Source: Treponema sp.
GTDB taxonomy: Bacteria > Spirochaetota > Spirochaetia > Treponematales > Treponemataceae
Assembly (NCBI GenBank): GCA_017551705.1
Contig: JAFZLA010000042.1
Span: 1 to 64,000, forward strand
Direction of reading: 5' to 3'
DNA length: 64,000 nt
Shown here: positions 1-64,000 of the stretch, one piece after another
How the letters are laid out: the number at the start of each line of letters is the position of its first letter
Numbering within the stretch: position 1 is the first letter of the stretch
The notes under the pieces: model-generated
Database searches by the model: none
Seen by the model: the letters and a program-made list of their open reading frames with translations, nothing else
What the model was told of the DNA's origin: nothing
Made by a program: the position numbers and the translations under genes

Positions 1-519
1 CACGACATCGTCGCGCAGCCCTTGATGGCAACCGACAGCCCCGAGCTTGCAAAAGCCGTTCAAGAGGAAATTGAAAAGCAACTCGCGGAACTTCCTACTG
101 CGGCGACGGCAAGGCAAAGCGTTGACACTTATGGAAAAATAATTTTGGTTTCTTCTATTGTGGAAGCGTGCCAAATAGCGAACAAAAAAGCGCCCGAGCA
201 CTTGGAGCTTGCGATGGACGATGGAACGAATTTGGAAACAGCAAAAAAATTGGTTCACAATTACGGCTCGCTTTTTGTAGGACACGGCGCCGCCGAAGTT
301 TTTGGCGACTACGCGGCGGGATTGAACCACACGCTCCCCACAAGCGGCTCGGCAAAATTTACGGGCGGCCTAAGCGTCCGCGCGTTTGTAAAAACCGTCA
401 CCACTTTGCGCGTTGACGATTCAAAAAGCGGCGCAAAAAAAAGCGCCCAGTCTGCCGGAGTGTTGGGCGACGCGGAAGGCTTGGCCGGACACGCCCGCGC
501 GGCAAGAATTAGATTGTAA
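1..519 (+). CDS. hisD: Histidinol dehydrogenase, C-terminal part (5' end outside window)
   Basis: Only the last 172 residues are visible; the family is about 430 residues, so the gene begins upstream of the window. HisD is a zinc enzyme that oxidises L-histidinol to L-histidine in two NAD-dependent steps, the end of histidine biosynthesis. The APEHLEL segment carries the Glu-His pair used as acid/base in the family. GDYAAGLNHTLPTSGSA carries the zinc-ligand Asp, and the terminal EGLAGH carries the zinc-ligand His. It ends 9 nt before def, in the same direction, so they may be co-transcribed. No other histidine gene is in view. Confidence 0.96.
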   Translation, partial: HDIVAQPLMATDSPELAKAVQEEIEKQLAELPTAATARQSVDTYGKIILVSSIVEACQIANKKAPEHLELAMDDGTNLETAKKLVHNYGSLFVGHGAAEVFGDYAAGLNHTLPTSGSAKFTGGLSVRAFVKTVTTLRVDDSKSGAKKSAQSAGVLGDAEGLAGHARAARIRL

Positions 520-528
520 GGAATTTTT

Positions 529-1110
529 ATGCTAAAGATTTACAAATTGGGCGAAGAAGTTTTGCGCCAAAAATCAGTTCCGATAAAGGACGCAGAAATC
601 AACGACGAATTGCGCCAGCTTGCCGTCGAAATGTTTGAGACGATGGACGCGGCAAACGGCGTTGGCCTTGCCTGTCCGCAAATCGGAAAGAACATCCGCA
701 TGTTTGTCGCTATGGCCGACGACGACGTTCAGCGCGTTTTTATCAATCCGCAAATCATCGCCACTTCCGACGACTCCGTTCCTTACGAGGAAGGTTGCCT
801 TAGCGTTCCGCAAGTTTACGAAAATATCATGCGGCCTTCAAAGGTCACCGTGCAGGCGCAGGACCAAAACGGAAAAAAATTTACGCTTGAGGCGGAAGGT
901 TTGTTGGCCAGAATCATTCAGCACGAAACTGACCATCTTGACGGCGTGATTTTTATCGACCGCGGCGACGCTGACTTTGCCAAAAAGACTGCGGAACAGT
1001 TTGACAAGCGGGCGGAACGCGCGGCGCAAAAAGCGGCGGAGAAGGAAGCCAAGGCAAAAAGAATCGCGGCCAAGATTGCCGCAAAAAAAGCGAAGAAGGG
1101 CAATGCTTAA
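529..1110 (+). CDS. def: Peptide deformylase
   Basis: Removes the formyl group from the initiator Met of new proteins, using a metal. All three family motifs are present: GVGLACPQ (residues 44-51; the usual second Ala is Cys), EGCLS (88-92, metal-ligand Cys) and HETDH (132-136, two His ligands and the catalytic Glu). The core ends near residue 150. The last 40 residues are an unusual Lys/Ala-rich helical tail that suggests ribosome or RNA contact (inference). The gene overlaps fmt by 8 nt, the classic def-fmt pairing in which one enzyme adds the formyl group and the other removes it. Confidence 0.97.
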   Translation: MLKIYKLGEEVLRQKSVPIKDAEINDELRQLAVEMFETMDAANGVGLACPQIGKNIRMFVAMADDDVQRVFINPQIIATSDDSVPYEEGCLSVPQVYENIMRPSKVTVQAQDQNGKKFTLEAEGLLARIIQHETDHLDGVIFIDRGDADFAKKTAEQFDKRAERAAQKAAEKEAKAKRIAAKIAAKKAKKGNA

Positions 1111-2119
1111 AATTTTATACGCGGGAAGTCCCGCTCCGGCGGCCACGACACTAAAGCTTCTCTTAGATAAAAGCGTTTCGCAAGACCAAAAAGCGCGCGA
1201 TTGGCAAATCGCGGGCGTGTTGACAAACCCGCCAAGCGCCAAAGGCCGGCGCAAAGAGTTGACTCCCACCGCAGTCGGAGCGCTTGCCCAAGAGTGCGGC
1301 CTGCAAGTTTTTTGTCCGCAAAAATTGGACGCCGAGGCCCGCGAGCAAATCGCCGCAGCCGGTTTTGACGCGCTTGTTTGCTTTGCCTACAGAAAAATAT
1401 TCGGCCCAAAATTTTTGTCGCTCTTTAGGGCGGGCGGCGTCAACGTTCATCCTTCGCTTTTGCCAAAGTACCGGGGCGCCACTCCAGTCCCCGCGGCGAT
1501 TTTAAATTGCGACCAGCAGACCGGCGTTACAGTCCAAACATTGGCGCTTGGCATGGACGAAGGCGAAATCTTGGCGCAACAAGCCATCGCGCTTGACGGA
1601 ACTGAGACCACCGACAGCCTTTTGGAAACAAGCGCCCAAATCGCCGCCGGCTTGTTGCAAGATCTTTTGGACAAAGTCGCAAGCGACGACGGTTCGCAAG
1701 CTCTGCAAAAAGGCCGCCCGCAAGAAGGCGAGCCAAGCTACACAAAGACAATCGCAAAGGAAGACGCTTTGATTGACTGGACCGCCCCCGCAAGCAAAGT
1801 TGCGGCGGCAATCCGAGCCTACACAAGCGAGCCGGGCGCCTGGACCCGCATCGGCGGCGAGACCGGCGAAACGTTAAAGATTTTGAAGGCGGTCGCGTTG
1901 GAAGATGATTGTTTGCAAGCCCAAGAAGCCGCCGCGCCTTCCGGTCTTGCAACAGTTCCCGGCACAGTGGCGGCCTTTGACAAAAAGCGCGGCATTCTGG
2001 TAAAGTGCGGCCACGGCATCCTTTGCGTCACAGAGCTCCAGCGCCAGCAAAAAAACGCGATGGGGTATAAGGATTTTATGAACGGGGCCAGGGATTTTGT
2101 GGGAACGCGGCTAGGGTAA
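1103..2119 (+). CDS. fmt: Methionyl-tRNA formyltransferase
   Basis: Formylates Met-tRNA(fMet) from 10-formyl-tetrahydrofolate for translation initiation. The start was set at the ATG at 1103, because a protein beginning MLKILYAGSP matches the family N-terminus and gives 338 residues, close to the usual 310-330. The catalytic Asn-x-His lies at residues 114-116 followed by SLLPKYRG, and the catalytic Asp at 152 in the MDEGEIL segment. The C-terminal tRNA-binding domain covers about residues 210-338. The start lies within the last codons of def, so translation is probably coupled. Confidence 0.96.
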   Translation: MLKILYAGSPAPAATTLKLLLDKSVSQDQKARDWQIAGVLTNPPSAKGRRKELTPTAVGALAQECGLQVFCPQKLDAEAREQIAAAGFDALVCFAYRKIFGPKFLSLFRAGGVNVHPSLLPKYRGATPVPAAILNCDQQTGVTVQTLALGMDEGEILAQQAIALDGTETTDSLLETSAQIAAGLLQDLLDKVASDDGSQALQKGRPQEGEPSYTKTIAKEDALIDWTAPASKVAAAIRAYTSEPGAWTRIGGETGETLKILKAVALEDDCLQAQEAAAPSGLATVPGTVAAFDKKRGILVKCGHGILCVTELQRQQKNAMGYKDFMNGARDFVGTRLG

Positions 2120-2129
2120 GCGCGCTTAG

Positions 2130-2158
2130 TTGAATTTATTCCCCATTTTTGCTAAAAT
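2130..2158 (+). promoter_or_regulatory. Sigma-70-type promoter for the PASTA gene
   Basis: TTGAAT (2130-2135), a 17-nt spacer, then TAAAAT (2153-2158). It lies in the only sizeable gap of this strand and starts a new unit at the PASTA protein; aroDE, rpiA and the pseudouridine synthase follow with almost no spacing. Confidence 0.6.
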
Positions 2159-2183
2159 CATTCTATTCTAATGGAGCGGAAAT

Positions 2184-3293
2184 ATGGACATTAAAAATAA
2201 AATCAAGGACGCGGGAATTTCTTTGAACGAGATGGAAGCGGACTTGCAGAAAAATTCGCCGGCCTTTGTGGCGTACACTATCGCGGTGTTTGTGTTGATG
2301 TTTGTTACGGCGCTGGCAGTTTTCTTTTTTGCCAACAAGGGCTACGAGCAGGTTTTGGTGCCCGACGTGACGGGAAAATCTTTGACCCGCGCTCTTTTGG
2401 AAATGCAAGAAAAGGAGCTTTATCCTAAATTGCAGTTGCGCTACAGCGACCTTCCGGGGCAGGCGGGCCAAGTGCTCTCTCAAAATCCCCGTGCGGGCAG
2501 CATCGTAAAGGCCGGCCGCAGGGTGACGCTCGTTGTCAGCCGCGGCGTCATGATCGACCATATCGCAAATTATGTTGGAACCAATTTGGACGCGCTCAAG
2601 AACAAGTTGGACGCGCTTTATGGCGGCGTGGAGACTCCGCAGATTACAATCGGAAACCCGGTCTTTAAAATGGACGCCGCTCCCATCGGTACAATTTTGG
2701 AGCAGGAGCCGCCCGAGGGAACTCCGATCACTCAGCCGGTGGAATTGCAGCTCATCGTCTCCAGCGGTCCCACGCCTCCCCGCGTGTCTGTCCAAAACTA
2801 CATCGGAAAAACAATCGCAGAAATTTTGGAAGGAATGGGAACCACTCCCTTGCTTTTTGAATTTACCAGCCACATCGCAAAGGACGGCGAAACTCCCGGA
2901 ACTATTGTAAGCCAGTCGGAGCCGGAGAATTCGCAAGTGGACGAGTATTCAAAAATCGCGCTTGAGTTCGCTCTTCCCGAATTGAACACTGCCTTTAGCG
3001 GAGACACAATCGTCGACGCGGACATCAAGGGCCGCACCGAGGACGAAGTTGCCGGCGCCAAAAAAATCGATTCGTCAAAACTTACAAACGGAATTTTTTC
3101 CGCAAAAGTTTCGCGCTATCCGCTTGCAGTTCCCGTTAAGTTGGAAGCGTTTCCGCCCGAGGGAGCCTCTTATACAATCGCTTCGTTCAACCACATCGGA
3201 GGCGAGATAACCGTTCCCTACGCTGTGCCGCACGGAACGACGCTTGCCCTTAGCGTGCTCAACCAAGAAAAGGAGCGGCTTACCGTTCAATAA
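2184..3293 (+). CDS. Membrane-anchored PASTA-domain protein (no kinase)
   Basis: 369 residues. A short cytoplasmic N-terminus is followed by one membrane helix (about residues 30-52) and an exported part with three PASTA-like units at about 57-122, 124-202 and 203-270 (each with a PDV/NYVG-type start and a PxxGT-type turn), then about 100 residues that I do not recognise. PASTA domains in penicillin-binding proteins and Ser/Thr kinases bind peptidoglycan fragments. Here there is neither kinase nor transpeptidase, so a structural or sensing role at the cell wall is an inference. It has its own promoter and is followed 3 nt later by aroDE. Confidence 0.85.
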   Translation: MDIKNKIKDAGISLNEMEADLQKNSPAFVAYTIAVFVLMFVTALAVFFFANKGYEQVLVPDVTGKSLTRALLEMQEKELYPKLQLRYSDLPGQAGQVLSQNPRAGSIVKAGRRVTLVVSRGVMIDHIANYVGTNLDALKNKLDALYGGVETPQITIGNPVFKMDAAPIGTILEQEPPEGTPITQPVELQLIVSSGPTPPRVSVQNYIGKTIAEILEGMGTTPLLFEFTSHIAKDGETPGTIVSQSEPENSQVDEYSKIALEFALPELNTAFSGDTIVDADIKGRTEDEVAGAKKIDSSKLTNGIFSAKVSRYPLAVPVKLEAFPPEGASYTIASFNHIGGEITVPYAVPHGTTLALSVLNQEKERLTVQ

Positions 3294-3296
3294 AAA

Positions 3297-4811
3297 ATGC
3301 AAAGCCCTAAAATTTGCCTGACGCTTACAGGAAAGACGATTAAAGAAAATTTGGAGTTGGTTCGCCGCTACAGGCCTTACGTGGACTTGTTGGAATTGCG
3401 CGCCGACTTTCTTGACGAAGACGAAAGCCTTCATATACGAAAATTTCCTGAGTTGGCAAGAATGCCTTGCATTTTGACAATACGCCGCCGCGTTGACGGA
3501 GGAAAGTTTGTCGCTGGCGAAGGCTCGCGAACGATGCTCTTTGCGCGCGCGATGGCATTTGCCGACGACCAAAATCCCGAGCGCAACTTTCAGTACGTAG
3601 ACTTTGAGGAAGACTTTCACATTCCAAGCTTGCAGGACGCCGCTCTTGCCTTTGGAACAAAAATCATACGCAGCTTTCACAGCATGAACGAGCCTGTTCA
3701 CGACATCGTAAAGCGCTGCGACCAAATGCGAAAGACCGGCTACGAAATTCCAAAAATCGCCTTTATGCCAAAAACTTTGGCCGACGTAAAAAATCTTTTT
3801 TACGAAACGCGTGACTTTACCAAGTACGAGCACATTCTTTGCGCGATGGGCCCGATGGGAATCGTCTCTAGAATTTTGGCTTACAAAACCCATTCGTTTT
3901 TGACATACACTTCGGCCGACACAAGCGACAACGAGCTTAAGACAATCGGCCACATCGACCCCATAATGATGAACCAAGTCTACCACTTTAAAGACTTGAA
4001 CGACAAAACAGAAATTTTTGGAATCACTGGCTGGCCGCTTGTAAAAACAGACAGTCCGCTTTTGCACAACCAGGGCTACGTGAACCATTTTATGAATTCG
4101 GTTTACATTCCGATTCCGTCGGCGGACGTGCACCAAACGATTGAATTTGCAAACGAGATTGGAGTAAAAGGAATGTCTGTTACCGTTCCGCACAAGGAAG
4201 CGGTGCTCAACGAACTTTTTGAAGTTGACGAGCGGGTCAAAGAGATTTCGGCCTCCAACACGATTGTGCGCAAGAACGACAAGTGGTACGGCTACAACAC
4301 CGACTGCTCGGGCTTTTCTAAATCGCTTTTGGAATTTACAGGCTTTAAAAATTTAAAGCATAAAAAAGTCGCCATCATCGGAGCGGGAGGAGCCAGCCGC
4401 GCGATTGCCTACGCGGTAAAGGCTTTGGGCGGAAAGGCTTGCGTCTTTAACCGCACTCCCTTGCGCGCCAAGGCTGTGGCCGACATGTTCGGCTTTGAAT
4501 ACTCGCAGCTTTCGACCGATGCGATTCCGCTGATAGAAAAATATTCCGACGTGATTATTCAAACCACCTCCGCCGGAATGAATTCAACCGAGCCCAGCAA
4601 TTCGCAAAACGATCCGCTTTACTTTTACCGCTGGACAGGCAACGAACTTTTGTTCGACATTGTCTACACGCCCAAGGTCACTCCGATTATGGAGCGCGCG
4701 ATGGCGGCCGGCTGCAAGGTTTGCAACGGAGAGGCGATGCTAAAGTACCAAGCCTTTGAGCAATTTAAAATATTTACCGGAGTCGATTATGAAGAATTTA
4801 AGCCAGAATGA
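3297..4811 (+). CDS. aroDE: Bifunctional 3-dehydroquinate dehydratase / shikimate dehydrogenase (AroD-AroE fusion)
   Basis: 504 residues holding two successive steps of the shikimate pathway. Residues 1-215 are a type I dehydroquinase: ELRADF (33-38), the His of RSFHSM (about 128) and the Schiff-base Lys of PKIAFMP (153). Residues 238-500 are a shikimate dehydrogenase: FGITGWPLVKTDSPLLHNQ, the catalytic Lys of TVPHK (300), the Asp of YNTD (336) and the nucleotide loop GAGGAS (362-367) followed by FNRT. Fusions of this order are known in plants and Chlamydia. The gene starts 3 nt after the PASTA gene and overlaps rpiA by 23 nt. Confidence 0.95.
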   Translation: MQSPKICLTLTGKTIKENLELVRRYRPYVDLLELRADFLDEDESLHIRKFPELARMPCILTIRRRVDGGKFVAGEGSRTMLFARAMAFADDQNPERNFQYVDFEEDFHIPSLQDAALAFGTKIIRSFHSMNEPVHDIVKRCDQMRKTGYEIPKIAFMPKTLADVKNLFYETRDFTKYEHILCAMGPMGIVSRILAYKTHSFLTYTSADTSDNELKTIGHIDPIMMNQVYHFKDLNDKTEIFGITGWPLVKTDSPLLHNQGYVNHFMNSVYIPIPSADVHQTIEFANEIGVKGMSVTVPHKEAVLNELFEVDERVKEISASNTIVRKNDKWYGYNTDCSGFSKSLLEFTGFKNLKHKKVAIIGAGGASRAIAYAVKALGGKACVFNRTPLRAKAVADMFGFEYSQLSTDAIPLIEKYSDVIIQTTSAGMNSTEPSNSQNDPLYFYRWTGNELLFDIVYTPKVTPIMERAMAAGCKVCNGEAMLKYQAFEQFKIFTGVDYEEFKPE

Positions 4812-5511
4812 ACAAAAGTCCCTTGTAGCGCGCTTTGCGATTGACACGCTCATCGAACAGAAAAAAATTTTTAGCGGAATGAAAATCGGTTTGGGAACAG
4901 GCTCCACCGCGATGCCCGCAGTCCAGCGTCTTGCCGAGCGCATCGCTGACGGAACGTTAAAGGACATCAAGGCAGTTGTGACCAGCTTTCAGACTGCCAA
5001 CGCTTGCGAAGAATTTGGAATCCCTGTATATAGTTTGAACGACAAAGCCATCGGCGGAAAGTTGGATCTTGCCATTGACGGCGCCGACGAAATCGCTCCC
5101 GACAAGTCTGTAATTAAAGGCGGTGGAGCGGCCTTGCTGCGCGAAAAAATCGTTGAATACAACGCCAAAACTTTTGTTGTCATCGGAGACTCTTCCAAGG
5201 CCGTCAAGTCTTTGGGAACAAAGTTCCCGCTGCCGGTTGAGATAATCGCCGACGCGCGAGTTCCCGTTCAAAAGGCGATAGAAAAGCTTGGCGGAAAATG
5301 CGTCTTACGCGAAGGCGTAAAAAAAGCCGGCCCTGTCATCACCGACAACGGAAACCAAATCCTTGACGTTTTGTGGGAAAAGCCGGTTGACCCAAAGGCG
5401 ATGGAAAAGAAACTCAACGAAATCGTAGGCGTTGTCGAAAACGGATTTTTTACCAAAAACCGGCCAATAGTTTTTGTGGCCACCCAAGACGGCCGTGTTC
5501 GCTCCCTTTGA
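4789..5511 (+). CDS. rpiA: Ribose-5-phosphate isomerase A
   Basis: Interconverts ribose-5-phosphate and ribulose-5-phosphate in the pentose phosphate pathway. The ATG at 4789 (protein MKNLSQNEQK) gives 240 residues, the usual size; an in-frame start 33 nt upstream would add 11 non-conserved residues. Family motifs are intact: GLGTGSTA (34-41), DGADE (97-101) and KGGGAALLREK (110-120, with the catalytic Glu and phosphate contacts). It overlaps aroDE by 23 nt and its 3' end overlaps the next gene, so it is embedded in the operon. Confidence 0.96.
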   Translation: MKNLSQNEQKSLVARFAIDTLIEQKKIFSGMKIGLGTGSTAMPAVQRLAERIADGTLKDIKAVVTSFQTANACEEFGIPVYSLNDKAIGGKLDLAIDGADEIAPDKSVIKGGGAALLREKIVEYNAKTFVVIGDSSKAVKSLGTKFPLPVEIIADARVPVQKAIEKLGGKCVLREGVKKAGPVITDNGNQILDVLWEKPVDPKAMEKKLNEIVGVVENGFFTKNRPIVFVATQDGRVRSL

Positions 5512-6769
5512 CGAAAGCAAGGCCCGCGCCGTCTGCCAACAAATGATGGCCGAATTGGAGCGGGAAGGCTGCGCTTGGACCGGTATGTTCGGCGCGCTTG
5601 TTTGCCAAGACGCGTCTGGAAAAGAAGTTGTCCTGCGCGCCTTTGGCGGATCTTTTGACGGCGCTTGGAACCGCGAGGGCTTTGCGTCCCCGCTCTTTGA
5701 CGAACAAAAATACAACGCCGCCATTCTTCCAAACGACAAAAGAATTCACGAGCTTAGCGTCGCTCCCCCAAACGAAACGCAAGAACAAAAAGCGGCTCGC
5801 GACAAAGAGCGGCTTTTTCTTTGCAACCAAACGCTTCAAAAAATTTATTCGCTTTACCGCTTTTGTTGCTTTGACCAAAAATGGCGGACCTTTGACGACA
5901 TCTCGCAAGAAAAACTGTTGCCCACCGGGACAGGCGACTGCTCGGCTCCAAAACTTTTGAGCCAGGCCTTTAGCCTTGGCCTTGTTCCGGTAAGCCTTGC
6001 CGAATTTTACTGGGGTAAGCCGAACAGCCGCCTTGTTCCAAAAAATTTTTATCCACCCTGCGACGAAAAGTGCGCGCTGATTTTGCCAGCGATTTTGGGG
6101 CTTGAGATTGTTTACCGCGACAAAAACATTTTGGTGGTCAACAAGCCAAGCGGACTTTTGTCAGTCCCGGGCCGCGGCGAGGGCAAGCAGGATTGCGTCG
6201 TAACGCGCGCGCAAAAACTTTTTCCGCAAATGATACAGCAGCCGTCCGTCCACCGCTTGGACATGGACACAAGCGGCCTTATGGTTTTGGCCTTTGACCA
6301 GGACAGCCACCGCGCGCTCAACGCTCAGTTTGAAAATCGCTTGGTTCAAAAAAAGTATGTCGCGGTTTTGGACGGCGTTGTAAAAGAAGAGAGCGGCCGC
6401 GTTGAGCTAAAGCACCGCGTTGATTTGGACAACAGGCCGCGACAAATTTTGGACGACGTTTACGGAAAGCTTGCCGTCACAGAATGGCATCGCCTGCGAG
6501 TTTGGACGCGGCGCGGTTTGGATGGAAAAGAGCGCAAGGCGACAAGCGTTTTGTTTGAGCCGCATACGGGACGGACGCACCAGCTGCGCGTCGCCTCGGC
6601 TTACGCTTTGGGCGCGGCGATTGTGGGCGACAATTTATATGGGCAGGAAGAAAATTCTTTGCAAGGCCAAAAAGGGCGGCTCTTGCTGCACGCAAGCGAT
6701 TTGTCTTTTGCGCATCCTGTTACGGGCCAGCGGATGGAATTCCACAGCGACCCGCCCTTTAAGTTTTAG
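5495..6769 (+). CDS. RluA-family pseudouridine synthase with N-terminal extension
   Basis: The C-terminal half (from about residue 205) is an RluA-type catalytic domain that isomerises uridine in rRNA or tRNA: VVNKPSGLLSVPGR, then HRLDMDTSG with the catalytic Asp at about residue 256, and the ligand loop EPHTGRTHQLR. The N-terminal 200 residues are the extension of a longer RluA subgroup, ending in a GDCSAPKLL / AEFYWG segment. The target site cannot be told from sequence. The start is uncertain: the GTG at 5495 (used here) or a TTG at 5474 both lie inside the end of rpiA, and neither has a clear ribosome site. Confidence 0.88.
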   Translation: MFAPFDESKARAVCQQMMAELEREGCAWTGMFGALVCQDASGKEVVLRAFGGSFDGAWNREGFASPLFDEQKYNAAILPNDKRIHELSVAPPNETQEQKAARDKERLFLCNQTLQKIYSLYRFCCFDQKWRTFDDISQEKLLPTGTGDCSAPKLLSQAFSLGLVPVSLAEFYWGKPNSRLVPKNFYPPCDEKCALILPAILGLEIVYRDKNILVVNKPSGLLSVPGRGEGKQDCVVTRAQKLFPQMIQQPSVHRLDMDTSGLMVLAFDQDSHRALNAQFENRLVQKKYVAVLDGVVKEESGRVELKHRVDLDNRPRQILDDVYGKLAVTEWHRLRVWTRRGLDGKERKATSVLFEPHTGRTHQLRVASAYALGAAIVGDNLYGQEENSLQGQKGRLLLHASDLSFAHPVTGQRMEFHSDPPFKF

Positions 6770-6815
6770 GCCGCGCGTTTTGGGCTTACTTAAAGCCGCC
6801 GCGCTTGCGCGAAAT

Positions 6816-6861
6816 CCGCTCGAAACAACAATTATTGTTGTTCGTTCGATGACACGAGCGG
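6816..6861. repeat. CCGCTCG/CGAGCGG-bounded element, copy A (46 bp)
   Basis: Begins CCGCTCGAA and ends CACGAGCGG. It encloses an inner palindrome (9-bp arms, 6824-6842). The stop codon and last residues of the minus-strand DUF3021 gene lie inside it. The outer 7-bp arms, total length and parts of the inside match two other copies at 20606 and 29298. Confidence 0.6.
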
Positions 6862-7272
6862 ACGGCGCTTGTTCAACAGCTCCGTCAATCTTTTTGCCTC
6901 GCGGTCGCTGGCAAAATAGCTTATGACGGTAACCGCGACGTAGACGACAACAATCGTAATTTCAAGCGCGGGCAGCGTGCGCGCGGAAAACCATTCCAAA
7001 AAATATCCGGTGGCAAGAACGGTGGCGTTGACGAACAAAAAGTGCAGCGTGTTCATCACAATCATCGCGCGCTTGGAAAACTCCTTGTCGCTCAAAAGCG
7101 GAATGTAGGCCAGCGTCGAGGCAAGACCGATGAACAAAACGCCAAAAATATAAGCGAGCGGAAGCGACACGTCGATTCCCCAAAAAATCCAAATGTAAAT
7201 TGACGAAAAGATGAATATTGCCGTGGTAATCGCGCAAAACAAATTTATAAGCCTTGAAATTTTTTCTTTCAT
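6832..7272 (-). CDS. DUF3021 family four-helix membrane protein
   Basis: 146 residues with four predicted membrane helices and a charged C-terminus. The start at 7272 (protein MKEKISRLINLF) is preceded by a strong GGAGGA ribosome site; an upstream in-frame start would overlap the LytTR gene. DUF3021 proteins are typically encoded directly after a LytTR-domain regulator, as here (19-nt gap), and are thought to modulate it from the membrane; this is an inference from family context. The last codons lie inside a dispersed repeat (copy A), which supplies the stop codon. Confidence 0.82.
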   Translation of the reverse strand: MKEKISRLINLFCAITTAIFIFSSIYIWIFWGIDVSLPLAYIFGVLFIGLASTLAYIPLLSDKEFSKRAMIVMNTLHFLFVNATVLATGYFLEWFSARTLPALEITIVVVYVAVTVISYFASDREAKRLTELLNKRRPLVSSNEQQ

Positions 7273-7291
7273 TTTTATTCCTCCAAAAAAA

Positions 7292-7735
7292 TCAAACGCC
7301 GAGCAGTTTTTTAAGCTCGGGAACATAGCTCCGCGAAATAATTATTTTATAGTCGTTTTCCAAAATCGCCTCAAATCTTCCGTTAAAGGCGGGCGTTATG
7401 GATTTGATTTTGTTGACATTGACGATTTGCGCCTTGCTGGCCCTAAAAAAATCCGTCTTGTTGAGTTCGTCTTCAAGCTGGTAGAGCTTTGAGCGGCATT
7501 CGTAAACGCTCGACTTTGTGTAAGCAAAAACTTTGTCGTCAACTGATTCAAAATACAAAATGTCCGCCGGCTCAAGCAAGACGATTTTTGAATTGTTGTA
7601 AAGCGCCAGCTTTTGCTTGGCTCCGTTTAGCTTGAACTGATTTAAAAGCCGCATCACGCTGTCGTCGAGGCAGTCGCACTTTACGATTATCTCGTCTTCT
7701 TCGCCGGCCTTTTTGTCAAGAATCGTAATTTTCAA
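7292..7735 (-). CDS. LytTR-domain DNA-binding regulator
   Basis: 147 residues. I chose the TTG at 7735 because it follows AAGGA with 7-nt spacing, begins MKITILDKK as stand-alone LytTR proteins do, and starts just after the stop of the upstream gene. The N-terminal 45 residues are the short lead-in of the LytTR/DUF3021 type; the C-terminal ~100 residues are the LytTR fold (VLLEPADILYFES, then DFFRASKAQIVNVNKI). There is no receiver domain. With the DUF3021 protein it forms a membrane-linked regulatory pair at the end of a redox-protein operon, which it may autoregulate. Confidence 0.88.
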   Translation of the reverse strand: MKITILDKKAGEEDEIIVKCDCLDDSVMRLLNQFKLNGAKQKLALYNNSKIVLLEPADILYFESVDDKVFAYTKSSVYECRSKLYQLEDELNKTDFFRASKAQIVNVNKIKSITPAFNGRFEAILENDYKIIISRSYVPELKKLLGV

Positions 7736-7745
7736 ATTGCAGTCC

Positions 7746-8918
7746 TTAGTCCGCGCGCGCCATGCATTTTTGCGCTTGGGCGCAAGCGCGCTTTGCGCGG
7801 TCTGTTTTGTCGCAATTATTATAACATTCCGCGGCCATTGCATACAAGTACGCGGCAAGGTCTTTGTTTTCTTTTGGACAAAGTTCCGCGCATCTTTCAA
7901 AGTCGCGCGCTCCGATTTGGGATTTGGCAAAGACCATCTCGGGAACTGCTGCGCAAACATGGGCGCGTTCCATCAGGACATCGAATTCTTGCGGAGTGTC
8001 TTGGGAAAGCTCGGCGGCTTTGTCCAAATAAACAAAGGCTTGGTTTACAAGCTTTACCGCTTGAGCCACGTTGGACTCGCCGCCTTTTGTGGCGACCGCA
8101 GATCCTAGTTTTGCAAGCGCAACAAGGTCGTCGGCGTTTTGCTCGGAAAGGTTTTGGTAATAAGAAATTTTTTGGTCGGTGGAAGAAAATTGCCTCTTCG
8201 TGTCGGAATCAAAGCTTGGCGCGCGCGCTTTTGCTTGCTTTATAAGTTCTTCCATTTGCTCTTTTGAAAGCGAGTCGCCTGCGTTCATGTCAACCGCTTG
8301 CGCGACAAAAGTTTTTGGCGCGGCGATGTAGTGATAGGCGCTTTTGTTGAGGTAGGCTTTTTGCAAGCCTTGGTCTTGCAGAGGGATTCTTATTGCAAGC
8401 TTTTTGCGGCCGTCAAGAAAGTTCGCTTGGATGTCGCTGACAGCCGCGCCCGACGCGTCGTAAACTTTTGCTCCGTCCGCGCTTGCGACGGCGCAGTAAT
8501 CCCAAGGGTGGGCGGCGTCAAACTGAAAGTCGCCGTCGAGGAGTCCGAGTTCGCCCAAAAAGTCGCCGCTTAATGGCGTTAGGCTTCCTTTGCCGTCGCC
8601 ATCTATGTCGATGTAAACGGCGGCCTTGTCTTGCGGCGAAAGCGGTTTTTTAAAAACCATGTCCAGCTGCCAGTATTCGCTGTAGCGCTGCCACTTGGCC
8701 TCGGACACCGGTTTGTGTATTGTGTACTGAACAAGCTCGCCGTCGTAAAAATATTCGTTGGCAATTTCGCCGCCGATGAGCGAAGGGGTCAACTTTAAAT
8801 GCAAGCCCTTGGCCACAAAGTTGTCGAACATCTTTGAGTTGAAGAAAAACAGCGCGATTCCAAAAAAGCACATAATGGAAATTATGGTCGACCTTATGTA
8901 AAAGACAACAGCTTTCAT
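7746..8918 (-). CDS. Membrane-anchored exported protein with C-terminal TPR-like helices
   Basis: 390 residues, function not recognised. A membrane helix at about residues 8-28 exports the rest. The middle (about 55-205) is beta-rich, with an Asp-rich segment YIDIDGDGKGS and WDY, resembling DOMON or glucodextranase C-terminal modules; I do not claim membership. About 250-388 is helical with Ala/Leu periodicity like tetratricopeptide repeats and contains several Cys (CAAV, CAELC, CYNNC). It overlaps the start of the Fe-S gene by 4 nt (ATGA-type junction) and is followed 10 nt later by the LytTR gene. A role in the same redox system is inferred from the operon only. Confidence 0.7.
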   Translation of the reverse strand: MKAVVFYIRSTIISIMCFFGIALFFFNSKMFDNFVAKGLHLKLTPSLIGGEIANEYFYDGELVQYTIHKPVSEAKWQRYSEYWQLDMVFKKPLSPQDKAAVYIDIDGDGKGSLTPLSGDFLGELGLLDGDFQFDAAHPWDYCAVASADGAKVYDASGAAVSDIQANFLDGRKKLAIRIPLQDQGLQKAYLNKSAYHYIAAPKTFVAQAVDMNAGDSLSKEQMEELIKQAKARAPSFDSDTKRQFSSTDQKISYYQNLSEQNADDLVALAKLGSAVATKGGESNVAQAVKLVNQAFVYLDKAAELSQDTPQEFDVLMERAHVCAAVPEMVFAKSQIGARDFERCAELCPKENKDLAAYLYAMAAECYNNCDKTDRAKRACAQAQKCMARAD

Positions 8919-10081
8919 TTTGCGCCTCCGGCCAAAGAAATGATTTTTTGTACAGTGTAGATAAAAAAGCCCGAGCCCATGATAAAGGCGAACGTGTAGG
9001 CGGCGAACCTAAAAGCCCTTGCCGGATCAAAAATCTCTTGCAGCGCTTTGCCGAATTTTGTTTTTGGCGCAGGCTTGCAGGATTTTTCAAAACGGAATTT
9101 GTAGCCAATCGCTTTTTCTGAGCACACGCCGATGCACTCGCCGCACTTTGCGCAAGTGAATTCGGGCGAGCCTTTTTTTTGTTGGATCGTAGTTATGTCA
9201 ATCGCGCCAAAGGGACAGACGGCGGCGCACTTAAGGCAGCCCTTGCATTTTTCTGTGTCGATTTGAATTTTGAACATGCTGAGCTTGTCTGTAAGAGAGG
9301 CGAAGGCGCCGAAGGGGCAAATCGCCGAGCACTGCGTCCTCCGCTTGCTAAGAATCGGAAGGACAACGACAAAGGCAAAAAATATTCCTATAAAAATTAT
9401 TGCGGCGATTAGGCTGGGAATGTCGTTGACAGGACTGTATTCCGTCACAAGCTTGAAGGGACAAAACCATTGGCAGTAAATCGCCGCCATCTCGGCAAGG
9501 CTTGCCAAAACGATGAAGGCGAAAAATCCCATTTGAAAATTGCGAATCTCTTTGTTCTTTGACAAAAGGTTGAGCCGCTTTTTTTTGCCTAGCCTAGAAA
9601 AGCCTTCTTCCCAGCCGCCGTAAAAGCAAACATGGCTGCACCAGCCGCGTCCGATTGTCAGCGTGACGCAAAGCCAAATCGCAATCATCGAAGCGGCGGC
9701 GGCGTAATGGCCGCTAATGCGCGCGGGAAACACAAGGTTTTTTGTAATGACAAGCGGAAGCAAAATTTGCGGAATCGCGATGTGGCAAAATGGAAGCTCT
9801 CCGTTTGACATTGCGGTTTCGGTTATGGCCATGCTTCCGCGCTCGTCCAAAAGTTTTCCGATAAAGGCGACGCAAAAAAACAGGGCAAAGGTAATTTGAT
9901 ATATCCTTCTGTATTTGACGCCGCTCCCTTTGTTTTTGCGTTCCGCGAATGTCATCGCAAAATAAATGAACAAGAAAAATGCCGCCGTCAAAATCGACGC
10001 GAGCGTAAAATTGTTCACCGCGACTGTAAAGAAAAACACAATAGCCGTCATCAAGACGCACAAAAAAATGTCTGCAAACAT
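8915..10081 (-). CDS. Polyferredoxin-type membrane 4Fe-4S protein (NapH/CcoG-like)
   Basis: 388 residues with about seven membrane helices. Cysteine motifs in order: GWCSHVCFYGG (about 145), QWFCPFK (about 205), QCSAICPFGA (about 255), then two classical ferredoxin clusters CKGCLKCAAVCP and CAKCGECIGVCS (about 278-320), and a final membrane helix. This is the layout of NapH, NosR C-terminus and related proteins that pass electrons across the membrane. The partner dehydrogenase or reductase is not in view. It follows the DsbD-like gene by about 21 nt on the same strand, which suggests membrane thiol or metal redox chemistry (inference). Confidence 0.88.
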   Translation of the reverse strand: MFADIFLCVLMTAIVFFFTVAVNNFTLASILTAAFFLFIYFAMTFAERKNKGSGVKYRRIYQITFALFFCVAFIGKLLDERGSMAITETAMSNGELPFCHIAIPQILLPLVITKNLVFPARISGHYAAAASMIAIWLCVTLTIGRGWCSHVCFYGGWEEGFSRLGKKKRLNLLSKNKEIRNFQMGFFAFIVLASLAEMAAIYCQWFCPFKLVTEYSPVNDIPSLIAAIIFIGIFFAFVVVLPILSKRRTQCSAICPFGAFASLTDKLSMFKIQIDTEKCKGCLKCAAVCPFGAIDITTIQQKKGSPEFTCAKCGECIGVCSEKAIGYKFRFEKSCKPAPKTKFGKALQEIFDPARAFRFAAYTFAFIMGSGFFIYTVQKIISLAGGAK

Positions 10082-10102
10082 AAAAACCTCCGATAGCGCC
10101 GC

Positions 10103-10750
10103 TTAGTTAAAGATGATTGGCAGAACGCCCATAAAGAACAAAAAGTAAACTGCCATCAACAACTGCGCGATTCGCGCGATTTGTTTTAGCGGCGCGCAAA
10201 TTTTTGTAAAGAATGGAATTCCCAAAAGCGGAACAAAGTAGGGCAGAGTTCCGACATAGAAGAAAACAAAATAGAAGGCGCCCAAAAAACTTTGCCGCTC
10301 AAAAAACGAGCGCGCCATAGCGGTCCATAGGGGCGGACAAATGTGAAGTCCCACCGAAAGGCCTGTGAGCGCCGCCGCAATCCAATCGTTTGCCGCGCGC
10401 TTGAGCGCCGGGCATTTGCAGCCGCCATGCTCTTTTGTTCCCCAAGGAAAGGATCCGCCCAGCGAATTTGCCAGCAAGAAAATTCCGCAAAAAAGATAGG
10501 CCCAATAAGAAAGGCGGCGCGCCATGACTGGATCCATAAATGGCCGCGCCAAAAGGCCAAGGCCGGCAAAAACCGCTCCCAGCGCAAAATACATGGCCAA
10601 CCTGGCGGCCAAAAAAGTCGCAGTAAGCCGGGCGTTGCGCTTGTGGCCGCAATTTTCCCTGCCAGCCAAAAATGGAACCAAAACCGGCCCGCAATACATG
10701 CAGCAGTAGGCGCCGCTTGAAAGGCCTAAAATAATCGCTTCTAAAATCAT
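10103..10750 (-). CDS. DsbD/UreH-like six-helix membrane protein
   Basis: 215 residues with about six membrane helices and a Cys-rich first loop (CCMYCGP, about residues 17-23). This resembles the SafE/UreH-like transmembrane family, related to DsbD and CcdA and often linked to copper handling or thiol transfer. A second GC/HICPP-type region lies near residue 150. It is first gene of the operon with the Fe-S protein, so electron or thiol transfer to the periplasm is likely. A promoter lies 6 nt upstream of the ATG with no ribosome site, so the mRNA is probably leaderless. Confidence 0.75.
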   Translation of the reverse strand: MILEAIILGLSSGAYCCMYCGPVLVPFLAGRENCGHKRNARLTATFLAARLAMYFALGAVFAGLGLLARPFMDPVMARRLSYWAYLFCGIFLLANSLGGSFPWGTKEHGGCKCPALKRAANDWIAAALTGLSVGLHICPPLWTAMARSFFERQSFLGAFYFVFFYVGTLPYFVPLLGIPFFTKICAPLKQIARIAQLLMAVYFLFFMGVLPIIFN

Positions 10751-10756
10751 GAGTCA

Positions 10757-10785
10757 ATGATATATCAGGGACTCCGCCCGCGCAA
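10757..10785 (-). promoter_or_regulatory. Promoter of the redox operon
   Basis: On the minus strand: TTGCGC, 17-nt spacer, TATCAT, then only 6 nt before the ATG at 10750. The transcription start would fall at or next to the start codon. Confidence 0.5.
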
Positions 10786-10822
10786 GGCGTTTTTGGGCAA
10801 GTTGCGCAAAATTGGGGGTAAG

Positions 10823-11716
10823 TTACTTTAGCAGGCGCGAAAGACGGTCGTCTTTTTGGCGCCAGTTTTTGTCAACCTTGACTTGCAAGTCCAAGTCGAT
10901 TTTGTATTCAAAAATTTCGCGCAGTTTTTTTAGCGACTCCATGCGGATTGTCTTTATCATCGAGGCGCCTTTTCCGATGACGATTCCCTTTTGGCTTTCG
11001 CGCTCGACGCACAAAAAGGCGCGGACCCAAAGTTTTTTGCCTTCGTTTTTGAATTCCGCGTCGGCGATTTCGACATAAAGGGCGTGGGGAATTTCCTGCT
11101 CCAAGCGGTTGATGGCTTCGCCGCGAATGACTTCGGCGATGCGGAATTCAACTTCTTGGTCGGTGTAAAAGCCTTCGGGGTAAAGGTTGGGCTGGGCGGG
11201 AGCGATCGCGTAAAGGGCGCGCAATAGTTCCTCAACGCCTGTATCGTTTTTTGCCGAGATTTCAAGGACTCGGCCCGCGGGCAGTTCCGAAAGCGCCTGG
11301 CCCACAAAGCTCCTGCAGGCAAAAACGTCGGATTCGGGCAAGTCGCATTTGTTTATCGCGACAATCGTTTTTTCGGCGTAGGGGCGGACAAGGTCGGCTA
11401 TCAGGGCCTCCTCCTCTCCGTTTGGCCGGGTGGAATCTATCAAGTACAAAACTGCGTCCGCTCCCTCCAGCTGGTCTTTTGCCGTTTGCTGCAAAATCAG
11501 GTTGAGCTTTTTTTCGGACTTGTGGTAGCCGGGCGTGTCAACAAAAACCAATTGGCCAAGCGACGTGTTCACTATTCCGCGAATGGCGTTGCGGGTTGTT
11601 TGGGGAATCGGCGAGACGATAGAGACATTTTCTTGGCAAGCCGCGTTCAAAAATGTCGACTTTCCGGCGCTGGGGCGGCCGATTATCACGACCAGGGCGC
11701 ATTTCTTTTCTTCCAT
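10823..11716 (-). CDS. era: GTPase Era
   Basis: 297 residues, full length. Era binds 16S rRNA and helps 30S ribosome assembly. G1 is GRPSAGKST (about 13-21), G3 is DTPGYH (about 60), G4 is NKCDLP (about 121), and the C-terminal KH domain is seen in GIVIGKGASMIKTI (about 245). It is divergent from prfA with a 64-nt shared promoter region. The -10-like TATACT is 10 nt before the ATG with no Shine-Dalgarno, consistent with a nearly leaderless mRNA. Confidence 0.97.
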   Translation of the reverse strand: MEEKKCALVVIIGRPSAGKSTFLNAACQENVSIVSPIPQTTRNAIRGIVNTSLGQLVFVDTPGYHKSEKKLNLILQQTAKDQLEGADAVLYLIDSTRPNGEEEALIADLVRPYAEKTIVAINKCDLPESDVFACRSFVGQALSELPAGRVLEISAKNDTGVEELLRALYAIAPAQPNLYPEGFYTDQEVEFRIAEVIRGEAINRLEQEIPHALYVEIADAEFKNEGKKLWVRAFLCVERESQKGIVIGKGASMIKTIRMESLKKLREIFEYKIDLDLQVKVDKNWRQKDDRLSRLLK

Positions 11717-11742
11717 AGTGAGAGTCAGTATAGCAAAATCAG

Positions 11743-11771
11743 TTGAAAAGTTCCATAAGAAGCGCTATAAT
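11743..11771 (+). promoter_or_regulatory. Promoter of prfA
   Basis: TTGAAA (11743-11748), 17-nt spacer, TATAAT (11766-11771), then 9 nt to the ATG. A weaker minus-strand -10 (TATACT, 11727-11732) for era lies beside it, so the two divergent promoters are packed back to back. Confidence 0.7.
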
Positions 11772-11780
11772 TTTTTGGTT

Positions 11781-12869
11781 ATGGACTTACTAAAAAAATT
11801 GGAAGACTGCGCCCAGCGCTATGAGATTGTAAAAGAGCAAATACTCGATCCCGGCCTTGTAAAAGACCAAAAAAAATATAAAGAAGTGATGCGCGAAAAC
11901 AACTATTTGAGCGAAATTTGCGCGCTTTACGACGAGTACAAAAAAATTCTGAACGGAATCGAAGAAGACAAAAAAATCATCACCGAAGAAGACGACGTGG
12001 ACATGAAGGAGATGGCCCGCGAAGAGCTCAAGGCTTACGAAGAAGAGCAGCCCAAGATGGAAGAGCGTATCAAGATGAAATTGATTCCGCCGGATCCCCT
12101 TGACGAAAAGAACATCATTTTGGAAATACGAAGCGCCGCCGGCGGAGACGAAGCCAGCCTTTTTGCCCGCGAGCTTTGGGAAATGTACTGCCACTTGGCC
12201 GAGCGCCGCGGTTGGAAAACCGAGACTATGGAAGCGCAGGAGACCGAAGTTGGCGGCTTTAACAAAATAGTGACTTCAATCAGCGGAAAATTTGTTTACG
12301 GAACTTTGCGCTGGGAGTCGGGCGTTCACCGCGTTCAGCGCGTTCCCCAAACCGAAAGCCAAGGCCGCCTTCAAACTTCGACCGCGACTGTTGCCGTCCT
12401 TCCCGAAGCGGAAGAGACCGACATCGACATCAACCCCAACGACGTGCGCGTCGACGTAATGCGCGCCGGCGGTCCTGGCGGCCAGTGCGTTAACACTACC
12501 GACTCGGCCGTGCGCCTTACCCACATTCCAACTGGAATCGTGGTAATCCAGCAGGACGAAAAGTCGCAGATAAAGAACAAGGCCAAGGCCTGGCGCGTTT
12601 TGCGCGCGCGACTTTTTGAATTGGAAGAAAGCAAAAAGAACGCCGAGCGAGCCGACGCGCGAAAGAGCATGGTTGGTTCTGGCGCCCGTTCCGAAAAAAT
12701 TCGCACATACAACTTTCCGCAAGACCGCGTGACAGACCACAGAATAAATTACAGCGCGCACAACCTTCCGTCATTCATGATGGGAAACATGGACGACATG
12801 CTTGACGCGCTCAACGTTTACGCAAAGGAAGAACAGTTAAAGGCTGACGTTAGCGAACTTGGAGCGTAA
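11781..12869 (+). CDS. prfA: Peptide chain release factor 1
   Basis: Reads UAA and UAG stop codons and triggers peptide release. The ATG at 11781 gives 362 residues, the family size. The GGQ hydrolysis motif sits in GGPGGQCVNTTDSA (usually GAGGQHVN; here Pro and Cys replace Ala and His). The stop-codon reading tripeptide region is RVPQTESQG, and SGARSEKIRTYNFPQ follows. The stop codon overlaps the ATG of the next gene (TAATG), so the signalling protein is translationally coupled to prfA. Confidence 0.97.
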   Translation: MDLLKKLEDCAQRYEIVKEQILDPGLVKDQKKYKEVMRENNYLSEICALYDEYKKILNGIEEDKKIITEEDDVDMKEMAREELKAYEEEQPKMEERIKMKLIPPDPLDEKNIILEIRSAAGGDEASLFARELWEMYCHLAERRGWKTETMEAQETEVGGFNKIVTSISGKFVYGTLRWESGVHRVQRVPQTESQGRLQTSTATVAVLPEAEETDIDINPNDVRVDVMRAGGPGGQCVNTTDSAVRLTHIPTGIVVIQQDEKSQIKNKAKAWRVLRARLFELEESKKNAERADARKSMVGSGARSEKIRTYNFPQDRVTDHRINYSAHNLPSFMMGNMDDMLDALNVYAKEEQLKADVSELGA

Positions 12870-15800
12870 TGAATTTACCTACAGTTTTATTGCTGAACGA
12901 CGAAAAAGACACATTCTCCAACTTAAAGAAAATTCTTGAACAGCATTTTTTTATTCTGTTCACTTCTTCGCCTAACGAGGCGGCGCAATTTATCAAGACA
13001 AATCCAAACCTTGTAAGCGCCGTTTGCGTCTCCGCCGATTTGGGCCAGTCGTCAGTCTCAAGCACTACGCAAAGCGCCTTTGTCGAATTTTTGCGCAGCG
13101 TCCAGTCTTACGCTTGGTCGGCGCACATTCCTGTAATTGTAAGCGCCAAGCGCCATTCCGACAAAGCCGAACTTGAGGCGATGGAAAACGGCGCCATCGA
13201 CTTTATACACGAGCCTTACGATGATCAAATAATTTTGCGCCGCTTTCAAAACGTCATTCGAATGCGCGAAACGTCGCTTACAATGAAAACTGTTAGCCGC
13301 GACGATTTGACTGGCCTTTATTCCAAGCCCTACTTTATGATCCAAGCGCAAAAAATTTTGGAGGCGCGCGGCGATAAAATCTACGACATCATTTGCATTG
13401 ACATAGAGCGCTTCAAACTGGTCAACGACATTTGCGGACTTGAGATCGGAAACAAAATTTTGCGCGGCGTTGGCCAAATAATTATGGAAGAAGCCAAAAA
13501 GTGGGGCGGAATCGCCGGCCATTTTTCGGAAGACATTTTCTTTGTCCTTAACGAGCGGCCCGAAAGTTTTTCGGAAGAAGGCTTTAAAAGCATAATCGAC
13601 CGCTTGAATTCGATTGACGAAGTAAAGCGCTTCAACTTGCATTTGCGCCTTGTCTTTGGAATCTACCAAGTCAAGCACATGCGCGCGTCGATTTCGGTCA
13701 TGTGCGACCGGGCGCAAATGGCCGCCGAAAAAATCAAGGGCCGCTACGGAGTCTATTACTGCTTTTACGACGATTCAATCCGCAAAAAAATGATCAACGA
13801 GCAAAAAATCGCCGGCTGCATGGAGACCGCCTTGCGCAACCGCGAGTTCTTGGTTTACTACCAGCCCAAATACGATCTTGCCACCGAGACCATTGCCGGA
13901 GCCGAAGCGCTTGTTCGTTGGAAAAGCCGTGAAATGGGAATGATGTCTCCCGCTGACTTTGTTCCCCTGTTTGAAAAGAACGGCTTTATCACGCGCATGG
14001 ACATGTACATTTGGGAAAAGGTTTGCTTGGACTTGCGCGCTTGGATCGCCTCGGGCAACACTCCGATCCCTATCAGCGTCAACGTGTCTCGCGCCGATAT
14101 GCTAAATCCAAACCTTGTCGAAATCCTTTCGAACTTGGTAAAAAAATACGACATTCCCGCAAAATACCTTCACTTGGAAATTACCGAAAGCGCCTACACC
14201 GAAGACCCGGAGCAAATCGTAAAAATCATTTACGAGCTTAGAAAGCGCGAGTTCTTGATTGAGATGGACGACTTTGGCTCGGGCTATTCTTCGCTCAACA
14301 TGCTCAGCGAAATGCCGATTGACATTTTAAAGCTGGACATGAGTTTTGTCCGAAACGAAATGGAACGGACAAACGGCCGCGGAATTTTAAGTTACATCAT
14401 AAGCCTTGCAAACTGGCTCAACTTAAGGGTTGTGGCCGAGGGCGTCGAGACAAAGAGCCAAGTGTCGCAGCTAAAGGACATGGGCTGCTCTTATGTCCAG
14501 GGCTATTATTTTTCAAAGCCCTTGGATCGCGACGAATTCTTTTCGCTCTTAAGAAAGTCAAAGCTTACCGACATGAACGCGCCAAAAACTGTCGGTGTGG
14601 AAAATCTTACAAAGGCCAACATCGAAGGCGCCTTGTTTGAAAGTTCCGACAAGCAGAACGGCGTGATGTTGGTCGTTGACGACGTTGAGGCCAGCCGAAT
14701 GATTTTGGCCGAAATGTTCAAAAATGATTTTGAAATCGCCCAAGCCGCCAACGGCGTGGAAGCGTGGAAATACATCGAAGCCAATTACGAAAAAATCAGC
14801 ATCGTCCTTTTGGACTTGGTGATGCCTGTTATGAACGGCTACGAGGTCCTTAAAAAGATTCGCGCCGACAACCGTACAAAGTCTTTGCCTGTAATCGTCA
14901 CTTCGCAAGGCGACTCGGAGAGCGAACAAAAATCTTTTGAGCTCAACGCCGACGACTTTTTGCAAAAGCCCTACAACGCCAACATCATGCGCCATCGCGT
15001 GCGCAACGTAGTGGCCCACTCCTTTGTAAAAAAGTTGGAGCAAGAAAAAACGATGGCCAAAAGGCTTTTGGAAATCGAGCGGCAGGCGCATTCGGACTTT
15101 TTGACCGGCTTGGACAACCGCACGATTTTGGAAAAGTCTGTCGGCGAATTTTTTGTAAAGAGCTCCAGCTACGACGCGGTTTTTATCAGCCTTGACATCG
15201 ACGACTTTAAGACAATCAACGACACTTTTGGCCACATGACTGGCGACGACACGATTAAAAAAGTGGCCAACATTCTTGTAAAATTCTTTGACAAAAACAC
15301 TTGCGTTTGCCGAATGGGCGGCGACGAGTTTGCCATATTCATTCCAAAAAAATATTCCAAGCAAGAGTTGGACGCGATGCTGACCGAGCTGAGCCTGGCC
15401 TTGCAGTTTAACGTTGAGCGATTTAAGGTCACTTGCTCTTTGGGAGTCGCCGTCGCGCCCGATTACGGAATGGACTATCAAACGCTTTACAACAATTCGG
15501 ACATGGCGCTGTTGGCCGCCAAGCGTTACGGCAAGAACCAGTTCAACGTTTTTGCGGGCCAAAGCGTTTTGCCTTCTTATGTTTTTTACAGGAACATGGA
15601 CTGGCTCTTGGACGAATTCTCCGACGCGGTTTACGTTTGCTACGCCGATTCCTACGACTTGATTTACGTCAACAAAGTCGCTTGCAAAATTTGCGGAAAG
15701 GAAAAGAAGAATTGCATCGGAAAAAAATGCTACAATATTTTGTTCGACCGAGACCAGCCTTGCGACTTTTGCATCAGGGAAGACGGCGTCTTCCACGACT

Positions 15801-16339
15801 TTGTTCAAAAGAATATTTTCCCCAAACAAGGCGAGCCAACTTGCTACACGATGCGCGCCAAGGTTGTCAACTGGAGCGGCTTTGACGCCCGCATCCAGTA
15901 CTTGCGCGAAAGCACCTTCAACGCCAATTTGGCCGACACGCTCAAAGGCATAACCGGTTTTGACAGCGACGCTTTGGACAAAATGCCCGACGGGACCTTT
16001 AGAATCGACGCGACGCTTGAGGACGACACAATTTACGGCGCCAACAATTCCTTGTACGAATTGTTCGGCTATGACGAGGAAGAATTTAAGGAAAAGTTTG
16101 ACAACAAGTTTGGAAAATTTGTTTCGGCGGTTGAAAAGAACAAAGTCTTTGAAGAAATCAAAAAGCAGGCGCAAGAAAGGGAGTTGATTTTCTTAAAGTT
16201 CTGCGTTGAATGCGTTGACGAAACTCTGAGGCAAGTCATAGCCTGCGGCCGCGTCATAAAAGAAAGCCCGCAAAAGTCTTGGGTCTTCTTGAGCGTTGTG
16301 CCGGCCGAATTGTTGAGGCCGCTCTTTTTGGAAGACTAG
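12869..16339 (+). CDS. Six-module cyclic-di-GMP signalling protein (REC-GGDEF-EAL-REC-GGDEF-PAS)
   Basis: 1156 residues with no membrane helix, so cytoplasmic. 1-130: receiver-like fold without a clear phospho-Asp. 145-300: degenerate GGDEF (motif replaced by SEDIF, 220-224). 315-560: EAL with intact EALVR (346-350), NVSRAD, LEITES, DDFGSGYSS (467-475) and AEGVET, so probably an active c-di-GMP phosphodiesterase. 598-715: receiver with DD (604-605), phospho-Asp 649 and KPY. 735-900: GGDEF with intact MGGDEF (816-821), so probably an active diguanylate cyclase. 905-1010: PAS-like region with six or more Cys, then a second PAS-like stretch to the end. Synthesis and breakdown may be switched by the receiver. 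It lies between prfA and prmC, which are normally neighbours. Confidence 0.92.
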   Translation: MNLPTVLLLNDEKDTFSNLKKILEQHFFILFTSSPNEAAQFIKTNPNLVSAVCVSADLGQSSVSSTTQSAFVEFLRSVQSYAWSAHIPVIVSAKRHSDKAELEAMENGAIDFIHEPYDDQIILRRFQNVIRMRETSLTMKTVSRDDLTGLYSKPYFMIQAQKILEARGDKIYDIICIDIERFKLVNDICGLEIGNKILRGVGQIIMEEAKKWGGIAGHFSEDIFFVLNERPESFSEEGFKSIIDRLNSIDEVKRFNLHLRLVFGIYQVKHMRASISVMCDRAQMAAEKIKGRYGVYYCFYDDSIRKKMINEQKIAGCMETALRNREFLVYYQPKYDLATETIAGAEALVRWKSREMGMMSPADFVPLFEKNGFITRMDMYIWEKVCLDLRAWIASGNTPIPISVNVSRADMLNPNLVEILSNLVKKYDIPAKYLHLEITESAYTEDPEQIVKIIYELRKREFLIEMDDFGSGYSSLNMLSEMPIDILKLDMSFVRNEMERTNGRGILSYIISLANWLNLRVVAEGVETKSQVSQLKDMGCSYVQGYYFSKPLDRDEFFSLLRKSKLTDMNAPKTVGVENLTKANIEGALFESSDKQNGVMLVVDDVEASRMILAEMFKNDFEIAQAANGVEAWKYIEANYEKISIVLLDLVMPVMNGYEVLKKIRADNRTKSLPVIVTSQGDSESEQKSFELNADDFLQKPYNANIMRHRVRNVVAHSFVKKLEQEKTMAKRLLEIERQAHSDFLTGLDNRTILEKSVGEFFVKSSSYDAVFISLDIDDFKTINDTFGHMTGDDTIKKVANILVKFFDKNTCVCRMGGDEFAIFIPKKYSKQELDAMLTELSLALQFNVERFKVTCSLGVAVAPDYGMDYQTLYNNSDMALLAAKRYGKNQFNVFAGQSVLPSYVFYRNMDWLLDEFSDAVYVCYADSYDLIYVNKVACKICGKEKKNCIGKKCYNILFDRDQPCDFCIREDGVFHDFVQKNIFPKQGEPTCYTMRAKVVNWSGFDARIQYLRESTFNANLADTLKGITGFDSDALDKMPDGTFRIDATLEDDTIYGANNSLYELFGYDEEEFKEKFDNKFGKFVSAVEKNKVFEEIKKQAQERELIFLKFCVECVDETLRQVIACGRVIKESPQKSWVFLSVVPAELLRPLFLED

Positions 16340-16355
16340 AAGCGCGGTTTTATAA

Positions 16356-17279
16356 ATGACTATTCAAGACGCAAAAAAATATATTGCAGAAAAAATTAAG
16401 GCCTCGTCGCCGAGCGCGGCCTTGGACGCTGACGTTTTGCTGCAAGCGCTTTTGGGCAAGGACAAAACTTTTGTCCTGCTAAATCGCGACCACAAGCTGT
16501 CGCCCGACCAAGAGGGGCGTTTGCAGGAATGGGTGTCCGCGCGCGCCCAAGGCCTTCCTGTCGCTTACATCACAGGCCAAAAAGAATTTTACGGCCTAAG
16601 CTTTTATGTCAACCAATCCGTTTTGATTCCAAAAGCCGACACCGAGATTTTGGTGGCGCGCGCGGTGGAAGTTTTGGCGGACAAAATCTATCTAAACCCA
16701 AATTCTATCCTTACGGTTTGCGACATGTGCTCGGGGAGCGGCTGCGTCGCTTTGAGCGTGTTGAGGTCTTTGATTGACGACGAGCGCATTCCATTGGAGC
16801 GGATTCCCAAATTTACGCTGGCCGACATAAGCGCCGCCGCGCTGGATGTAAGCCAAAAAAACGCTCGCGCGCTTTTGACGCCCGACCAGTTGCAAAAGGT
16901 GAGGTTTGTCCAAAGCAATTTGTTTGACGCCCTGCCGCAAAAGTTTGACGCAATCCTTTCTAACCCGCCTTACGTTCCCCATGACCAAGCGCGCTCGCTC
17001 TTGGCCGACGGACGCGGCGAGCCCTTGTTGGCGCTTGACGGCGACATAAGCGCCACAGGAGATTTTAGCGGCACGGACGACGGCCTAGAAGTCTTTAGGC
17101 GGCTCGCCTTGGAAGCGCGGGGGCATTTGTCTCCAAGCGGAGATTTTTTGTGCGAGACTGGCGAATACAACGCTGACGCAGCCGCGGATTTTTTGCGCTC
17201 AAACGCTTTTAGCGATGTCAAAATAGAATTGGATTTGGAAGGCCAAAAACGCGTGGTCGTTTCCCGCGCGCCAAAGTGA
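16356..17279 (+). CDS. prmC: Release factor glutamine methyltransferase
   Basis: 307 residues. Methylates the Gln of the GGQ motif in release factors, using S-adenosylmethionine. The substrate-binding NPPY is at 203-206 and the SAM loop is DMCSGSGC (123-130). The N-terminal helical domain ends in YITGQKEFYG; the usual PRPDTE is IPKADTE. It starts 16 nt after the signalling gene and belongs functionally with prfA. Confidence 0.95.
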   Translation: MTIQDAKKYIAEKIKASSPSAALDADVLLQALLGKDKTFVLLNRDHKLSPDQEGRLQEWVSARAQGLPVAYITGQKEFYGLSFYVNQSVLIPKADTEILVARAVEVLADKIYLNPNSILTVCDMCSGSGCVALSVLRSLIDDERIPLERIPKFTLADISAAALDVSQKNARALLTPDQLQKVRFVQSNLFDALPQKFDAILSNPPYVPHDQARSLLADGRGEPLLALDGDISATGDFSGTDDGLEVFRRLALEARGHLSPSGDFLCETGEYNADAAADFLRSNAFSDVKIELDLEGQKRVVVSRAPK

Positions 17280-17287
17280 CTATTGGA

Positions 17288-17358
17288 GCGCGAAAATTGT
17301 ATTCGCGCCGCAAAAGGAACGAGTCAAGGCCTTGAGCGAAGCGTGCCTTGACCGTTCC
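17288..17358. terminator. Two stem-loops between convergent genes
   Basis: A small hairpin with 7-bp arms (17288-17294 and 17302-17308) is followed by a longer imperfect hairpin (GGAACGAGTCAAGGC at 17316 pairing with GCCTTGACCGTTCC ending 17358). They lie between prmC and the convergent transporter gene. No T-run follows, so a terminator role is likely but not certain. Confidence 0.4.
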
Positions 17359-19019
17359 TAGGCGGTTTGGCCGAGCGCCTCGGCGATTCCAAAAGCGCGG
17401 TCGCCGATTTTTTCGATTTGGCGCACGATGTCGATGTACAAAAGCTCGGCCTTTACGTCGGCTCCGTTTTCCAAGCGCTTGCGGGCAATCTTCTTTAGGT
17501 TCTTTCGGAACATGTCGATTTGGTTTTCCAACTCTTCCGCCATAGAAAGCTTGTCGGCGTCAAGATGCTTGTTGATGTTGATGTGGATGAACTGCAAGAA
17601 CTGGCGGACCAATTCCACGTAAGGAATCAAGCGGTCGGCGTCTTCGGTCTCAAAGCTCATGTTCTTTTCGATTGAGCGCTTTAACAAAAGCGCGATGTTG
17701 AGGCATTCGTCGGTCATGCTTTCCAAATCGCCGATTATCGAAAGCATAAGCGAAAGGTTTTCCATTTGCTTTTCGTTTACGGCCATGCGCTCGATGTGAA
17801 CGATGTAGCGCGTCAACTGCTCGTGCATTTGGTCGGCGTAGTTTTCCATTTGGACGATCTCTTCCATGTGCTCGTCGACAAATGTTTGGTCGCGCTTTTT
17901 GAGGCCGATTTGAATTATGTCAAACATGTCGGTGGCCAAGTCGGTAAGGTCCTTGATTTCTTTTTCGGCGCGAATGATGTAGGCGCCGACGTTCTCTTTG
18001 ACAAGCGCGCTTTCGATAAAGTCCAGGCGGTAAAAGTTGTTCTTGCCTTTTTTGTCGTCGGGAACAATTCGTTTGCTGAGCGCCACAATTTGCTTGGTGA
18101 AGGGCAGGAACAAAATTGTCGAAAGCACTTTGAACGCGCTCTGCAAGATGGAAATTTTTATCGCGATGTTGGCGGCGCTCGGAGTGATAAAGTCGATGAA
18201 GTTTAGGAAGGGCGAGTAGAAGATCAAGACTAAAACAGTTCCCGCCACATTGAAGAACACGTGGACAAAGGCCGCGCGTTTTGCGTCGGCGTTGGTTCCA
18301 AAGGCCGCCAAAATCGCGTCGATGGTGGAGCCGATTCCGCTTCCCAAAATAAGGGCCGCCGAAAATTCCCAAGTGACCAAGCCGTTGTAGGCCATCGTTA
18401 TGACGATCGCGCTAAAGGCGCTTGACGAGTGCAAAATGGCGGTGACAACCGTTCCCACAAAAATTGCGATTACAAGGGACGCGGCGCCCCAAGACTGCGC
18501 GCTGTGAATCCAAGAAAAGCGCGAGAGCTGTTCCGGCTTAAAGGAAAGCGAGTCGCTTAGCATGCTGAGGCCCAGGAACAAAAGTCCAAAGCCCATCAAG
18601 GCCTGGCCGATGTTTTTGTTGAGGCTGCGCTTTGTGAGCGTGAGGAAAAAGCCCGCGCCAAAAATTGGAAGCGCGAACGAAGAAATCTTAAAGTTGAAGC
18701 CAAAGATTGAAACAATCCAAGCGGTGATTGTTGTTCCGATGTTGGCGCCAAAAATAACGCCGATAGATTGCTGCAAGGTCAAGAGGCCAGCGTTGACAAA
18801 GGTGACGACCATCACCGTTGTGGCGCCCGACGACTGGATTACCATTGTGATAAAAAGGCCGGTCAAAAGGCCCTTAAAGCGGTTTCCGGTCATTACGGAC
18901 AGGGCGCGCTGCAAGCGTTCGCCGGCGCTTTTTTGCACGCCGTCGCTCATCAATTTCATTCCATATAAAAGAAAAGCTAGGGAACCGATTAATTGAAGCA
19001 GGCCAATCACAAAATTCAT
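17358..19019 (-). CDS. Na/Pi cotransporter family protein with PhoU-like C-terminal domain
   Basis: 553 residues. The N-terminal ~320 residues carry about eight membrane helices and two inverted repeats, each with a Ser-rich substrate motif: QSSGATT (62-68) and LHSSSAFSA (about 185). This is the NptA/YjbB family that moves phosphate with sodium. The C-terminal ~210 residues are helical and PhoU-like (metal- or phosphate-linked control). The start at 19019 was chosen because a TATTAT box lies 7 nt upstream and the protein begins MNFVIGLLQLIG as in homologues; an earlier in-frame start would lie upstream of the transcription start. Confidence 0.9.
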   Translation of the reverse strand: MNFVIGLLQLIGSLAFLLYGMKLMSDGVQKSAGERLQRALSVMTGNRFKGLLTGLFITMVIQSSGATTVMVVTFVNAGLLTLQQSIGVIFGANIGTTITAWIVSIFGFNFKISSFALPIFGAGFFLTLTKRSLNKNIGQALMGFGLLFLGLSMLSDSLSFKPEQLSRFSWIHSAQSWGAASLVIAIFVGTVVTAILHSSSAFSAIVITMAYNGLVTWEFSAALILGSGIGSTIDAILAAFGTNADAKRAAFVHVFFNVAGTVLVLIFYSPFLNFIDFITPSAANIAIKISILQSAFKVLSTILFLPFTKQIVALSKRIVPDDKKGKNNFYRLDFIESALVKENVGAYIIRAEKEIKDLTDLATDMFDIIQIGLKKRDQTFVDEHMEEIVQMENYADQMHEQLTRYIVHIERMAVNEKQMENLSLMLSIIGDLESMTDECLNIALLLKRSIEKNMSFETEDADRLIPYVELVRQFLQFIHININKHLDADKLSMAEELENQIDMFRKNLKKIARKRLENGADVKAELLYIDIVRQIEKIGDRAFGIAEALGQTA

Positions 19020-19026
19020 TTGCCTT

Positions 19027-19055
19027 ATAATAGCGCAAACGGGCCTCTTGTTCAA
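19027..19055 (-). promoter_or_regulatory. Promoter of the Na/Pi cotransporter gene
   Basis: On the minus strand: TTGAAC, 17-nt spacer, TATTAT, then 7 nt to the ATG at 19019. It sits next to the divergent promoter at 19069. Confidence 0.6.
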
Positions 19056-19068
19056 GTTGAACGGAATG

Positions 19069-19097
19069 TTGAAAAAAATCCGCGGATTTGATAAAAT
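19069..19097 (+). promoter_or_regulatory. Promoter of the lipoprotein/phosphodiesterase pair
   Basis: TTGAAA, 17-nt spacer, TAAAAT (19092-19097), then 8 nt to the ATG at 19106. No Shine-Dalgarno fits between. Confidence 0.65.
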
Positions 19098-19105
19098 GTT
19101 TCATT

Positions 19106-19900
19106 ATGAAAAAATTTGTTTTGACTTTTGCGGCGCTTGCTTGCGCGTCGTTTTTTTCGCTCGCATTTTTCTCTTGCAAAAAGCAGGGGGCTCATAAAAA
19201 CACGCCGGACCCGTTTGAAATAGAAGTTTCCGAAGAAAAAAAATCCGCTATATCTTCAAGCTCCTGGCACCCTTCCCAAAAAAAGATTTGCATTGTTTTT
19301 GGCTATGGCTACAACGACAAGGCTTACGTTCAAAAAATCGTCGACGAGCTTTCTCCCAAATACGGGCTTGACGACGGAACCGAAGCGGGCGGCTTGCTTT
19401 TTCCGCTGGTGTTTCCCGACGACTTTCCTATGGGAAGAATCAGCCGCTTGCCTTCTCTTATTGGGGAACGCGAGCTTTCCGGCTTGATTGTTATCGGCGC
19501 TCCCGAAAACACAAACTACGCCATCGCAAAGTTGGAGGACGAATACTCGTCGCAAGAGACGATGATTCCGTATCCAGTTTACGCCTTCTTTCCACAAGAT
19601 GACGTCCAGGGAATCGAGGCCACCGCGAATTTTGTAGTTGACCGCGCGATGGAAGGAAGCGGAGCCGCCGACGACGAAAGCAACAAAGAAGAAGTTGTCC
19701 AGACGCAAGTAAAGGACTTGGACAAAATTTTGGACAGCGCCATTGAGTACATGCTCTTGACCCAGGCTCCGCTGCCCGGAAACGAAGAGTTGATCGCGCA
19801 CGTTTGCCGCGTTGTCGGAAAAAATTACAAGGTGTCGCGCTACGTTGACGCCGAGAGCGGCTTGCAGTCAATCAACCATTTTGTAATCGAAGAAAAATGA
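19106..19900 (+). CDS. Periplasmic lipoprotein of unknown function
   Basis: 264 residues. A signal peptide (MKKFVLTFAALA) ends in the lipobox LAFFSC. The mature part has the feel of a type I periplasmic binding fold: KKICIVFGYG near the start, then ELSGLIVIGAPENTNY and YPVYAFFPQDDVQG. It may be related to DUF3798-type lipoproteins, but I cannot confirm this. It overlaps the phosphodiesterase gene by 4 nt (ATGA), so both are made together. Confidence 0.72.
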   Translation: MKKFVLTFAALACASFFSLAFFSCKKQGAHKNTPDPFEIEVSEEKKSAISSSSWHPSQKKICIVFGYGYNDKAYVQKIVDELSPKYGLDDGTEAGGLLFPLVFPDDFPMGRISRLPSLIGERELSGLIVIGAPENTNYAIAKLEDEYSSQETMIPYPVYAFFPQDDVQGIEATANFVVDRAMEGSGAADDESNKEEVVQTQVKDLDKILDSAIEYMLLTQAPLPGNEELIAHVCRVVGKNYKVSRYVDAESGLQSINHFVIEEK

Positions 19901-20568
19901 TTGAGATTGTCCAACGGCCAGACTTTGCGATTGGTAGCGACGCCGCGATAAAAGCGTTGGCAAAAAAAGAAAGGGCAACTCTTTTGGTCGTGTCGGACTC
20001 GCACGGAAGGTCGGACATCTTTAAGGCCATCGTCGAAAAATTTGGCGAAAGGAGCGACGCGCTTGTTTTTTGCGGCGACGGAATCGGAGACTTTTGTTCC
20101 GCGCTGGAAGCGACCAAAAAAAACAAAAAGCTGGCCAAGGCCTTTCCGCCTGTTGCGGTCTTTGCCCGGGGGAACGGAGACTATCCCGACTTTCCTCTTG
20201 GCGAAGGCGAAATAAAAGTTCCCCTGCATCAATTGCTCAAGGTTGCCGGCATGAGTGTCTTGGTAACCCACGGCCACGCGGAGGGCGTTTACTACGGACT
20301 TGGCCGCCTTGGCCAGGAGGCGCTTGAAAACCAGGCCGACGCCGTTTTGTACGGCCACACCCACATCGCCGCCACCAAAGAAGAAGATTGCACTTACTTT
20401 ATCAATCCCGGAAGCTGCTCGCACCCGCGCGGCGGCCAAAAGCCTTCGTTGGCGCTTGTGCAAATTCCCGGCCACCAAGAGCGCATTGAGACCACATTCT
20501 TTTCTGTCGCGTTGACATTGGCCGACGGCTTTGAGTTCATTCCCTACGCCCCGCCGCCGGGGTGGTAG
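19897..20568 (+). CDS. YfcE/MJ0936-type metallophosphoesterase
   Basis: 223 residues. A calcineurin-like phosphoesterase of the small YfcE group, which hydrolyses phosphodiesters in vitro. Metal-binding motifs are complete and in order: DSHG (about 34), CGDG, ARGNGDY, THGHA and YGHTH, followed by the usual FINPGSCSHPRGG. The physiological substrate is unknown. It is coupled to the upstream lipoprotein by a 4-nt overlap. Confidence 0.9.
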   Translation: MIEIVQRPDFAIGSDAAIKALAKKERATLLVVSDSHGRSDIFKAIVEKFGERSDALVFCGDGIGDFCSALEATKKNKKLAKAFPPVAVFARGNGDYPDFPLGEGEIKVPLHQLLKVAGMSVLVTHGHAEGVYYGLGRLGQEALENQADAVLYGHTHIAATKEEDCTYFINPGSCSHPRGGQKPSLALVQIPGHQERIETTFFSVALTLADGFEFIPYAPPPGW

Positions 20569-20605
20569 CCGAGCTTCAATCAACAATGCGAGTGAAAGGC
20601 AGCGT

Positions 20606-20652
20606 CCGCTCGAACATACAATTAATGTCTTTTCAATCAATAATACGAGCGG
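20606..20652. repeat. CCGCTCG/CGAGCGG-bounded element, copy B (47 bp)
   Basis: Begins CCGCTCGAA and ends TACGAGCGG. Preceded by GGCAGCGT, which also precedes copy C (29298) at a greater distance. The last four codons and stop of the minus-strand ABC-F gene lie inside it. Confidence 0.6.
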
Positions 20653-22651
20653 CCGCCTCTTCCCATTGCGCGTTGAGCGTTTCCAGCTCCGCGTCGAGGG
20701 CGGCGATTTGGGATTGGACTTCTTTGGCCGCGGCGCCGTTGGAGTAGACGGCGGGGTCGGACATTTTTTCTTCAAGGGCTTTTTTGTCGGCTTCTTTTTG
20801 TTCTATTTGGGCGCCGAGGCTTTCGACTAGGCGCTCAAGGCGCTTGCGTTCGTTGGCGGCTTTTTTTTGTTCTTCCCAGCTGAGTGCGGCGGCGGATTTT
20901 TGGTTTGGCGCCGAGTTTTGGGCTTGCTTTCCGTTTCCGCTTGCGCCCGCGTTTTGGGCTTGCGAACTTTTTGCGGCGGCGCTTCCTGAGCTTGCGACAG
21001 TTCCCTGTCGCGCGGAGTCTTTGGCTTGCGAGCCGTCTCCGCTAGCCTCCGCTTCCACCCGCTCCAAATAATATTCGTAGCCGCCCAAAAAGTTTTTGGC
21101 GCTGCCGGGCTTGAGTTCCAATACGCGCGTCGCCAAGTCTTGGATAAAGCCGCGGTCGTGGCTGACGAAAATTACCGTTCCGCCAAAATCCTTGAGCGCC
21201 TCCAAAAGCGAGTCCTTGGAATTCATGTCCAAGTGGTTGGTCGGTTCGTCCAAAATCAAAAGGTTGATTGGCTTTAGCAAGAGGCGCAAAAGCGCGACGC
21301 GGCTTTTTTCTCCGCCGCTCAAAACGTCAAGGCTTTTAAATACGTCGTCGCCGCGGAACAAAAAGGCGCCCAGCATGTCGCGCGCCTTGGGAACAAGTTC
21401 CAGCGGGCAAACATTTTCTATGCTTTCCAAAACGCTTTCGCTTCCCTTGATTGTTTCGGCGTTGTCCTGGCTAAAGTAGCCGATCGTCACGCCCGCTCCC
21501 AAAACTTTTTCACCGCTAAAATCGTTGTCAACGCCCGCTACGATTCTAAGCAAGGTGGACTTGCCCGCGCCGTTGTGGCCCACCACTACAAGTCGCTCGC
21601 CGTTCTCTACCTGAAGGTCAAGCTTGTCCAAAACATTGGTGGCGCCGTCGTAGCTTTTTGTGATTCCGTTCAGTCTTAAAACGATTTGGCCCGAATGCGG
21701 AGCGGCCGGAAATTTAAAGTGAATCTTTTTTAGCGACTCAGGAATTTCTATCGGAACGATTTTGTCCAGCATCTTTTGGCGGCTTTGCGCCTGCACTGCT
21801 TTAGAAGCCTTGTAGCCAAAGCGGTCGATGAATGATTGCAAGTGGGCGATTTCTTCCTGCTGCTTTTGGTATTCGGCCATCAAGGTTTTTAATTCCGACT
21901 CGCGCGTTTTTTCGTAGTGGCTGTAGTTGCCCGGGTAGCGGTTTAGCTGTCCGTTAAAAAGTTCGTAGACTTCGTTTATCGTAACGTCCAAAAAGTAGCG
22001 GTCGTGGCTTACAAGCAAAAAGCCGCCCTTGTAGTTTTGCAAAAACGTTTCAAGCCAAGCGCGCGCCTCGATGTCCAAGTAGTTTGTCGGCTCGTCCAGC
22101 AGCAAAATGTCCGGCCCTTGCATCAAGGCCTTGGCAAGCGCGATTCTCATTTGCCAGCCGCCCGAAAATTCGTCGGTCATTTTGTCAAAGTCCGCTCGGC
22201 TAAAACCAAGGCCAAGCAAAACGCTCTCGGCCAGCGCGTCGCGGCGGTACCAGCCCGAATTTTCCAGGCTTGCAAGAAGGGCGGCGTGGCGGTCCAACAG
22301 TTCCTTTTGATTGGAAGGGTTGGTCTTAAGCGCGTCGCCAATCGCGTCGATCTCTTCTTGAATTTTGTAGCCGTACTCAAAGGCGCGGTCGGCCTCTTGC
22401 AAAAGCGTTGAGCCGGAGTGGGTCAAGCCCGACTGGGGAAGGTATGCGATGCGCGCGTCCTTTTGCGCGATTCGCTCTCCGCTGTCAGGCTCAACAAGGC
22501 CGGCCATAATTTTTATCAGAGTGGATTTTCCCGCGCCGTTCGCGCCAGTGAGCGCGGCCTTTGTTCCTGTCTTTAAGTTTACGCTTACGTCGTTGAGAAT
22601 TTTTTTGTCGCCAAACGAAAGCGACACTTTTGAAAATTGAACAAAGGCCAT
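20633..22651 (-). CDS. ABC-F family ATPase
   Basis: 672 residues with two ATP-binding domains and no membrane segment. Walker A motifs are GANGAGKST (36-44) and GHNGAGKST; signature and Walker B regions are EFSGGWQMR/LLLDEPTNYLD and LSGGEKSRV/LILDEPTNHLD. The linker between them is the helical ABC-F arm. A low-complexity Ala/Gln/Ser stretch (about 555-600) precedes a C-terminal coiled coil, as in Uup/YdiF-type members. ABC-F proteins act on the ribosome (translation rescue or antibiotic protection); the exact subgroup is not clear. AAGGA precedes the ATG. The 3' end lies in repeat copy B. Confidence 0.92.
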   Translation of the reverse strand: MAFVQFSKVSLSFGDKKILNDVSVNLKTGTKAALTGANGAGKSTLIKIMAGLVEPDSGERIAQKDARIAYLPQSGLTHSGSTLLQEADRAFEYGYKIQEEIDAIGDALKTNPSNQKELLDRHAALLASLENSGWYRRDALAESVLLGLGFSRADFDKMTDEFSGGWQMRIALAKALMQGPDILLLDEPTNYLDIEARAWLETFLQNYKGGFLLVSHDRYFLDVTINEVYELFNGQLNRYPGNYSHYEKTRESELKTLMAEYQKQQEEIAHLQSFIDRFGYKASKAVQAQSRQKMLDKIVPIEIPESLKKIHFKFPAAPHSGQIVLRLNGITKSYDGATNVLDKLDLQVENGERLVVVGHNGAGKSTLLRIVAGVDNDFSGEKVLGAGVTIGYFSQDNAETIKGSESVLESIENVCPLELVPKARDMLGAFLFRGDDVFKSLDVLSGGEKSRVALLRLLLKPINLLILDEPTNHLDMNSKDSLLEALKDFGGTVIFVSHDRGFIQDLATRVLELKPGSAKNFLGGYEYYLERVEAEASGDGSQAKDSARQGTVASSGSAAAKSSQAQNAGASGNGKQAQNSAPNQKSAAALSWEEQKKAANERKRLERLVESLGAQIEQKEADKKALEEKMSDPAVYSNGAAAKEVQSQIAALDAELETLNAQWEEAAARIID

Positions 22652-22668
22652 TTTTTAATCCTTAAAAG

Positions 22669-22691
22669 ATTGCCCGATCAAGTCGGGCAAT
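22669..22691. terminator. Stem-loop between ABC-F and lipoprotein genes
   Basis: Perfect 9-bp arms ATTGCCCGA and TCGGGCAAT around a 5-nt loop. For minus-strand transcripts from the lipoprotein gene it is followed by CTTTT, so it may terminate them. GCAATGACA recurs just beside it (22687 and 22708). Similar short hairpins of this sequence type are common dispersed intergenic repeats in bacteria. Confidence 0.45.
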
Positions 22692-22717
22692 GACACGCGT
22701 CGCGCGCGGCAATGACA

Positions 22718-24031
22718 TCATCTGCTAAAGAAAAGCACGATGGGGCTCTTGGACTGGCTTTGCGCCACGTTGTTTTTTATTGTGGCGTCGCTTGCGTCTT
22801 CCAGCGTAAGTCCGTTGGTCGAATTCTTGTAGAAGAAATTTACTTCGTTGCTTGTGTTGTCAAAAACAAAAGTCAGCATTCCGTCAAAGCGGCCGCGCAG
22901 CTCTTGGCTGACCAAGTACTTGATGAACACTTTTCCCTTGCCCTTTGCGTTTTCTGAAATGACGTTCGGCACAAGGAGGGAATAGTTGTTCCAAGTGAAT
23001 GAGCCGTTCCCTGTGAAAGTGAGCGTTCCGTAATTTGACGAGCGGAAGGAGTCGACCTTGTAAAGCTTTTGCATTTCTTCGTCGCGGCGTTCCTGCTCGT
23101 TCTTGATAATCTCGTCGATGTCGTAGTCGTCCGAGATTGTCACAAAGGTGTAGGCCTCCGGCTTGTTGTCGTTGCCTGTGTAGTTGATTACGATTTGGTC
23201 CGCGTCGCGAATTATCATTTGGAAGGGCGTTCCGTTAAAGTCGTAAACCTTGTCGCGCACTTTTGTGATGCCCGAGTAATTGGCCGTGCGGTAGCGGCCG
23301 TTTATGTTGATGGAAACTTTTCCGCTTTCGACGCCGGTGTCAAAGCCGTAGGCGCTCTTCATCGTCTCCAAGTCGATCGTTCCTTCTTCCAACATTCGCT
23401 TGTAGCTTTCGGGCCGCCACTTGGCTTGCAGCACTTGGTTCAAGATTGCGTCCTCGTCTTCGGCGGGAGCCTCTTCAATTTGGCCGCCCACAATCTTTCC
23501 GCCTTCGCCCGTTTCAAAAATCAAGAGGTTGTGCGAAAAGCACCAGCCCTGAGTTCCGCCCGTGGTCAAGACGCAAAGCCAGTCGCCCTCAAGCTTTTCG
23601 CCCGAGTGCATGATTACGTCCTGGCCCTTTCCTTTGAAAAGAATTTTGACCACCTCGTCCTTATGCAGGCGGTACTTTTGCTTTGAAGTGTTGACAGGGT
23701 CGGCGCGCACCGGCAGTCCGTCGATTTTTATCTTTGCGTACTTGTGCTGGAACTCCGCGTATTTTTGCGCAGCTTTTTGCGCCTTCTTTTTTGAAGTGGG
23801 AGCGGTCAGCTGCCAAAGGGGCACTTCCAAGTTTTCTTTGGAGCCCGGAATTCCGATTACGTAAACATGGCTTATGTTCGACTTAAAGTAAACCTTTACG
23901 ATTTGTCCGTCCTGCAAATTTTTTTGCGGAAGGTCCCACAGCAAAACAGAGTGTCCGATGGAACGGTGGCAAGATGCCAAAAGCGCCGTCAATGCAAGCG
24001 TGCCAATCAGCGCGAAAAATATTCTTTTCAT
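22718..24031 (-). CDS. SH3-like-domain lipoprotein of unknown function
   Basis: 437 residues. The signal peptide ends in the lipobox LLASC (Cys 21). About residues 95-175 look like a bacterial SH3 fold (LPVRADPVNTSKQKYRL, then GDWLCVLTTGGTQGWCFSHNL), a module that often binds cell-wall peptides. The rest is beta-rich with repeated GTLTFTGNGSF-type strands. It stands alone on the minus strand. TAGAAT lies 9 nt before the ATG with no ribosome site, so the mRNA may be leaderless. Confidence 0.75.
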   Translation of the reverse strand: MKRIFFALIGTLALTALLASCHRSIGHSVLLWDLPQKNLQDGQIVKVYFKSNISHVYVIGIPGSKENLEVPLWQLTAPTSKKKAQKAAQKYAEFQHKYAKIKIDGLPVRADPVNTSKQKYRLHKDEVVKILFKGKGQDVIMHSGEKLEGDWLCVLTTGGTQGWCFSHNLLIFETGEGGKIVGGQIEEAPAEDEDAILNQVLQAKWRPESYKRMLEEGTIDLETMKSAYGFDTGVESGKVSININGRYRTANYSGITKVRDKVYDFNGTPFQMIIRDADQIVINYTGNDNKPEAYTFVTISDDYDIDEIIKNEQERRDEEMQKLYKVDSFRSSNYGTLTFTGNGSFTWNNYSLLVPNVISENAKGKGKVFIKYLVSQELRGRFDGMLTFVFDNTSNEVNFFYKNSTNGLTLEDASDATIKNNVAQSQSKSPIVLFFSR

Positions 24032-24086
24032 AGGAACATAATTCTAGCGCAAAAGGGAAAAATGTTCTATCGTCTGAAGATTTTTC

Positions 24087-24114
24087 TTGACAAAAACTCA
24101 AATAATACTATAAT
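24087..24114 (+). promoter_or_regulatory. Promoter of the AbiE pair
   Basis: TTGACA, 16-nt spacer, TATAAT: full consensus boxes. The ATG at 24160 follows a separate AGGAGG ribosome site, so this mRNA has a normal leader of about 40 nt, unlike many of its neighbours. Confidence 0.75.
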
Positions 24115-24159
24115 AAAAGTGAAGAGTAATACAGAAAATATATTATAGGAGGCCGCGAC

Positions 24160-24789
24160 ATGCTTTATGATTCGCTTTTAAGGGATTACGGCGCGAACAA
24201 GCCGATTTTTGTGTCCCAGGTCGCTTATGGCTCCATGACAAAGAACAACATTCGCCAAAAGATAATGAACTATACGGCTCGCGGAAAGCTAAAAAAATAT
24301 GACACGGGAATTTATTACATTCCGTCAAGAAGCATTTTCAAATCCGGGAGCCAGCTTTCCCAAAACGATGTTATAGAGAGCAAATATCTCTTTTCGCAAA
24401 ACAAGCGCTGCGGCTATATGACTGGGATTAATTTTGCCAATGCCATTGGAATTACAAGCCAAGTTCCCGCAAGCACAGAACTTGTCACCAACAAAACCAG
24501 CAAGGATTACCGCGAAACGTATCTTGCTTCTGAAAAAATAATTTTACGGAAGCCGCGCGTTGAAGTCACCGAGAAAAATTACAAGGCCCTTCAGCTGCTC
24601 GATCTATTAAAAGATATTGACTTGTATTCAGAGCTTTCAGGGGCCGAAGCGGGCAAAAAAATAAAGTCGTATATGGCTAAAAACACAATTACTTTTGCTT
24701 CGTTAAAGCCGTATTTGTCCTTGTATCCAGACAAGCTTTTTAGAAATATGTATGCAATGGGAGTTTTGAATGGATTTTCTGCACAATGA
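24160..24789 (+). CDS. AbiEi-type antitoxin (type IV toxin-antitoxin)
   Basis: 209 residues. The N-terminal ~70 residues look like the winged-helix found in AbiEi/DUF6088 proteins (NNIRQKIMNYTARGKLKKYDTGIYYIP). AbiEi represses its own operon and counters the AbiEii nucleotidyltransferase without direct binding in known systems. A strong AGGAGG site precedes the ATG. It overlaps the toxin gene by 20 nt. The base composition is more AT-rich than the flanking housekeeping genes, suggesting acquisition. Confidence 0.82.
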   Translation: MLYDSLLRDYGANKPIFVSQVAYGSMTKNNIRQKIMNYTARGKLKKYDTGIYYIPSRSIFKSGSQLSQNDVIESKYLFSQNKRCGYMTGINFANAIGITSQVPASTELVTNKTSKDYRETYLASEKIILRKPRVEVTEKNYKALQLLDLLKDIDLYSELSGAEAGKKIKSYMAKNTITFASLKPYLSLYPDKLFRNMYAMGVLNGFSAQ

Positions 24790-25675
24790 CAAAGAAACTT
24801 TTTTGCAGGCCGTAAACCTTGTGTCAGCCAAAAAGGGCGTGAGGGCGGAAATTGTCGAAAAAGATTATTATGTGACAGTAATTCTGCGCTTGCTTTCAGA
24901 GCGGCTTCCGTTCATTGTTTTTAAAGGCGGAACTTCTCTTTCTAAATGTCACAATGCAATACAACGATTCTCAGAAGACATAGACATATCGATTGACACG
25001 TCAATTTCGCAAGGCCAAAAGAAAAAAGTGAAGGACTCAGTCGTTGATGTTTGCAAGTTGTTGGGGCTTGAAATAATAAATTTGGGTAGCACTAGAAGCC
25101 GTCGCGATTACAACCGATATGAAATTGCATACATTCCTTTGCGTAGTGCCGAAGATTACGCCGTCAAGCCAATGGTTTTGCTTGAAACTTCATATACGGC
25201 TGTTTCGTTTCCAACATCGCTTTTGCCGGTTAGAAATTTTATCGGCGACATGATGGAAACTGAGGCTCCGGATTATATTGAGCAATACGGATTGTCGCCG
25301 TTCAAGATGAAAGTTCAAAATTTGGACAGAACTCTGTGTGACAAGGTTTTTGCAATTTGCGATTATTATTTGCAAGGAAAAATATCCGGTCATTCACGGC
25401 ATTTGTATGACATTTACAAATTGCTCCCTCTTGTTTCACAGAATGAGAATTTCAAAAAGCTTGTTAAGGAAGTTCGTTTGGTTAGGGCTTCTTCTCCTGT
25501 ATGCCCATCGGCAAAGAGCGATGTTGACATTTCCGCTTTGCTTGAAAAAATAATTTTGGAGAACGTCTATAAAGCGGATTACGAAACTGTCACCGAACGC
25601 CTTTTGCAAGAAAATGTTAAATACGAACAGGCGATAGAAGCGTTAAAGTCAGTTTTAGACGGCGGAATGTTTTAG
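24770..25675 (+). CDS. AbiEii/AbiGii-type nucleotidyltransferase toxin
   Basis: 301 residues. The nucleotidyltransferase core is seen in FKGGTSLSKCHNAIQRFSEDIDIS (about residues 45-70, in two parts: the GGTSL loop and the metal-binding EDID). AbiEii-family toxins transfer nucleotides onto targets such as tRNA acceptor ends and arrest growth, giving phage defence in some hosts. The reading frame is intact, so the pair is probably functional. Start codon lies inside the antitoxin gene. Confidence 0.86.
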   Translation: MDFLHNDKETFLQAVNLVSAKKGVRAEIVEKDYYVTVILRLLSERLPFIVFKGGTSLSKCHNAIQRFSEDIDISIDTSISQGQKKKVKDSVVDVCKLLGLEIINLGSTRSRRDYNRYEIAYIPLRSAEDYAVKPMVLLETSYTAVSFPTSLLPVRNFIGDMMETEAPDYIEQYGLSPFKMKVQNLDRTLCDKVFAICDYYLQGKISGHSRHLYDIYKLLPLVSQNENFKKLVKEVRLVRASSPVCPSAKSDVDISALLEKIILENVYKADYETVTERLLQENVKYEQAIEALKSVLDGGMF

Positions 25676-25690
25676 TACTTTAAGTTGGAT

Positions 25691-26038
25691 TTACCTTAAT
25701 TTTTCGATAATTGTCATCAGAGCTTTTTTGGAATCGTCTTGCAGGCGGTTTATTTTTTTTACGAGCGGTAAATAGGCGGCGTAGAGTTTTTTGTCCTGCT
25801 TTTGCTTTTCGCTTTCTGTGAATGCGGCTGTTTGGTTTTTAGCGGGCATGCCTAAGAGTTTTTCCAAAGGAACGTTGAGAGCTTTTGAAATTCGCACCGC
25901 CAAGTCCGCCGCGGGCATCCCGTTCCTTTTTATCCCATTTGAAATGGTGTGAACTGAAAATTCAGCTTTTTTTGCCAATTCCTTTCGTGAGATCCCTAAA
26001 TATTCGCATTCGTCTTCTACATTCTGCCAAAAACCCAT
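25691..26038 (-). CDS. XRE-family repressor
   Basis: 115 residues. An N-terminal helix-turn-helix (about 5-62: GISRKELAKKAEFSVHTISNGIKR) with the tail ALNVPLEKLLGM is of the phage-repressor type; the rest is a short helical dimerisation region. It is convergent with the AbiE pair and divergent from a small membrane-protein gene. Two near-identical 20-nt sites (26047 and 26116) in the shared promoter region are the likely operators, one by its own start and one over the promoter of the divergent gene. Confidence 0.85.
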   Translation of the reverse strand: MGFWQNVEDECEYLGISRKELAKKAEFSVHTISNGIKRNGMPAADLAVRISKALNVPLEKLLGMPAKNQTAAFTESEKQKQDKKLYAAYLPLVKKINRLQDDSKKALMTIIEKLR

Positions 26039-26046
26039 AATTACTA

Positions 26047-26066
26047 TTTATCACAAGTGAAACATT
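26047..26066. promoter_or_regulatory. Operator-like site 1
   Basis: TTTATCACAAGTGAAACATT, matching site 2 at 16 of 20 positions. It lies 8 nt upstream of the XRE start codon. Confidence 0.5.
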
Positions 26067-26087
26067 GTGTTTTGTTAATTATTTAAT

Positions 26088-26116
26088 TTGACATATTTAT
26101 ATTGTAGTGGTATAAT
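26088..26116 (+). promoter_or_regulatory. Consensus promoter for the divergent membrane-protein gene
   Basis: TTGACA (26088-26093), 17-nt spacer, TATAAT (26111-26116): both boxes match consensus exactly. Operator-like site 2 begins at its last base. Confidence 0.75.
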
Positions 26117-26135
26117 TTATTACAAATGTAATATT
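26116..26135. promoter_or_regulatory. Operator-like site 2
   Basis: TTTATTACAAATGTAATATT, a short quasi-palindrome (ATTAC/GTAAT) overlapping the expected transcription start of the gene at 26219. Pairs with site 1; centres are 69 nt apart. Confidence 0.5.
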
Positions 26136-26218
26136 TAAATGAAATGGATATTACAATGGAGTTTTGGTAAATATATTAAATAGTTGCCAAAATTTTAACG
26201 TTTTTTAGGAAGTCTGTT

Positions 26219-26866
26219 ATGCTATTTTGTCTATTTATTTGTGGAGTTGTTCTGTTTGCTTTTTCAGCATACGGTATATTTAAGACTGGAAAAGGCAATA
26301 ATGAGAATTGCAAAAAAAATAAATTTCTACCTTGGGTAGCTCTTGTTCTTGGGGCTGCATTTATTATTATCCCTCGTTGTGTATGGAAAACTGAAGAATT
26401 AAGGGCCGAAAAAAATGTTTCATTAAATTGGAATATAATTAAAGCAAAAAATATTGACGGAAATGTTGATGAACAAATAATAAAGCAGATTTTGAATTCT
26501 TTCACTGAAAGAGCGGCTCCGTTATTAAAGAAGTACCCAAATTGTGTAGAATCTGCAACAGCAGTTATATGTCAATGGAATCTAAACGATAAATATCTTA
26601 TTTATCGTCAAGAAGAGTATGGTTGGGGTATTGAAATTGAGGTTAGCATCAAAATTAAAGATGATGTTACCGTAAGAGATGGAAAGTATTTGCTTTCAGG
26701 ACATACATTATGGTATTATCTCGGCGGTGGAAAGCGTCCCGGAATAGATTGCTTAAAATCAGAATCTGCTATATTTGTTGGTGTTGATTCTTCAAGAATA
26801 AAAGATGGCGAAAATACTTTTATTTCTGTGCCCGAGTATTATATTATAGATCAGCTTGTAAATTAG
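26219..26866 (+). CDS. Small membrane protein of unknown function
   Basis: 215 residues, not recognised. Two membrane helices (about 2-18 and 38-55) with a short Lys/Asn-rich loop between; the remaining ~155 residues are probably outside the cytoplasm and include YLLSGHTLWYYLGGG. It is AT-rich with codon use unlike its surroundings, so probably transferred. It has a consensus promoter with an operator-like site and a leader of about 95 nt, so it is likely silenced by the divergent XRE protein. Such repressor/membrane-protein pairs can be exclusion or toxic systems; this is only an inference. Confidence 0.65.
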   Translation: MLFCLFICGVVLFAFSAYGIFKTGKGNNENCKKNKFLPWVALVLGAAFIIIPRCVWKTEELRAEKNVSLNWNIIKAKNIDGNVDEQIIKQILNSFTERAAPLLKKYPNCVESATAVICQWNLNDKYLIYRQEEYGWGIEIEVSIKIKDDVTVRDGKYLLSGHTLWYYLGGGKRPGIDCLKSESAIFVGVDSSRIKDGENTFISVPEYYIIDQLVN

Positions 26867-26936
26867 CGATTATGTTCTATTTTTTTTCGCATTGATTTTG
26901 TCTAAATTCATTCTTTCGGAAAGTATAAGGAAGTAG

Positions 26937-26970
26937 CGGCTCTGAAATTTCAGAGCCGTATTTTTTTTCT
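26937..26970 (+). terminator. Rho-independent terminator
   Basis: A perfect 22-nt palindrome (CGGCTCTGAAA and its complement, 26937-26958) followed by TATTTTTTTTC. It ends the transcript of the membrane-protein gene. Confidence 0.85.
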
Positions 26971-27007
26971 TGACAAATATTCACTTTAGCGCATACTCTA
27001 TAACCCT

Positions 27008-27121
27008 ATGAAAGACGCAATAAAAAAGATGGAAAGCAAAATGTCCGCTGAATCTGTCCGACGCGCCCGGATAAAAGCGGAGCAGGACATTATGGCCATT
27101 CGCCTTGCTTTTTGTTCATAA
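27008..27121 (+). pseudogene. Truncated XRE-type antitoxin remnant
   Basis: A 37-codon frame starting MKDAIKKMESKMSAES and containing VRRARIKAEQDIMAIRLA, the kind of N-terminal helix found before the helix-turn-helix of HigA/XRE antitoxins. The DNA-binding part is missing. It still has a promoter (TTGACA 26970-26975, CATACT 26992-26997). Its 3' end contains the -35 box of galE, which suggests that a deletion joined the two. Confidence 0.45.
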
Positions 27122-27133
27122 CTGTCGTATACT
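27105..27133 (+). promoter_or_regulatory. Promoter of galE
   Basis: TTGCTT, 17-nt spacer, TATACT (27128-27133). GGAGG follows at about 27140, 5 nt before the ATG. Confidence 0.55.
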
Positions 27134-27149
27134 ACATTTGGAGGCAATT

Positions 27150-28133
27150 ATGAACGTTTTGGTAATTGGCGGAGCGGGCTATATCGGAAGCCACGTGGTT
27201 AAGGAATTGAACAAGCAGGGCCACAAGGTGACGGTTTTTGACAACCTTTCAAGCGGCCTTAGGCAAAACCTCTTTAAGCAAAACGGCTTCATTCACGGTG
27301 ACATTCTTATAAAGGAACAGTTGGACGCGGCCTTCGCGCAGGGCTTTGACGCCTTTATCCACTTGGCGGCCTTTAAGGCGGCGGGCGAATCTATGATTAA
27401 GCCCGAAAAGTATTCGGTAAACAATATAACCGGCACGCTCAACATCATAAACAGCGCGGTGGAGCATAACTGCAAATTGATGGTATTCTCGTCAAGCGCG
27501 GCGGTCTTTGGCGAGCCCCAGTATTTGCCGATTGACGAAGCCCATCCAAAAAATCCCGAAAACTATTACGGCTTTACAAAGCTCAAGATAGAAGAATTTA
27601 TGGCCTGGTACGAAAAGCTCAAGGGCCTCAAATTCGCCGCGCTGCGCTATTTTAACGCCGCCGGTTACGACGTTGACGGAGACATTTACGGCTTGGAGCA
27701 AAACCCCGCCAACCTTTTGCCGATTATCATGGAAGTGGCTTGCGGAATGCGCGAAAAAATGAAGATTTTTGGCAACGACTACGACACCCGCGACGGAACT
27801 TGCATCCGCGACTACATCCACGTCTCAGACCTTGCGATCGCCCACGTCAAGGCGCTTGAATACATCGCCAAAAACCAAAAGAGCCTTACGGTCAACTTGG
27901 GAAGCGAGACTGGCACCACCGTCACCGAGATGGTCGAGGCCGCCCGTCGCATAACCAAAAAGCCCATCCCAGCCGACTACGTCGAGCGCCGCCCCGGAGA
28001 CCCTGCCACTTTGGTCGCCAGCGCAAAGTACGCCGCCGAAGTTTTGGGCTGGAAGGCCCAATATTCCGATGTCGACACGCTTTTGGAAACCACTTACAAA
28101 GCGTACAATAAGTGGTTGTCCGTCAAAAAGTAG
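27150..28133 (+). CDS. galE: UDP-glucose 4-epimerase
   Basis: 327 residues. Interconverts UDP-glucose and UDP-galactose for sugar use and surface glycans. The NAD-binding loop GGAGYIGS is at residues 7-14, the catalytic Tyr-x-x-x-Lys is in YYGFTKLK (about 147), and RYFNAAGYD follows as in the family. The ATG at 27150 follows GGAGG. It stands alone, with no other gal gene in view; the next gene is convergent. Confidence 0.95.
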   Translation: MNVLVIGGAGYIGSHVVKELNKQGHKVTVFDNLSSGLRQNLFKQNGFIHGDILIKEQLDAAFAQGFDAFIHLAAFKAAGESMIKPEKYSVNNITGTLNIINSAVEHNCKLMVFSSSAAVFGEPQYLPIDEAHPKNPENYYGFTKLKIEEFMAWYEKLKGLKFAALRYFNAAGYDVDGDIYGLEQNPANLLPIIMEVACGMREKMKIFGNDYDTRDGTCIRDYIHVSDLAIAHVKALEYIAKNQKSLTVNLGSETGTTVTEMVEAARRITKKPIPADYVERRPGDPATLVASAKYAAEVLGWKAQYSDVDTLLETTYKAYNKWLSVKK

Positions 28134-28165
28134 GGGCGGCGCGCTTTTTGGGCTTGCCAAGCCTC

Positions 28166-29347
28166 TTACTTCTTTTCCACCACAAACAGGTATTCGCGCA
28201 CATGGATGGGGCGGCCGGAAAGGTTTCGGCTGCCTCGGAAGGCGTTGTAGGGAATTTCGACGGTTTTGACCTTTCCGTAGCGCTTTAGCATGGCCTGCAT
28301 CTCCTGCAAGCCGATAAAGCCTTCCGAATTGTAGGAAATCACCACAAATTTTGCGTCAAGCGCGGCCACAATCCGTTCCAAGGAGCCCAGCGCCAGCTTT
28401 GCCTTGTTGAACTGGGAATGGTTCCAGTTTTGGACGATTCCGCTCACAGGGCTAAGCTCCGCGTCGATTTTGTTCTTGGCCAGCAAATTGAGCATAAAGT
28501 AGTTGGAGCCGTAGGGGTGCTGGTTGTAGGGCGGGTCAAGGTAGGCCAAGTCCAGGCCGCGAAGCTTTTGCGCCAGGGCCTCCGCGTCCTCTTGGAACAG
28601 TTCCCGCTCGCAGTCATATACGCTAAAAAGGGGAATTTTTAGTTCAACTTGGCCCAAAATACGCTTTAAAGCGTCTTTTCCCGCTCCGCCAAAGCAGCCA
28701 AGGCCCGTGTTTTTGTCCTTGTAAAAGCCTTTAAAGACTCCGCTTGTGTTCACGTGGACGCTGGCTTCGGTGATAAGGGGCGCCAAAAAGAACTTTTTTA
28801 GCTCGGGCGGGCATTTTTCTTCTATCAGATAGCGGTATGTGTCCAGCAAAAGGGCGTTTTGCCGGGTGTAAAAGACCCGTTCGCCGGGTTGTATGTTCTG
28901 GTCGTCTTGCGGGGCGTAGTTTTGGGCGATTATTCCGGGCGTTTTTTTGTTTTTCGCGATTTTCAATATGGAGGAACGGCATTCAGCGTATTCTTTTTGG
29001 GGAAAGTCGCCGGCGTTGGTCAGGTAGCAGTCGTTCAGGATGTAGGAATAGGTTTCCAAGTCGTTTGCGATTATCTTTTTTGCCGAACGCTTTAAAAGCC
29101 GCGCCACAATTCCGCTGCCCGAAAAAAGGTCCGCGCAAACCAGGCGCTTTTTGCCCAGGCTGCTTTTGACAAATTCAACCTGCCCGTCGATGTCCTTTAG
29201 CAGGGCGCGCTTGTTCCCTATGTAAGTGATAATTTGACTTGTCAAAAAATCGGGGTTTTCGCCGCTCCGTAGGCAGCGTCTGGAAGACGCGGCGGGACCG
29301 CTCGAAATTGCGATTTCTGTCTTTCCTTCAAAAGTACGAGCGGCCAT
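28166..29347 (-). CDS. D12-class DNA adenine N6-methyltransferase
   Basis: 393 residues from the ATG at 29347. The SAM-binding ADLFSGSGIVARLL is at about 75-88, the catalytic DPPY in YLDPPYNQ is at about 247, and the family N-terminus begins LTSQIITYIGNKR at residue 35. The 34 residues before this are not typical. They are encoded by repeat copy C and flanking DNA, yet the ATG has a good AGGAG site and overlaps the stop of the upstream gene (TAATG), so they may really be translated. A TTG at 29245 would give a protein without them. No restriction enzyme is nearby, so this looks like an orphan methylase. Confidence 0.88.
   Translation of the reverse strand: MAARTFEGKTEIAISSGPAASSRRCLRSGENPDFLTSQIITYIGNKRALLKDIDGQVEFVKSSLGKKRLVCADLFSGSGIVARLLKRSAKKIIANDLETYSYILNDCYLTNAGDFPQKEYAECRSSILKIAKNKKTPGIIAQNYAPQDDQNIQPGERVFYTRQNALLLDTYRYLIEEKCPPELKKFFLAPLITEASVHVNTSGVFKGFYKDKNTGLGCFGGAGKDALKRILGQVELKIPLFSVYDCERELFQEDAEALAQKLRGLDLAYLDPPYNQHPYGSNYFMLNLLAKNKIDAELSPVSGIVQNWNHSQFNKAKLALGSLERIVAALDAKFVVISYNSEGFIGLQEMQAMLKRYGKVKTVEIPYNAFRGSRNLSGRPIHVREYLFVVEKK
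29298..29343. repeat. CCGCTCG/CGAGCGG-bounded element, copy C (46 bp)
   Basis: Begins CCGCTCGAAATT and ends TACGAGCGG. It lies in frame within the first codons of the adenine methylase and adds residues to it. GGCAGCGTC lies 26 nt upstream, as directly before copy B. Confidence 0.6.
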
Positions 29348-29571
29348 TAGACGCTCCTGATGTATTCGCGCAAGTACTGGTTTCCTATCATCGCCTCGTC
29401 CATAAATTGGGTGAACGTGTCGTATTTTGCGCCGCTCTCGTGTTCCTTGCCAAAGTATATGAAGGAACGGCTGCGCTCCCTTTCGCCGCGGATAAAATAC
29501 TTTTGGCCGCCATGCTCAAATTCCACGGTCAGCCCAACCTCTATCTTATACTGCAATTCCGCCAGCGTCAT
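29347..29571 (-). CDS. Small conserved-looking protein of unknown function
   Basis: 74 residues, not recognised. Sequence is beta-then-helix: MTLAELQYKIEVGLTVEF, then a Tyr/Phe-rich middle (KYFIRGERERSRSFIYFG) and a helical end. Its stop overlaps the start of the adenine methylase, so the two are co-translated. It could be a methylase accessory or merely an operon partner. Confidence 0.55.
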   Translation of the reverse strand: MTLAELQYKIEVGLTVEFEHGGQKYFIRGERERSRSFIYFGKEHESGAKYDTFTQFMDEAMIGNQYLREYIRSV

Positions 29572-29648
29572 GCCGCCATTCTACCAATTAATCCCGCCCG
29601 CCGCAAGCGGCGCATTATTAAACAATAAAAAAAACGGCTCCCAGTTGC

Positions 29649-29761
29649 GATCGGCATCGCGAAACCGCTAGATATCGTCGCTACACACTGTTTGCGGTTG
29701 AAACTATTGAAATTCGACGCTTACGCGTCGCCGCAAACAGAGTGTTTTCGCAATGCCGCTC
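29649..29761. repeat. Nested imperfect inverted repeat (113 bp)
   Basis: In the 407-nt gap before the cyclase gene. The left arm (29649-29664 and 29684-29697) and right arm (29731-29761) are reverse complements with few mismatches: GATCGGCATCGCGAAA pairs with the right end, and CACACTGTTTGCGG with CCGCAAACAGAGTG. The left arm has an extra 19 nt. A perfect hairpin CGACGC-TTAC-GCGTCG (29715-29730) sits in the centre. This looks like a small non-coding mobile or structural element. Nothing in it encodes a protein. Confidence 0.5.
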
Positions 29762-29829
29762 GCGCCTTCCGCCGTTTTTATATTGTATTGTAATGAGCCG
29801 CTTGCTCCACCCGTAATGGTTTGAAAAGA

Positions 29830-29908
29830 ATGCCCGCCCGACCGGACTGGGAGCATTTTTTTACTGGATTTCCGCTTTTGTTGCCCTGGCGGGCGGGCAA
29901 ATTTTTTT
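29830..29908 (+). terminator. Possible long-loop terminator or regulatory hairpin
   Basis: TGCCCGCCC (about 29830) pairs with GGGCGGGCA (about 29891), which is followed by AATTTTTTTG. Its position just upstream of the cyclase promoter would insulate that operon from upstream read-through. Confidence 0.4.
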
Positions 29909-29920
29909 GAAAACTGAATG

Positions 29921-29949
29921 TTGACATAGCGATTATTATACTATATACT
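29921..29949 (+). promoter_or_regulatory. Promoter of the cyclase-FecR-OMP operon
   Basis: TTGACA (29921-29926), 17-nt spacer, TATACT (29944-29949). The ATG follows 29 nt later. Confidence 0.75.
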
Positions 29950-29978
29950 TGTAGTTTAGAGAGTTATGAAAAAAGTAT

Positions 29979-32156
29979 ATGAAAGACAACGGCAATAAAA
30001 CTAAGAACGAAAAATCGATTCGCGTAAAACATCCAATTGGAATAACGCTCGCGCTCATCATTGGACTTATCGTAGTCATATCGCTTGGCTCGGTAACATT
30101 CTTGAACAGCTACTTCCAGAGCAAAGACGCCCGCCTTACCGCGGAGGAAAACAACCTTACAATCAACTCTCGTTCCGCGTCTTCCATCGAGGAGCGCTTG
30201 AACACAATTCGTTCAAACGTCTTCCAGCTTTTGGATTTGCTCAGCGTTGTTTCGGGAGGAAGGAACTCGGCGCTTTCAAGACAGGCGCAGTCATTCTTCT
30301 TTGAACGCAATCCCGACATCGCTTCCATCTACGTTTTGTCAGAGGACAGCGCGGAGCAAGGAAACGCAAGCGACATTCGAATGGTCAACAGCCGCTTCTT
30401 CATCTCAAACGAAATTGACGAAAGCGTGCAGGAGCAGTTCTTCCGCGACAACCAAGATTCAATCCGCCGCTCTTGCGCCGGCGAGACAATCGCTTGCAAC
30501 GCCAGCCCGCTTTTTGGCCGCAGCGCGCTTTGCCTTATGATACCTTACAAGGAGAACGGACGCGACCAATCTTGCTGCGTAACGTTCAGCGCCGAAACAT
30601 TGGCCGAGATTTTGGGTACCGGCTCGCTCAACACCAGCTTTATGATAAACGACACCGACGAGCTTTTGGTCCACCCCGACAGCGACAGAATCATCCGCGG
30701 CGAAAGCATGAAGAACTATCCGCTTGTCCGCGAGATGCGCGCCAACAACCAGAACAACGACAGCGCTCGCCAGATTCCTTACAACGAAGTTGACGAAGCG
30801 ACTTCTAAAAAGATTCCTTACTACGGAGCCTACCAAAAGCTTCCGCTTGCCGACATCGTAGTAATGACAATCGTTCCTTTGGACAACGTTTTGGAAGGCG
30901 CGAGGACAACAACAAAGAACAACGTTTACTTGACAGCCGCGATTTTGTGCATTTCAATCATCTTGATTTTGTTTTTCGCGCGCTTCGTGATTTCGCGCCC
31001 CTTGCGCCGCTTGTCTTTGGCGGCTCACGAAATTCAAGAAGGCAACTTTAACACTCCGATAATCTCGCGCCTCAACTTTGAGCGCGGCGACGAAATCGGC
31101 GTTCTCAACCGCGGTACTCGCGACGAGCAAGAATTCCTAAACACATTCGCCAAGTTCACCAACCAAGGCGTCGCCAAAGCGATCGCCACAAAGTCAATCG
31201 ACTTTGAGCCGCACCTTAAGGACTGCACAATCTTCTTTAGCGACATCCGCGGCTTTACAAAAATCTCTGACGGCTTTAAGGCGCGCTTTAACGAAGAGTC
31301 CGCCGCCGAAATCATCACCTTCCTTAACGACTACATGGGACGCATGGTAAACTGCGTAACATTGAGCCACGGAAACATCGACAAATTCGAAGGCGACGCC
31401 ATCATGGGCGTTTGGGGAATTTTGCGCGAGGACGACTTGAGCTTTGAAAAGTTGCCCGACACAGACCCCAAAAAGAAAGAGCTTACATTGGAGCACTCGC
31501 GCCATGTAAAAGAAGACGCCATCAACTGCATTCGCGGCATCATCGCGATGCGCTACGCTCTTATGGAATACAACAAGGCGGCCGAGCAGTTCACCAAGGA
31601 ACACGCCAATGAGCCCAAGGCCCGCTACAAGCCCCACATCCAAATCGGATGCGGCATCAACACCGGCCGCGTAACAGCCGGCGTTATGGGCGGCGGAGAA
31701 AAGATGGAATACACCGCCATCGGCGACGCGGTAAACTTTGCAAGCCGTACCGAGGCAACCAACAAGCCTTGCGGCACCGACATTTTGATTACCGAAGACA
31801 CGTACAATCTTATCAAGAGCGACTACATTCGCTGCGAAGAGAACCATCGCATGATTCCCAGCGAGTTCGCCGATGACGAAATTGTCGTCGAGCGCATTCC
31901 CGTTACAATCGAAGTCAAAGGAAAAGGCGAGCAGCACTTTTACGGCGTTGTCAACATGCCGCGCTTTGACATCGAAAAATTCTTTAAGACATCCAACCCG
32001 GACTTTAAGGTTGATCCTGACTGCGCCAAGGCCGTTGGCCCGACTGGTCCTAGGACAATGAAAGAAGTTCGCGAGTTGTTGGGCATACCCACTCCAGATT
32101 TTGAAAAGGTTAATTTGAATGAAGAAGAAAACAAGACTGTCGTCAAGCCAAGCTGA
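29979..32156 (+). CDS. Membrane adenylate cyclase (sensor-HAMP-class III cyclase)
   Basis: 725 residues. Membrane helix 1 (about 22-44), an exported sensor of about 265 residues (Cache-like in size and place), membrane helix 2 (about 310-335), a HAMP linker (RPLRRLSLAAHEIQEGNF), then a class III cyclase domain (about 400-650). FSDIRGFT and GDAIMG carry the two metal-binding Asp; KMEYTAIGDAVNFASR carries the Asp and Asn expected for ATP use. It makes cAMP in response to an outside signal. The start overlaps by frame a 10-codon frame at 29966, which I consider meaningless. Its 3' end overlaps the FecR gene by 38 nt. Confidence 0.92.
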   Translation: MKDNGNKTKNEKSIRVKHPIGITLALIIGLIVVISLGSVTFLNSYFQSKDARLTAEENNLTINSRSASSIEERLNTIRSNVFQLLDLLSVVSGGRNSALSRQAQSFFFERNPDIASIYVLSEDSAEQGNASDIRMVNSRFFISNEIDESVQEQFFRDNQDSIRRSCAGETIACNASPLFGRSALCLMIPYKENGRDQSCCVTFSAETLAEILGTGSLNTSFMINDTDELLVHPDSDRIIRGESMKNYPLVREMRANNQNNDSARQIPYNEVDEATSKKIPYYGAYQKLPLADIVVMTIVPLDNVLEGARTTTKNNVYLTAAILCISIILILFFARFVISRPLRRLSLAAHEIQEGNFNTPIISRLNFERGDEIGVLNRGTRDEQEFLNTFAKFTNQGVAKAIATKSIDFEPHLKDCTIFFSDIRGFTKISDGFKARFNEESAAEIITFLNDYMGRMVNCVTLSHGNIDKFEGDAIMGVWGILREDDLSFEKLPDTDPKKKELTLEHSRHVKEDAINCIRGIIAMRYALMEYNKAAEQFTKEHANEPKARYKPHIQIGCGINTGRVTAGVMGGGEKMEYTAIGDAVNFASRTEATNKPCGTDILITEDTYNLIKSDYIRCEENHRMIPSEFADDEIVVERIPVTIEVKGKGEQHFYGVVNMPRFDIEKFFKTSNPDFKVDPDCAKAVGPTGPRTMKEVRELLGIPTPDFEKVNLNEEENKTVVKPS

Positions 32157-35070
32157 CGCAGCCGCCTTTGAGCGCTTTCACCTTTCAAAAAATTCTCTCT
32201 TTGTGCCCTTTATCTTGACGGTGCTTTTCTGCGCTTGCGGGGCCGCCGCCAACATTTGGCTTTTCTGCAGGTCTTACTTTATGGCGATGAGCCGTTTGGA
32301 CCAAACGCCGATCGCCACAATCACATTTAAATACAAGGCCGCGCAAAGAAAATTTATCGACCGCAGCTTGTGGACCCGCCTTGTGCAAAACTCTCCGGTT
32401 TACAACGGCGACACCTTGCACACAGGCGAGCTTAGCGAAGCCACCGTTCACTTTACAGACGGAAACGAGTTGGAGCTTAGCGAAAACACAATGGCCCAAG
32501 TCTTCTTGCACGAGGACCAGTCGTTTGGCGCCGCCTTGACCGAAGGTTCGGCGGTTGTCGACTCCAGCGCGGCCGAAAACGGAATGAGCTTTAGCGTTGG
32601 CGGAACCAGCGTTGACATCCAAAAGGGAGCGTCAATCTCTGCCGAAATCGACGGCGACGCCGACCAGGGCGGAGCGGTTGCCTTGCGCCTGTTGAGCGGA
32701 AACGCCAGCGTGGACGGTTCGGTTCTTACAACCGACAACGCGGTCATCGTAGGACAGAACGGAATCAAGGCCGCGCCTTTGACCGTAAAGTCTCCGCGCG
32801 ACGGCCAAAAATATTTGTTCCATGACCAAAAAGAAATTCCGGTCAAGTTTGCGTGGAAGTCCGTCAACTTGGAAGACGACGAAGACTTGATGCTTGAAAT
32901 CTCTGCCACAAAAGATTTTAGCGAAGTTGCCCATCGCATTTACGCAAACGGATTGGACAACCTTACGGTCAACCTGGAAAGCGGCGCTTGGTATTGGCGC
33001 TTGCTTTCGGTGAACAAAGGAACAACCGAGGAGCGCAACAAGGAACGCAGCGCAAGCGGCCGCTTGCAGGCGCTTTATTCGCCCGCTCCCGAGTTGGTAA
33101 CTCCTGTAAACGAGTACACATATTATTATAGAACGCGCAATCCGTCGGTCCGCTTGATTTGGACTGAGAGCCAGTACGCCACTTCTTACTTGCTTGAAAT
33201 TTCTAAGCGCGACGACCTCAAGCAGCCGGTTGTAAGCCAGCGCAGCGCCACAACGTCAAGCATCATCTCGACCTTGCCGGCCGGAACTTACTACTGGCGC
33301 GTAACTCCGTTCTTTACTATTAACAAGACAGGCTTGGCCGCTCCCAGCGCGGTTCAGCAATTTACAATCGTGCGCCGCGGAGAGCTTAACCCGCCCCAGC
33401 TTTTGGCTCCTACAGCCAACGGCAGCGTGGACATCTCTTACGAAGTAGGCGCGGCGCACTTTTCTTGGAAGAACGAAAACGAAGCGGCTTCTTACCGCGT
33501 AAAGATTTTTAGGGAAGGCCGCGAGTCTTCTCCGGTTGTTGACGAAGTGACCACCAAAAACTACTTGCAAGTAATTCCTGCCGACGCGGGAATCGGAGAA
33601 GGCAAGTGGTATTGGACTGTGGCGCAAGTTGACGACGAAGGAAACGAGTCAAAGGCTTCCGAAGAGCGAATGTTCTACGCGCAGAGAGGAAAGCTTTTTG
33701 TGCGCGCGATCGAGCCTGCCGAAGGCTACCGCGTCGCCAACACATTCGCCGCCGACATGAAGTTCACTTGGAAGCAAAACCTTCCGCAGGACTTTACGAG
33801 CGTCTTGCAAGTTTCGACCAACCCCAGCTTTAACACTTTGGTTTACACCGCCAAGGTAATCGGAAACTCAGCGTCTTCGATTTCTTTTGCCGACGGCCGC
33901 TACTATTGGCGCATCCATTCAAAGAACGAGGCGGGAATGGTTTTGGACACCCAGCCCAAGTCCTTTGAAGTTTTGCCGCAGTTGGAGGCTCCTACTGTAA
34001 TGGCTCCTATAGGCCGAGCGGTTGTCCACCCCGAGACTCCCTACGCGTTTAAGTGGAGCGAAGTTGACGGAGCGGACTTCTATAAACTTACGATTTATCG
34101 CGCTGGCGACAGCACGATTGTTTACGAAGACAACTTGTACCAAACAGGAACCGAGATTCCTATGTACGACGCTCCGGGCTTTGTTGACCGCAGCTTGTAC
34201 CGCTACGAATTGCAGGGCCGCGCCAACGCCATCGAAGGCAAGTCAAGCCGCCGCAACGGACGCTTGGCCGAAGGCCAGTTCTTGCTTGTAAAGATTAGGC
34301 CGGTTGACTTGATTAGCCCTGCCCGCGGAACTACGATTGACGGAGCGGCGGCGGTGACCGACCTTATGCAAATCAGGTGGTCGTCTGTCGAGGCGCCCGC
34401 AAAGTCTCAGTTGGTCATCAACAAAGTTGACGGACGCAACAGGACATTGATGTTGCGCTATCCCAACGTTCCGTTTGAAACGTCAAATCCGCAGTTCCCG
34501 ACTTCTTACAAGCTGGACTTGCCCGAAACTTTTGAGGCCGGAAACTACGAAATTATAATCATGGCCGAGACCGCCGACGGATACGACATTTCCAACAGCG
34601 ACGAAAAGACAATCGGCCGCTTTAAGATTACTCCCGTTCCGCCGCTTGACAACATTTCGTCTGTGAGCGTCGAGCCAAGGACAATGGACGTTGACTATCT
34701 TTTGAACGAGTCCAACCCGCGCTTCTTCACTTTCTCTTGGACGCCTGTAAAGAGCGCGACGCATTATTCGATTCAAATCAACGACAAGAAGGGCCGCCCC
34801 ATGCTGCCAAGAACGGAAGTTTCGGCAAAGACGCTCAGCTACAAGTTTGACTTTATGGAGCTGGAAGACGGAGTTCGCGAAAAGTTCATGAACGGAACAT
34901 ACCAGTGCGCCGTTCAAGCCGTTCGCCGCGTAAGCATTGACCGCGAAGGCAAAAAGATAGAAAAGATTTTGCAGAGAAGCCCTGTAAAGACGCAAAACTT
35001 TAACGTTGACATCGGCGACCCCAAAAAGGCGCGCGGAAAGAAAGGAGCCAAGAACCCCTATGGACTTTAA
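32119..35070 (+). CDS. FecR-domain protein with repeated fibronectin-like modules
   Basis: 983 residues. One membrane helix (about 27-50) anchors a large periplasmic part. About 85-215 is a FecR-like beta domain (VYNGDTLHTGELSEATVHFTDG). From about 235 to 940 there are about seven Ig/FnIII-like modules, recognisable by repeated WYWR or YYWR strands (GAWYWRLL, GTYYWRVT, GKWYWTVA, GRYYWRIH). FecR proteins relay signals across the periplasm; here no sigma factor is present, and the cyclase takes the place of the signalling partner. Overlaps both neighbours, so all three are translated together. Confidence 0.85.
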   Translation: MKKKTRLSSSQADAAAFERFHLSKNSLFVPFILTVLFCACGAAANIWLFCRSYFMAMSRLDQTPIATITFKYKAAQRKFIDRSLWTRLVQNSPVYNGDTLHTGELSEATVHFTDGNELELSENTMAQVFLHEDQSFGAALTEGSAVVDSSAAENGMSFSVGGTSVDIQKGASISAEIDGDADQGGAVALRLLSGNASVDGSVLTTDNAVIVGQNGIKAAPLTVKSPRDGQKYLFHDQKEIPVKFAWKSVNLEDDEDLMLEISATKDFSEVAHRIYANGLDNLTVNLESGAWYWRLLSVNKGTTEERNKERSASGRLQALYSPAPELVTPVNEYTYYYRTRNPSVRLIWTESQYATSYLLEISKRDDLKQPVVSQRSATTSSIISTLPAGTYYWRVTPFFTINKTGLAAPSAVQQFTIVRRGELNPPQLLAPTANGSVDISYEVGAAHFSWKNENEAASYRVKIFREGRESSPVVDEVTTKNYLQVIPADAGIGEGKWYWTVAQVDDEGNESKASEERMFYAQRGKLFVRAIEPAEGYRVANTFAADMKFTWKQNLPQDFTSVLQVSTNPSFNTLVYTAKVIGNSASSISFADGRYYWRIHSKNEAGMVLDTQPKSFEVLPQLEAPTVMAPIGRAVVHPETPYAFKWSEVDGADFYKLTIYRAGDSTIVYEDNLYQTGTEIPMYDAPGFVDRSLYRYELQGRANAIEGKSSRRNGRLAEGQFLLVKIRPVDLISPARGTTIDGAAAVTDLMQIRWSSVEAPAKSQLVINKVDGRNRTLMLRYPNVPFETSNPQFPTSYKLDLPETFEAGNYEIIIMAETADGYDISNSDEKTIGRFKITPVPPLDNISSVSVEPRTMDVDYLLNESNPRFFTFSWTPVKSATHYSIQINDKKGRPMLPRTEVSAKTLSYKFDFMELEDGVREKFMNGTYQCAVQAVRRVSIDREGKKIEKILQRSPVKTQNFNVDIGDPKKARGKKGAKNPYGL

Positions 35071-36373
35071 GCGCCTTCTTTTAGCCGTAATGATACTTTC
35101 TCTTGCAAGCCCCTTTATGTTCGCAAAAAAGAACAAGAAGTCGGGCGTAAAAAGTTCTTTGTCCGAAAAGCAGGCGCAAGAAAAAAGCGCCGAGAACAAC
35201 GGCGAGGGCAACGGCGAAGAAAGCGAAGAAGAAAACGGCAGCGCGGAGGCGTCATGGCAGCTTTTGGAATGGGAAGACGAAACCCAGCGCCTGACTTTGC
35301 GCTACGAAGTAATCATCGCGCAGCGCGACAAGCGCGGCAGCTTTAACGAAATCCTCCACTTGGAAACAAAGGACAACACGCCGCAAATAAAAATCGAGCC
35401 GGCCTTGGAGCCTGGCTTTTACCGATACAAGGTTATAAGCTACAACTTGTTCAATGTGGCCAAGGCCGAGTCTGATTGGGAAGACTTTACGATTTACAAA
35501 GCCTACAAACCCCGCGTTACAGGAACGACTGTAAGCGTAAACGTAAACTCCAACATTTACTTGGACTACGACAACGACGGCATCATCGCGTTTGAAGGCC
35601 GCAACCTTTTTATGCCGGCCGAAACTCCCGACGACATTTCGTTCAGCGAATATGTTTTGCAGGAAGACAAGGGAAGAAAAATCTATCCGGCCGAAATCTT
35701 GGAACACGCCGACAACAACAGAAAGATTCAGTTTAGATTTAATATGGAAGATTTGGACGTAGGCAAATACCATCTTTTGGTTCACGACGCGTCCGGCCTT
35801 ACCAACGACGCCGACAGCGGAAACCTTTTGACCGTTCGATTCAAAAAGTGGATGGACCTAAACCTTTCGGCCGGCTACACTTGTCCGGTAATTTTGTTCG
35901 ACGACACTTTTGACACTTATTTTGGAAAGAAAATATTCCCTCTAAGCGCCACGGCAAGAATCACTTGGTTCCCCTACAAGCGCCGCTGGGGAAATTTGGG
36001 CGTGGGAATCAGCGCCGCTTATACAATCATGAGCGCCCAAATGGACGGCTACAAAATTAAGAGCAACCTTGGAATGGCCCACTTGTACTTTGCATATTCA
36101 CATCCCTTCTTTAACAAGAGGCTTAGTTTGGAAGCTCATGTCGGAGCGGGCGTCACGGCCTTGTTGGGCTACCAGTTTGAATTTGACCACAACATCAAGA
36201 GCGAGCCGCAGAGCAGCCTTAACCCGTCGTTCATGGCGGGCGTTGCGGCGCAAGTTTTTGTTTACAAGCACTTGTTTGTCGAAATTGGCGCTGACTTTGT
36301 GATGTACTTTATTCCTGGCGACATGACGTTTGGAGCGCTTTATCCAGTGGCCGGCGTAGGCTGGCAGTTCTAA
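35060..36373 (+). CDS. Outer-membrane beta-barrel protein with periplasmic N-terminal domain
   Basis: 437 residues. The start at 35060 gives a clean signal peptide (MDFKRLLLAVMILSLASP, cut after MFA). A Glu/Asn-rich linker is followed by a beta-sandwich like the FecR-protein modules (about 60-290). The last ~150 residues show alternating hydrophobic strands and end in GVGWQF; a terminal Phe is the usual C-terminal signal of outer-membrane barrels. The cyclase, FecR protein and this barrel together could form a line from cell surface to cytoplasm (inference). Confidence 0.8.
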   Translation: MDFKRLLLAVMILSLASPFMFAKKNKKSGVKSSLSEKQAQEKSAENNGEGNGEESEEENGSAEASWQLLEWEDETQRLTLRYEVIIAQRDKRGSFNEILHLETKDNTPQIKIEPALEPGFYRYKVISYNLFNVAKAESDWEDFTIYKAYKPRVTGTTVSVNVNSNIYLDYDNDGIIAFEGRNLFMPAETPDDISFSEYVLQEDKGRKIYPAEILEHADNNRKIQFRFNMEDLDVGKYHLLVHDASGLTNDADSGNLLTVRFKKWMDLNLSAGYTCPVILFDDTFDTYFGKKIFPLSATARITWFPYKRRWGNLGVGISAAYTIMSAQMDGYKIKSNLGMAHLYFAYSHPFFNKRLSLEAHVGAGVTALLGYQFEFDHNIKSEPQSSLNPSFMAGVAAQVFVYKHLFVEIGADFVMYFIPGDMTFGALYPVAGVGWQF

Positions 36374-36394
36374 TTGAACGAGGGGGGCGTTTTG

Positions 36395-39300
36395 TTGTCA
36401 AGAAACAAATTGAAAACATTTTTTTCTTCCTTGTTTGCGATTGGCGCCCTTGCATTGACTTCTTGCGATTTTGGCTTTAACGAAAATTCCTTCCAGAACA
36501 AGGCGGCGGCATACTTTAAGGAGATGACCAGCACCGCCGCGATAAGCGTGTACCAGATCGCTCCCGACGACTACGTAAACAACAGCGCGGGAGTTCCCTG
36601 CCTGCCGTGCACGGGCGACCACACCGTGACCTTCTTTTTGAGAAACCCTCAAAAATACACCTTTGACAAAGGGTCCAACATGGACCTGGGCCTTGGCGAC
36701 TTTGCCGAGTACTGGGGAGTGGAGATAGCCCAAGACCCAAGCGACACTTCAAAGATAACCGTGACCTACAGCGAGCAGTTTTTGCGCGAGTACGGAATGG
36801 GAACGGACGTTTCGCCCAAAGTCACGCTCTACCACCCGGTGTCGCACTCAAACTTTGGACTTTACGACAAGCTGGCCATATCAAGCGACAACCCGCCGCC
36901 CACGCCAAGCGGAGCGGTGTGCATGCAGAGCGACGAGAATCCTTCCAGGTGGGTCTTGTGCTTTGACCTGCCCAAGACTCCCTTGATAAAGGCGCTGCAC
37001 CAGGACATATCCAGCATAGACATAAACGGCCACACATTCGGCGTGAGCGTTGACTCAAACGGAAACATAAGCTACGCGGGCGGCTCCGAGCTGTCCACGG
37101 CCCGGCCCAGCGGACTGTACGCCAACCAGAACACGGGCCAGTCGTTCACAAGCGCGGGCCAGGCCGCCTACTTTGTCACAGGCGACAAGGCCGACGAAAC
37201 CGAAAAAGTCTACCAGATAACCGTGACCGACAAGGCGGGACTCAGCTCCAGCCTGAACGTCAGCGCGCGCGGCTTCAAGCTGGGCGCCCCCAAGGCATAC
37301 CAGACCGACGACTCAAGCTACGCGAACCCCTTTACGACAGTCCTTGCCACAAAGAACGCCGTGGGCCAGGAAGAGGACGGCAGCGCCCACATAACGATAC
37401 ACGCCGAGGCGATGACCGCCAGCGTGTCCTTTACCGACAAGAGCGGCGCGGAAAAGACGATAACCCCCGAGCCCTACGATCCGTCCGACGCATACATATT
37501 GTACGAAGTGTACACCGAGTATGACTCCGACAGCGGCGAGTTCTCAAACCTTGTGGGCTCCGGAAAAATTAAGGGCCTGACCGGAAAGGTGACCATCCCG
37601 GGCGGAACCAGCTACGTGCGCGCCTACGTTCAAAAGCCCTTGTACTCGGACAGCGACGCGATTGTGTGGAACTGCCGCGCCGTTTGCACAAACTACTTTG
37701 TCAGCGCCGTCGGAGGCGACGACAACGCCGCGGGAAGCAAGGCCGCGCCGCTTGCCACAATCGCCAAGGCCGTCCAAAAATTTGAGAACGGCATAAATGT
37801 TGAACACGACTACGAGGGAACCAGCGGCGCGATTCTTACCGTGCAAGTAATGAGCGACATCTCCCAGACAGGAGGCGTCACATGGAGCCACGGCGAAGCT
37901 GACGCTCCAATCCTTAAGATTAACGGCTACGGCGGAAAGCGAAAGGTTGACTACGCCAACAGCGGAAACGCTGTCCACATCACAGACGGAAGAGTTTATG
38001 CAAACAACATAACGTTCGCCAACTGCTCCGACAGGGCGATTGTTGTTGAAGGCGATGGTCTGAAAGCGTTGGGCTTTGAATGCGACAACTGCGCGTTTGA
38101 GGACTGCCACACTGCTGATATGGGCGGAGCGATATTCAATCAGGACGGAGTCGTAGTAGTCTCCAACTCTTCATTCTTGCGCTGCCACACTGACTCTGAC
38201 TCCGGCGAGGGCGGAGCGATTTACATATTGGGTGACGCCAGCGCCAAAATCACAGGCTGTACTTTCAAGGGCTGCTCAGCCAGCAGAGGCGCGGCCATTT
38301 ACAGCGAAAGAGCCCTATTAATTTACTCTTCAACAATCAGCGGCAACACGACGGCAGCTGCGGATAGCGGAGCCGTTCACTATGCAGGCGATCCAGGACA
38401 ATTTACAATCGGCGGAGCCAACAACTACATCCTGGAGAACCCCAACACCGAGGCGGGAAAAGACCGCAACGTGTACCTTCCGCTAAACCATTACATCTGC
38501 GTTGACGGCCTTCTTACCGGCAGCCAGATTGGTGTTTACATGCCGTTCACCAGTGAAGTAAAGCCCACGTCGGGAACTCCCAAACCCTTTACGCTGCAAT
38601 ATTCATTCCAAAACTCGGAAACCAAGCCGGGCGTTTACTTTAAGACGGACACAAGCTACAATATTGCCGAAGCCAGCGGAGAGGCTGCCTTTGCGGTTGG
38701 CGGCGGCGCGATGGTGGACGCGCTCAATTACAACGTGACGTTTGCAGGCGACGCGGTTCCAAGCGCGATTTATCCTGGAATGCCCCAAGTCTTTAAGATT
38801 AAGCCGACATATAAACAAAAGTCGCCCGCAAAAGATTTGTTCTTGAATCCGGCCGACAAAAAGTTGTACGGCGCATACGTTTCGGGCGCGGGCTACACAG
38901 GCCTTGTTGGCGGCGGCAAGTCTGTCGAATTTAAGGCGGAACTGTATTGCGGCAGCACTTACTTAAGGGATTTGGACTTGGAAGTTGCGGGCCACGGCGA
39001 CGACCAAAGAATTTGCGTGACAGTTTCGGGAATTACGCTTGACGACCATTACTCTGTTAAAGTCATCGCCAACTACCTTGGCGTCAAATACACCAGCAGC
39101 TATGCGTTTGGCTGCAACAAAAAGGCTGAGACTGTTGCGGCGGTTATAGCAAGCCTTTCCAACCCCGCCACCGTTACGGAATACACTTTTGTTGTGGAAG
39201 GCGGCGTGGGCTCGGGCTACACGATGTCGGACGATATCCCCGTTGCGTCTACCACGGAAGACAACGGCCTTATGCTGGTCGCCAACGCGATAAGAACGCA

Positions 39301-41032
39301 CGGAGACGGAACGGTTCCTCTTGACAATGTAAGGATAAACCTTGACGCTCGGGCAACCAGCGCTGCAAGCGACATAGAAAGCTACGCTTTAGGCAAGTAC
39401 TTCAAGAACTGCAAGGCCTTGACCGCGATACAGCTTCCTGACTGGATGGAATACGTAGTAGAAGACCTCTTTAACGGATGCTCAAACCTTGCCAGCGTGA
39501 CGTTCAGCCCCAACACGCAATGGATTGGCAAAAACGCCTTTAACGGTTGTTCAGCGCTGGCCAGCGTCACATTGCCGCAAGGCGTCACCGGCGCAAGCAT
39601 CCCCCACCACTTGCACGGAATCGAGGCCGGCGCGTTTGTGAACTGCGCAAGCGGATTTGCAATCACTTACCAGGGAACAAAAGAGCAGTGGGGACAGGTA
39701 AAGCGCTCCAACCAGAACGTTGCCGCAACAAAATGGCACGACGGCGCCAAAGACACAAGCGACAGCAGCGGAAAAGTGACTTGCAGCGGCCCAAGCGCTT
39801 GCGGATTGGACTATAAATATTTCGAAGGAACTCCTGACATTACTGCATTGGACGATCCGTCGGATTTCGATATCTGTTCTACGGTTAATGTTTCTAACGT
39901 GGCGGGATTCAAACGTATTGCGGAATGGGCAGATAGTGAAACAGATTTCCATAATGTCACCATAGCCTTGCAAGGCGATGTGACTGTGCCTGATGATTAT
40001 GTGATAAAGCAATTTAGGGGAACCTTTGACGGCAACAACCACACTGTCACTCAGAATTATACAAAAGTCGAAACCAGCGGCACAACAATGACAATACAGG
40101 GAAAAACATTGTATCCATCAAAAAAGGCTTTGTTCTGGTCAATTTCCAATGACGCCGTAATAAAGAATCTGAATGTCACAGGAAACGTCACAAGAGCCGG
40201 CCTTGTTGGAGACATGTTTGCCGGCGCGATTGAAGATTGCGTTGTAAATGTTGCTTTTTCTGGCGAAATTGGCAGTGATTTTGGTGGAGTTGTGGCGGAA
40301 ATATCCGGTCCTGCAACAGTAAAGAACTGTGTATTTAAAGGTTCCGTAAAAACCGATAAATTCACCAACGGTGGGCAAGCGGGCGGCATTGTTGGAGGTG
40401 TTGCTACAAACAGTGTTGTAGTCATTGAAAATTGCATAAACAAAGGGGCAATTTGCACAACGGGTCAACAAGTTGCGTTCTGCGGCGGAATTGTGGGATA
40501 CTCTGATTACCCGATAATTATTCGCAACTGCAAGAACACTGGAGATGTACGCGCCAAATTTGCCGGCGGAATTATTGGCCATGCAGAAAGGGTAAAAGTA
40601 ATAAATTGCAACAACCTCGGAAATATAACAAAGATGGATAACGGTAAATCGGGCGGTATTGTCGGCGATATTAATCCGTCTAGCTATGATGTTGTGTGGC
40701 CAACATTAATTAATAACTGCAGTTACGGAAGCGCAGATGGAGGTATAATAGGATTTATTGACGGCTCAGACGCTTCCCAGCCAGACAATACATATATTTC
40801 TGGCAATTATTATGGTACAGCATCAAAAGCGGTTGGCCAGGTGAACAGCAGCTATTCCTGGAGCGGTACTTCATGGGGCAACTTATACTTTAAAGAAGCA
40901 GATCCACACAATTCGCTAGGCCCTCTTGACGGTTGGGCTACAACCAACAGCAATGATTCCGTGACATACGCTAGATGGAGCTCGAATTTATACAATACAC
41001 ATCTTGATCTTGGCGAGCTGGACGACAAGTAA
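36395..41032 (+). CDS. Large mosaic surface lipoprotein 1 (beta-helix, BspA LRR, GLUG-like repeats)
   Basis: 1545 residues. I chose the TTG at 36395, 7 nt after GAGGGGGG; it yields a short signal peptide with lipobox LALTSC. About 20-500 is a domain shared almost unchanged with lipoprotein 2. About 430-750 is a right-handed beta-helix opening with VGGDDNAAGSKAAPLATI and repeated GGAI turns. About 1000-1130 has BspA-type leucine-rich repeats (LTAIQLPDWMEYV, FNGCSNLASVTF). From about 1145 (39.83 kb) the DNA becomes more AT-rich and encodes GLUG-like repeats (GGIVG, GGIIG). Probably an adhesin. It lies 21 nt after the barrel gene. Confidence 0.82.
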   Translation: MSRNKLKTFFSSLFAIGALALTSCDFGFNENSFQNKAAAYFKEMTSTAAISVYQIAPDDYVNNSAGVPCLPCTGDHTVTFFLRNPQKYTFDKGSNMDLGLGDFAEYWGVEIAQDPSDTSKITVTYSEQFLREYGMGTDVSPKVTLYHPVSHSNFGLYDKLAISSDNPPPTPSGAVCMQSDENPSRWVLCFDLPKTPLIKALHQDISSIDINGHTFGVSVDSNGNISYAGGSELSTARPSGLYANQNTGQSFTSAGQAAYFVTGDKADETEKVYQITVTDKAGLSSSLNVSARGFKLGAPKAYQTDDSSYANPFTTVLATKNAVGQEEDGSAHITIHAEAMTASVSFTDKSGAEKTITPEPYDPSDAYILYEVYTEYDSDSGEFSNLVGSGKIKGLTGKVTIPGGTSYVRAYVQKPLYSDSDAIVWNCRAVCTNYFVSAVGGDDNAAGSKAAPLATIAKAVQKFENGINVEHDYEGTSGAILTVQVMSDISQTGGVTWSHGEADAPILKINGYGGKRKVDYANSGNAVHITDGRVYANNITFANCSDRAIVVEGDGLKALGFECDNCAFEDCHTADMGGAIFNQDGVVVVSNSSFLRCHTDSDSGEGGAIYILGDASAKITGCTFKGCSASRGAAIYSERALLIYSSTISGNTTAAADSGAVHYAGDPGQFTIGGANNYILENPNTEAGKDRNVYLPLNHYICVDGLLTGSQIGVYMPFTSEVKPTSGTPKPFTLQYSFQNSETKPGVYFKTDTSYNIAEASGEAAFAVGGGAMVDALNYNVTFAGDAVPSAIYPGMPQVFKIKPTYKQKSPAKDLFLNPADKKLYGAYVSGAGYTGLVGGGKSVEFKAELYCGSTYLRDLDLEVAGHGDDQRICVTVSGITLDDHYSVKVIANYLGVKYTSSYAFGCNKKAETVAAVIASLSNPATVTEYTFVVEGGVGSGYTMSDDIPVASTTEDNGLMLVANAIRTHGDGTVPLDNVRINLDARATSAASDIESYALGKYFKNCKALTAIQLPDWMEYVVEDLFNGCSNLASVTFSPNTQWIGKNAFNGCSALASVTLPQGVTGASIPHHLHGIEAGAFVNCASGFAITYQGTKEQWGQVKRSNQNVAATKWHDGAKDTSDSSGKVTCSGPSACGLDYKYFEGTPDITALDDPSDFDICSTVNVSNVAGFKRIAEWADSETDFHNVTIALQGDVTVPDDYVIKQFRGTFDGNNHTVTQNYTKVETSGTTMTIQGKTLYPSKKALFWSISNDAVIKNLNVTGNVTRAGLVGDMFAGAIEDCVVNVAFSGEIGSDFGGVVAEISGPATVKNCVFKGSVKTDKFTNGGQAGGIVGGVATNSVVVIENCINKGAICTTGQQVAFCGGIVGYSDYPIIIRNCKNTGDVRAKFAGGIIGHAERVKVINCNNLGNITKMDNGKSGGIVGDINPSSYDVVWPTLINNCSYGSADGGIIGFIDGSDASQPDNTYISGNYYGTASKAVGQVNSSYSWSGTSWGNLYFKEADPHNSLGPLDGWATTNSNDSVTYARWSSNLYNTHLDLGELDDK

Positions 41033-41063
41033 GCGGCTAGGCCCATCGCAGCTTGCGCGCACA

Positions 41064-41091
41064 CCCGCCCCCGCGATTTTTGTTGCTTGAC
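41064..41091. repeat. GC-rich TTGAC repeat, diverged copy (R0)
   Basis: CGCCCCCGCG, then GTTGCTTGAC after a short spacer. It matches the copy at 48895 apart from a few bases. It lies between lipoprotein 1 and the convergent nuclease, about 5.5 kb from the main cluster of copies. Confidence 0.4.
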
Positions 41092-41909
41092 TAGGCTTGC
41101 GGTGGTTCTGCGAATGACTCTATAGGAATTCCAAGCAAGCCAGAAATTTCTTCCGCGGTGTATTTGCCGTCGGCAAGGAGTTTTTTTGCGTCTTCGATGG
41201 CTTTTTCGGCGTAGGCCTCTCTTTTAGTCTCCCGTATCAAGTCTCTGTCGTGCAAATTCATGCGGGCGTACTCCTCCTTGAACTGTTCGTTCTCCTTTAG
41301 CCTTTCAACGATTTCGGACAGACGGCTTGCAAAGTCGTCCGTTCCAGGCTCGTTGGTCTGCACAAAGCGGAGCAGGGCTCGAATTTTTTCGTCCTTTTCC
41401 TTTTCGTACGCGCTTGCATTATATATCACTTTAAGGCTTTTGTCATCCAAATTCACAAGATTGTTTTCTTGGCAAATATTCCTAAATGTGTAACGCGGAA
41501 GACCAAACGGCTTGTCTTTTTCATATTCGAAGGGATCCTGCTTGCAGATGAAGAGGACATAACTTTCTTTAAGGTCCGGGTAGTCCTCGCCCTTCATAAG
41601 ACAGTCCATGTCGAGCATGGCGTCGTAGTACCTGACTCGCTTGCCCAAGGCCTCTTGCGGCTGGGCTTGCAGCTCCACATCTATGACTTTGTCCTCGTCC
41701 TTGAGGTACACGTCAAGCCGCACGCCCTTGCTTGTGTAAAAAGGCTTGATGGCCTTTTCCAACACGGGATAGTCCACGCTCTTAACTCTGACTCCGAGCA
41801 ACAGCTCCACAAACTCCGCGCAGATTGCTGGATCTCGCAGCACCGCTTGGAACATTCCGTCGTCGGTGAATGTCAGCTTCTCGACTGGTTTTTGCTCATG
41901 ATTTCCCAT
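41091..41909 (-). CDS. PD-(D/E)XK nuclease, PDDEXK_2/Rpn type
   Basis: 272 residues from the ATG at 41909, which follows GAGGAAT. The N-terminal FTDDGMFQAVLRDPAICAEF and GVRLDVYLKDEDKVIDVELQ carry the core: Asp in RLDVY and Glu-x-Gln in VELQ, the catalytic D-ExQ pattern. The C-terminal part has the long charged helix and a short EISGLLGIPIESF tail of this family. Members are annotated as transposase-like; the E. coli Rpn proteins are DNA nucleases that raise recombination. It sits on the opposite strand between two lipoprotein genes with near-identical domains, which makes a recombination role attractive (inference). Confidence 0.85.
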   Translation of the reverse strand: MGNHEQKPVEKLTFTDDGMFQAVLRDPAICAEFVELLLGVRVKSVDYPVLEKAIKPFYTSKGVRLDVYLKDEDKVIDVELQAQPQEALGKRVRYYDAMLDMDCLMKGEDYPDLKESYVLFICKQDPFEYEKDKPFGLPRYTFRNICQENNLVNLDDKSLKVIYNASAYEKEKDEKIRALLRFVQTNEPGTDDFASRLSEIVERLKENEQFKEEYARMNLHDRDLIRETKREAYAEKAIEDAKKLLADGKYTAEEISGLLGIPIESFAEPPQA

Positions 41910-41937
41910 TTTTTTATTCCTCACTTTATTTTTTTTG

Positions 41938-41961
41938 GTGGGCGAAAAAAATTCCGCCCAC
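41938..41961. other. Hairpin upstream of the nuclease gene
   Basis: Perfect 7-bp arms GTGGGCG and CGCCCAC around a 10-nt A-rich loop, in the divergent region between the nuclease and lipoprotein 2. No T-run favours either direction; it could be an operator or mRNA structure. Confidence 0.35.
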
Positions 41962-42056
41962 ATATAAGGTACACATTTTTATCGAAAGTTTGTAATTTTT
42001 TGAAAAAAAATGAATTTTTTCCTCCCTCCCCCAAACCCGCCCATTGGCGAATTCTC

Positions 42057-42085
42057 TTGCAAAAAAGCGCTTTATATGGTAGAAT
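42057..42085 (+). promoter_or_regulatory. Promoter of lipoprotein 2
   Basis: TTGCAA, 17-nt spacer, TAGAAT (42080-42085). A leader of about 37 nt ends in AAGGAGG before the ATG at 42129. Confidence 0.7.
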
Positions 42086-42128
42086 TAAAAGATATTTGCA
42101 AAAATGGGAATTTTGTAAGGAGGCGGCT

Positions 42129-45100
42129 ATGGCGATTTTAAAGAGATTGTTCGCTAGGGCGTGGACGCGTGTTGCGGCGGCTGGCGCGATCGCATTGTGC
42201 GCGGTAGCGCTCGCTTCTTGCAATTTTGGATTTGACGAAAATTCCTTCCAGAACAAGGCGGCGGCATACTTTAAGGAGATGACCAGCACCGCCGCGATAA
42301 GCGTGTACCAGATCGCTCCCGACGACTACGTCAACAACAGCGCGGGAGTGCCCTGCCTGCCGTGCACGGGCGACCACACAGTGACCTTCATTTTGCGAAA
42401 CCCCCAGAAATACACCTTTGACAAGGGGTCCAACATGGACCTGGGACTGGGCGACTTTGCCGAGTACTGGGGAGTCGAGATAGTCCAGGACCCAAGCGAC
42501 ACTTCAAAGATAACCGTGACCTACAGCGAGCAGTTTTTGCGCGAGTACGGAATGGGAACGGACGTGTCTCCAAAAGTCACGCTCTACCACCCGGTGTCGC
42601 ACTCAAACTTTGGCCTTTACGACAAGCTGGCCATATCAAGCGACAACCCGCCGCCAACGCCAAGCGGAGCGGTGTGCATGCAGAGCGACGAAAACCCGTC
42701 CAAGTGGGTCCTGTGCTTTGACCTGCCCAAGACTCCATTGATAAAGGCGCTGCACCAGGACATATCCAGCATAGACATAAACGGCCACACCTTTGGAGTG
42801 AGCGTGGACGCGGGCGGAAACATAAGCTACGCCGGCGGCTCCGAGCTGTCCACTGCCCGGCCAAGCGGACTGTACGCCAACCAGAACACGGGCCAGTCGT
42901 TCACAAGCGCGGGCCAGGCCGCCTACTTTGTCACCGGCGACAAGGCCGACGAAACCGAAAAAGTCTACCAGATAACCGTGACCGACAAGGCGGGCCTTTC
43001 ATCCAGCTTGGGAGTAAGCGCGCGCGGCTTCAAGCTGGGCGCGCCCAAGGCATACCAGACCGACGACTCAAGCTACGCAAATTCCTTTACGACAGACCTT
43101 GCCACAAAGAACGCCGTGGGCCAGGAAGAGGACGGCAGCGCCCACATAACGATACACGCCGAGGCGATGACAGCCCAAGTGGACTACACCAACAAGGCCG
43201 GCGAGGCCAAGACAATTACTTCGCAACCTTACGACCCGTCCGACGCGTACATATTGTACGAAGTGTACGCCGAATACGATTCCGCCACAAACGAATTTTC
43301 AAACCTTGTAGGCTCCGGAAAAATTAAGGGCCTTACAGGAAAGGTGACCATACCGGGCGGAACCAGCTACGTGCGTGCCTACGTTCAAAAGCCCTTGTAC
43401 TCTGACAGCGACGCGATTGTGTGGAACTGCCGCGCCGTTTGCACAAACTACTTTGTCAGCGCCGTCGGAGGCGACGACAACGCCGCGGGAAGCAAGGCCG
43501 CGCCGCTTGCCACAATCGCCAAGGCCGTCCAAAAATTTGAGTACGGCATAGATGTTGAAAACGACTACGAGGGAACCAGCGGCGCCATACTGACAGTCCA
43601 AGTCATGAGCGACATCTCCCAGACAGGAGGCGTCTCTTGGGACCGCAGCGACCCTGACGACCCAGTCCTAAGAATTAACGGCTACGGCGGAACAAGAACC
43701 GTGGACTACCAAAACAGCGGAGAGGCCCTTCTTATCCAAAATGGAACGGTCAAGGCCAGCGGCATAAAGTTTGCCCGCTGCTCCAACGCCGCCGTTCAAA
43801 TCAATTCGGGCGCGACGTTTGAATGCCAAGACTGCGCCTTTGAGGACTGCTACAACCAGATGAACTCCGGCGGAGCGATACTCAACAGCAACGGAACTCT
43901 AAAAGCGACAAACTGCAGCTTTGAGCGCTGCGAATGCAAGCTTGAAAATGGTTTTGGCGGAGCGATTGTCAACGCGGGATCCAGCGCTTCGGCAACAATC
44001 ACAGGCTGTACATTCAAGAGCTGCCGCTCTGACTACGGCGCTGCTATCAGCAACACCGGATACTTGTTGCTTGGCGCTTGCACTATAACAGAAAACACAA
44101 GCGGTTACGAGCATGGCGGAGCGCTCCTCCATAAAGGCCCGTCGTTCAGCTTGATGGGCGGCGTAAGCTACATTTTGGGCAACAAGGATTCGACAGGAAA
44201 CGCTTGCGACATTTGCTTGGATTGGGTAAGCCCAAGTCAAATAAGACCCATCTTTATAGGCGGCGTTTTGACAGGAAGCCAGATTGGCGTCTACGTTCCG
44301 TTCGAAGCCTCAAACAAGCCGACAGCCGGAACGCCTAGAGGCTTTACAATCGGCTATTCAAACGAAAACAGCGAAACAAAGCCTGGCGTGATATTCAAGA
44401 CAAACACAGACTACAGCGTTTCTACGAATGGCGAAAGCGGTACCTTTGAGGCGGCCTTTGCGGTCAACGGCGGCTCTATGTACAACGCCTATGACTACAC
44501 CATAACATTTGAGGCGGCCGATTCGGTTCCGACGGGAATGTATCCTGGCGAGACAGTGACATTTGCGGTCAAGCCGACAATAGAAAGGAAGGAACAAACA
44601 GGAGACCCGACGCCGCTTTACATCAACCCGGCCAACAACAAGCTTTACACAGGCCACACTGGCGGAACGTACACAGGCATTGCGGGAGACGCGGCGGTAA
44701 CCATAACAGCCAACCTTTACTCCGGCTCGGGCCCAGCGGCCAGCAACATGTCTTGCGCCGTAAGCTACAACTCGACCGATTCAAAAGAGTATGTGACTGT
44801 GACCATTCCGGGCCAGACTTACCCGGACAGCTACACCCTCAAGATTACAGCCAGCTACCTTGGACGTTCGCACACCGCCTCGTATAGCATTGCCTGCAAC
44901 CGCAGCGCCGAGATTGTAGCCCAAGCGATTGGCAGAATCCCCAACCCGGCCGCTGTCACGGAATACACTTATGTTGTGGAAGGCGGCGTCGGCTCCGGCT
45001 ACGAGATGGAAGGGGAAAACCCAGTTCCGTCAGACACGGAAGACAACGGCCTTATGTTGGTCGCCAACGCGATAAGAACGCACGGAAACAACTCGAGCGT

Positions 45101-45596
45101 CACGCTTGACAATGTTAGAATAAACCTTGTCGCGAGCGCCGCGACCAAGGCCAGCCATCTAAAGTCTTACGTCGCGCCGTACTTTAAGAACTGCGCGGCG
45201 TTAAAGTCGTTTGTTCTGCCCGACTGGATAGAATACGTTTTGACCAGCTTGTTCGAAGGCTGTACAAACCTTTCAAGCGTAACTCTCAGCGCCAACACGC
45301 AAATCATAATGCAAGACGGCTTTAAGAACTGCTCAAGTCTTGCCAGCATCACAATTCCGGCGGGTATTACAGGAAGCGAAGAATACCATGGAATCGAGGC
45401 TGGCGCGTTTGTGGGCTGCGCAAGCGGATTTGCAATCACTTACCAGGGAACAAAAGAGCAGTGGAGCAATGTGAAGCGGTCTTCTAGCGCTTGGCACAAC
45501 GGAGACAAAGACAAGAGCGAGAACACAGGCAACGTGACTTGCAGCGACGGAAGCAAGTGCGGCTATGACTACACAAACCCATTGACAATTCCTTGA
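42129..45596 (+). CDS. Large mosaic surface lipoprotein 2 (beta-helix, BspA LRR)
   Basis: 1155 residues from the ATG at 42129, with AAGGAGG upstream. Signal peptide with lipobox VALASC; it is unrelated to that of lipoprotein 1, but identity begins right after the Cys (NFGFDENSFQNKAAAYFKEM). About 30-505 is nearly identical to lipoprotein 1 except for local patches (for example VDYTNKAGEAKTITSQ). Then come a diverged beta-helix and BspA-type leucine-rich repeats (about 1000-1110). It stops at the point where lipoprotein 1 continues into GLUG repeats. A further leucine-rich module follows in another frame at 45586. The shared domain favours CTG and ATA codons, unlike most genes here. Confidence 0.82.
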   Translation: MAILKRLFARAWTRVAAAGAIALCAVALASCNFGFDENSFQNKAAAYFKEMTSTAAISVYQIAPDDYVNNSAGVPCLPCTGDHTVTFILRNPQKYTFDKGSNMDLGLGDFAEYWGVEIVQDPSDTSKITVTYSEQFLREYGMGTDVSPKVTLYHPVSHSNFGLYDKLAISSDNPPPTPSGAVCMQSDENPSKWVLCFDLPKTPLIKALHQDISSIDINGHTFGVSVDAGGNISYAGGSELSTARPSGLYANQNTGQSFTSAGQAAYFVTGDKADETEKVYQITVTDKAGLSSSLGVSARGFKLGAPKAYQTDDSSYANSFTTDLATKNAVGQEEDGSAHITIHAEAMTAQVDYTNKAGEAKTITSQPYDPSDAYILYEVYAEYDSATNEFSNLVGSGKIKGLTGKVTIPGGTSYVRAYVQKPLYSDSDAIVWNCRAVCTNYFVSAVGGDDNAAGSKAAPLATIAKAVQKFEYGIDVENDYEGTSGAILTVQVMSDISQTGGVSWDRSDPDDPVLRINGYGGTRTVDYQNSGEALLIQNGTVKASGIKFARCSNAAVQINSGATFECQDCAFEDCYNQMNSGGAILNSNGTLKATNCSFERCECKLENGFGGAIVNAGSSASATITGCTFKSCRSDYGAAISNTGYLLLGACTITENTSGYEHGGALLHKGPSFSLMGGVSYILGNKDSTGNACDICLDWVSPSQIRPIFIGGVLTGSQIGVYVPFEASNKPTAGTPRGFTIGYSNENSETKPGVIFKTNTDYSVSTNGESGTFEAAFAVNGGSMYNAYDYTITFEAADSVPTGMYPGETVTFAVKPTIERKEQTGDPTPLYINPANNKLYTGHTGGTYTGIAGDAAVTITANLYSGSGPAASNMSCAVSYNSTDSKEYVTVTIPGQTYPDSYTLKITASYLGRSHTASYSIACNRSAEIVAQAIGRIPNPAAVTEYTYVVEGGVGSGYEMEGENPVPSDTEDNGLMLVANAIRTHGNNSSVTLDNVRINLVASAATKASHLKSYVAPYFKNCAALKSFVLPDWIEYVLTSLFEGCTNLSSVTLSANTQIIMQDGFKNCSSLASITIPAGITGSEEYHGIEAGAFVGCASGFAITYQGTKEQWSNVKRSSSAWHNGDKDKSENTGNVTCSDGSKCGYDYTNPLTIP

Positions 45597-45609
45597 AGCG
45601 ATTGAAGAT

Positions 45610-46605
45610 GTGACTATTAAATATTATAACTGGGCTAACGGTGTTGTGTACTACAAGATAGATGGCGGCGAGGAGCAAGAAATTCCAATTGATTCAGTCC
45701 TTATAAATAATGAAAGTCCGACTTCCGCAACTCCAACAACAATAACTCTTTCAGCGGGCCAAAAGGTTGAGTTCTATGGCAACAACCCTGTTAATGGTAA
45801 TGGAAGCTGGAATGATCACCCAGTCGTCAAATGCACAGGGGCCTGCTATGTTTACGGAAATTTCATGAGCCTTGTTTACAAGCAAAATTATGCCACTGCA
45901 GTGACACTGACAGGAATCTATGCATTTAGCAAATTCTTCTATGGAAATGAAGGATTAAGAAATAAGTCTGACGAGATTATTTGTTTGCCAGCCACGACGC
46001 TTACTAAGAACTGCTATAAACAAATGTTTGATGGTTGCTCAAGCATTACATCTGCTCCGGCCCTCCCGGCTACTACGATGGCTGAGAATTGCTATATGAG
46101 CATGTTTAGCCGCTGTAGTCTTACATCCGCTCCGGTCCTCCCGGCCACGACTTTGGCTGAGAGTTGCTATGAGGACATGTTCTATAGCTGCGACTTTACT
46201 GACGCCCCAGCCCTTCCTGCTACAACGCTTGCCGAGGATTGCTACAAAGAAATGTTTAGACGCTGTGCCTCTTTGAGCAACGCTCCGACTCTTCCTGCCA
46301 CGACGCTGGCTAATAGTTGCTACGAAGGAATGTTCATCGGATGTTCTAGTCTTCAGCGCGCTCCGGACCTTCCTGCGCCGACGCTTGTCAACGGTTGTTA
46401 CTGCGATATGTTTCAGAACTGTTCCAGCCTAAATTACATAAAGTGCCTTGCGACGAATATGTCGGCTAGTTATTGCACAAAAGATTGGATTTTTGGCGTG
46501 TCCAGCGCCGGCACATTCGTAAAAGCCGCTGGCGCGAATTGGGATGCAATTACGACAGAGTATTATGGCATTCCTTCCGGCTGGACTGTACAGACCGCGC
46601 CGTAG
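45610..46605 (+). CDS. Detached BspA-type leucine-rich repeat module
   Basis: 331 residues from a GTG at 45610; the frame is open from 45586. About 1-95 is a beta domain (YYNWANGVVYYKIDGG). About 115-300 holds six or seven 26-residue repeats of the form LPATTLxxxCYxxMFxxCSSL. There is no signal peptide and no clear ribosome site, so it cannot reach the surface by itself. It begins 13 nt after the stop of lipoprotein 2, one frame off, so it is probably a C-terminal cassette cut off by a frameshift, or one waiting to be joined. Confidence 0.6.
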   Translation: MTIKYYNWANGVVYYKIDGGEEQEIPIDSVLINNESPTSATPTTITLSAGQKVEFYGNNPVNGNGSWNDHPVVKCTGACYVYGNFMSLVYKQNYATAVTLTGIYAFSKFFYGNEGLRNKSDEIICLPATTLTKNCYKQMFDGCSSITSAPALPATTMAENCYMSMFSRCSLTSAPVLPATTLAESCYEDMFYSCDFTDAPALPATTLAEDCYKEMFRRCASLSNAPTLPATTLANSCYEGMFIGCSSLQRAPDLPAPTLVNGCYCDMFQNCSSLNYIKCLATNMSASYCTKDWIFGVSSAGTFVKAAGANWDAITTEYYGIPSGWTVQTAP

Positions 46606-46634
46606 CGACGAGTATGTCGCTGCGCTGCGCCGCC

Positions 46635-46668
46635 CGCTTGCCCGGCCCCGCGGGGGGTTGGGTTGACT
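46635..46668. repeat. GC-rich TTGAC repeat (R1) with promoter
   Basis: GCTTGCCCGG, then CCCCGCGGGG (self-complementary), then GGGTTGACT. TTGACT (46663-46668) is a -35 box; TATTAT follows at 46685-46690 after 16 nt. The stretch TGCTATTATTTTGAATAG after it is repeated exactly after R4. Confidence 0.6.
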
Positions 46669-46699
46669 TTTTTTTGAAAAGTGCTATTATTTTGAATAG

Positions 46700-46870
46700 A
46701 TGGACATTGCTCAAATCAAGTCGCTGTTAGGCGAGCGCAAGATTGGTTGGTCTCTTCATTCCGCTCAGATGATGCAAAAAAGAGCGATAAGCCGTCTTGA
46801 TGTTCTGAGTTGTTTGGAAAACGGTGAAATCATAGAGGACTACCCAAATTCTTTTCCGCATCCAAGTTGA
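46700..46870 (+). pseudogene. Truncated DUF4258 protein (toxin side of a pair)
   Basis: 56 residues. WSLHSAQMMQKRAISRLDVL and GEIIEDYPNSFPHPS match the core of DUF4258, but the stop comes just after the PS where intact members continue with a Leu-rich strand and more. It is followed by a YgiT-type zinc-finger gene, the usual arrangement of this pair (toxin then antitoxin). -10 box TATTAT is 9 nt before the ATG with no ribosome site. Confidence 0.6.
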
Positions 46871-46883
46871 CAAGGAGAAAAAT

Positions 46884-47120
46884 ATGAGCGAATGTTTTTT
46901 TTGCAAGCATGGTTCTGTTTCTCAAACTACGACAACTTATATGGTTGACTTAAAAGATTGCATTGTTATTGTTAAAAATGTTCCCTGCATGGAATGTTCA
47001 GATTGCGGAGAAAAATATTTTACTGACGAAGTAATGCAAAAACTTGAGTCAATTGTAAGCAACGCAAGAAAAATTGCCGGCGAAGTTTTCCTTACTGATT
47101 TTTCGCGCCAAGCGGCGTAG
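46884..47120 (+). CDS. YgiT/MqsA-type zinc-finger antitoxin
   Basis: 78 residues. Two Cys pairs (CFFCKHG at 4-10 and CMECSDCGEKYF at about 36-47) form the YgiT-type zinc finger, with a helical tail carrying a partial helix-turn-helix-like end. GGAG lies 9 nt upstream. It follows the truncated DUF4258 gene by 13 nt. The frame is intact. Confidence 0.8.
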   Translation: MSECFFCKHGSVSQTTTTYMVDLKDCIVIVKNVPCMECSDCGEKYFTDEVMQKLESIVSNARKIAGEVFLTDFSRQAA

Positions 47121-47132
47121 CGCTTTCGCATT

Positions 47133-47167
47133 AGCCCGGCCCCGCAGGGGTTTGGCTTGACAAGCGG
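47133..47167. repeat. GC-rich TTGAC repeat (R2)
   Basis: GCCCGGCCCCGCAGGGG, then GGCTTGACAAGCG. The -35 box is intact but no -10 box follows at the right distance, so this copy seems to have lost its promoter together with the front of the gene behind it. Confidence 0.55.
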
Positions 47168-47207
47168 GGGCGTGCACTTGTTCGCGATTGCCTGCAAATT
47201 GAGTTAG

Positions 47208-47369
47208 GATGTTGGCAATGAAGGTTTTGTCCAATTCAAGGCTAAAACAAATCTTGTGGAGCACTATAGAGAAACATTAAACGCCAAGAACATTGACGAA
47301 CAGAATATGTATATAGATAGTTTTGACGCTTTGAATCTTATAAAAAAATATTTTTCGGAGGAGGCCTAG
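47208..47369 (+). pseudogene. C-terminal remnant of a GNAT-type toxin (1)
   Basis: Open frame of 53 residues without a start codon. GFVQFKAKTNLVEHYRETL and IDSFDALNLIKKYF are typical of the C-terminal half of GNAT acetyltransferase toxins that modify aminoacyl-tRNA. The front half is missing. It ends 1 nt before the next small gene. Confidence 0.55.
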
Positions 47370-47370
47370 T

Positions 47371-47583
47371 ATGATTTCTGTAATGGAACCGCTGGTTTGT
47401 GACTCTTATACTGTCACAGAGCATGACACAGATTCCGCTATGCGCTTTGGCGAGGCGATGCAAGACTCAAGGCTGACCGAACCTTCGGACGGCAAAACAT
47501 ACAGATTAAGGGAAGCGATATTCCTTTCCAAGCGTTTGGGACGCCCTTTGACACAAAGCGAGATGGCGCAATTTGAGATTTAA
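47371..47583 (+). CDS. Small protein, possible antitoxin
   Basis: 70 residues, family not recognised. Acidic N-terminus and a basic Arg/Leu-rich helix (YRLREAIFLSKRLGRPLTQ) near the end. GGAGG lies 9 nt upstream. It follows a GNAT-toxin remnant directly, which suggests an antitoxin left without its toxin (inference). Confidence 0.5.
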   Translation: MISVMEPLVCDSYTVTEHDTDSAMRFGEAMQDSRLTEPSDGKTYRLREAIFLSKRLGRPLTQSEMAQFEI

Positions 47584-47613
47584 AAGGAGTGGTCGCAATT
47601 TTCCCAACTTATC

Positions 47614-47656
47614 GGCTTGCCCGGCGGCCCGGCCCCGCGGGGGGGTGGGGTTGACT
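47614..47656. repeat. GC-rich TTGAC repeat (R3) with promoter
   Basis: GGCTTGCCCGGCGGCCCGG, CCCCGCGGGG and GGGTTGACT. TTGACT (47651-47656), 17-nt spacer, TATATT (47674-47679) form the promoter of the next gene, which has GGAGG at about 47690. Confidence 0.6.
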
Positions 47657-47699
47657 TTTGAAGGGAAGGGCCTTATATTTAAAGTGAAGGAGGTAGAGG

Positions 47700-47882
47700 A
47701 TGCGTGTGATAACAAAAGAATATCAAGCTATGCTCGACCACAGCGAGGCGTGGAATTATATAAAGAACACGCCCAAGCCGGATTTTACAGAATTGGATAA
47801 AAATGTTGCGAAGTTTGAAAAATGGATAAAAAAAGAGCACGAAAAGGATAGACGAATTCTTAGAGCGGCGGCGAAAAAATGA
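47700..47882 (+). CDS. Small antitoxin-like protein (partner of a broken GNAT toxin)
   Basis: 60 residues, highly charged and helical (FEKWIKKEHEKDRRILRAAAKK). Good ribosome site (AAGGAGG). Its stop overlaps the ATG of a GNAT-toxin remnant (ATGA), the usual antitoxin-toxin coupling. No named family assigned. Confidence 0.6.
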   Translation: MRVITKEYQAMLDHSEAWNYIKNTPKPDFTELDKNVAKFEKWIKKEHEKDRRILRAAAKK

Positions 47883-48150
47883 TAGCAGAATTTTCTGTTT
47901 TTGATACAAAAGATTTCTCTGTTGAGCATTTGTTTGATTCGCCTGAAAACAGCAAATTAATTTCGGCTTTTGAGGCTGGAAATGAAGCTTTTGGCTTGCA
48001 AAATATGTAGGCGTAAATTCTCTTTACATCTACGCCTTGCCCGAAAAGAAATTGTTGAAGTATTATAAAAAGTTGGGCTTTTCAAGACTTCCTAAAGAAC
48101 AAGAAAAATTTGTTCAGCATCATGTAAAGCCCAAGTATGACGAAGGCTGA
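47879..48150 (+). pseudogene. Broken GNAT-type toxin (2)
   Basis: The first 43 codons are open (MIAEFSVFDTKDF, ending at a TAG at 48008). The C-terminal part continues in another frame: VGVNSLYIYALPEKKLLKYY and KLGFSRLPKEQEKF, typical of a GNAT C-terminus. The total is too short for an intact GNAT fold (about 150 residues), so there is an internal deletion as well as a frameshift. Confidence 0.6.
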
Positions 48151-48187
48151 GTTTTTATGTATCAGACGCTTGTTTAGCTTTGGTGTT

Positions 48188-48226
48188 AGGCTTGCGTGGC
48201 TCCGCGGGGGTTTGGCTTGACAAGCG
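48188..48226. repeat. GC-rich TTGAC repeat (R4) with promoter
   Basis: GGCTTGCGTGGCTCCGCGGGGG, then GGCTTGACAAGCG. TTGACA (48217-48222), 17-nt spacer, TATTAT (48240-48245). The -35 box lies within the 11-nt palindrome GCTTGACAAGC. Confidence 0.6.
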
Positions 48227-48274
48227 GGATAAAATATGCTATTATTTTGAATAGTTCTAAAAAGGAGGCGAATT

Positions 48275-48460
48275 ATGGCGACATCAAGTTTGTATAAAAC
48301 TTTTTATTTGACAGGAAAAGATGAGACTCGCAATTTTGTGGCGATGTTTGACAACGCTCGCTTGCCTTCTGCAGATTCTCGCAAGATTGTAAATACAAGA
48401 AAGATTCCGCTAAGCGAATGGGATAAGCTTGTAAATGCGACAAAGAAGCAAAAAAAATAG
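48275..48460 (+). CDS. Small antitoxin-like protein (GNAT-toxin partner)
   Basis: 61 residues. The start MATSSLYKTFYLTGKDE resembles small proteins encoded before GNAT toxins, and the Lys-rich end KLVNATKKQKK suits DNA or toxin binding. AAGGAGG lies before the ATG, and the R4 promoter lies upstream. It is followed 8 nt later by a GNAT C-terminal remnant. Confidence 0.6.
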   Translation: MATSSLYKTFYLTGKDETRNFVAMFDNARLPSADSRKIVNTRKIPLSEWDKLVNATKKQKK

Positions 48461-48468
48461 TTCTTCGT

Positions 48469-48603
48469 ATGTTGTCGAGCCGCGTTCTTTTCCTTGAATG
48501 CGAACAAAATCATAAGTTGATTGACTTTTATGCAAAACATGCTTTTAAGATTTTAGGAATGCCGCCAGCCGACGAACTATTGCAAATGTACAAGATTATC
48601 TAG
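48469..48603 (+). pseudogene. C-terminal remnant of a GNAT-type toxin (3)
   Basis: 44 codons: RVLFLECEQNHKLIDFYAKH and ELLQMYKII match the last third of GNAT toxins (strand plus the FYxKxGF-type helix). The acetyl-CoA-binding loop is absent. Confidence 0.6.
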
Positions 48604-48614
48604 GCGTTCTGCTC

Positions 48615-48630
48615 TGCCTTGACAAGCGAC
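48615..48630. repeat. GC-rich TTGAC repeat, partial copy (R5)
   Basis: Only the GCCTTGACAAGCG end remains; the CCCCGCGGGG part is missing and no -10 box is visible. Confidence 0.4.
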
Positions 48631-48856
48631 GCGACTCCAAAAGAAAGGAAGGCTTATTTTTAAAGACTTAGAAGAATTTATCGCTAAATGCGAGGCAAAC
48701 GGAAAGTCTTATAGCGAAATTGATTTGTCAGATTCGCCGGAACTTACTGAAGTTGATTTTGACAGAGGTCAGTTTAAGAATTTGAAGCAACCAAAAAAGA
48801 CTATTGTGTTTCGCTCTGGAATCCATTCCCCGACAATTGTTCAAGCAAAAAAATAA
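48623..48856 (+). pseudogene. Antitoxin-like remnant without start codon
   Basis: Open frame of 77 codons with no ATG, GTG or TTG near its beginning. KDLEEFIAKCEANGKSYSEI and LTEVDFDRGQFKN resemble the acidic front of BrnA/CopG-type antitoxins, but the DNA-binding part is not visible. Family is uncertain. Confidence 0.4.
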
Positions 48857-48894
48857 GGTTTTCAATATAATCCGCGCTACAAACATGTGGTTTG

Positions 48895-48922
48895 CTCGCC
48901 CCCGCGGGGTGTTGGCTTGACA
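48895..48922. repeat. GC-rich TTGAC repeat (R6) with promoter
   Basis: CGCCCCCGCGGGG, then GTTGGCTTGACA. TTGACA (48917-48922), 17-nt spacer, GATAAT (48940-48945), then 6 nt to the ATG of the HipB-like gene. Confidence 0.6.
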
Positions 48923-48951
48923 AATATTATCTTTTAAACGATAATAACTGC

Positions 48952-49473
48952 ATGAACATTCTTTCAGAGTTAAAGTTGCGGAATTGTTCCATTAATGAGT
49001 GCGCAAAAAAGACAGGAATAAGGTATGGCGCGCTTTATCCGATTGTTCACGGCAAGGTGAGTCTTGAAAAATGCGAGTACGGAACGCTGAAAAAACTCGC
49101 TGATTTTTTTAATTGCCAAGTGGACGATTTATTTGCGGCAAACGAAGATTTTTTTGCTTATTGGGGCGATGAAAAAACGGCGGAGGTTCATTTTGAGGAA
49201 AACCGCGCGTTGGTAAAACGATATACAATAAATCCTGCAAAACAGATTTTTTATAAGGATGAGATTCCCCTTTTTGAAATTGGCCAAATTATGGAGTCTC
49301 GTTGTTGGGACAGGCGGCGAGAAAATATTGAAAAATATCTTTTTAAATTAGGTTTGGCGGAATTCAATCCATATAAAATCTGCCGCAAGACGCATGGAGT
49401 TATGTTTCAGGACAGAATTTGGTTTAAATATAAAGGCGAGAATCTTAAATGGAGCGATGTAAAGTGTCGGTAA
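48952..49473 (+). CDS. HipB-like regulator with extra C-terminal domain
   Basis: 173 residues. The front (about 1-65) is a helix-turn-helix (INECAKKTGIRYGALYPIVHG, LKKLADFFNCQVDDLF). The back (about 85-173) has RWDRRRENIEKYL-type and THGVMFQDRIWFKYKGE segments, a domain I associate with the N-terminal part of HipA-type kinase systems in Gram-positive bacteria. So this gene may combine HipB with the N-lobe piece missing from the next gene. The start at 48952 has no ribosome site and lies 6 nt after the -10 box. It overlaps the kinase gene. Confidence 0.72.
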   Translation: MNILSELKLRNCSINECAKKTGIRYGALYPIVHGKVSLEKCEYGTLKKLADFFNCQVDDLFAANEDFFAYWGDEKTAEVHFEENRALVKRYTINPAKQIFYKDEIPLFEIGQIMESRCWDRRRENIEKYLFKLGLAEFNPYKICRKTHGVMFQDRIWFKYKGENLKWSDVKCR

Positions 49474-50213
49474 AAGAGTTTTTTATAGACGACAGCTTTT
49501 TGGTTCGAGCCAGCGGTACAAGCGACGGAACGCAGGACAAGTATTGCAAGGACGGCTTTTGGTTCAAGCTTGACCGCCATGGCGGAGAAGGGCGCGCCGA
49601 AACGGCCGCTTCAATCATCTTAAAAGAAAGCGGATTTCCTGTCTCCCAATTTGTTGAATACGAAACTTGTCTTATAAACGGAAAGCCCGGCTGTTGTTGC
49701 AAAGATTTTTTGAAGCAGAACGAAGATTTTATAACATTATACAGACTTTTTAAAAATGTTAATGGACGGGATCTTGCGGCTATTTGTTCAAAAATGGATT
49801 ATGACGACGCAATAGAATATGTTCTTTCTTTTGTGAAGCTGCAGACTGGACTGGATTTAAGCGAGTATTTTGCCAATACTTTTGAGCTTGACCGCTTGAT
49901 TTTGAATGAAGACAGGCATTTTAACAATCTTGGCGTTATCTATGACGGCGAGAATTTTAGGACTGCGCCGATTTTTGACAATGGCAAATCGTTTCTAGTT
50001 GGAAATAAAAGGGCTTGCGAAAAAGCGTCGCTGCAAGAAAAAGTTAAGACGGCTTATGCAAAAGCGTTCAGTCCGTCATTTAACGCAAACGCAAAGTATT
50101 TGCAAAAATATCGCTCATTAAAAGTAAATGCTGAATGCGTTCATAAAGTAAGAGAGCTTGTTGGCGACGATTTTGCAGATATATTGTCATTAAATTTGTT
50201 TGATTCGGTTTAG
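49449..50213 (+). CDS. HipA-like kinase toxin (kinase core)
   Basis: 254 residues. The HipA catalytic loop is seen in LILNEDRHFNNLGVI (about 150-165), and the DFG-equivalent in APIFDNGKS. The usual HipA N-terminal subdomain is absent. HipA-type kinases phosphorylate tRNA synthetases and cause dormancy. The start is uncertain: ATG at 49449, or GTG at 49464, which has GGAG 9 nt upstream; both lie inside the upstream gene. Unlike the other toxins of this island, the frame is complete. Confidence 0.8.
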   Translation: MERCKVSVKEFFIDDSFLVRASGTSDGTQDKYCKDGFWFKLDRHGGEGRAETAASIILKESGFPVSQFVEYETCLINGKPGCCCKDFLKQNEDFITLYRLFKNVNGRDLAAICSKMDYDDAIEYVLSFVKLQTGLDLSEYFANTFELDRLILNEDRHFNNLGVIYDGENFRTAPIFDNGKSFLVGNKRACEKASLQEKVKTAYAKAFSPSFNANAKYLQKYRSLKVNAECVHKVRELVGDDFADILSLNLFDSV

Positions 50214-50226
50214 GCGCGCTTGACGC

Positions 50227-50255
50227 TTGTTGCGAATTGCAATAATTTTTATAAT
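50227..50255 (+). promoter_or_regulatory. Promoter of the ATP-grasp gene
   Basis: Weak -35 TTGTTG, 17-nt spacer, perfect TATAAT (50250-50255), then 7 nt to the ATG at 50263 and no ribosome site. Confidence 0.55.
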
Positions 50256-50262
50256 CTAAATT

Positions 50263-51705
50263 ATGCGTATCCTTTTTTACAGTTCGTGCTCGAACCATTT
50301 TGACCCTAACATTGTTCACATAAAGACGATGCCGTCGTGGGCGGATGAATGGAGCGCGGTTGCCAAGGCGTTCCCCCAGCACCAGTTTGTGATAGCCACG
50401 ATGCTGCCCGCGATGTTTTTGCTGGACTACGACAAGGAGGCGGTCGCAAAGCCCGACGGAGTTGAATGCAAGCTTTTGAGCGGAGGCGGGGCGCAAAAAA
50501 TCGCGGACGAGATTTTGGCGCTAAAGCCCGATGTGGCCGTGGCGGCAAGTTTTTGGCTTACGCCTTATGACTGGCTTGGCTTGCAGGACGCGATGGTGGG
50601 CGACATTTTGCGCGGGCGGGGAGTGCGAGTGGTGTGCCACAGCGCAAGAACGCAGGCGCTGTGCTTTGACAAAAAGGCCACGAGCGATTTTTTAAAGCGG
50701 AACGGATTTAAATGCGCCGACTCTGTTTACGTTGACTACGACTTGTTTTGGGCGCAGCGCAAAAAGAGCGAGGTGCGCGACAACGTTTACCGCGAATATG
50801 TTTTGCGCCAAATCGAGCGGCTGCATTTTCCTGTAATCATAAAGGACACCACGGGCCTCAGCAGTTACGGAATGGAAGTGCTTCCTACAATTGGAGCGGT
50901 CCGCGGCTACCTTGATTCCAAAAAATTCAACTCAAGCCGCTTGGTGGAAGAATTTTTGGACGGCCCTCAGTTTGGAACGGAGATACACTGTACGCAAGAC
51001 CAAGACGGGGGCGGCGACGTTAAGGCCTTGCAAGACCTTAACGGGGGCGGCCTTTGCGTGGATGTTTTTCCGCCGCTTTTGTATTCGGTAAACCAATACG
51101 GCATTTGCAGCCCCAAGCAGTCGGTCAAGCTTGGCCCGCTCACTCTAAGCCGCTACAAGTGCCAGGAGTTGCGCGGCGAGCTTGAACGCTTGGCCCGCCT
51201 TTTGCAATTTGAAGGCAGCGCGCAAGTGGACTTGGTTTTTCACAAGGAGCAATGGCATATTATAGAAATTAATCCGCGCCTGAGCGGTTCCTCCGCGGCC
51301 ATAGCGCTGATAAAAGGAAAGACCTTGCCCCGCATTTTGACCGACTTTGCGCTTGGCGCGGCGGGCTTGCAAGCCCAAGACGGCGGCGATTCCGTTCCCC
51401 AAAAAGAAGACTTGTGGCGCAAAAATCCGACCCTTTACCTTAACATAAAGTTCCCCAACCTAAACGCGGAACAAATGAAGGCCCTTTACCAGCTTCCTTA
51501 CGTCCGCTACTTGTGCCAAACCGACAACGACGCCGCCAAGCAAAGGCGCGAGATGGGCTTTTGTGAAATCCTTTTTGGCGGCTCGGAGCGGCCCCAAGAC
51601 TTGTCCGACCAGTTGGACGACATAAAACGGCGGTTCCCCGACATAGTGGAGCCTGGCTTTTTTGAGACGGCAAAAAAAATGCTTGGCTCTCTATTGAAAG
51701 ATTGA
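50263..51705 (+). CDS. ATP-grasp domain enzyme
   Basis: 480 residues. A Rossmann-like N-terminal domain (about 1-120) is followed by an ATP-grasp fold: VIIKDTTGLSSYGME (ATP-binding Lys), VEEFLDGPQFGTEIH, and the metal-binding IIEINPRLSGSS (about 325-336). Enzymes of this type join a carboxylate to an amine or thiol with ATP. Substrate unknown; it stands alone. The last 100 residues are outside the fold. An unusual Asp/Gly-rich insertion (QDQDGGGDVKALQDLNGGG) sits in the middle of the grasp domain. Confidence 0.8.
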   Translation: MRILFYSSCSNHFDPNIVHIKTMPSWADEWSAVAKAFPQHQFVIATMLPAMFLLDYDKEAVAKPDGVECKLLSGGGAQKIADEILALKPDVAVAASFWLTPYDWLGLQDAMVGDILRGRGVRVVCHSARTQALCFDKKATSDFLKRNGFKCADSVYVDYDLFWAQRKKSEVRDNVYREYVLRQIERLHFPVIIKDTTGLSSYGMEVLPTIGAVRGYLDSKKFNSSRLVEEFLDGPQFGTEIHCTQDQDGGGDVKALQDLNGGGLCVDVFPPLLYSVNQYGICSPKQSVKLGPLTLSRYKCQELRGELERLARLLQFEGSAQVDLVFHKEQWHIIEINPRLSGSSAAIALIKGKTLPRILTDFALGAAGLQAQDGGDSVPQKEDLWRKNPTLYLNIKFPNLNAEQMKALYQLPYVRYLCQTDNDAAKQRREMGFCEILFGGSERPQDLSDQLDDIKRRFPDIVEPGFFETAKKMLGSLLKD

Positions 51706-51765
51706 GGAACGCGCGCTATAATTGTTGCATTCTATTTGCCGCCAGGTCGGCTGAGAGTGTAAAAA

Positions 51766-52176
51766 GTGATTGGAAGAAACCTGTTTTCGCTGTTTTCGGG
51801 CAAAACCGTTTTGGTTGTTGACGACAGCGACATGAACAATTCGGTGGTCAAGGCTATTTTGGAGCGTTACGGAATGAAAGTTCTTGTGGCCCTAAATGGC
51901 GCCGAAGCGCTTTCTCAGTTTAGCGACAGCAAGCCGTTCGCGATTAGCGCCGTTCTTATGGACATCGCGATGCCGGTGATGGACGGCTTTGAGGCCGCCA
52001 AGCGCATCCGCAACCTTAACCGAGCCGATTCGGCCACAACTCCAATCATAGCGGTCACCGCCAGCGTTGAGCCCAGCGACAAAAAGCGCACCTTTGAATG
52101 CGGCATGACCGACTTTTTGACAAAGCCCATCGTTCCTGACGTTTTGTGCCAGACCATCGGCCGCTATTTGGAATAG
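51766..52176 (+). CDS. Stand-alone response-regulator receiver
   Basis: 136 residues from a GTG. A complete receiver domain: VVDDSD (acidic pair), LMDIAMPVMDG (phospho-Asp), AVTAS (Thr) and LTKPI (Lys). No output domain, so it acts by binding a partner, as CheY-like or phosphorelay receivers do. No histidine kinase is nearby; it is followed 1 nt later by a peptidase gene. TATAAT at 51717 could serve its promoter. Confidence 0.88.
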   Translation: MIGRNLFSLFSGKTVLVVDDSDMNNSVVKAILERYGMKVLVALNGAEALSQFSDSKPFAISAVLMDIAMPVMDGFEAAKRIRNLNRADSATTPIIAVTASVEPSDKKRTFECGMTDFLTKPIVPDVLCQTIGRYLE

Positions 52177-52177
52177 T

Positions 52178-53107
52178 ATGAAAAAATCCGCCAAAGTTTT
52201 TTTTCTCTTGCTGAATATTTTTTGTTTTGTCTTTTTGGCCGGCGCGCAAGAGGAAGATCCCAAGTGGTCCCGCCTTTCAAACTTGACTCCCAAAGAGGAG
52301 CTTGAAATTTTTAGGGCCGCCTATCCTTGGGTCGACTTTGAATTGGACTACGACAAGCAGGTCAAGGACTGGGCGCTAAAAATCACTTCTTACAAAAAGA
52401 CCACAACTCTTTATCGCGCGGAAGGCTTGTATCTTCCCAAAGAGGAGTTGCCCAACCGCGACCATTATTGGCGCGTGATTTACAAATACACCAGGACGCT
52501 TGACGACCCGGCGAATTTTAGCGAAGAAAAAAAGCAAATGATTCGCGACTACGCTTCCACCGAAAACCGCAAGAACGGAGCGGTGTCATCCAAATTTATT
52601 TTTGGAGCGATTTACGATTGCGCAACCCGCGCGGCCACCGAATCACATTTGCGCAGCATGACCTTGTGGAACAAGCCGGTCAACATGCACAGGCAGGTTG
52701 GAAAAGTTTTGGACAAGGTTGAGGCCAAAGTTTGGAAGCTGGCCAAGACTGACAAAGAGGTCGCGGCCTTTTTAAAGGCCATTGTCCGCTGCTACGGCTA
52801 CAACTGGCGGCAAATCCGCGACAGCCCCACGCGCTCCTTCCACAGCTACGGAATCGCGGTGGACATTCTTCCAAAAAATTGGGGCAACAAAATTGTTTAT
52901 TGGGGCTACGAAAAGCAAAAGGGCAACAAGAACTGGATGCTGATTCCCCTAAAGTCTAGGTGGATGCCGCCCGCCGCCGTTATCAAGGCCTTTGAGGACG
53001 AGGGCTTTATTTGGGGCGGCCGCTGGGCGATTTGGGACAACATGCACTTTGAGTACCACCCCGAACTTTTCGCCGCGCAAGAACTGTACGGCGAAAAGTT
53101 AAAGTGA
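52178..53107 (+). CDS. Exported M15-family peptidase (D-Ala-D-Ala/endopeptidase type)
   Basis: 309 residues. Signal peptide of about 23 residues ending LAGAQ. The C-terminal domain carries the M15 zinc site: SFHSYGIAVDI (His and Asp, about 222-232) and the last His in WDNMHFEYHPE (about 285-295). M15 enzymes cut D-Ala or L-Ala-D-Glu bonds of peptidoglycan. It directly follows the receiver gene, perhaps as one transcript. Confidence 0.85.
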   Translation: MKKSAKVFFLLLNIFCFVFLAGAQEEDPKWSRLSNLTPKEELEIFRAAYPWVDFELDYDKQVKDWALKITSYKKTTTLYRAEGLYLPKEELPNRDHYWRVIYKYTRTLDDPANFSEEKKQMIRDYASTENRKNGAVSSKFIFGAIYDCATRAATESHLRSMTLWNKPVNMHRQVGKVLDKVEAKVWKLAKTDKEVAAFLKAIVRCYGYNWRQIRDSPTRSFHSYGIAVDILPKNWGNKIVYWGYEKQKGNKNWMLIPLKSRWMPPAAVIKAFEDEGFIWGGRWAIWDNMHFEYHPELFAAQELYGEKLK

Positions 53108-53131
53108 AGCAAGCCTAAGAAGCGCCACCTC

Positions 53132-53848
53132 TCAACTATTTTTGTTCACGATGCGCGAGTCGAACTTGCCGGTGGCGATTTCGATCCAGCGGGTCCAAAG
53201 CGAAACCTTGTTGTCGGCGTTGAGCGCGTTCCAAATTTCGTTGGTCCATTCGTCGATGTTGGCGCAGGGCGCGTCAAGCAAGGCTGGCTCTCCTTCAAAT
53301 GACGGGAGCGGATTTCCGTCTCCCATGTATGTGTGGATAAAGCGCGCTTTTCCGTTTTGCGGATTTGAATATTTGTAAGTAAAGCGGTTGCAGCTTTGCG
53401 CGTTTCCATTGTCGCTCTTTATGATTGAAAGCGCCAAGTTGTAGGCGCCGTCTTTTACTTGCATCACGCCAGAGATTCGCGGCGTGTAGTTGGGCGCGTC
53501 GGGCTCGAACTCGCGTCCGCGCAAAGATTCTTCGAATGTTTTTCCTTTTGACATTTCTTCGTAGACGGTGTCGGTTTGGTCGCCGTTTGTCACGATTGTT
53601 AAGGCGTCCAGCACGCGGACAGGCGCGTAGATTATCAGGCTGGGGTCTGTCAGTTTTGACGGGTCAAAGGCTTGCGTTCGGATTCCGTCTTTGTCTTGAA
53701 CAAAGACACGGTTTCGGCTGTTTTCGCTTCGGCCCATGATAAAGTAGGCGGCGATTGCGTATTTTCCGCAGGCGGATTTTCCCAAAATGATTCCGCGTCC
53801 AGGATAGCTTGTTGAAGAAAGTTCTTCTTTGATGGAAAGTGTTTTCAT
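53132..53848 (-). CDS. purO: IMP cyclohydrolase, archaeal PurO type
   Basis: 238 residues from the ATG at 53848. The front GRGIILGKSACGKYAIAAYF and MGRSENSRNRVF match the PurO family (Pfam IMP_cyclohyd), which closes the purine ring to IMP in archaea and some bacteria that lack the second half of PurH. The start fits family length; upstream in-frame codons reach into the riboswitch promoter region. It stands alone and is convergent with the peptidase gene. Confidence 0.85.
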   Translation of the reverse strand: MKTLSIKEELSSTSYPGRGIILGKSACGKYAIAAYFIMGRSENSRNRVFVQDKDGIRTQAFDPSKLTDPSLIIYAPVRVLDALTIVTNGDQTDTVYEEMSKGKTFEESLRGREFEPDAPNYTPRISGVMQVKDGAYNLALSIIKSDNGNAQSCNRFTYKYSNPQNGKARFIHTYMGDGNPLPSFEGEPALLDAPCANIDEWTNEIWNALNADNKVSLWTRWIEIATGKFDSRIVNKNS

Positions 53849-53913
53849 GGGAACAGTATGACAAAATCGCGCGAAAAAATCAATCGGGGGAACGGAGGGA
53901 AGCACGAGCGGCC

Positions 53914-53943
53914 TTGACCAAAAGCGCGCGGCCGCGCTACAAT
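53914..53943 (+). promoter_or_regulatory. Promoter of the thiamine operon
   Basis: TTGACC, 18-nt GC-rich spacer, TACAAT (53938-53943). Transcription would start about 15 nt before the riboswitch core. Confidence 0.6.
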
Positions 53944-53957
53944 GGTTCAACAATTTA

Positions 53958-54039
53958 AAAGGGAGCTGGAAAAATCCGGCTGAGAGTAGGGTGTTCCCTT
54001 GACCTTTGAACTTGATTTGGGTAATTCCAACGTAAGGAG
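53958..54039 (+). promoter_or_regulatory. TPP riboswitch (THI element)
   Basis: GGGAGCTGG at 53961, the conserved CTGAGAG at 53980-53986, then GACCTTTGAACTTGAT and TTGGGTAATTCCAACG, all in the order and spacing of the THI box. The last helix runs into AAGGAG, the ribosome site of thiM, so thiamine pyrophosphate probably blocks translation of the operon by hiding it. Confidence 0.95.
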
Positions 54040-54045
54040 AAAATT

Positions 54046-54867
54046 ATGTTCAAAACCTGTTTGGACAACGTTCGCGCGAACTGTCCTTTAATCCACAACA
54101 TCACAAACTATGTTACGGTCAACGACGTGGCCAACGTTTTGTTGGCAATAGGCGCAAGTCCCATAATGGCCGACGAGCCTAGCGACGCGGCGGAAATCAC
54201 TAAGATTTGCGGCGGCCTCAACGTCAACATCGGAACTTTGAACAAACGGACAATCAAGGCGATGTTCGCAAGCGCAAAGAACGCCGCCGCCTTGGGCCAC
54301 AAGCTTTTGCTTGACCCAGTGGGAGCGGGAGCCAGCGCGCTGCGCACAAAGACGGCCTTGGACTTGCTAAAAAAATTCCGCTTTGACATCGTTCGCGGAA
54401 ACATAAGCGAAATAAAAACTTTGGTTCTTGGAAGCGGAACGACAAAGGGCGTTGATGCCGACGTCGCCGACGCGGTCACTGACGGCAATTTGGACAAGGC
54501 CGTAGCCTTTGCAAAAAGTTTTTCTTCGAGCAAAAAATGCGTTGTGGCCATTACAGGCGCGATTGACTTGGTGGCCGACGCGCGCAAATGCTATGTAATC
54601 CGAAACGGCCGCGCCGAAATGGGCCGCATCACTGGAACCGGCTGCCAGCTTAGCGCCGTGACAGCCGCCTTTGCGGTTGCCAACCCAAACAATCTTTTGG
54701 AAGCGACAGCGGCCGCCGTTTGCACGATGGGCTTGGCCGGCGAAATCGGCTGGAGCAAAATGCAGGACGGCGACGGCAATTCCACTTACCGCAATCGAAT
54801 CATCGACGCGCTGTTCAACATGACAGGCGACGAGCTGGAAGCGGGCGCAAAGTATGAAATACGATGA
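54046..54867 (+). CDS. thiM: Hydroxyethylthiazole kinase
   Basis: 273 residues. Phosphorylates the thiazole alcohol, a salvage step towards thiamine. HNITNYVTVND and the DEPSDAAEI loop match the family; LDPVGAGAS and the Cys of TGTGCQLSA (about 205-212) form the phosphate and catalytic site. It is first in a four-gene operon under a TPP riboswitch and overlaps thiE by 14 nt. Confidence 0.97.
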   Translation: MFKTCLDNVRANCPLIHNITNYVTVNDVANVLLAIGASPIMADEPSDAAEITKICGGLNVNIGTLNKRTIKAMFASAKNAAALGHKLLLDPVGAGASALRTKTALDLLKKFRFDIVRGNISEIKTLVLGSGTTKGVDADVADAVTDGNLDKAVAFAKSFSSSKKCVVAITGAIDLVADARKCYVIRNGRAEMGRITGTGCQLSAVTAAFAVANPNNLLEATAAAVCTMGLAGEIGWSKMQDGDGNSTYRNRIIDALFNMTGDELEAGAKYEIR

Positions 54868-55534
54868 TGGTAAGACCATAACGCGGGCCGGCGATGCCAA
54901 AAATGTTTGCAAGCCTAAGATTGGGGCCGCCCTGCGCCTTTACGCCGTCACCGACCGCCACTGGCTAAACGGCAGGACGCTGGCGGCGTGTGTCGAACAA
55001 GCGATAGACGGCGGCGCCAGCTTTGTCCAGTTGCGCGAAAAAGAGCTGGATAACGAAAACTTTTTGCGCGAAGCCCGCGAGCTAAAAGCGCTTTGCGCCG
55101 CGCGCTCCGTTCCCTTTGTGATAAACGACAACGTTGAGATTGCCAAAGAAGTCGGCGCCGACGGAGTTCACGTTGGCCAATCCGACATGGCTTGCCTTGA
55201 CGCCCGCCGCATTTTGGGACCCGACGCGATTATAGGAGTCAGCGCGCAAACTGTTGAGCAAGCGGTCTTGGCGCAAGAGCAAGGCGCTGATTACCTTGGA
55301 GTCGGCGCCGTGTTCACAACCGGCAGCAAGGCCGACGCGGAAAATGTTTCAATCGCGACGCTAAAAGAAATTTGCGCGGCGGTGACAATTCCTGTCGTGG
55401 CTATCGGCGGCATTAACGCGGACAACGCGGCTCAGCTTAAAGGAACAGGAATCGCGGGCATCAGCGTCATCAGCGCGATATTCGCCAGCGACGACATTCG
55501 CGCCGCGACAGAAAAATTATTGGAGCAAATATGA
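54854..55534 (+). CDS. thiE: Thiamine-phosphate synthase
   Basis: 226 residues. Joins the pyrimidine pyrophosphate and thiazole phosphate to thiamine phosphate. LYAVTDRHW, VQLREKELD, the INDNVEIA loop, GVHVGQSD, the YLGVGAVFTTGSK phosphate loop and AIGGI all match. About 20 extra residues precede the usual start; an internal start is possible but none has a better ribosome site. It overlaps thiD by 4 nt. Confidence 0.97.
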   Translation: MKYDDGKTITRAGDAKNVCKPKIGAALRLYAVTDRHWLNGRTLAACVEQAIDGGASFVQLREKELDNENFLREARELKALCAARSVPFVINDNVEIAKEVGADGVHVGQSDMACLDARRILGPDAIIGVSAQTVEQAVLAQEQGADYLGVGAVFTTGSKADAENVSIATLKEICAAVTIPVVAIGGINADNAAQLKGTGIAGISVISAIFASDDIRAATEKLLEQI

Positions 55535-56337
55535 AAACTGCTTTAACGATCGCTGGAAGCGATTCCAGCGGAGGCGCCGGCATTCAAGCGGACATCAAGA
55601 CGATGACGGCAAACGGCGTTTACGCCATGAGCGCCGTCACGGCCTTGACCGCCCAGAACACGACCGGCGTTGAAAGCGTTATGGAATCCACGCCGGAATT
55701 TTTGCGCCAGCAAATCCGCATGGTCGTCACCGACATTTTTCCCGACGCGGTGAAGGTCGGAATGGTTTCTTCGTCGGCGCTCATCCAAGTCATCGCCGAT
55801 TGCGTCAAAGAATTTAATCTAAAGAACATCGTCGTAGATCCGGTGATGGTGGCCACTAGTGGCGCCAAGTTGATTAGCGACGACGCGGTTTTGACTTTAA
55901 AGGAACGCTTGTTGCCGCTTGCGACTGTAATCACGCCCAACATCCCGGAGGCCCAAGTTTTAAGCGGAACAAAAATTCAAAGCCCGGCCGACATGGAAAG
56001 CGCCGCGCGCATAATTTGCGACCAATACGGCGCGAGCGTTTTGCTTAAAGGCGGCCACAATCTTAACGACGCGAACGATTACTTGTTCGGCAACCTAGAT
56101 GGCGGCGAGCGCATGGGCCGATGGTTCAACGGAAAACGAATCGACAATCCCAACACGCACGGAACTGGCTGCACCCTCTCTAGCGCGATTGCCAGCAATT
56201 TAGCAAAAGGAAAAAGTTTAACGGAGTCCGTCCAGTCGGCCAAAAACTACTTGACCTGCGCGCTCGCCGCCATGCTGGATTTGGGAAAGGGTTCCGGCCC
56301 AATGAACCACGCGTTTGCGATTGAGGGAACATACTAA
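55531..56337 (+). CDS. thiD: Hydroxymethylpyrimidine/phosphomethylpyrimidine kinase
   Basis: 268 residues. Phosphorylates HMP twice for thiamine synthesis. AGSDSSGGAGIQADIKT (front), VDPVMVATSGAKLI, the TPNIPEA loop and the GTGCTLSSAIASNLA anion hole with the catalytic Asp/Cys region all match. Overlaps thiE (ATGA). Without thiC or thiG in view, this operon suits uptake and salvage of both halves of thiamine. Confidence 0.97.
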   Translation: MKTALTIAGSDSSGGAGIQADIKTMTANGVYAMSAVTALTAQNTTGVESVMESTPEFLRQQIRMVVTDIFPDAVKVGMVSSSALIQVIADCVKEFNLKNIVVDPVMVATSGAKLISDDAVLTLKERLLPLATVITPNIPEAQVLSGTKIQSPADMESAARIICDQYGASVLLKGGHNLNDANDYLFGNLDGGERMGRWFNGKRIDNPNTHGTGCTLSSAIASNLAKGKSLTESVQSAKNYLTCALAAMLDLGKGSGPMNHAFAIEGTY

Positions 56338-56358
56338 TAAGGGTTGTAAGACCAAAAA

Positions 56359-56387
56359 GGCCGCGCCTCTAACAATTTTGGGCGGCC
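56359..56387 (+). other. Stem-loop between thiD and cytX
   Basis: GGCCGCGCC pairs with GGGCGGCC across a 12-nt loop. No T-run follows; it might protect the mRNA or reduce read-through into the transporter gene. Confidence 0.35.
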
Positions 56388-56402
56388 AATCAGGAGATAA
56401 TT

Positions 56403-57686
56403 ATGAGCGTTTTTTCTAGCGTGTTGATTTGGTTTGGAGCGGGCGTCTCCATCGCCGAGATTATTACTGGAACATATTTTGCGCCGCTGGGCTTTGCAAA
56501 GGGCTTTGCCGCGATTTTGATTGGACACGCTATTGGCTGCGCGCTTTTGTTTTTGACCGGCGTTATCGGCGCAAAGACGCAAAAGACGGCCATGCAAACG
56601 ACCGCCTTGAGTTTTGGAAAAGCGGGCTCAAAATTTTTTGGCCTTTTGAACGCGGCGCAGCTTTTGGGCTGGACTGGCATTATGATTTACGACGGCTCGC
56701 TTTGCGCGTCTTCGATTGCGGGCGGAGTTGCTGGCGGCGGCGTTTTGGGCGGTCAGCAAAATCTGGCGCTTTGGGCCGCGCTCGCCATTGGCCTTTTGAT
56801 TGTGGTTTGGATTTTGGCTGGCGTTCGCAATTTGGACAAGCTCAACTTTTGCGCGGCCCTGGCGCTGTTTGGCCTTACGATTTTTTTGTGCGTAAAAGTC
56901 GCGGCCGCTTTTGCGGGCGGGGTTGCTGCGCAAAATGCGCTGTCGAGCCCGGCAATGACAGAACTCGGAGCGGTGGGCGCGGGCGAGATTAGCGGCGCGG
57001 AAGACGCGGCCGGCCAGGCGCTGTCGTTTGGAGCGGCGATAGAACTTTCGGCCGCCATGCCCCTTTCTTGGCTTCCTGTAATAAGCGACTACACCAAGGA
57101 CGCAAAACGGCCTATAGCCGCGAGCCTTGCGGCGGCTTTAGTTTACTTTTTTGTGAGCGTTTGGATGTACGCGATTGGAATGGCCGCCGCGATTTGGACT
57201 GGCGAACTTGCGATTGACGTTGTTATGATTAAGGCGGGCCTTGGCTTTGCGGGCTTGGCGATTGTAGTTCTTTCTACCGTGACAACAACTTACCTTGACG
57301 CGTATTCTGCGGGCGTTTCTTGGCAGAGCGTTTTGCCAAGGGAAGGGGCCAAGTTTTACGCCAAGGCCGTCGCGATTTTTGTCGCGGTCTTGGGAACGGC
57401 GGGCGCGATTCTGTTCAACATGGACAACATCACAGACTTTTTGTATTTAATCGGAAGCGTATTCGCTCCGATGACGGCGATTTTGCTCGCGGACTTTTTT
57501 GTCTTGCGCAAAGACAGTTCGCAAAAAAAGATCGACGCGTCGCGCTTTGCGGTGTGGGCGGCAGGCTTTGCGCTCTATCAAGTGTTTTTGCGCCTTGACC
57601 TTCCTTTTGGCGCGACGCTCCCCGCGATGGCCGCCACATTTGCGCTTGCGCTGTTGACCCGACCCAAGCGCGTCGGTATAATTTAG
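56403..57686 (+). CDS. cytX: CytX-type hydroxymethylpyrimidine transporter
   Basis: 427 residues, about 12 membrane helices. WFGAGVSIAEIITGTYFAPLG and LLGWTGIMIYDGS are typical of the cytosine/purine permease family, and its place after thiM-thiE-thiD fits CytX, the HMP importer found in TPP-riboswitch operons. AGGAG precedes the ATG. It gives the cell the pyrimidine that thiD phosphorylates. Confidence 0.9.
   Translation: MSVFSSVLIWFGAGVSIAEIITGTYFAPLGFAKGFAAILIGHAIGCALLFLTGVIGAKTQKTAMQTTALSFGKAGSKFFGLLNAAQLLGWTGIMIYDGSLCASSIAGGVAGGGVLGGQQNLALWAALAIGLLIVVWILAGVRNLDKLNFCAALALFGLTIFLCVKVAAAFAGGVAAQNALSSPAMTELGAVGAGEISGAEDAAGQALSFGAAIELSAAMPLSWLPVISDYTKDAKRPIAASLAAALVYFFVSVWMYAIGMAAAIWTGELAIDVVMIKAGLGFAGLAIVVLSTVTTTYLDAYSAGVSWQSVLPREGAKFYAKAVAIFVAVLGTAGAILFNMDNITDFLYLIGSVFAPMTAILLADFFVLRKDSSQKKIDASRFAVWAAGFALYQVFLRLDLPFGATLPAMAATFALALLTRPKRVGII
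57654..57682 (+). promoter_or_regulatory. Promoter of the cytosine methylase, inside the end of cytX
   Basis: TTGACC, 17-nt spacer, TATAAT (57677-57682), then 6 nt to the ATG at 57689. It lets the methylase be expressed separately from the thiamine operon. Confidence 0.65.
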
Positions 57687-57688
57687 GA

Positions 57689-58696
57689 ATGATTGAAGTT
57701 AAGTCCAAGCCCTTTGCCAATTTTACATTCATAGACTTGTTCGCCGGCTTGGGCGGATTTAGGCTTGCGCTCCAATCTTTGGGCGCGCGCTGCGTGTATT
57801 CCAGCGAATGGGACAAGCAGGCGCAAGACGTTTACCAAGAAAACTTTGGCGAGCGGCCCAACGGCGACATTACCAAAGTTGACGAAAAAACAATTCCCGA
57901 CCACGACATCGTTTGCGCAGGCTTTCCTTGCCAGGCCTTTTCTATCAGCGGAAAAATGCGCGGCTTTGAAGACAGCCGCGGAACGCTCTTCTTTGACGTG
58001 GCGCGCATCGTAAAAGAAAAAAAGCCCAAAGTTGTCTTTATGGAAAACGTGCGCAACTTTGCGCGCCACGACGGCGGCCGAACGCTCCAAGTCGTTCAAA
58101 AGACGATGCAAGATTTGGGCTATTCATTTTTTTACAAAGTTTTGAGCGCCCGCGATTACGGCGTTCCGCAAAAGCGCGAGCGCGTCTACATGGTTTGCTT
58201 TAGGAACGATTTGTTTGGCGGCGATTCCTGCGCTAATTTTGAATTTCCAAAACCATTTCCGCTGACCCGCCATGTCGAAGACCTTTTGCTCGCCGACGGC
58301 CCGGAAACAGCGCCGCTTTATTGCAACCGTTCCGACATTTACTTTAACAAAAAAAAGGAAGACAAATATTCCAACAAGCCGATAAAGCTTGCAATCGTTA
58401 ACAAGGGCGGCCAGGGTGAGCGCATTTACAGCGCCAAAGGAATCGCCGTGACCCTTAGCGCTTACGGCGGCGGCGTCTTTGCCAAAACTGGCGGCTACTT
58501 GGTTGGCGGAAAACCGCGCCGCCTGCATCCCCGCGAATGCGCGCGCTTGATGGGCTACCCCGATTCCTACAAAATTTCCAAGCGGCCCAACCAAGCCTAC
58601 AAGCAGTTCGGAAACTCGGTTGTGGTGGACGTGCTGCAGCTTATCGCGCTGCAAATCGCAAAGGCGCTTGAGACCGCGCGTTCCGGCTCCAACTAA
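57689..58696 (+). CDS. C5 cytosine DNA methyltransferase (Dcm type)
   Basis: 335 residues. Motif I FAGLGGFRLAL (about 14-24), motif IV with the catalytic Cys in GFPCQAFSISG (about 76-86), motif VI MENVRNF, motif VIII QKRERVYMV and motif X KQFGNSVVVDV. The target-recognition region lies at about 200-270. It is followed by a Vsr gene, the normal partner of C5 methylases, and has no restriction endonuclease next to it. Confidence 0.94.
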   Translation: MIEVKSKPFANFTFIDLFAGLGGFRLALQSLGARCVYSSEWDKQAQDVYQENFGERPNGDITKVDEKTIPDHDIVCAGFPCQAFSISGKMRGFEDSRGTLFFDVARIVKEKKPKVVFMENVRNFARHDGGRTLQVVQKTMQDLGYSFFYKVLSARDYGVPQKRERVYMVCFRNDLFGGDSCANFEFPKPFPLTRHVEDLLLADGPETAPLYCNRSDIYFNKKKEDKYSNKPIKLAIVNKGGQGERIYSAKGIAVTLSAYGGGVFAKTGGYLVGGKPRRLHPRECARLMGYPDSYKISKRPNQAYKQFGNSVVVDVLQLIALQIAKALETARSGSN

Positions 58697-58697
58697 G

Positions 58698-59150
58698 ATG
58701 GACACGCTTACAAAAGAACAACGGCATTATGTGATGTCTCAAATCAAAAGCAGCGGCACCAAGCCCGAACTTGCCGTTCGTTCCTACTTGCACAAACTTG
58801 GATTCCGCTTTAGAAAAAACGACAAGCGCCTTGCCGGAAGTCCCGACATTGTTTTTCCAAGATATTACGCGGCCATTTTTGTAAACGGCTGTTTTTGGCA
58901 CGGCCACAGTTTGTGCAAAAAAGTTAGGATTCCAAAAACAAACACGGAATACTGGACGCAAAAAATACAGCGCAACAGGGAGCGCGACAAAGAAGAAATC
59001 CAAGCGCTGATCGCGCAAGGCTATCGGGTAGGCGTTGTCTGGGAGTGTTCGATTACAGGAAAAAATCGCTCCCAGAAAATCCAAGAGATTTCTGAGAGCG
59101 TCGCCCTTTGGCTGGAAGAAGGCTTTGACCAAACCTTCAAAGAATTTTAA
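58698..59150 (+). CDS. vsr: Very short patch repair endonuclease
   Basis: 150 residues from the ATG at 58698. Vsr nicks DNA beside T:G mismatches left by deamination of 5-methylcytosine. MSQIKSSGTKPELAVRSYLH, GSPDIVFPRYYAAIFVNGCF and WHGHSLC match the family with metal-binding Asp and zinc-site His/Cys. It starts 1 nt after the methylase stop. Its stop overlaps that of the convergent lipoprotein by 3-4 nt. Confidence 0.95.
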   Translation: MDTLTKEQRHYVMSQIKSSGTKPELAVRSYLHKLGFRFRKNDKRLAGSPDIVFPRYYAAIFVNGCFWHGHSLCKKVRIPKTNTEYWTQKIQRNRERDKEEIQALIAQGYRVGVVWECSITGKNRSQKIQEISESVALWLEEGFDQTFKEF

Positions 59151-60343
59151 AGTCCTTTGGCCCAGATGTAGGTGCTAAGGTAGGGGTCGGGTTTTATCGC
59201 TGCGGGGCTTTCCCAAACTTCGTCAATCAAGCCCTTGTCGTTGATGCGGCCGATGCGAACGCGCTTTTGCAAGTGCTGGTTTTCTCCGTCGATTTTTACC
59301 AAGCCTTCGGGAGCGTCGTAGCTAAGGCCTTTGGCCGCGATGCGAACGTCTTCTGTGTCAAAGGTTCCCGCTTTTTCGCAAGCCAACGCCCACAGTTGGA
59401 CGGCGGTGTAAGCGGCGGCCATCGGGTCGCCCACGATTTCGTCTTTTCCGTACGAGTCCTTGTAGCGCTGGACAAAAGTTTTGTTTTGGAACGACGCGAT
59501 GGTCTGAAAGTAGCTCCAAGTTGCAAGGTGGCCTTCGATGATTTGTGGACCAATAAAGGCCGCCTCTTCTTCGGAAACCGAAAAGCTCATCACAGGAATT
59601 TCGTGATGCTTGATTCCGGCGTTGTAAAGCTCGGTAAAAAAGGCCTTGTTTGACACGCCGTTGATTGTGTTGATTACGATGTCGGGCTTTTTTGCGATGA
59701 TGTCTTGGACAATGTCGTGAAAGTCTTCTGATTCAAGAGGTTTGTATTCTTCGCCAACGACAACTCCGCCCAAATAAGCCAGCTGCGCCTTTACGATTTT
59801 GTTGGCGGTTCGGGGGAATACGTAGTCCGAGCCGACCAAGTACATGCGCCTTCCAAAATTGTCAAAGCAATACTCGATGCTTGGAACTACCTGCTGGTTT
59901 GGGGCGGAACCGGTGTACATGATGTTGGGGCTGGCTTCCATTCCCTCGTATTGCAAGGGGTACCAAAGCAAGCCGTAAATTTCCGGCGTCTCCACCACGT
60001 TCTTTACTTCTTTTCTTGACGCTGACGTCCAGCAGCCAAAAATCGTGGCAACCTTGTCGACAAAAAATAATTTTTTTGCCTGTTCAGCAAAAGTCTCGGG
60101 GTCGCTCTTTCCGTCAACTTGGACGATTTGAATTTGCTTTCCTAAAACGCCGCCGCGTTTGTTGATTTCGTCAATCGCCATTTTTTCTGCGTTTATCAAA
60201 CCCTTTTCGCTTTGGGCCATCGCTCCTGTCATAGAATGCAGGATTCCGACTTTGACGACGTTTTGATTTTTTTTGTTGGCGCACGAAGTTGCAAGGATTG
60301 TCAAAAGAGCGGCGATGGCCGCCATATAATTTTTGCTTTTCAT
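59147..60343 (-). CDS. UrtA-like substrate-binding lipoprotein paired with a cyclase
   Basis: 398 residues from the ATG at 60343. Signal peptide with lipobox LATSC (Cys 21). The mature protein matches urea/short-chain-amide binding proteins: HSMTGAMAQSEKGL, GGVLGKQIQIVQVDG, FGCWTSASRKEV, YPLQYEGMEASPNI and GSDYVFPRTANKI. No UrtBCDE transport genes are in view. The start codon overlaps the cyclase stop by 4 nt, so it is likely a ligand sensor for the cyclase rather than a transport protein (inference). Confidence 0.88.
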   Translation of the reverse strand: MKSKNYMAAIAALLTILATSCANKKNQNVVKVGILHSMTGAMAQSEKGLINAEKMAIDEINKRGGVLGKQIQIVQVDGKSDPETFAEQAKKLFFVDKVATIFGCWTSASRKEVKNVVETPEIYGLLWYPLQYEGMEASPNIMYTGSAPNQQVVPSIEYCFDNFGRRMYLVGSDYVFPRTANKIVKAQLAYLGGVVVGEEYKPLESEDFHDIVQDIIAKKPDIVINTINGVSNKAFFTELYNAGIKHHEIPVMSFSVSEEEAAFIGPQIIEGHLATWSYFQTIASFQNKTFVQRYKDSYGKDEIVGDPMAAAYTAVQLWALACEKAGTFDTEDVRIAAKGLSYDAPEGLVKIDGENQHLQKRVRIGRINDKGLIDEVWESPAAIKPDPYLSTYIWAKGL

Positions 60344-63300
60344 TTCTTTTCTCCTGGAACAAGGTCGTAGGTTTCCATAATGCCTTTTCCCTTTATGTCG
60401 CATTCAATCGGGCCGTGGAACCATAGGTCCATATCCTTTACGCGGTCGTAAACCGCTTTTGACATTTTGATTTTTCCGGGAACGGAATTGCTTTCCATGC
60501 GGCTTGCGACGTTGACTGTGTTTCCCCAAACGTCGTAAATAAATTTTGTCTTTCCGATAACGCCGGCGTTGGCGGGGCCGCTGTTCAAGCCGATTCGGAT
60601 GTTGAACTTAATCATGGCCTTTTGGTTGTAGGCTTTGAGGTCTTCCATCATTCCAAGCGCGAACTGCACCATAATTTCGGCGTGGCGTTCGTTGGGAGTA
60701 GGCAAGCCGCAGCCGGCCATGTAGGCGTCGCCGATTGTCTTGATTTTTTCTACGCCCATGGCCTTGGCGCGTTCGTCAAAGCGGCTGAACAAGTCGTTAA
60801 GGGCAAAGGCGATTTCTTCGGCAGTGTACTCGCTGGAAGTTCTGGTAAAGTTTTCGATGTCAGAGAACAAAATCGTAACGTCAGGAAAGTTTTCACCGAT
60901 TGAGTGAATGTTGTCGCGCAATTCGTTTGCTATCTTGTCCGGCAAAATCGCGCGCAAAAGTTGGTCTGATTTTTCTTTCTCGATTTCCAACTGCTTTGTG
61001 CGCTTTCTTACGATTCCTTCCAGGCGGATGTTTTCCAACTTGATGCGCCTTTGCTTTAAGTAAAAGATTGTTACAACCGTTCCAAAGAAAGCGATGGTGG
61101 CCAAAACCCAGAACCACTTTGTTTGGTAAAAATACGGCTTTTGCACAAAAAGTCTTGTCTCGGCCTTTGGCGAAATCAAGCCTTCGCCGTTGATCGCGTT
61201 GACCATAAAGGTGTGGCGGCCAGGCTTTAGGTTGGTGTAAGAAATAGTTCGTATCGCGCTGGCTTCCGAAAAATCGTCTTCAAAGCCCGTGAGCCTGTGC
61301 GTGAACTTTAGTTTTTCGGGCGCTCCAAAACTAAGGCCGGTGTATTTTATCTCAACGCGTTTTGTTCCCGGCTTGAGCTCAATATAATCGGTTGGGTTTT
61401 TGTGCTCCACCGTGTCAACCTTGACGCTCTCGATGCAAACCAAAGGAAGGACGGGATTGGCGCGAGCCTTTTGCGGGTCGTAAACCGCAAAGCCGTCAAC
61501 GGTGGCCAGCCACAAGCGGCCAAGCCTGTCGCACATGCTGAGCGAAGTCGAAGTGGGGCCGTCGGAGTCAAAGCCTTCGTTTTTGTTGTAATACTTGATC
61601 GCGATTTTTGGTCTTGTTCCCTCGGCCGCCGCGACAAAATCCTCAAAGGGAGCGCAGGCGATTCCGTAGTTGCTTGTTATCCAGGCTTGGCTCATTTTGT
61701 CAAAGAAAATTTGGAAGACCGAATCAGTTTCAAGTCCGTTGTCGGAATTGATTGTTTGGAATCCGGTTGGCAACCTAAGCTGCGAGCTGTCGTAAGAAGG
61801 GCAGCGGGCAAGTCCTGTTCCTGTGCAAATCCAATAAGAGCCCTGCTTGTCTTGGCTAATCTTAAAGATGATGTTTCCGGGCAAGCCGTGTTCCGAAGTT
61901 TGGCGGCCAAGAAGGCTTTCGTCTTTCATGTAGTAAACGCCGCCGCCGTCCGTTCCAATCCAGAACAAGTCGTTCTTGTCCTTGTAAATGCACATGATGT
62001 ATTCGTTGGTAAGGCCGTTTGCTTGGCGGAAATTTTTTATGCTTCCGTCTTTGTGGATTATGCTAAGGCCGCTTGTCGTTCCGACATAAAATTCTCCAGG
62101 CTGGCTTTCGATCGCTACGCGCACTTTGTTTCCCGCAAGGCCGTCGTCCGCGCTCCAAGTTTTGATTTGGCCTGTGCGTACGCTGTATCTTATGAGGCCC
62201 GGCTTTGAATAGCAGCAAGCCAAGACGTCTCCGTTTGTCGTAATCTCAACATGGCGGACGCGAATCTCTCTTGTAAATTCAGTAAGGCGGTTGTAGACAG
62301 GCTTGTCGTTTTTGTAGGCAAGAACGCCTTCGTCAGTTGCAAGCCAAACAGTTCCGTCGCGGCCTTCGGCGATGGCGTTTGTCGAGACGGAATTTTTGAC
62401 CATCTTAAAGCGGCCTTGGGTGAGCTTTCCGATTCCGTTCCTGTCGGTGGAAATCCAAATGTATCCTTCGCGGTCGCAAATGACTTTGTTAATCTCTGCG
62501 CCTTTGATGCCGTTGATGTTGCATTCGTAATACTTTCCGTTGTTGTAGGCTACAAGGCCTTCGTCGGTTCCAAACCAAATCGTTCCGTCGGGAGCGGGAT
62601 AAATCGTTCCTGTAGCCGTGTAGTCCAGAAGCGTTCCTGTCCAAATGCGCGCGGCTTTTCCGTTTTTGATTTGGTAGATGCCCTTGGTTCCCAAACCAAG
62701 CCAATAGTTTCCGTACTTGTCTTGGGTAATCGCCGTGGCGGTATAGTCGCCAAAGGAGCTCATAAAGGGAACGGAGCGGAAAAGGCCGTTGATAAAAATA
62801 AAGAGGCCTTTTTCGTTTTCGGTGGTAAGCCAAACGCAGCCCGCTGTGTCGCAGTAGAGGCTTGTGCAAAGAATTCCTTTTGCCACCGTTCCCGGCTCAA
62901 ACTGGGGATTGATCAAGTGTTTGTCGTTGGTCAAGCAAACCACGCCGGCCGACGTTCCAACCCAAATGTTTTGCTTTTTGTCTTCGACAATCGCTCGGAC
63001 TGAATTGTTGGGCAGTCCGTTTTGCGTGGTGAATGTCATGTTCTTTCCGTCGGGCGAAAGCATTTGCAAGCCTTCGTCGTTGGAGCAAACCCACATATTT
63101 CCGTTGGTGTCTTGCAAAAGCGCCCTGGCCGAGGCGAAGGTGACGCCGTTGTCTTTTCCGCGCCTTAGGGCGGTAAATTCCAAGCCGTCAAAGCGAACCA
63201 AGCCTTCGTAAGTGCCGATGTTGATAAAGCCGTCGCTTGTTTGAATCACGTCAGTTGCGGTCGTTCCTGTAAGGCCCCCAAAGGTGTTCCACGATTGGTA

Positions 63301-63387
63301 AACGTAGCTGTCAAAAAATGAATCTTCCGCGAATAGAGAGCCCGCAAGGACAAGGCCCGCGAGCAAGGACGAAAACAATCTTTTCAT
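60340..63387 (-). CDS. Sensor adenylate cyclase (beta-propeller, Y_Y_Y, class III cyclase)
   Basis: 1015 residues. The signal peptide ends SLFAED. About 30-640 has about a dozen Reg_prop repeats (GLTGTTATDVIQTSDGFINIGT-type, in short units ending WIGT or WFGT), forming periplasmic propellers. About 680-745 is a Y_Y_Y domain (TGFEDDFS, YTNLKPGRHTFMV). A membrane helix (about 750-772) and coiled coil (RTKQLEIEKEKSDQLL) lead to a class III cyclase (about 820-1000): FSDIENFT, IKTIGDAYMAG and DVWGNTVNVASR, with Lys and Asp typical for ATP. In Bacteroidetes the same sensor part drives histidine kinases; here it drives cAMP synthesis. Confidence 0.92.
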   Translation of the reverse strand: MKRLFSSLLAGLVLAGSLFAEDSFFDSYVYQSWNTFGGLTGTTATDVIQTSDGFINIGTYEGLVRFDGLEFTALRRGKDNGVTFASARALLQDTNGNMWVCSNDEGLQMLSPDGKNMTFTTQNGLPNNSVRAIVEDKKQNIWVGTSAGVVCLTNDKHLINPQFEPGTVAKGILCTSLYCDTAGCVWLTTENEKGLFIFINGLFRSVPFMSSFGDYTATAITQDKYGNYWLGLGTKGIYQIKNGKAARIWTGTLLDYTATGTIYPAPDGTIWFGTDEGLVAYNNGKYYECNINGIKGAEINKVICDREGYIWISTDRNGIGKLTQGRFKMVKNSVSTNAIAEGRDGTVWLATDEGVLAYKNDKPVYNRLTEFTREIRVRHVEITTNGDVLACCYSKPGLIRYSVRTGQIKTWSADDGLAGNKVRVAIESQPGEFYVGTTSGLSIIHKDGSIKNFRQANGLTNEYIMCIYKDKNDLFWIGTDGGGVYYMKDESLLGRQTSEHGLPGNIIFKISQDKQGSYWICTGTGLARCPSYDSSQLRLPTGFQTINSDNGLETDSVFQIFFDKMSQAWITSNYGIACAPFEDFVAAAEGTRPKIAIKYYNKNEGFDSDGPTSTSLSMCDRLGRLWLATVDGFAVYDPQKARANPVLPLVCIESVKVDTVEHKNPTDYIELKPGTKRVEIKYTGLSFGAPEKLKFTHRLTGFEDDFSEASAIRTISYTNLKPGRHTFMVNAINGEGLISPKAETRLFVQKPYFYQTKWFWVLATIAFFGTVVTIFYLKQRRIKLENIRLEGIVRKRTKQLEIEKEKSDQLLRAILPDKIANELRDNIHSIGENFPDVTILFSDIENFTRTSSEYTAEEIAFALNDLFSRFDERAKAMGVEKIKTIGDAYMAGCGLPTPNERHAEIMVQFALGMMEDLKAYNQKAMIKFNIRIGLNSGPANAGVIGKTKFIYDVWGNTVNVASRMESNSVPGKIKMSKAVYDRVKDMDLWFHGPIECDIKGKGIMETYDLVPGEKK

Positions 63388-63394
63388 ACTATAT

Positions 63395-63423
63395 AATATA
63401 AACCTAAAAGGCGTTTTTTGCAA
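63395..63423 (-). promoter_or_regulatory. Promoter of the cyclase/binding-protein operon
   Basis: On the minus strand: TTGCAA, 17-nt spacer, TATATT, then 7 nt to the ATG at 63387. No ribosome site lies between, so the start of transcription should coincide with the start codon. Confidence 0.6.
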
Positions 63424-63466
63424 GAATTCCTTATATAATGGGTGGCAAGCCTAAAAAGGGCGGCGT

Positions 63467-63493
63467 TTGACAGAAGGCGGATTTTTCGATAAT
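63467..63493 (+). promoter_or_regulatory. Possible promoter of bioY
   Basis: TTGACA (63467-63472) and GATAAT (63488-63493) with a short 15-nt spacer; 9 nt then lead to the ATG. The short spacing makes it weaker than the others. Confidence 0.4.
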
Positions 63494-63502
63494 CTACAAG
63501 CT

Positions 63503-64000
63503 ATGAAAAGCGTAAAAATGCAAAAAAAGTTGGTTTTGAGCGCCCTTTTTGCGGCCTTTATTTGCGCCGGCTGTTTTATCCAAGTTCCGCTTCCGGGCGG
63601 AGTTCCTATTGCAATCCAGGACATGATGGCGATGCTCTCGGGCCTGTTGTTGGGGCCGGTTTTTGGAGGACTGGCCGTTTTGATTTTTTTGCTTTTGGGA
63701 GCGATTGGCCTTCCTGTTTTTACGGGCAAAGCCGGAATCCACGTTTTGGTCGCCGGTCCCACAAGCGGCTTTTTGTGGGGCTATCTTTTGGCCGCGGTTT
63801 TGGCCGGAACGATACTGGCGCTTTTTGGCAAGGTGGAACGGAACCAAGCGCAAGATGAGAACGGTGGCAAGACCGAGAACGCCGGGCAAGGCTCAACTGT
63901 TGGCAATACCAAAAACGCCGCGCAATGGCTTGTCATAACGCTGGCTGCTTTGGCCGCGACAATCGTTCTTTTTGTTTTGGGAATAGCGATTGGAATGCGG
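63503..64000 (+). CDS. bioY: Biotin transporter BioY, N-terminal part (3' end outside window)
   Basis: 166 residues visible, frame open to the window edge. BioY is the substrate-binding membrane subunit of an ECF-type biotin importer. VPLPGGVPIAIQDMMAML, GLPVFTGKAGIH and the GPTSGFLWGYL loop match the family. A hydrophilic insertion of about 30 residues rich in Asn/Gly/Gln (about 113-142) between two membrane helices is unusual. Four to five helices are visible before the edge. Confidence 0.9.
   Translation, partial: MKSVKMQKKLVLSALFAAFICAGCFIQVPLPGGVPIAIQDMMAMLSGLLLGPVFGGLAVLIFLLLGAIGLPVFTGKAGIHVLVAGPTSGFLWGYLLAAVLAGTILALFGKVERNQAQDENGGKTENAGQGSTVGNTKNAAQWLVITLAALAATIVLFVLGIAIGMR

Follow-up and report, generated by a model that had tools for sequence, protein, structure and literature searches.

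A predicted urea-binding lipoprotein encoded with a propeller adenylate cyclase in Treponema: a candidate two-protein urea receptor

AmiC from the amidase operon of Pseudomonas aeruginosa is a cytoplasmic negative regulator of AmiR, and no membrane cyclase takes part in its action. Substrate-binding proteins (SBPs) that activate transmembrane receptors have been described for chemoreceptors, histidine kinases, protein kinases and c-di-GMP enzymes; adenylate cyclases are not among them (PMC11113362). For UrtA, the SBP of the urea transporter UrtABCDE, the structure of the Prochlorococcus protein with bound urea showed a pocket of nine residues, Trp120, Ser122, Tyr141, Gln144, Glu146, Tyr190, Phe192, Asn246 and Ser274, and all UrtA homologues assayed in the same study bound urea (PMC10392092).

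The window analysed here is a stretch of 64,000 nucleotides from Treponema sp. (assembly GCA_017551705.1, contig JAFZLA010000042.1, positions 1 to 64,000). In it the gene of a class III adenylate cyclase and that of an UrtA-type lipoprotein form an overlapping two-gene pair on the minus strand (Table 1). We favour the interpretation, with some reserve, that the pair is a dedicated urea co-receptor of a cAMP cyclase. A first-pass annotation of the window had placed the start of the lipoprotein gene inside the stop codon of the cyclase gene, had ascribed to the cyclase a sensor of Reg_prop repeats and a Y_Y_Y domain, and had noted a strong likeness of the lipoprotein to urea-binding proteins. 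These three claims were borne out: the TGA stop of the cyclase gene (60342-60340) overlaps the ATG of the UrtA gene (60343-60341) in a 4-nt overlap; the profile search gave 124 bits for Reg_prop and 33 bits for Y_Y_Y; and the lipoprotein matched Peripla_BP_5 with E 1e-146 and the UrtA profile TIGR03407 with 491.1 bits, the cut-off being 492.75. A 418-aa version of the UrtA-like open reading frame merely uses an in-frame ATG further upstream. Because the pair is followed by a convergent vsr gene and preceded by a divergent gene, we regard it as a two-gene unit. The vsr mismatch endonuclease gene lies behind a cytosine-5 DNA methylase gene (57689-59150 for the two together, plus strand), and both converge with the UrtA gene.

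Table 1. Features of the gene pair in the window
Feature	Position	Strand	Basis
Propeller adenylate cyclase, 1015 aa, pair gene 1	60340..63387	-	Reg_prop + Y_Y_Y + Guanylate_cyc; AlphaFold2 model
Periplasmic double beta-propeller, Reg_prop repeats, approx. residues 30-660	61408..63300	-	Domain matches and model folds
Y_Y_Y domain, residues 687-746	61150..61329	-	Domain match
One transmembrane helix, approx. residues 757-780, leading into signalling helix	61048..61119	-	Sequence WFWVLATIAFFGTVVTIFYL; model helix 757-796
Class III nucleotidyl cyclase domain, residues 833-1009	60361..60891	-	Guanylate_cyc match and residue alignment
ATGA shared by the cyclase stop and the UrtA start (translational coupling)	60340..60343	-	Sequence
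Ribosome-binding site AGGAG, 7 nt 5' of the ATG of the UrtA-like gene	60351..60355	-	Sequence
UrtA-like urea-binding lipoprotein (predicted), 398 aa, pair gene 2	59147..60343	-	Profiles, pocket alignment
Likely lipidated Cys21, LATSC lipobox (predicted)	60281..60283	-	Sequence; Cys at matching place in named relatives

The cyclase begins with a signal peptide and has as its C-terminal output a Guanylate_cyc domain (186 bits); a histidine kinase domain was not found in the profile search. In the AlphaFold2 model, calculated with a 40-sequence alignment (pLDDT 85, pTM 0.62), the nearest solved folds are the sensor domains of BT4663 and BT3049, which align over ~780 columns, and the C-terminus matches bacterial class III adenylyl cyclases. 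Asp843, Asp887, Lys883, Asp952, Asn959 and Arg963 are invariant across 40 aligned relatives. From what is established for class III enzymes we take Asp843 and Asp887 to be the metal ligands, Lys883 and Asp952 to be the adenine-type residues and Asn959 and Arg963 to act on the transition state. Since none of these three kinds of residue is missing, the product predicted from the sequence should be cAMP. The source genome encodes cNMP-binding proteins as possible effectors, none of them linked to the pair. Elsewhere in the window two genes overlap (29979-32156 and 32119-35070, plus strand), of which one encodes another class III cyclase with an extracellular sensor region and the other a large exported protein that looks FecR-like; a similar layout recurs twice elsewhere in the genome.

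The gene pair, which the first-pass annotation had proposed to look for in other treponemes, is conserved there. In 196 genomes of the genus we found 143 UrtA-like matches, 99 of which, in 98 genomes (related genomes, many of them MAGs, which do not represent independent events), lie directly 3' of a propeller cyclase on the same strand. Another 28 lie directly 5' of UrtB, and none of the 143 borders both the cyclase and UrtB; on inspection, several of the other 16 proved to be pairs split by contig ends. The gap between the cyclase and UrtA genes ranges from -1 to 150 nt, with one at 284. Bearers include Treponema bryantii XBD1002 and NK4A124, T. ruminis RU1 and many MAGs from the ruminant gut. 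At about 30 named pair loci the downstream gene belongs to 16 families and the upstream gene to 27; the pair has therefore been kept together while its surroundings changed, and mere synteny was rejected as the cause of the pairing. Outside the genus, the sample of the phylum showed the pair in a single other genus, a relative from the same family, and nowhere beyond.

In trees the pair cyclases form one group and the pair UrtAs one clade (support 96/99; 97/98 in a repeat tree), sister to the transporter-linked UrtAs. The simplest history is that in rumen or gut treponemes a copy of UrtA was joined, a single time, to one cyclase out of an already existing, older propeller family, and that a few losses followed. 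UrtA adjoins the cyclases of more than about 52% identity, save for a few true losses, and does not adjoin those of 48% identity or less in the loci read. That propeller cyclases in general come with an SBP was rejected, the paralogues of 36-48% identity having other neighbours. By tblastn, UrtA was recovered at three loci at which gene calling had missed it and was found to be truly absent at one other (L243), and three "solo" labels in the cyclase tree (L062, L065, L071) are gene-calling artefacts. Three genomes (G017, G036 and G189) have kept a cyclase of 52-56% identity and have no UrtA match at E 1e-30; two of these cyclases are nested inside the pair clade, and that of G036 is the deepest branch. 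Since cyclases of this kind sit within the pair clade, the cyclase can persist without UrtA, which counts against a dedicated receptor.

Such orthologues without UrtA speak for an alternative that we consider unlikely, though it is the best of those weighed: that the propeller binds a carbohydrate directly, in the manner of the Bacteroides hybrid two-component systems, and UrtA adds a urea input, so that cAMP would report the supply of both carbon and nitrogen. A coincidence sensor of this type would agree with the top fold matches to the BT4663 and BT3049 sensor domains; BT4663, a solved relative of the propeller, binds its sugar (heparin/heparan sulphate) directly, again a point against the dedicated receptor. 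It would also agree with the location of UrtA-less propeller cyclase paralogues, seven of which lie beside GH95-like genes and one beside a GH53 gene. This location suggests that the glycosidase-adjacent paralogues are cAMP-making sugar sensors, and the paired cyclase could therefore integrate sugar and urea. However, a conserved glycosidase was not found beside the pair itself in the pair loci examined.

The dedicated urea co-receptor, to which we return, draws on the binding protein. On the TIGR03407 profile the pair UrtAs of T. ruminis, T. bryantii NK4A124 and T. bryantii XBD1002 score 533.5, 500.1 and 492.1 bits, respectively, and the window protein is ~55-61% identical to transporter UrtAs from the same genus. 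Its pocket consists of W105, S107, Y128, Q131, E133, Y174, F176, N228 and S255, assigned with a numbering that was checked on 8hic, where counting from W120 gives the expected residue at all nine positions. In the alignment the nine residues do not vary in any of the 48 pair UrtAs or the 14 transporter UrtAs, and several of them are changed in nine distant homologues of 23-36% identity. Because nine of nine are kept, the ligand should be urea specifically and not an amino acid. The first-pass annotation had proposed a two-protein sensor with cAMP as its output and an amide or a compound resembling an amino acid as its ligand; the sensor is supported overall, and its ligand would be urea in place of an amino acid. 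Distant UrtA-like proteins (L120-L124, L168-L170; 29-36% identical to the window protein), some of them beside UrtB-like permeases, have changes at the positions of W120, Q144 and N246 and probably bind another amide or an amino acid.

The same two-protein sensor could instead respond to another small amide, such as formamide, acetamide or a urea analogue, in the way of AmiC. AmiC (1pea) is a homologue with the same fold, and an UrtBC-like permease pair of B. japonicum is linked to amidase genes (PMC3098086); yet the retention of all nine urea contacts throughout the pair proteins and the binding of urea by every UrtA homologue assayed make this quite improbable.

With respect to urea uptake, the first-pass annotation had stated that urt permease genes are missing. 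This is correct for the neighbourhood and for the pair's own contig, on which there is no UrtB-like gene, but not for the source genome, in which a complete urt cluster lies on contig C74 (L006:7645-16813): urtA, urtB and urtC fused into one gene, urtD and urtE, with convergent urease genes behind them. The C74 UrtA scores 577 bits on TIGR03407 versus 491 for the window copy, to which it is 60% identical, and the two belong to different, well-supported clades, for which reasons we rejected the window gene as a recent duplicate of the C74 urtA. The C74 transporter thus has an UrtA of its own, from another clade, which speaks against its relying on the window protein. As expected in the first-pass annotation, most bearers of the pair have no urt permease: UrtB is absent from 77 of the 98 pair genomes, UreC from 82, and UreC together with urea carboxylase from 80. 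Restricting the count to the 35 pair genomes of high quality (completeness of at least 90%, contamination of at most 5%), 29 lack UrtB, UreC and urea carboxylase alike. In three near-complete ones (G001, G015, G104) a permease of the UrtB/LivH type was not found even at E 1e-10. T. ruminis is an exception with respect to metabolism, since a urea carboxylase, for the most part present, is encoded at the start of its chromosome. From the distribution of UrtB/LivH a transport role of the window UrtA was rejected. That it serves an ABC transporter for urea or amino acids as a second binding subunit and lies next to the cyclase by chance, for which its strong UrtA likeness and the UrtBCDE genes on C74 could be cited, is thus largely refuted by the distribution and very improbable, the more so as transporter operons carry their own UrtA and the pair outlasts changes of its flanks.

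At positions such as 206, 214, 233, 237, 241 and 332, the residue is fixed among the transporter UrtAs and all three solved structures, and the pair clade is no longer held to it. This would fit a loss of permease docking; we count it as supportive only, because the pair clade is more diverged overall.

UrtA-like proteins are also found with c-di-GMP enzymes, in two other spirochaete families. One is a 726-aa fusion of UrtA, PAS and GGDEF (L278:1492-3672, plus strand; L283:5216-7396) with an intact urea pocket and a frame without signal peptide, a candidate for an intracellular urea-sensing diguanylate cyclase. In the other (L282:5168-10152, minus strand) the gene of a membrane-anchored UrtA-like protein, its pocket likewise intact, overlaps a gene for a dCache(weak)-HAMP-PAS-GGDEF-EAL protein. 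The unrelated output enzymes, rather than the tree, suggest a separate origin of these UrtAs: a test of their position apart from the pair clade gave an AU p of 0.46, with long branches. Both loci support UrtA as a urea input module, a function for which it may have been adopted more than once.

Since most bearers have neither a urea transporter nor a urea-degrading enzyme, the dedicated co-receptor would serve as a receptor rather than in nutrition, and the pair probably reports the surrounding urea and is not a means of eating it. We infer the following sequence of events. In the periplasm the lipid-anchored UrtA-like protein would close around urea and, in a ligand-dependent form, dock on the cyclase ectodomain with its two propellers and Y_Y_Y domain. 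From there the change would travel via the single transmembrane helix and the signalling helix, reach the class III homodimer and alter its synthesis of cAMP.

If this is true, cAMP cyclases join the receptor types that are driven by binding proteins, urea, which is abundant in ruminants, becomes an environmental cue for gut spirochaetes, and genes annotated as "urea ABC transporter substrate-binding protein" may encode sensors. A bacterial adenylate cyclase of the receptor type is thereby given a predicted ligand, which can be put to the test in T. bryantii and T. ruminis, both of them in culture.

Compared with UrtA of UrtABCDE (TIGR03407), the pair UrtA is alike in fold, in the complete urea pocket and in its predicted export as a lipoprotein; it differs in being encoded with a cyclase rather than with urtBCDE and in forming a separate clade. 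AmiC would resemble it in that a protein of the UrtA fold serves as a sensor and not in transport. The ectodomain of the cyclase, two propellers and a Y_Y_Y domain followed by one transmembrane helix, is like that of the Reg_prop/Y_Y_Y hybrid two-component systems BT4663 and BT3049, whereas these have a histidine kinase as output and the window protein has a class III adenylate cyclase and a binding protein as partner. With the SBP-activated receptors, e.g., LuxP-LuxQ, the pair shares an SBP gene adjoining the gene of a transmembrane signalling enzyme, an adjacency that is conserved, and by analogy the actual signal should here too be the SBP in its ligand-bound state; the ligand of the pair would be urea. 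The receptors compiled in PMC11113362 include no adenylate cyclase, and the literature searched, which comprised few subscription journals, yielded no paper on an adenylate cyclase paired with an SBP or on an UrtA that acts as the sensor of a cyclase. That the pair is the first SBP-gated adenylate cyclase, a bacterial receptor cyclase made of two proteins by which gut spirochaetes, most of which neither import nor degrade urea, read urea from the host, is a tentative claim to which we give slightly less than an even chance. In the natriuretic-peptide receptor guanylate cyclases, as in the pair, a type I binding-protein fold outside is connected by one membrane helix to a class III cyclase inside (the match to the ANF_receptor profile is weak); these are single eukaryotic polypeptides that respond to a peptide with cGMP, whereas in Treponema the arrangement is divided between two proteins with a propeller between them.
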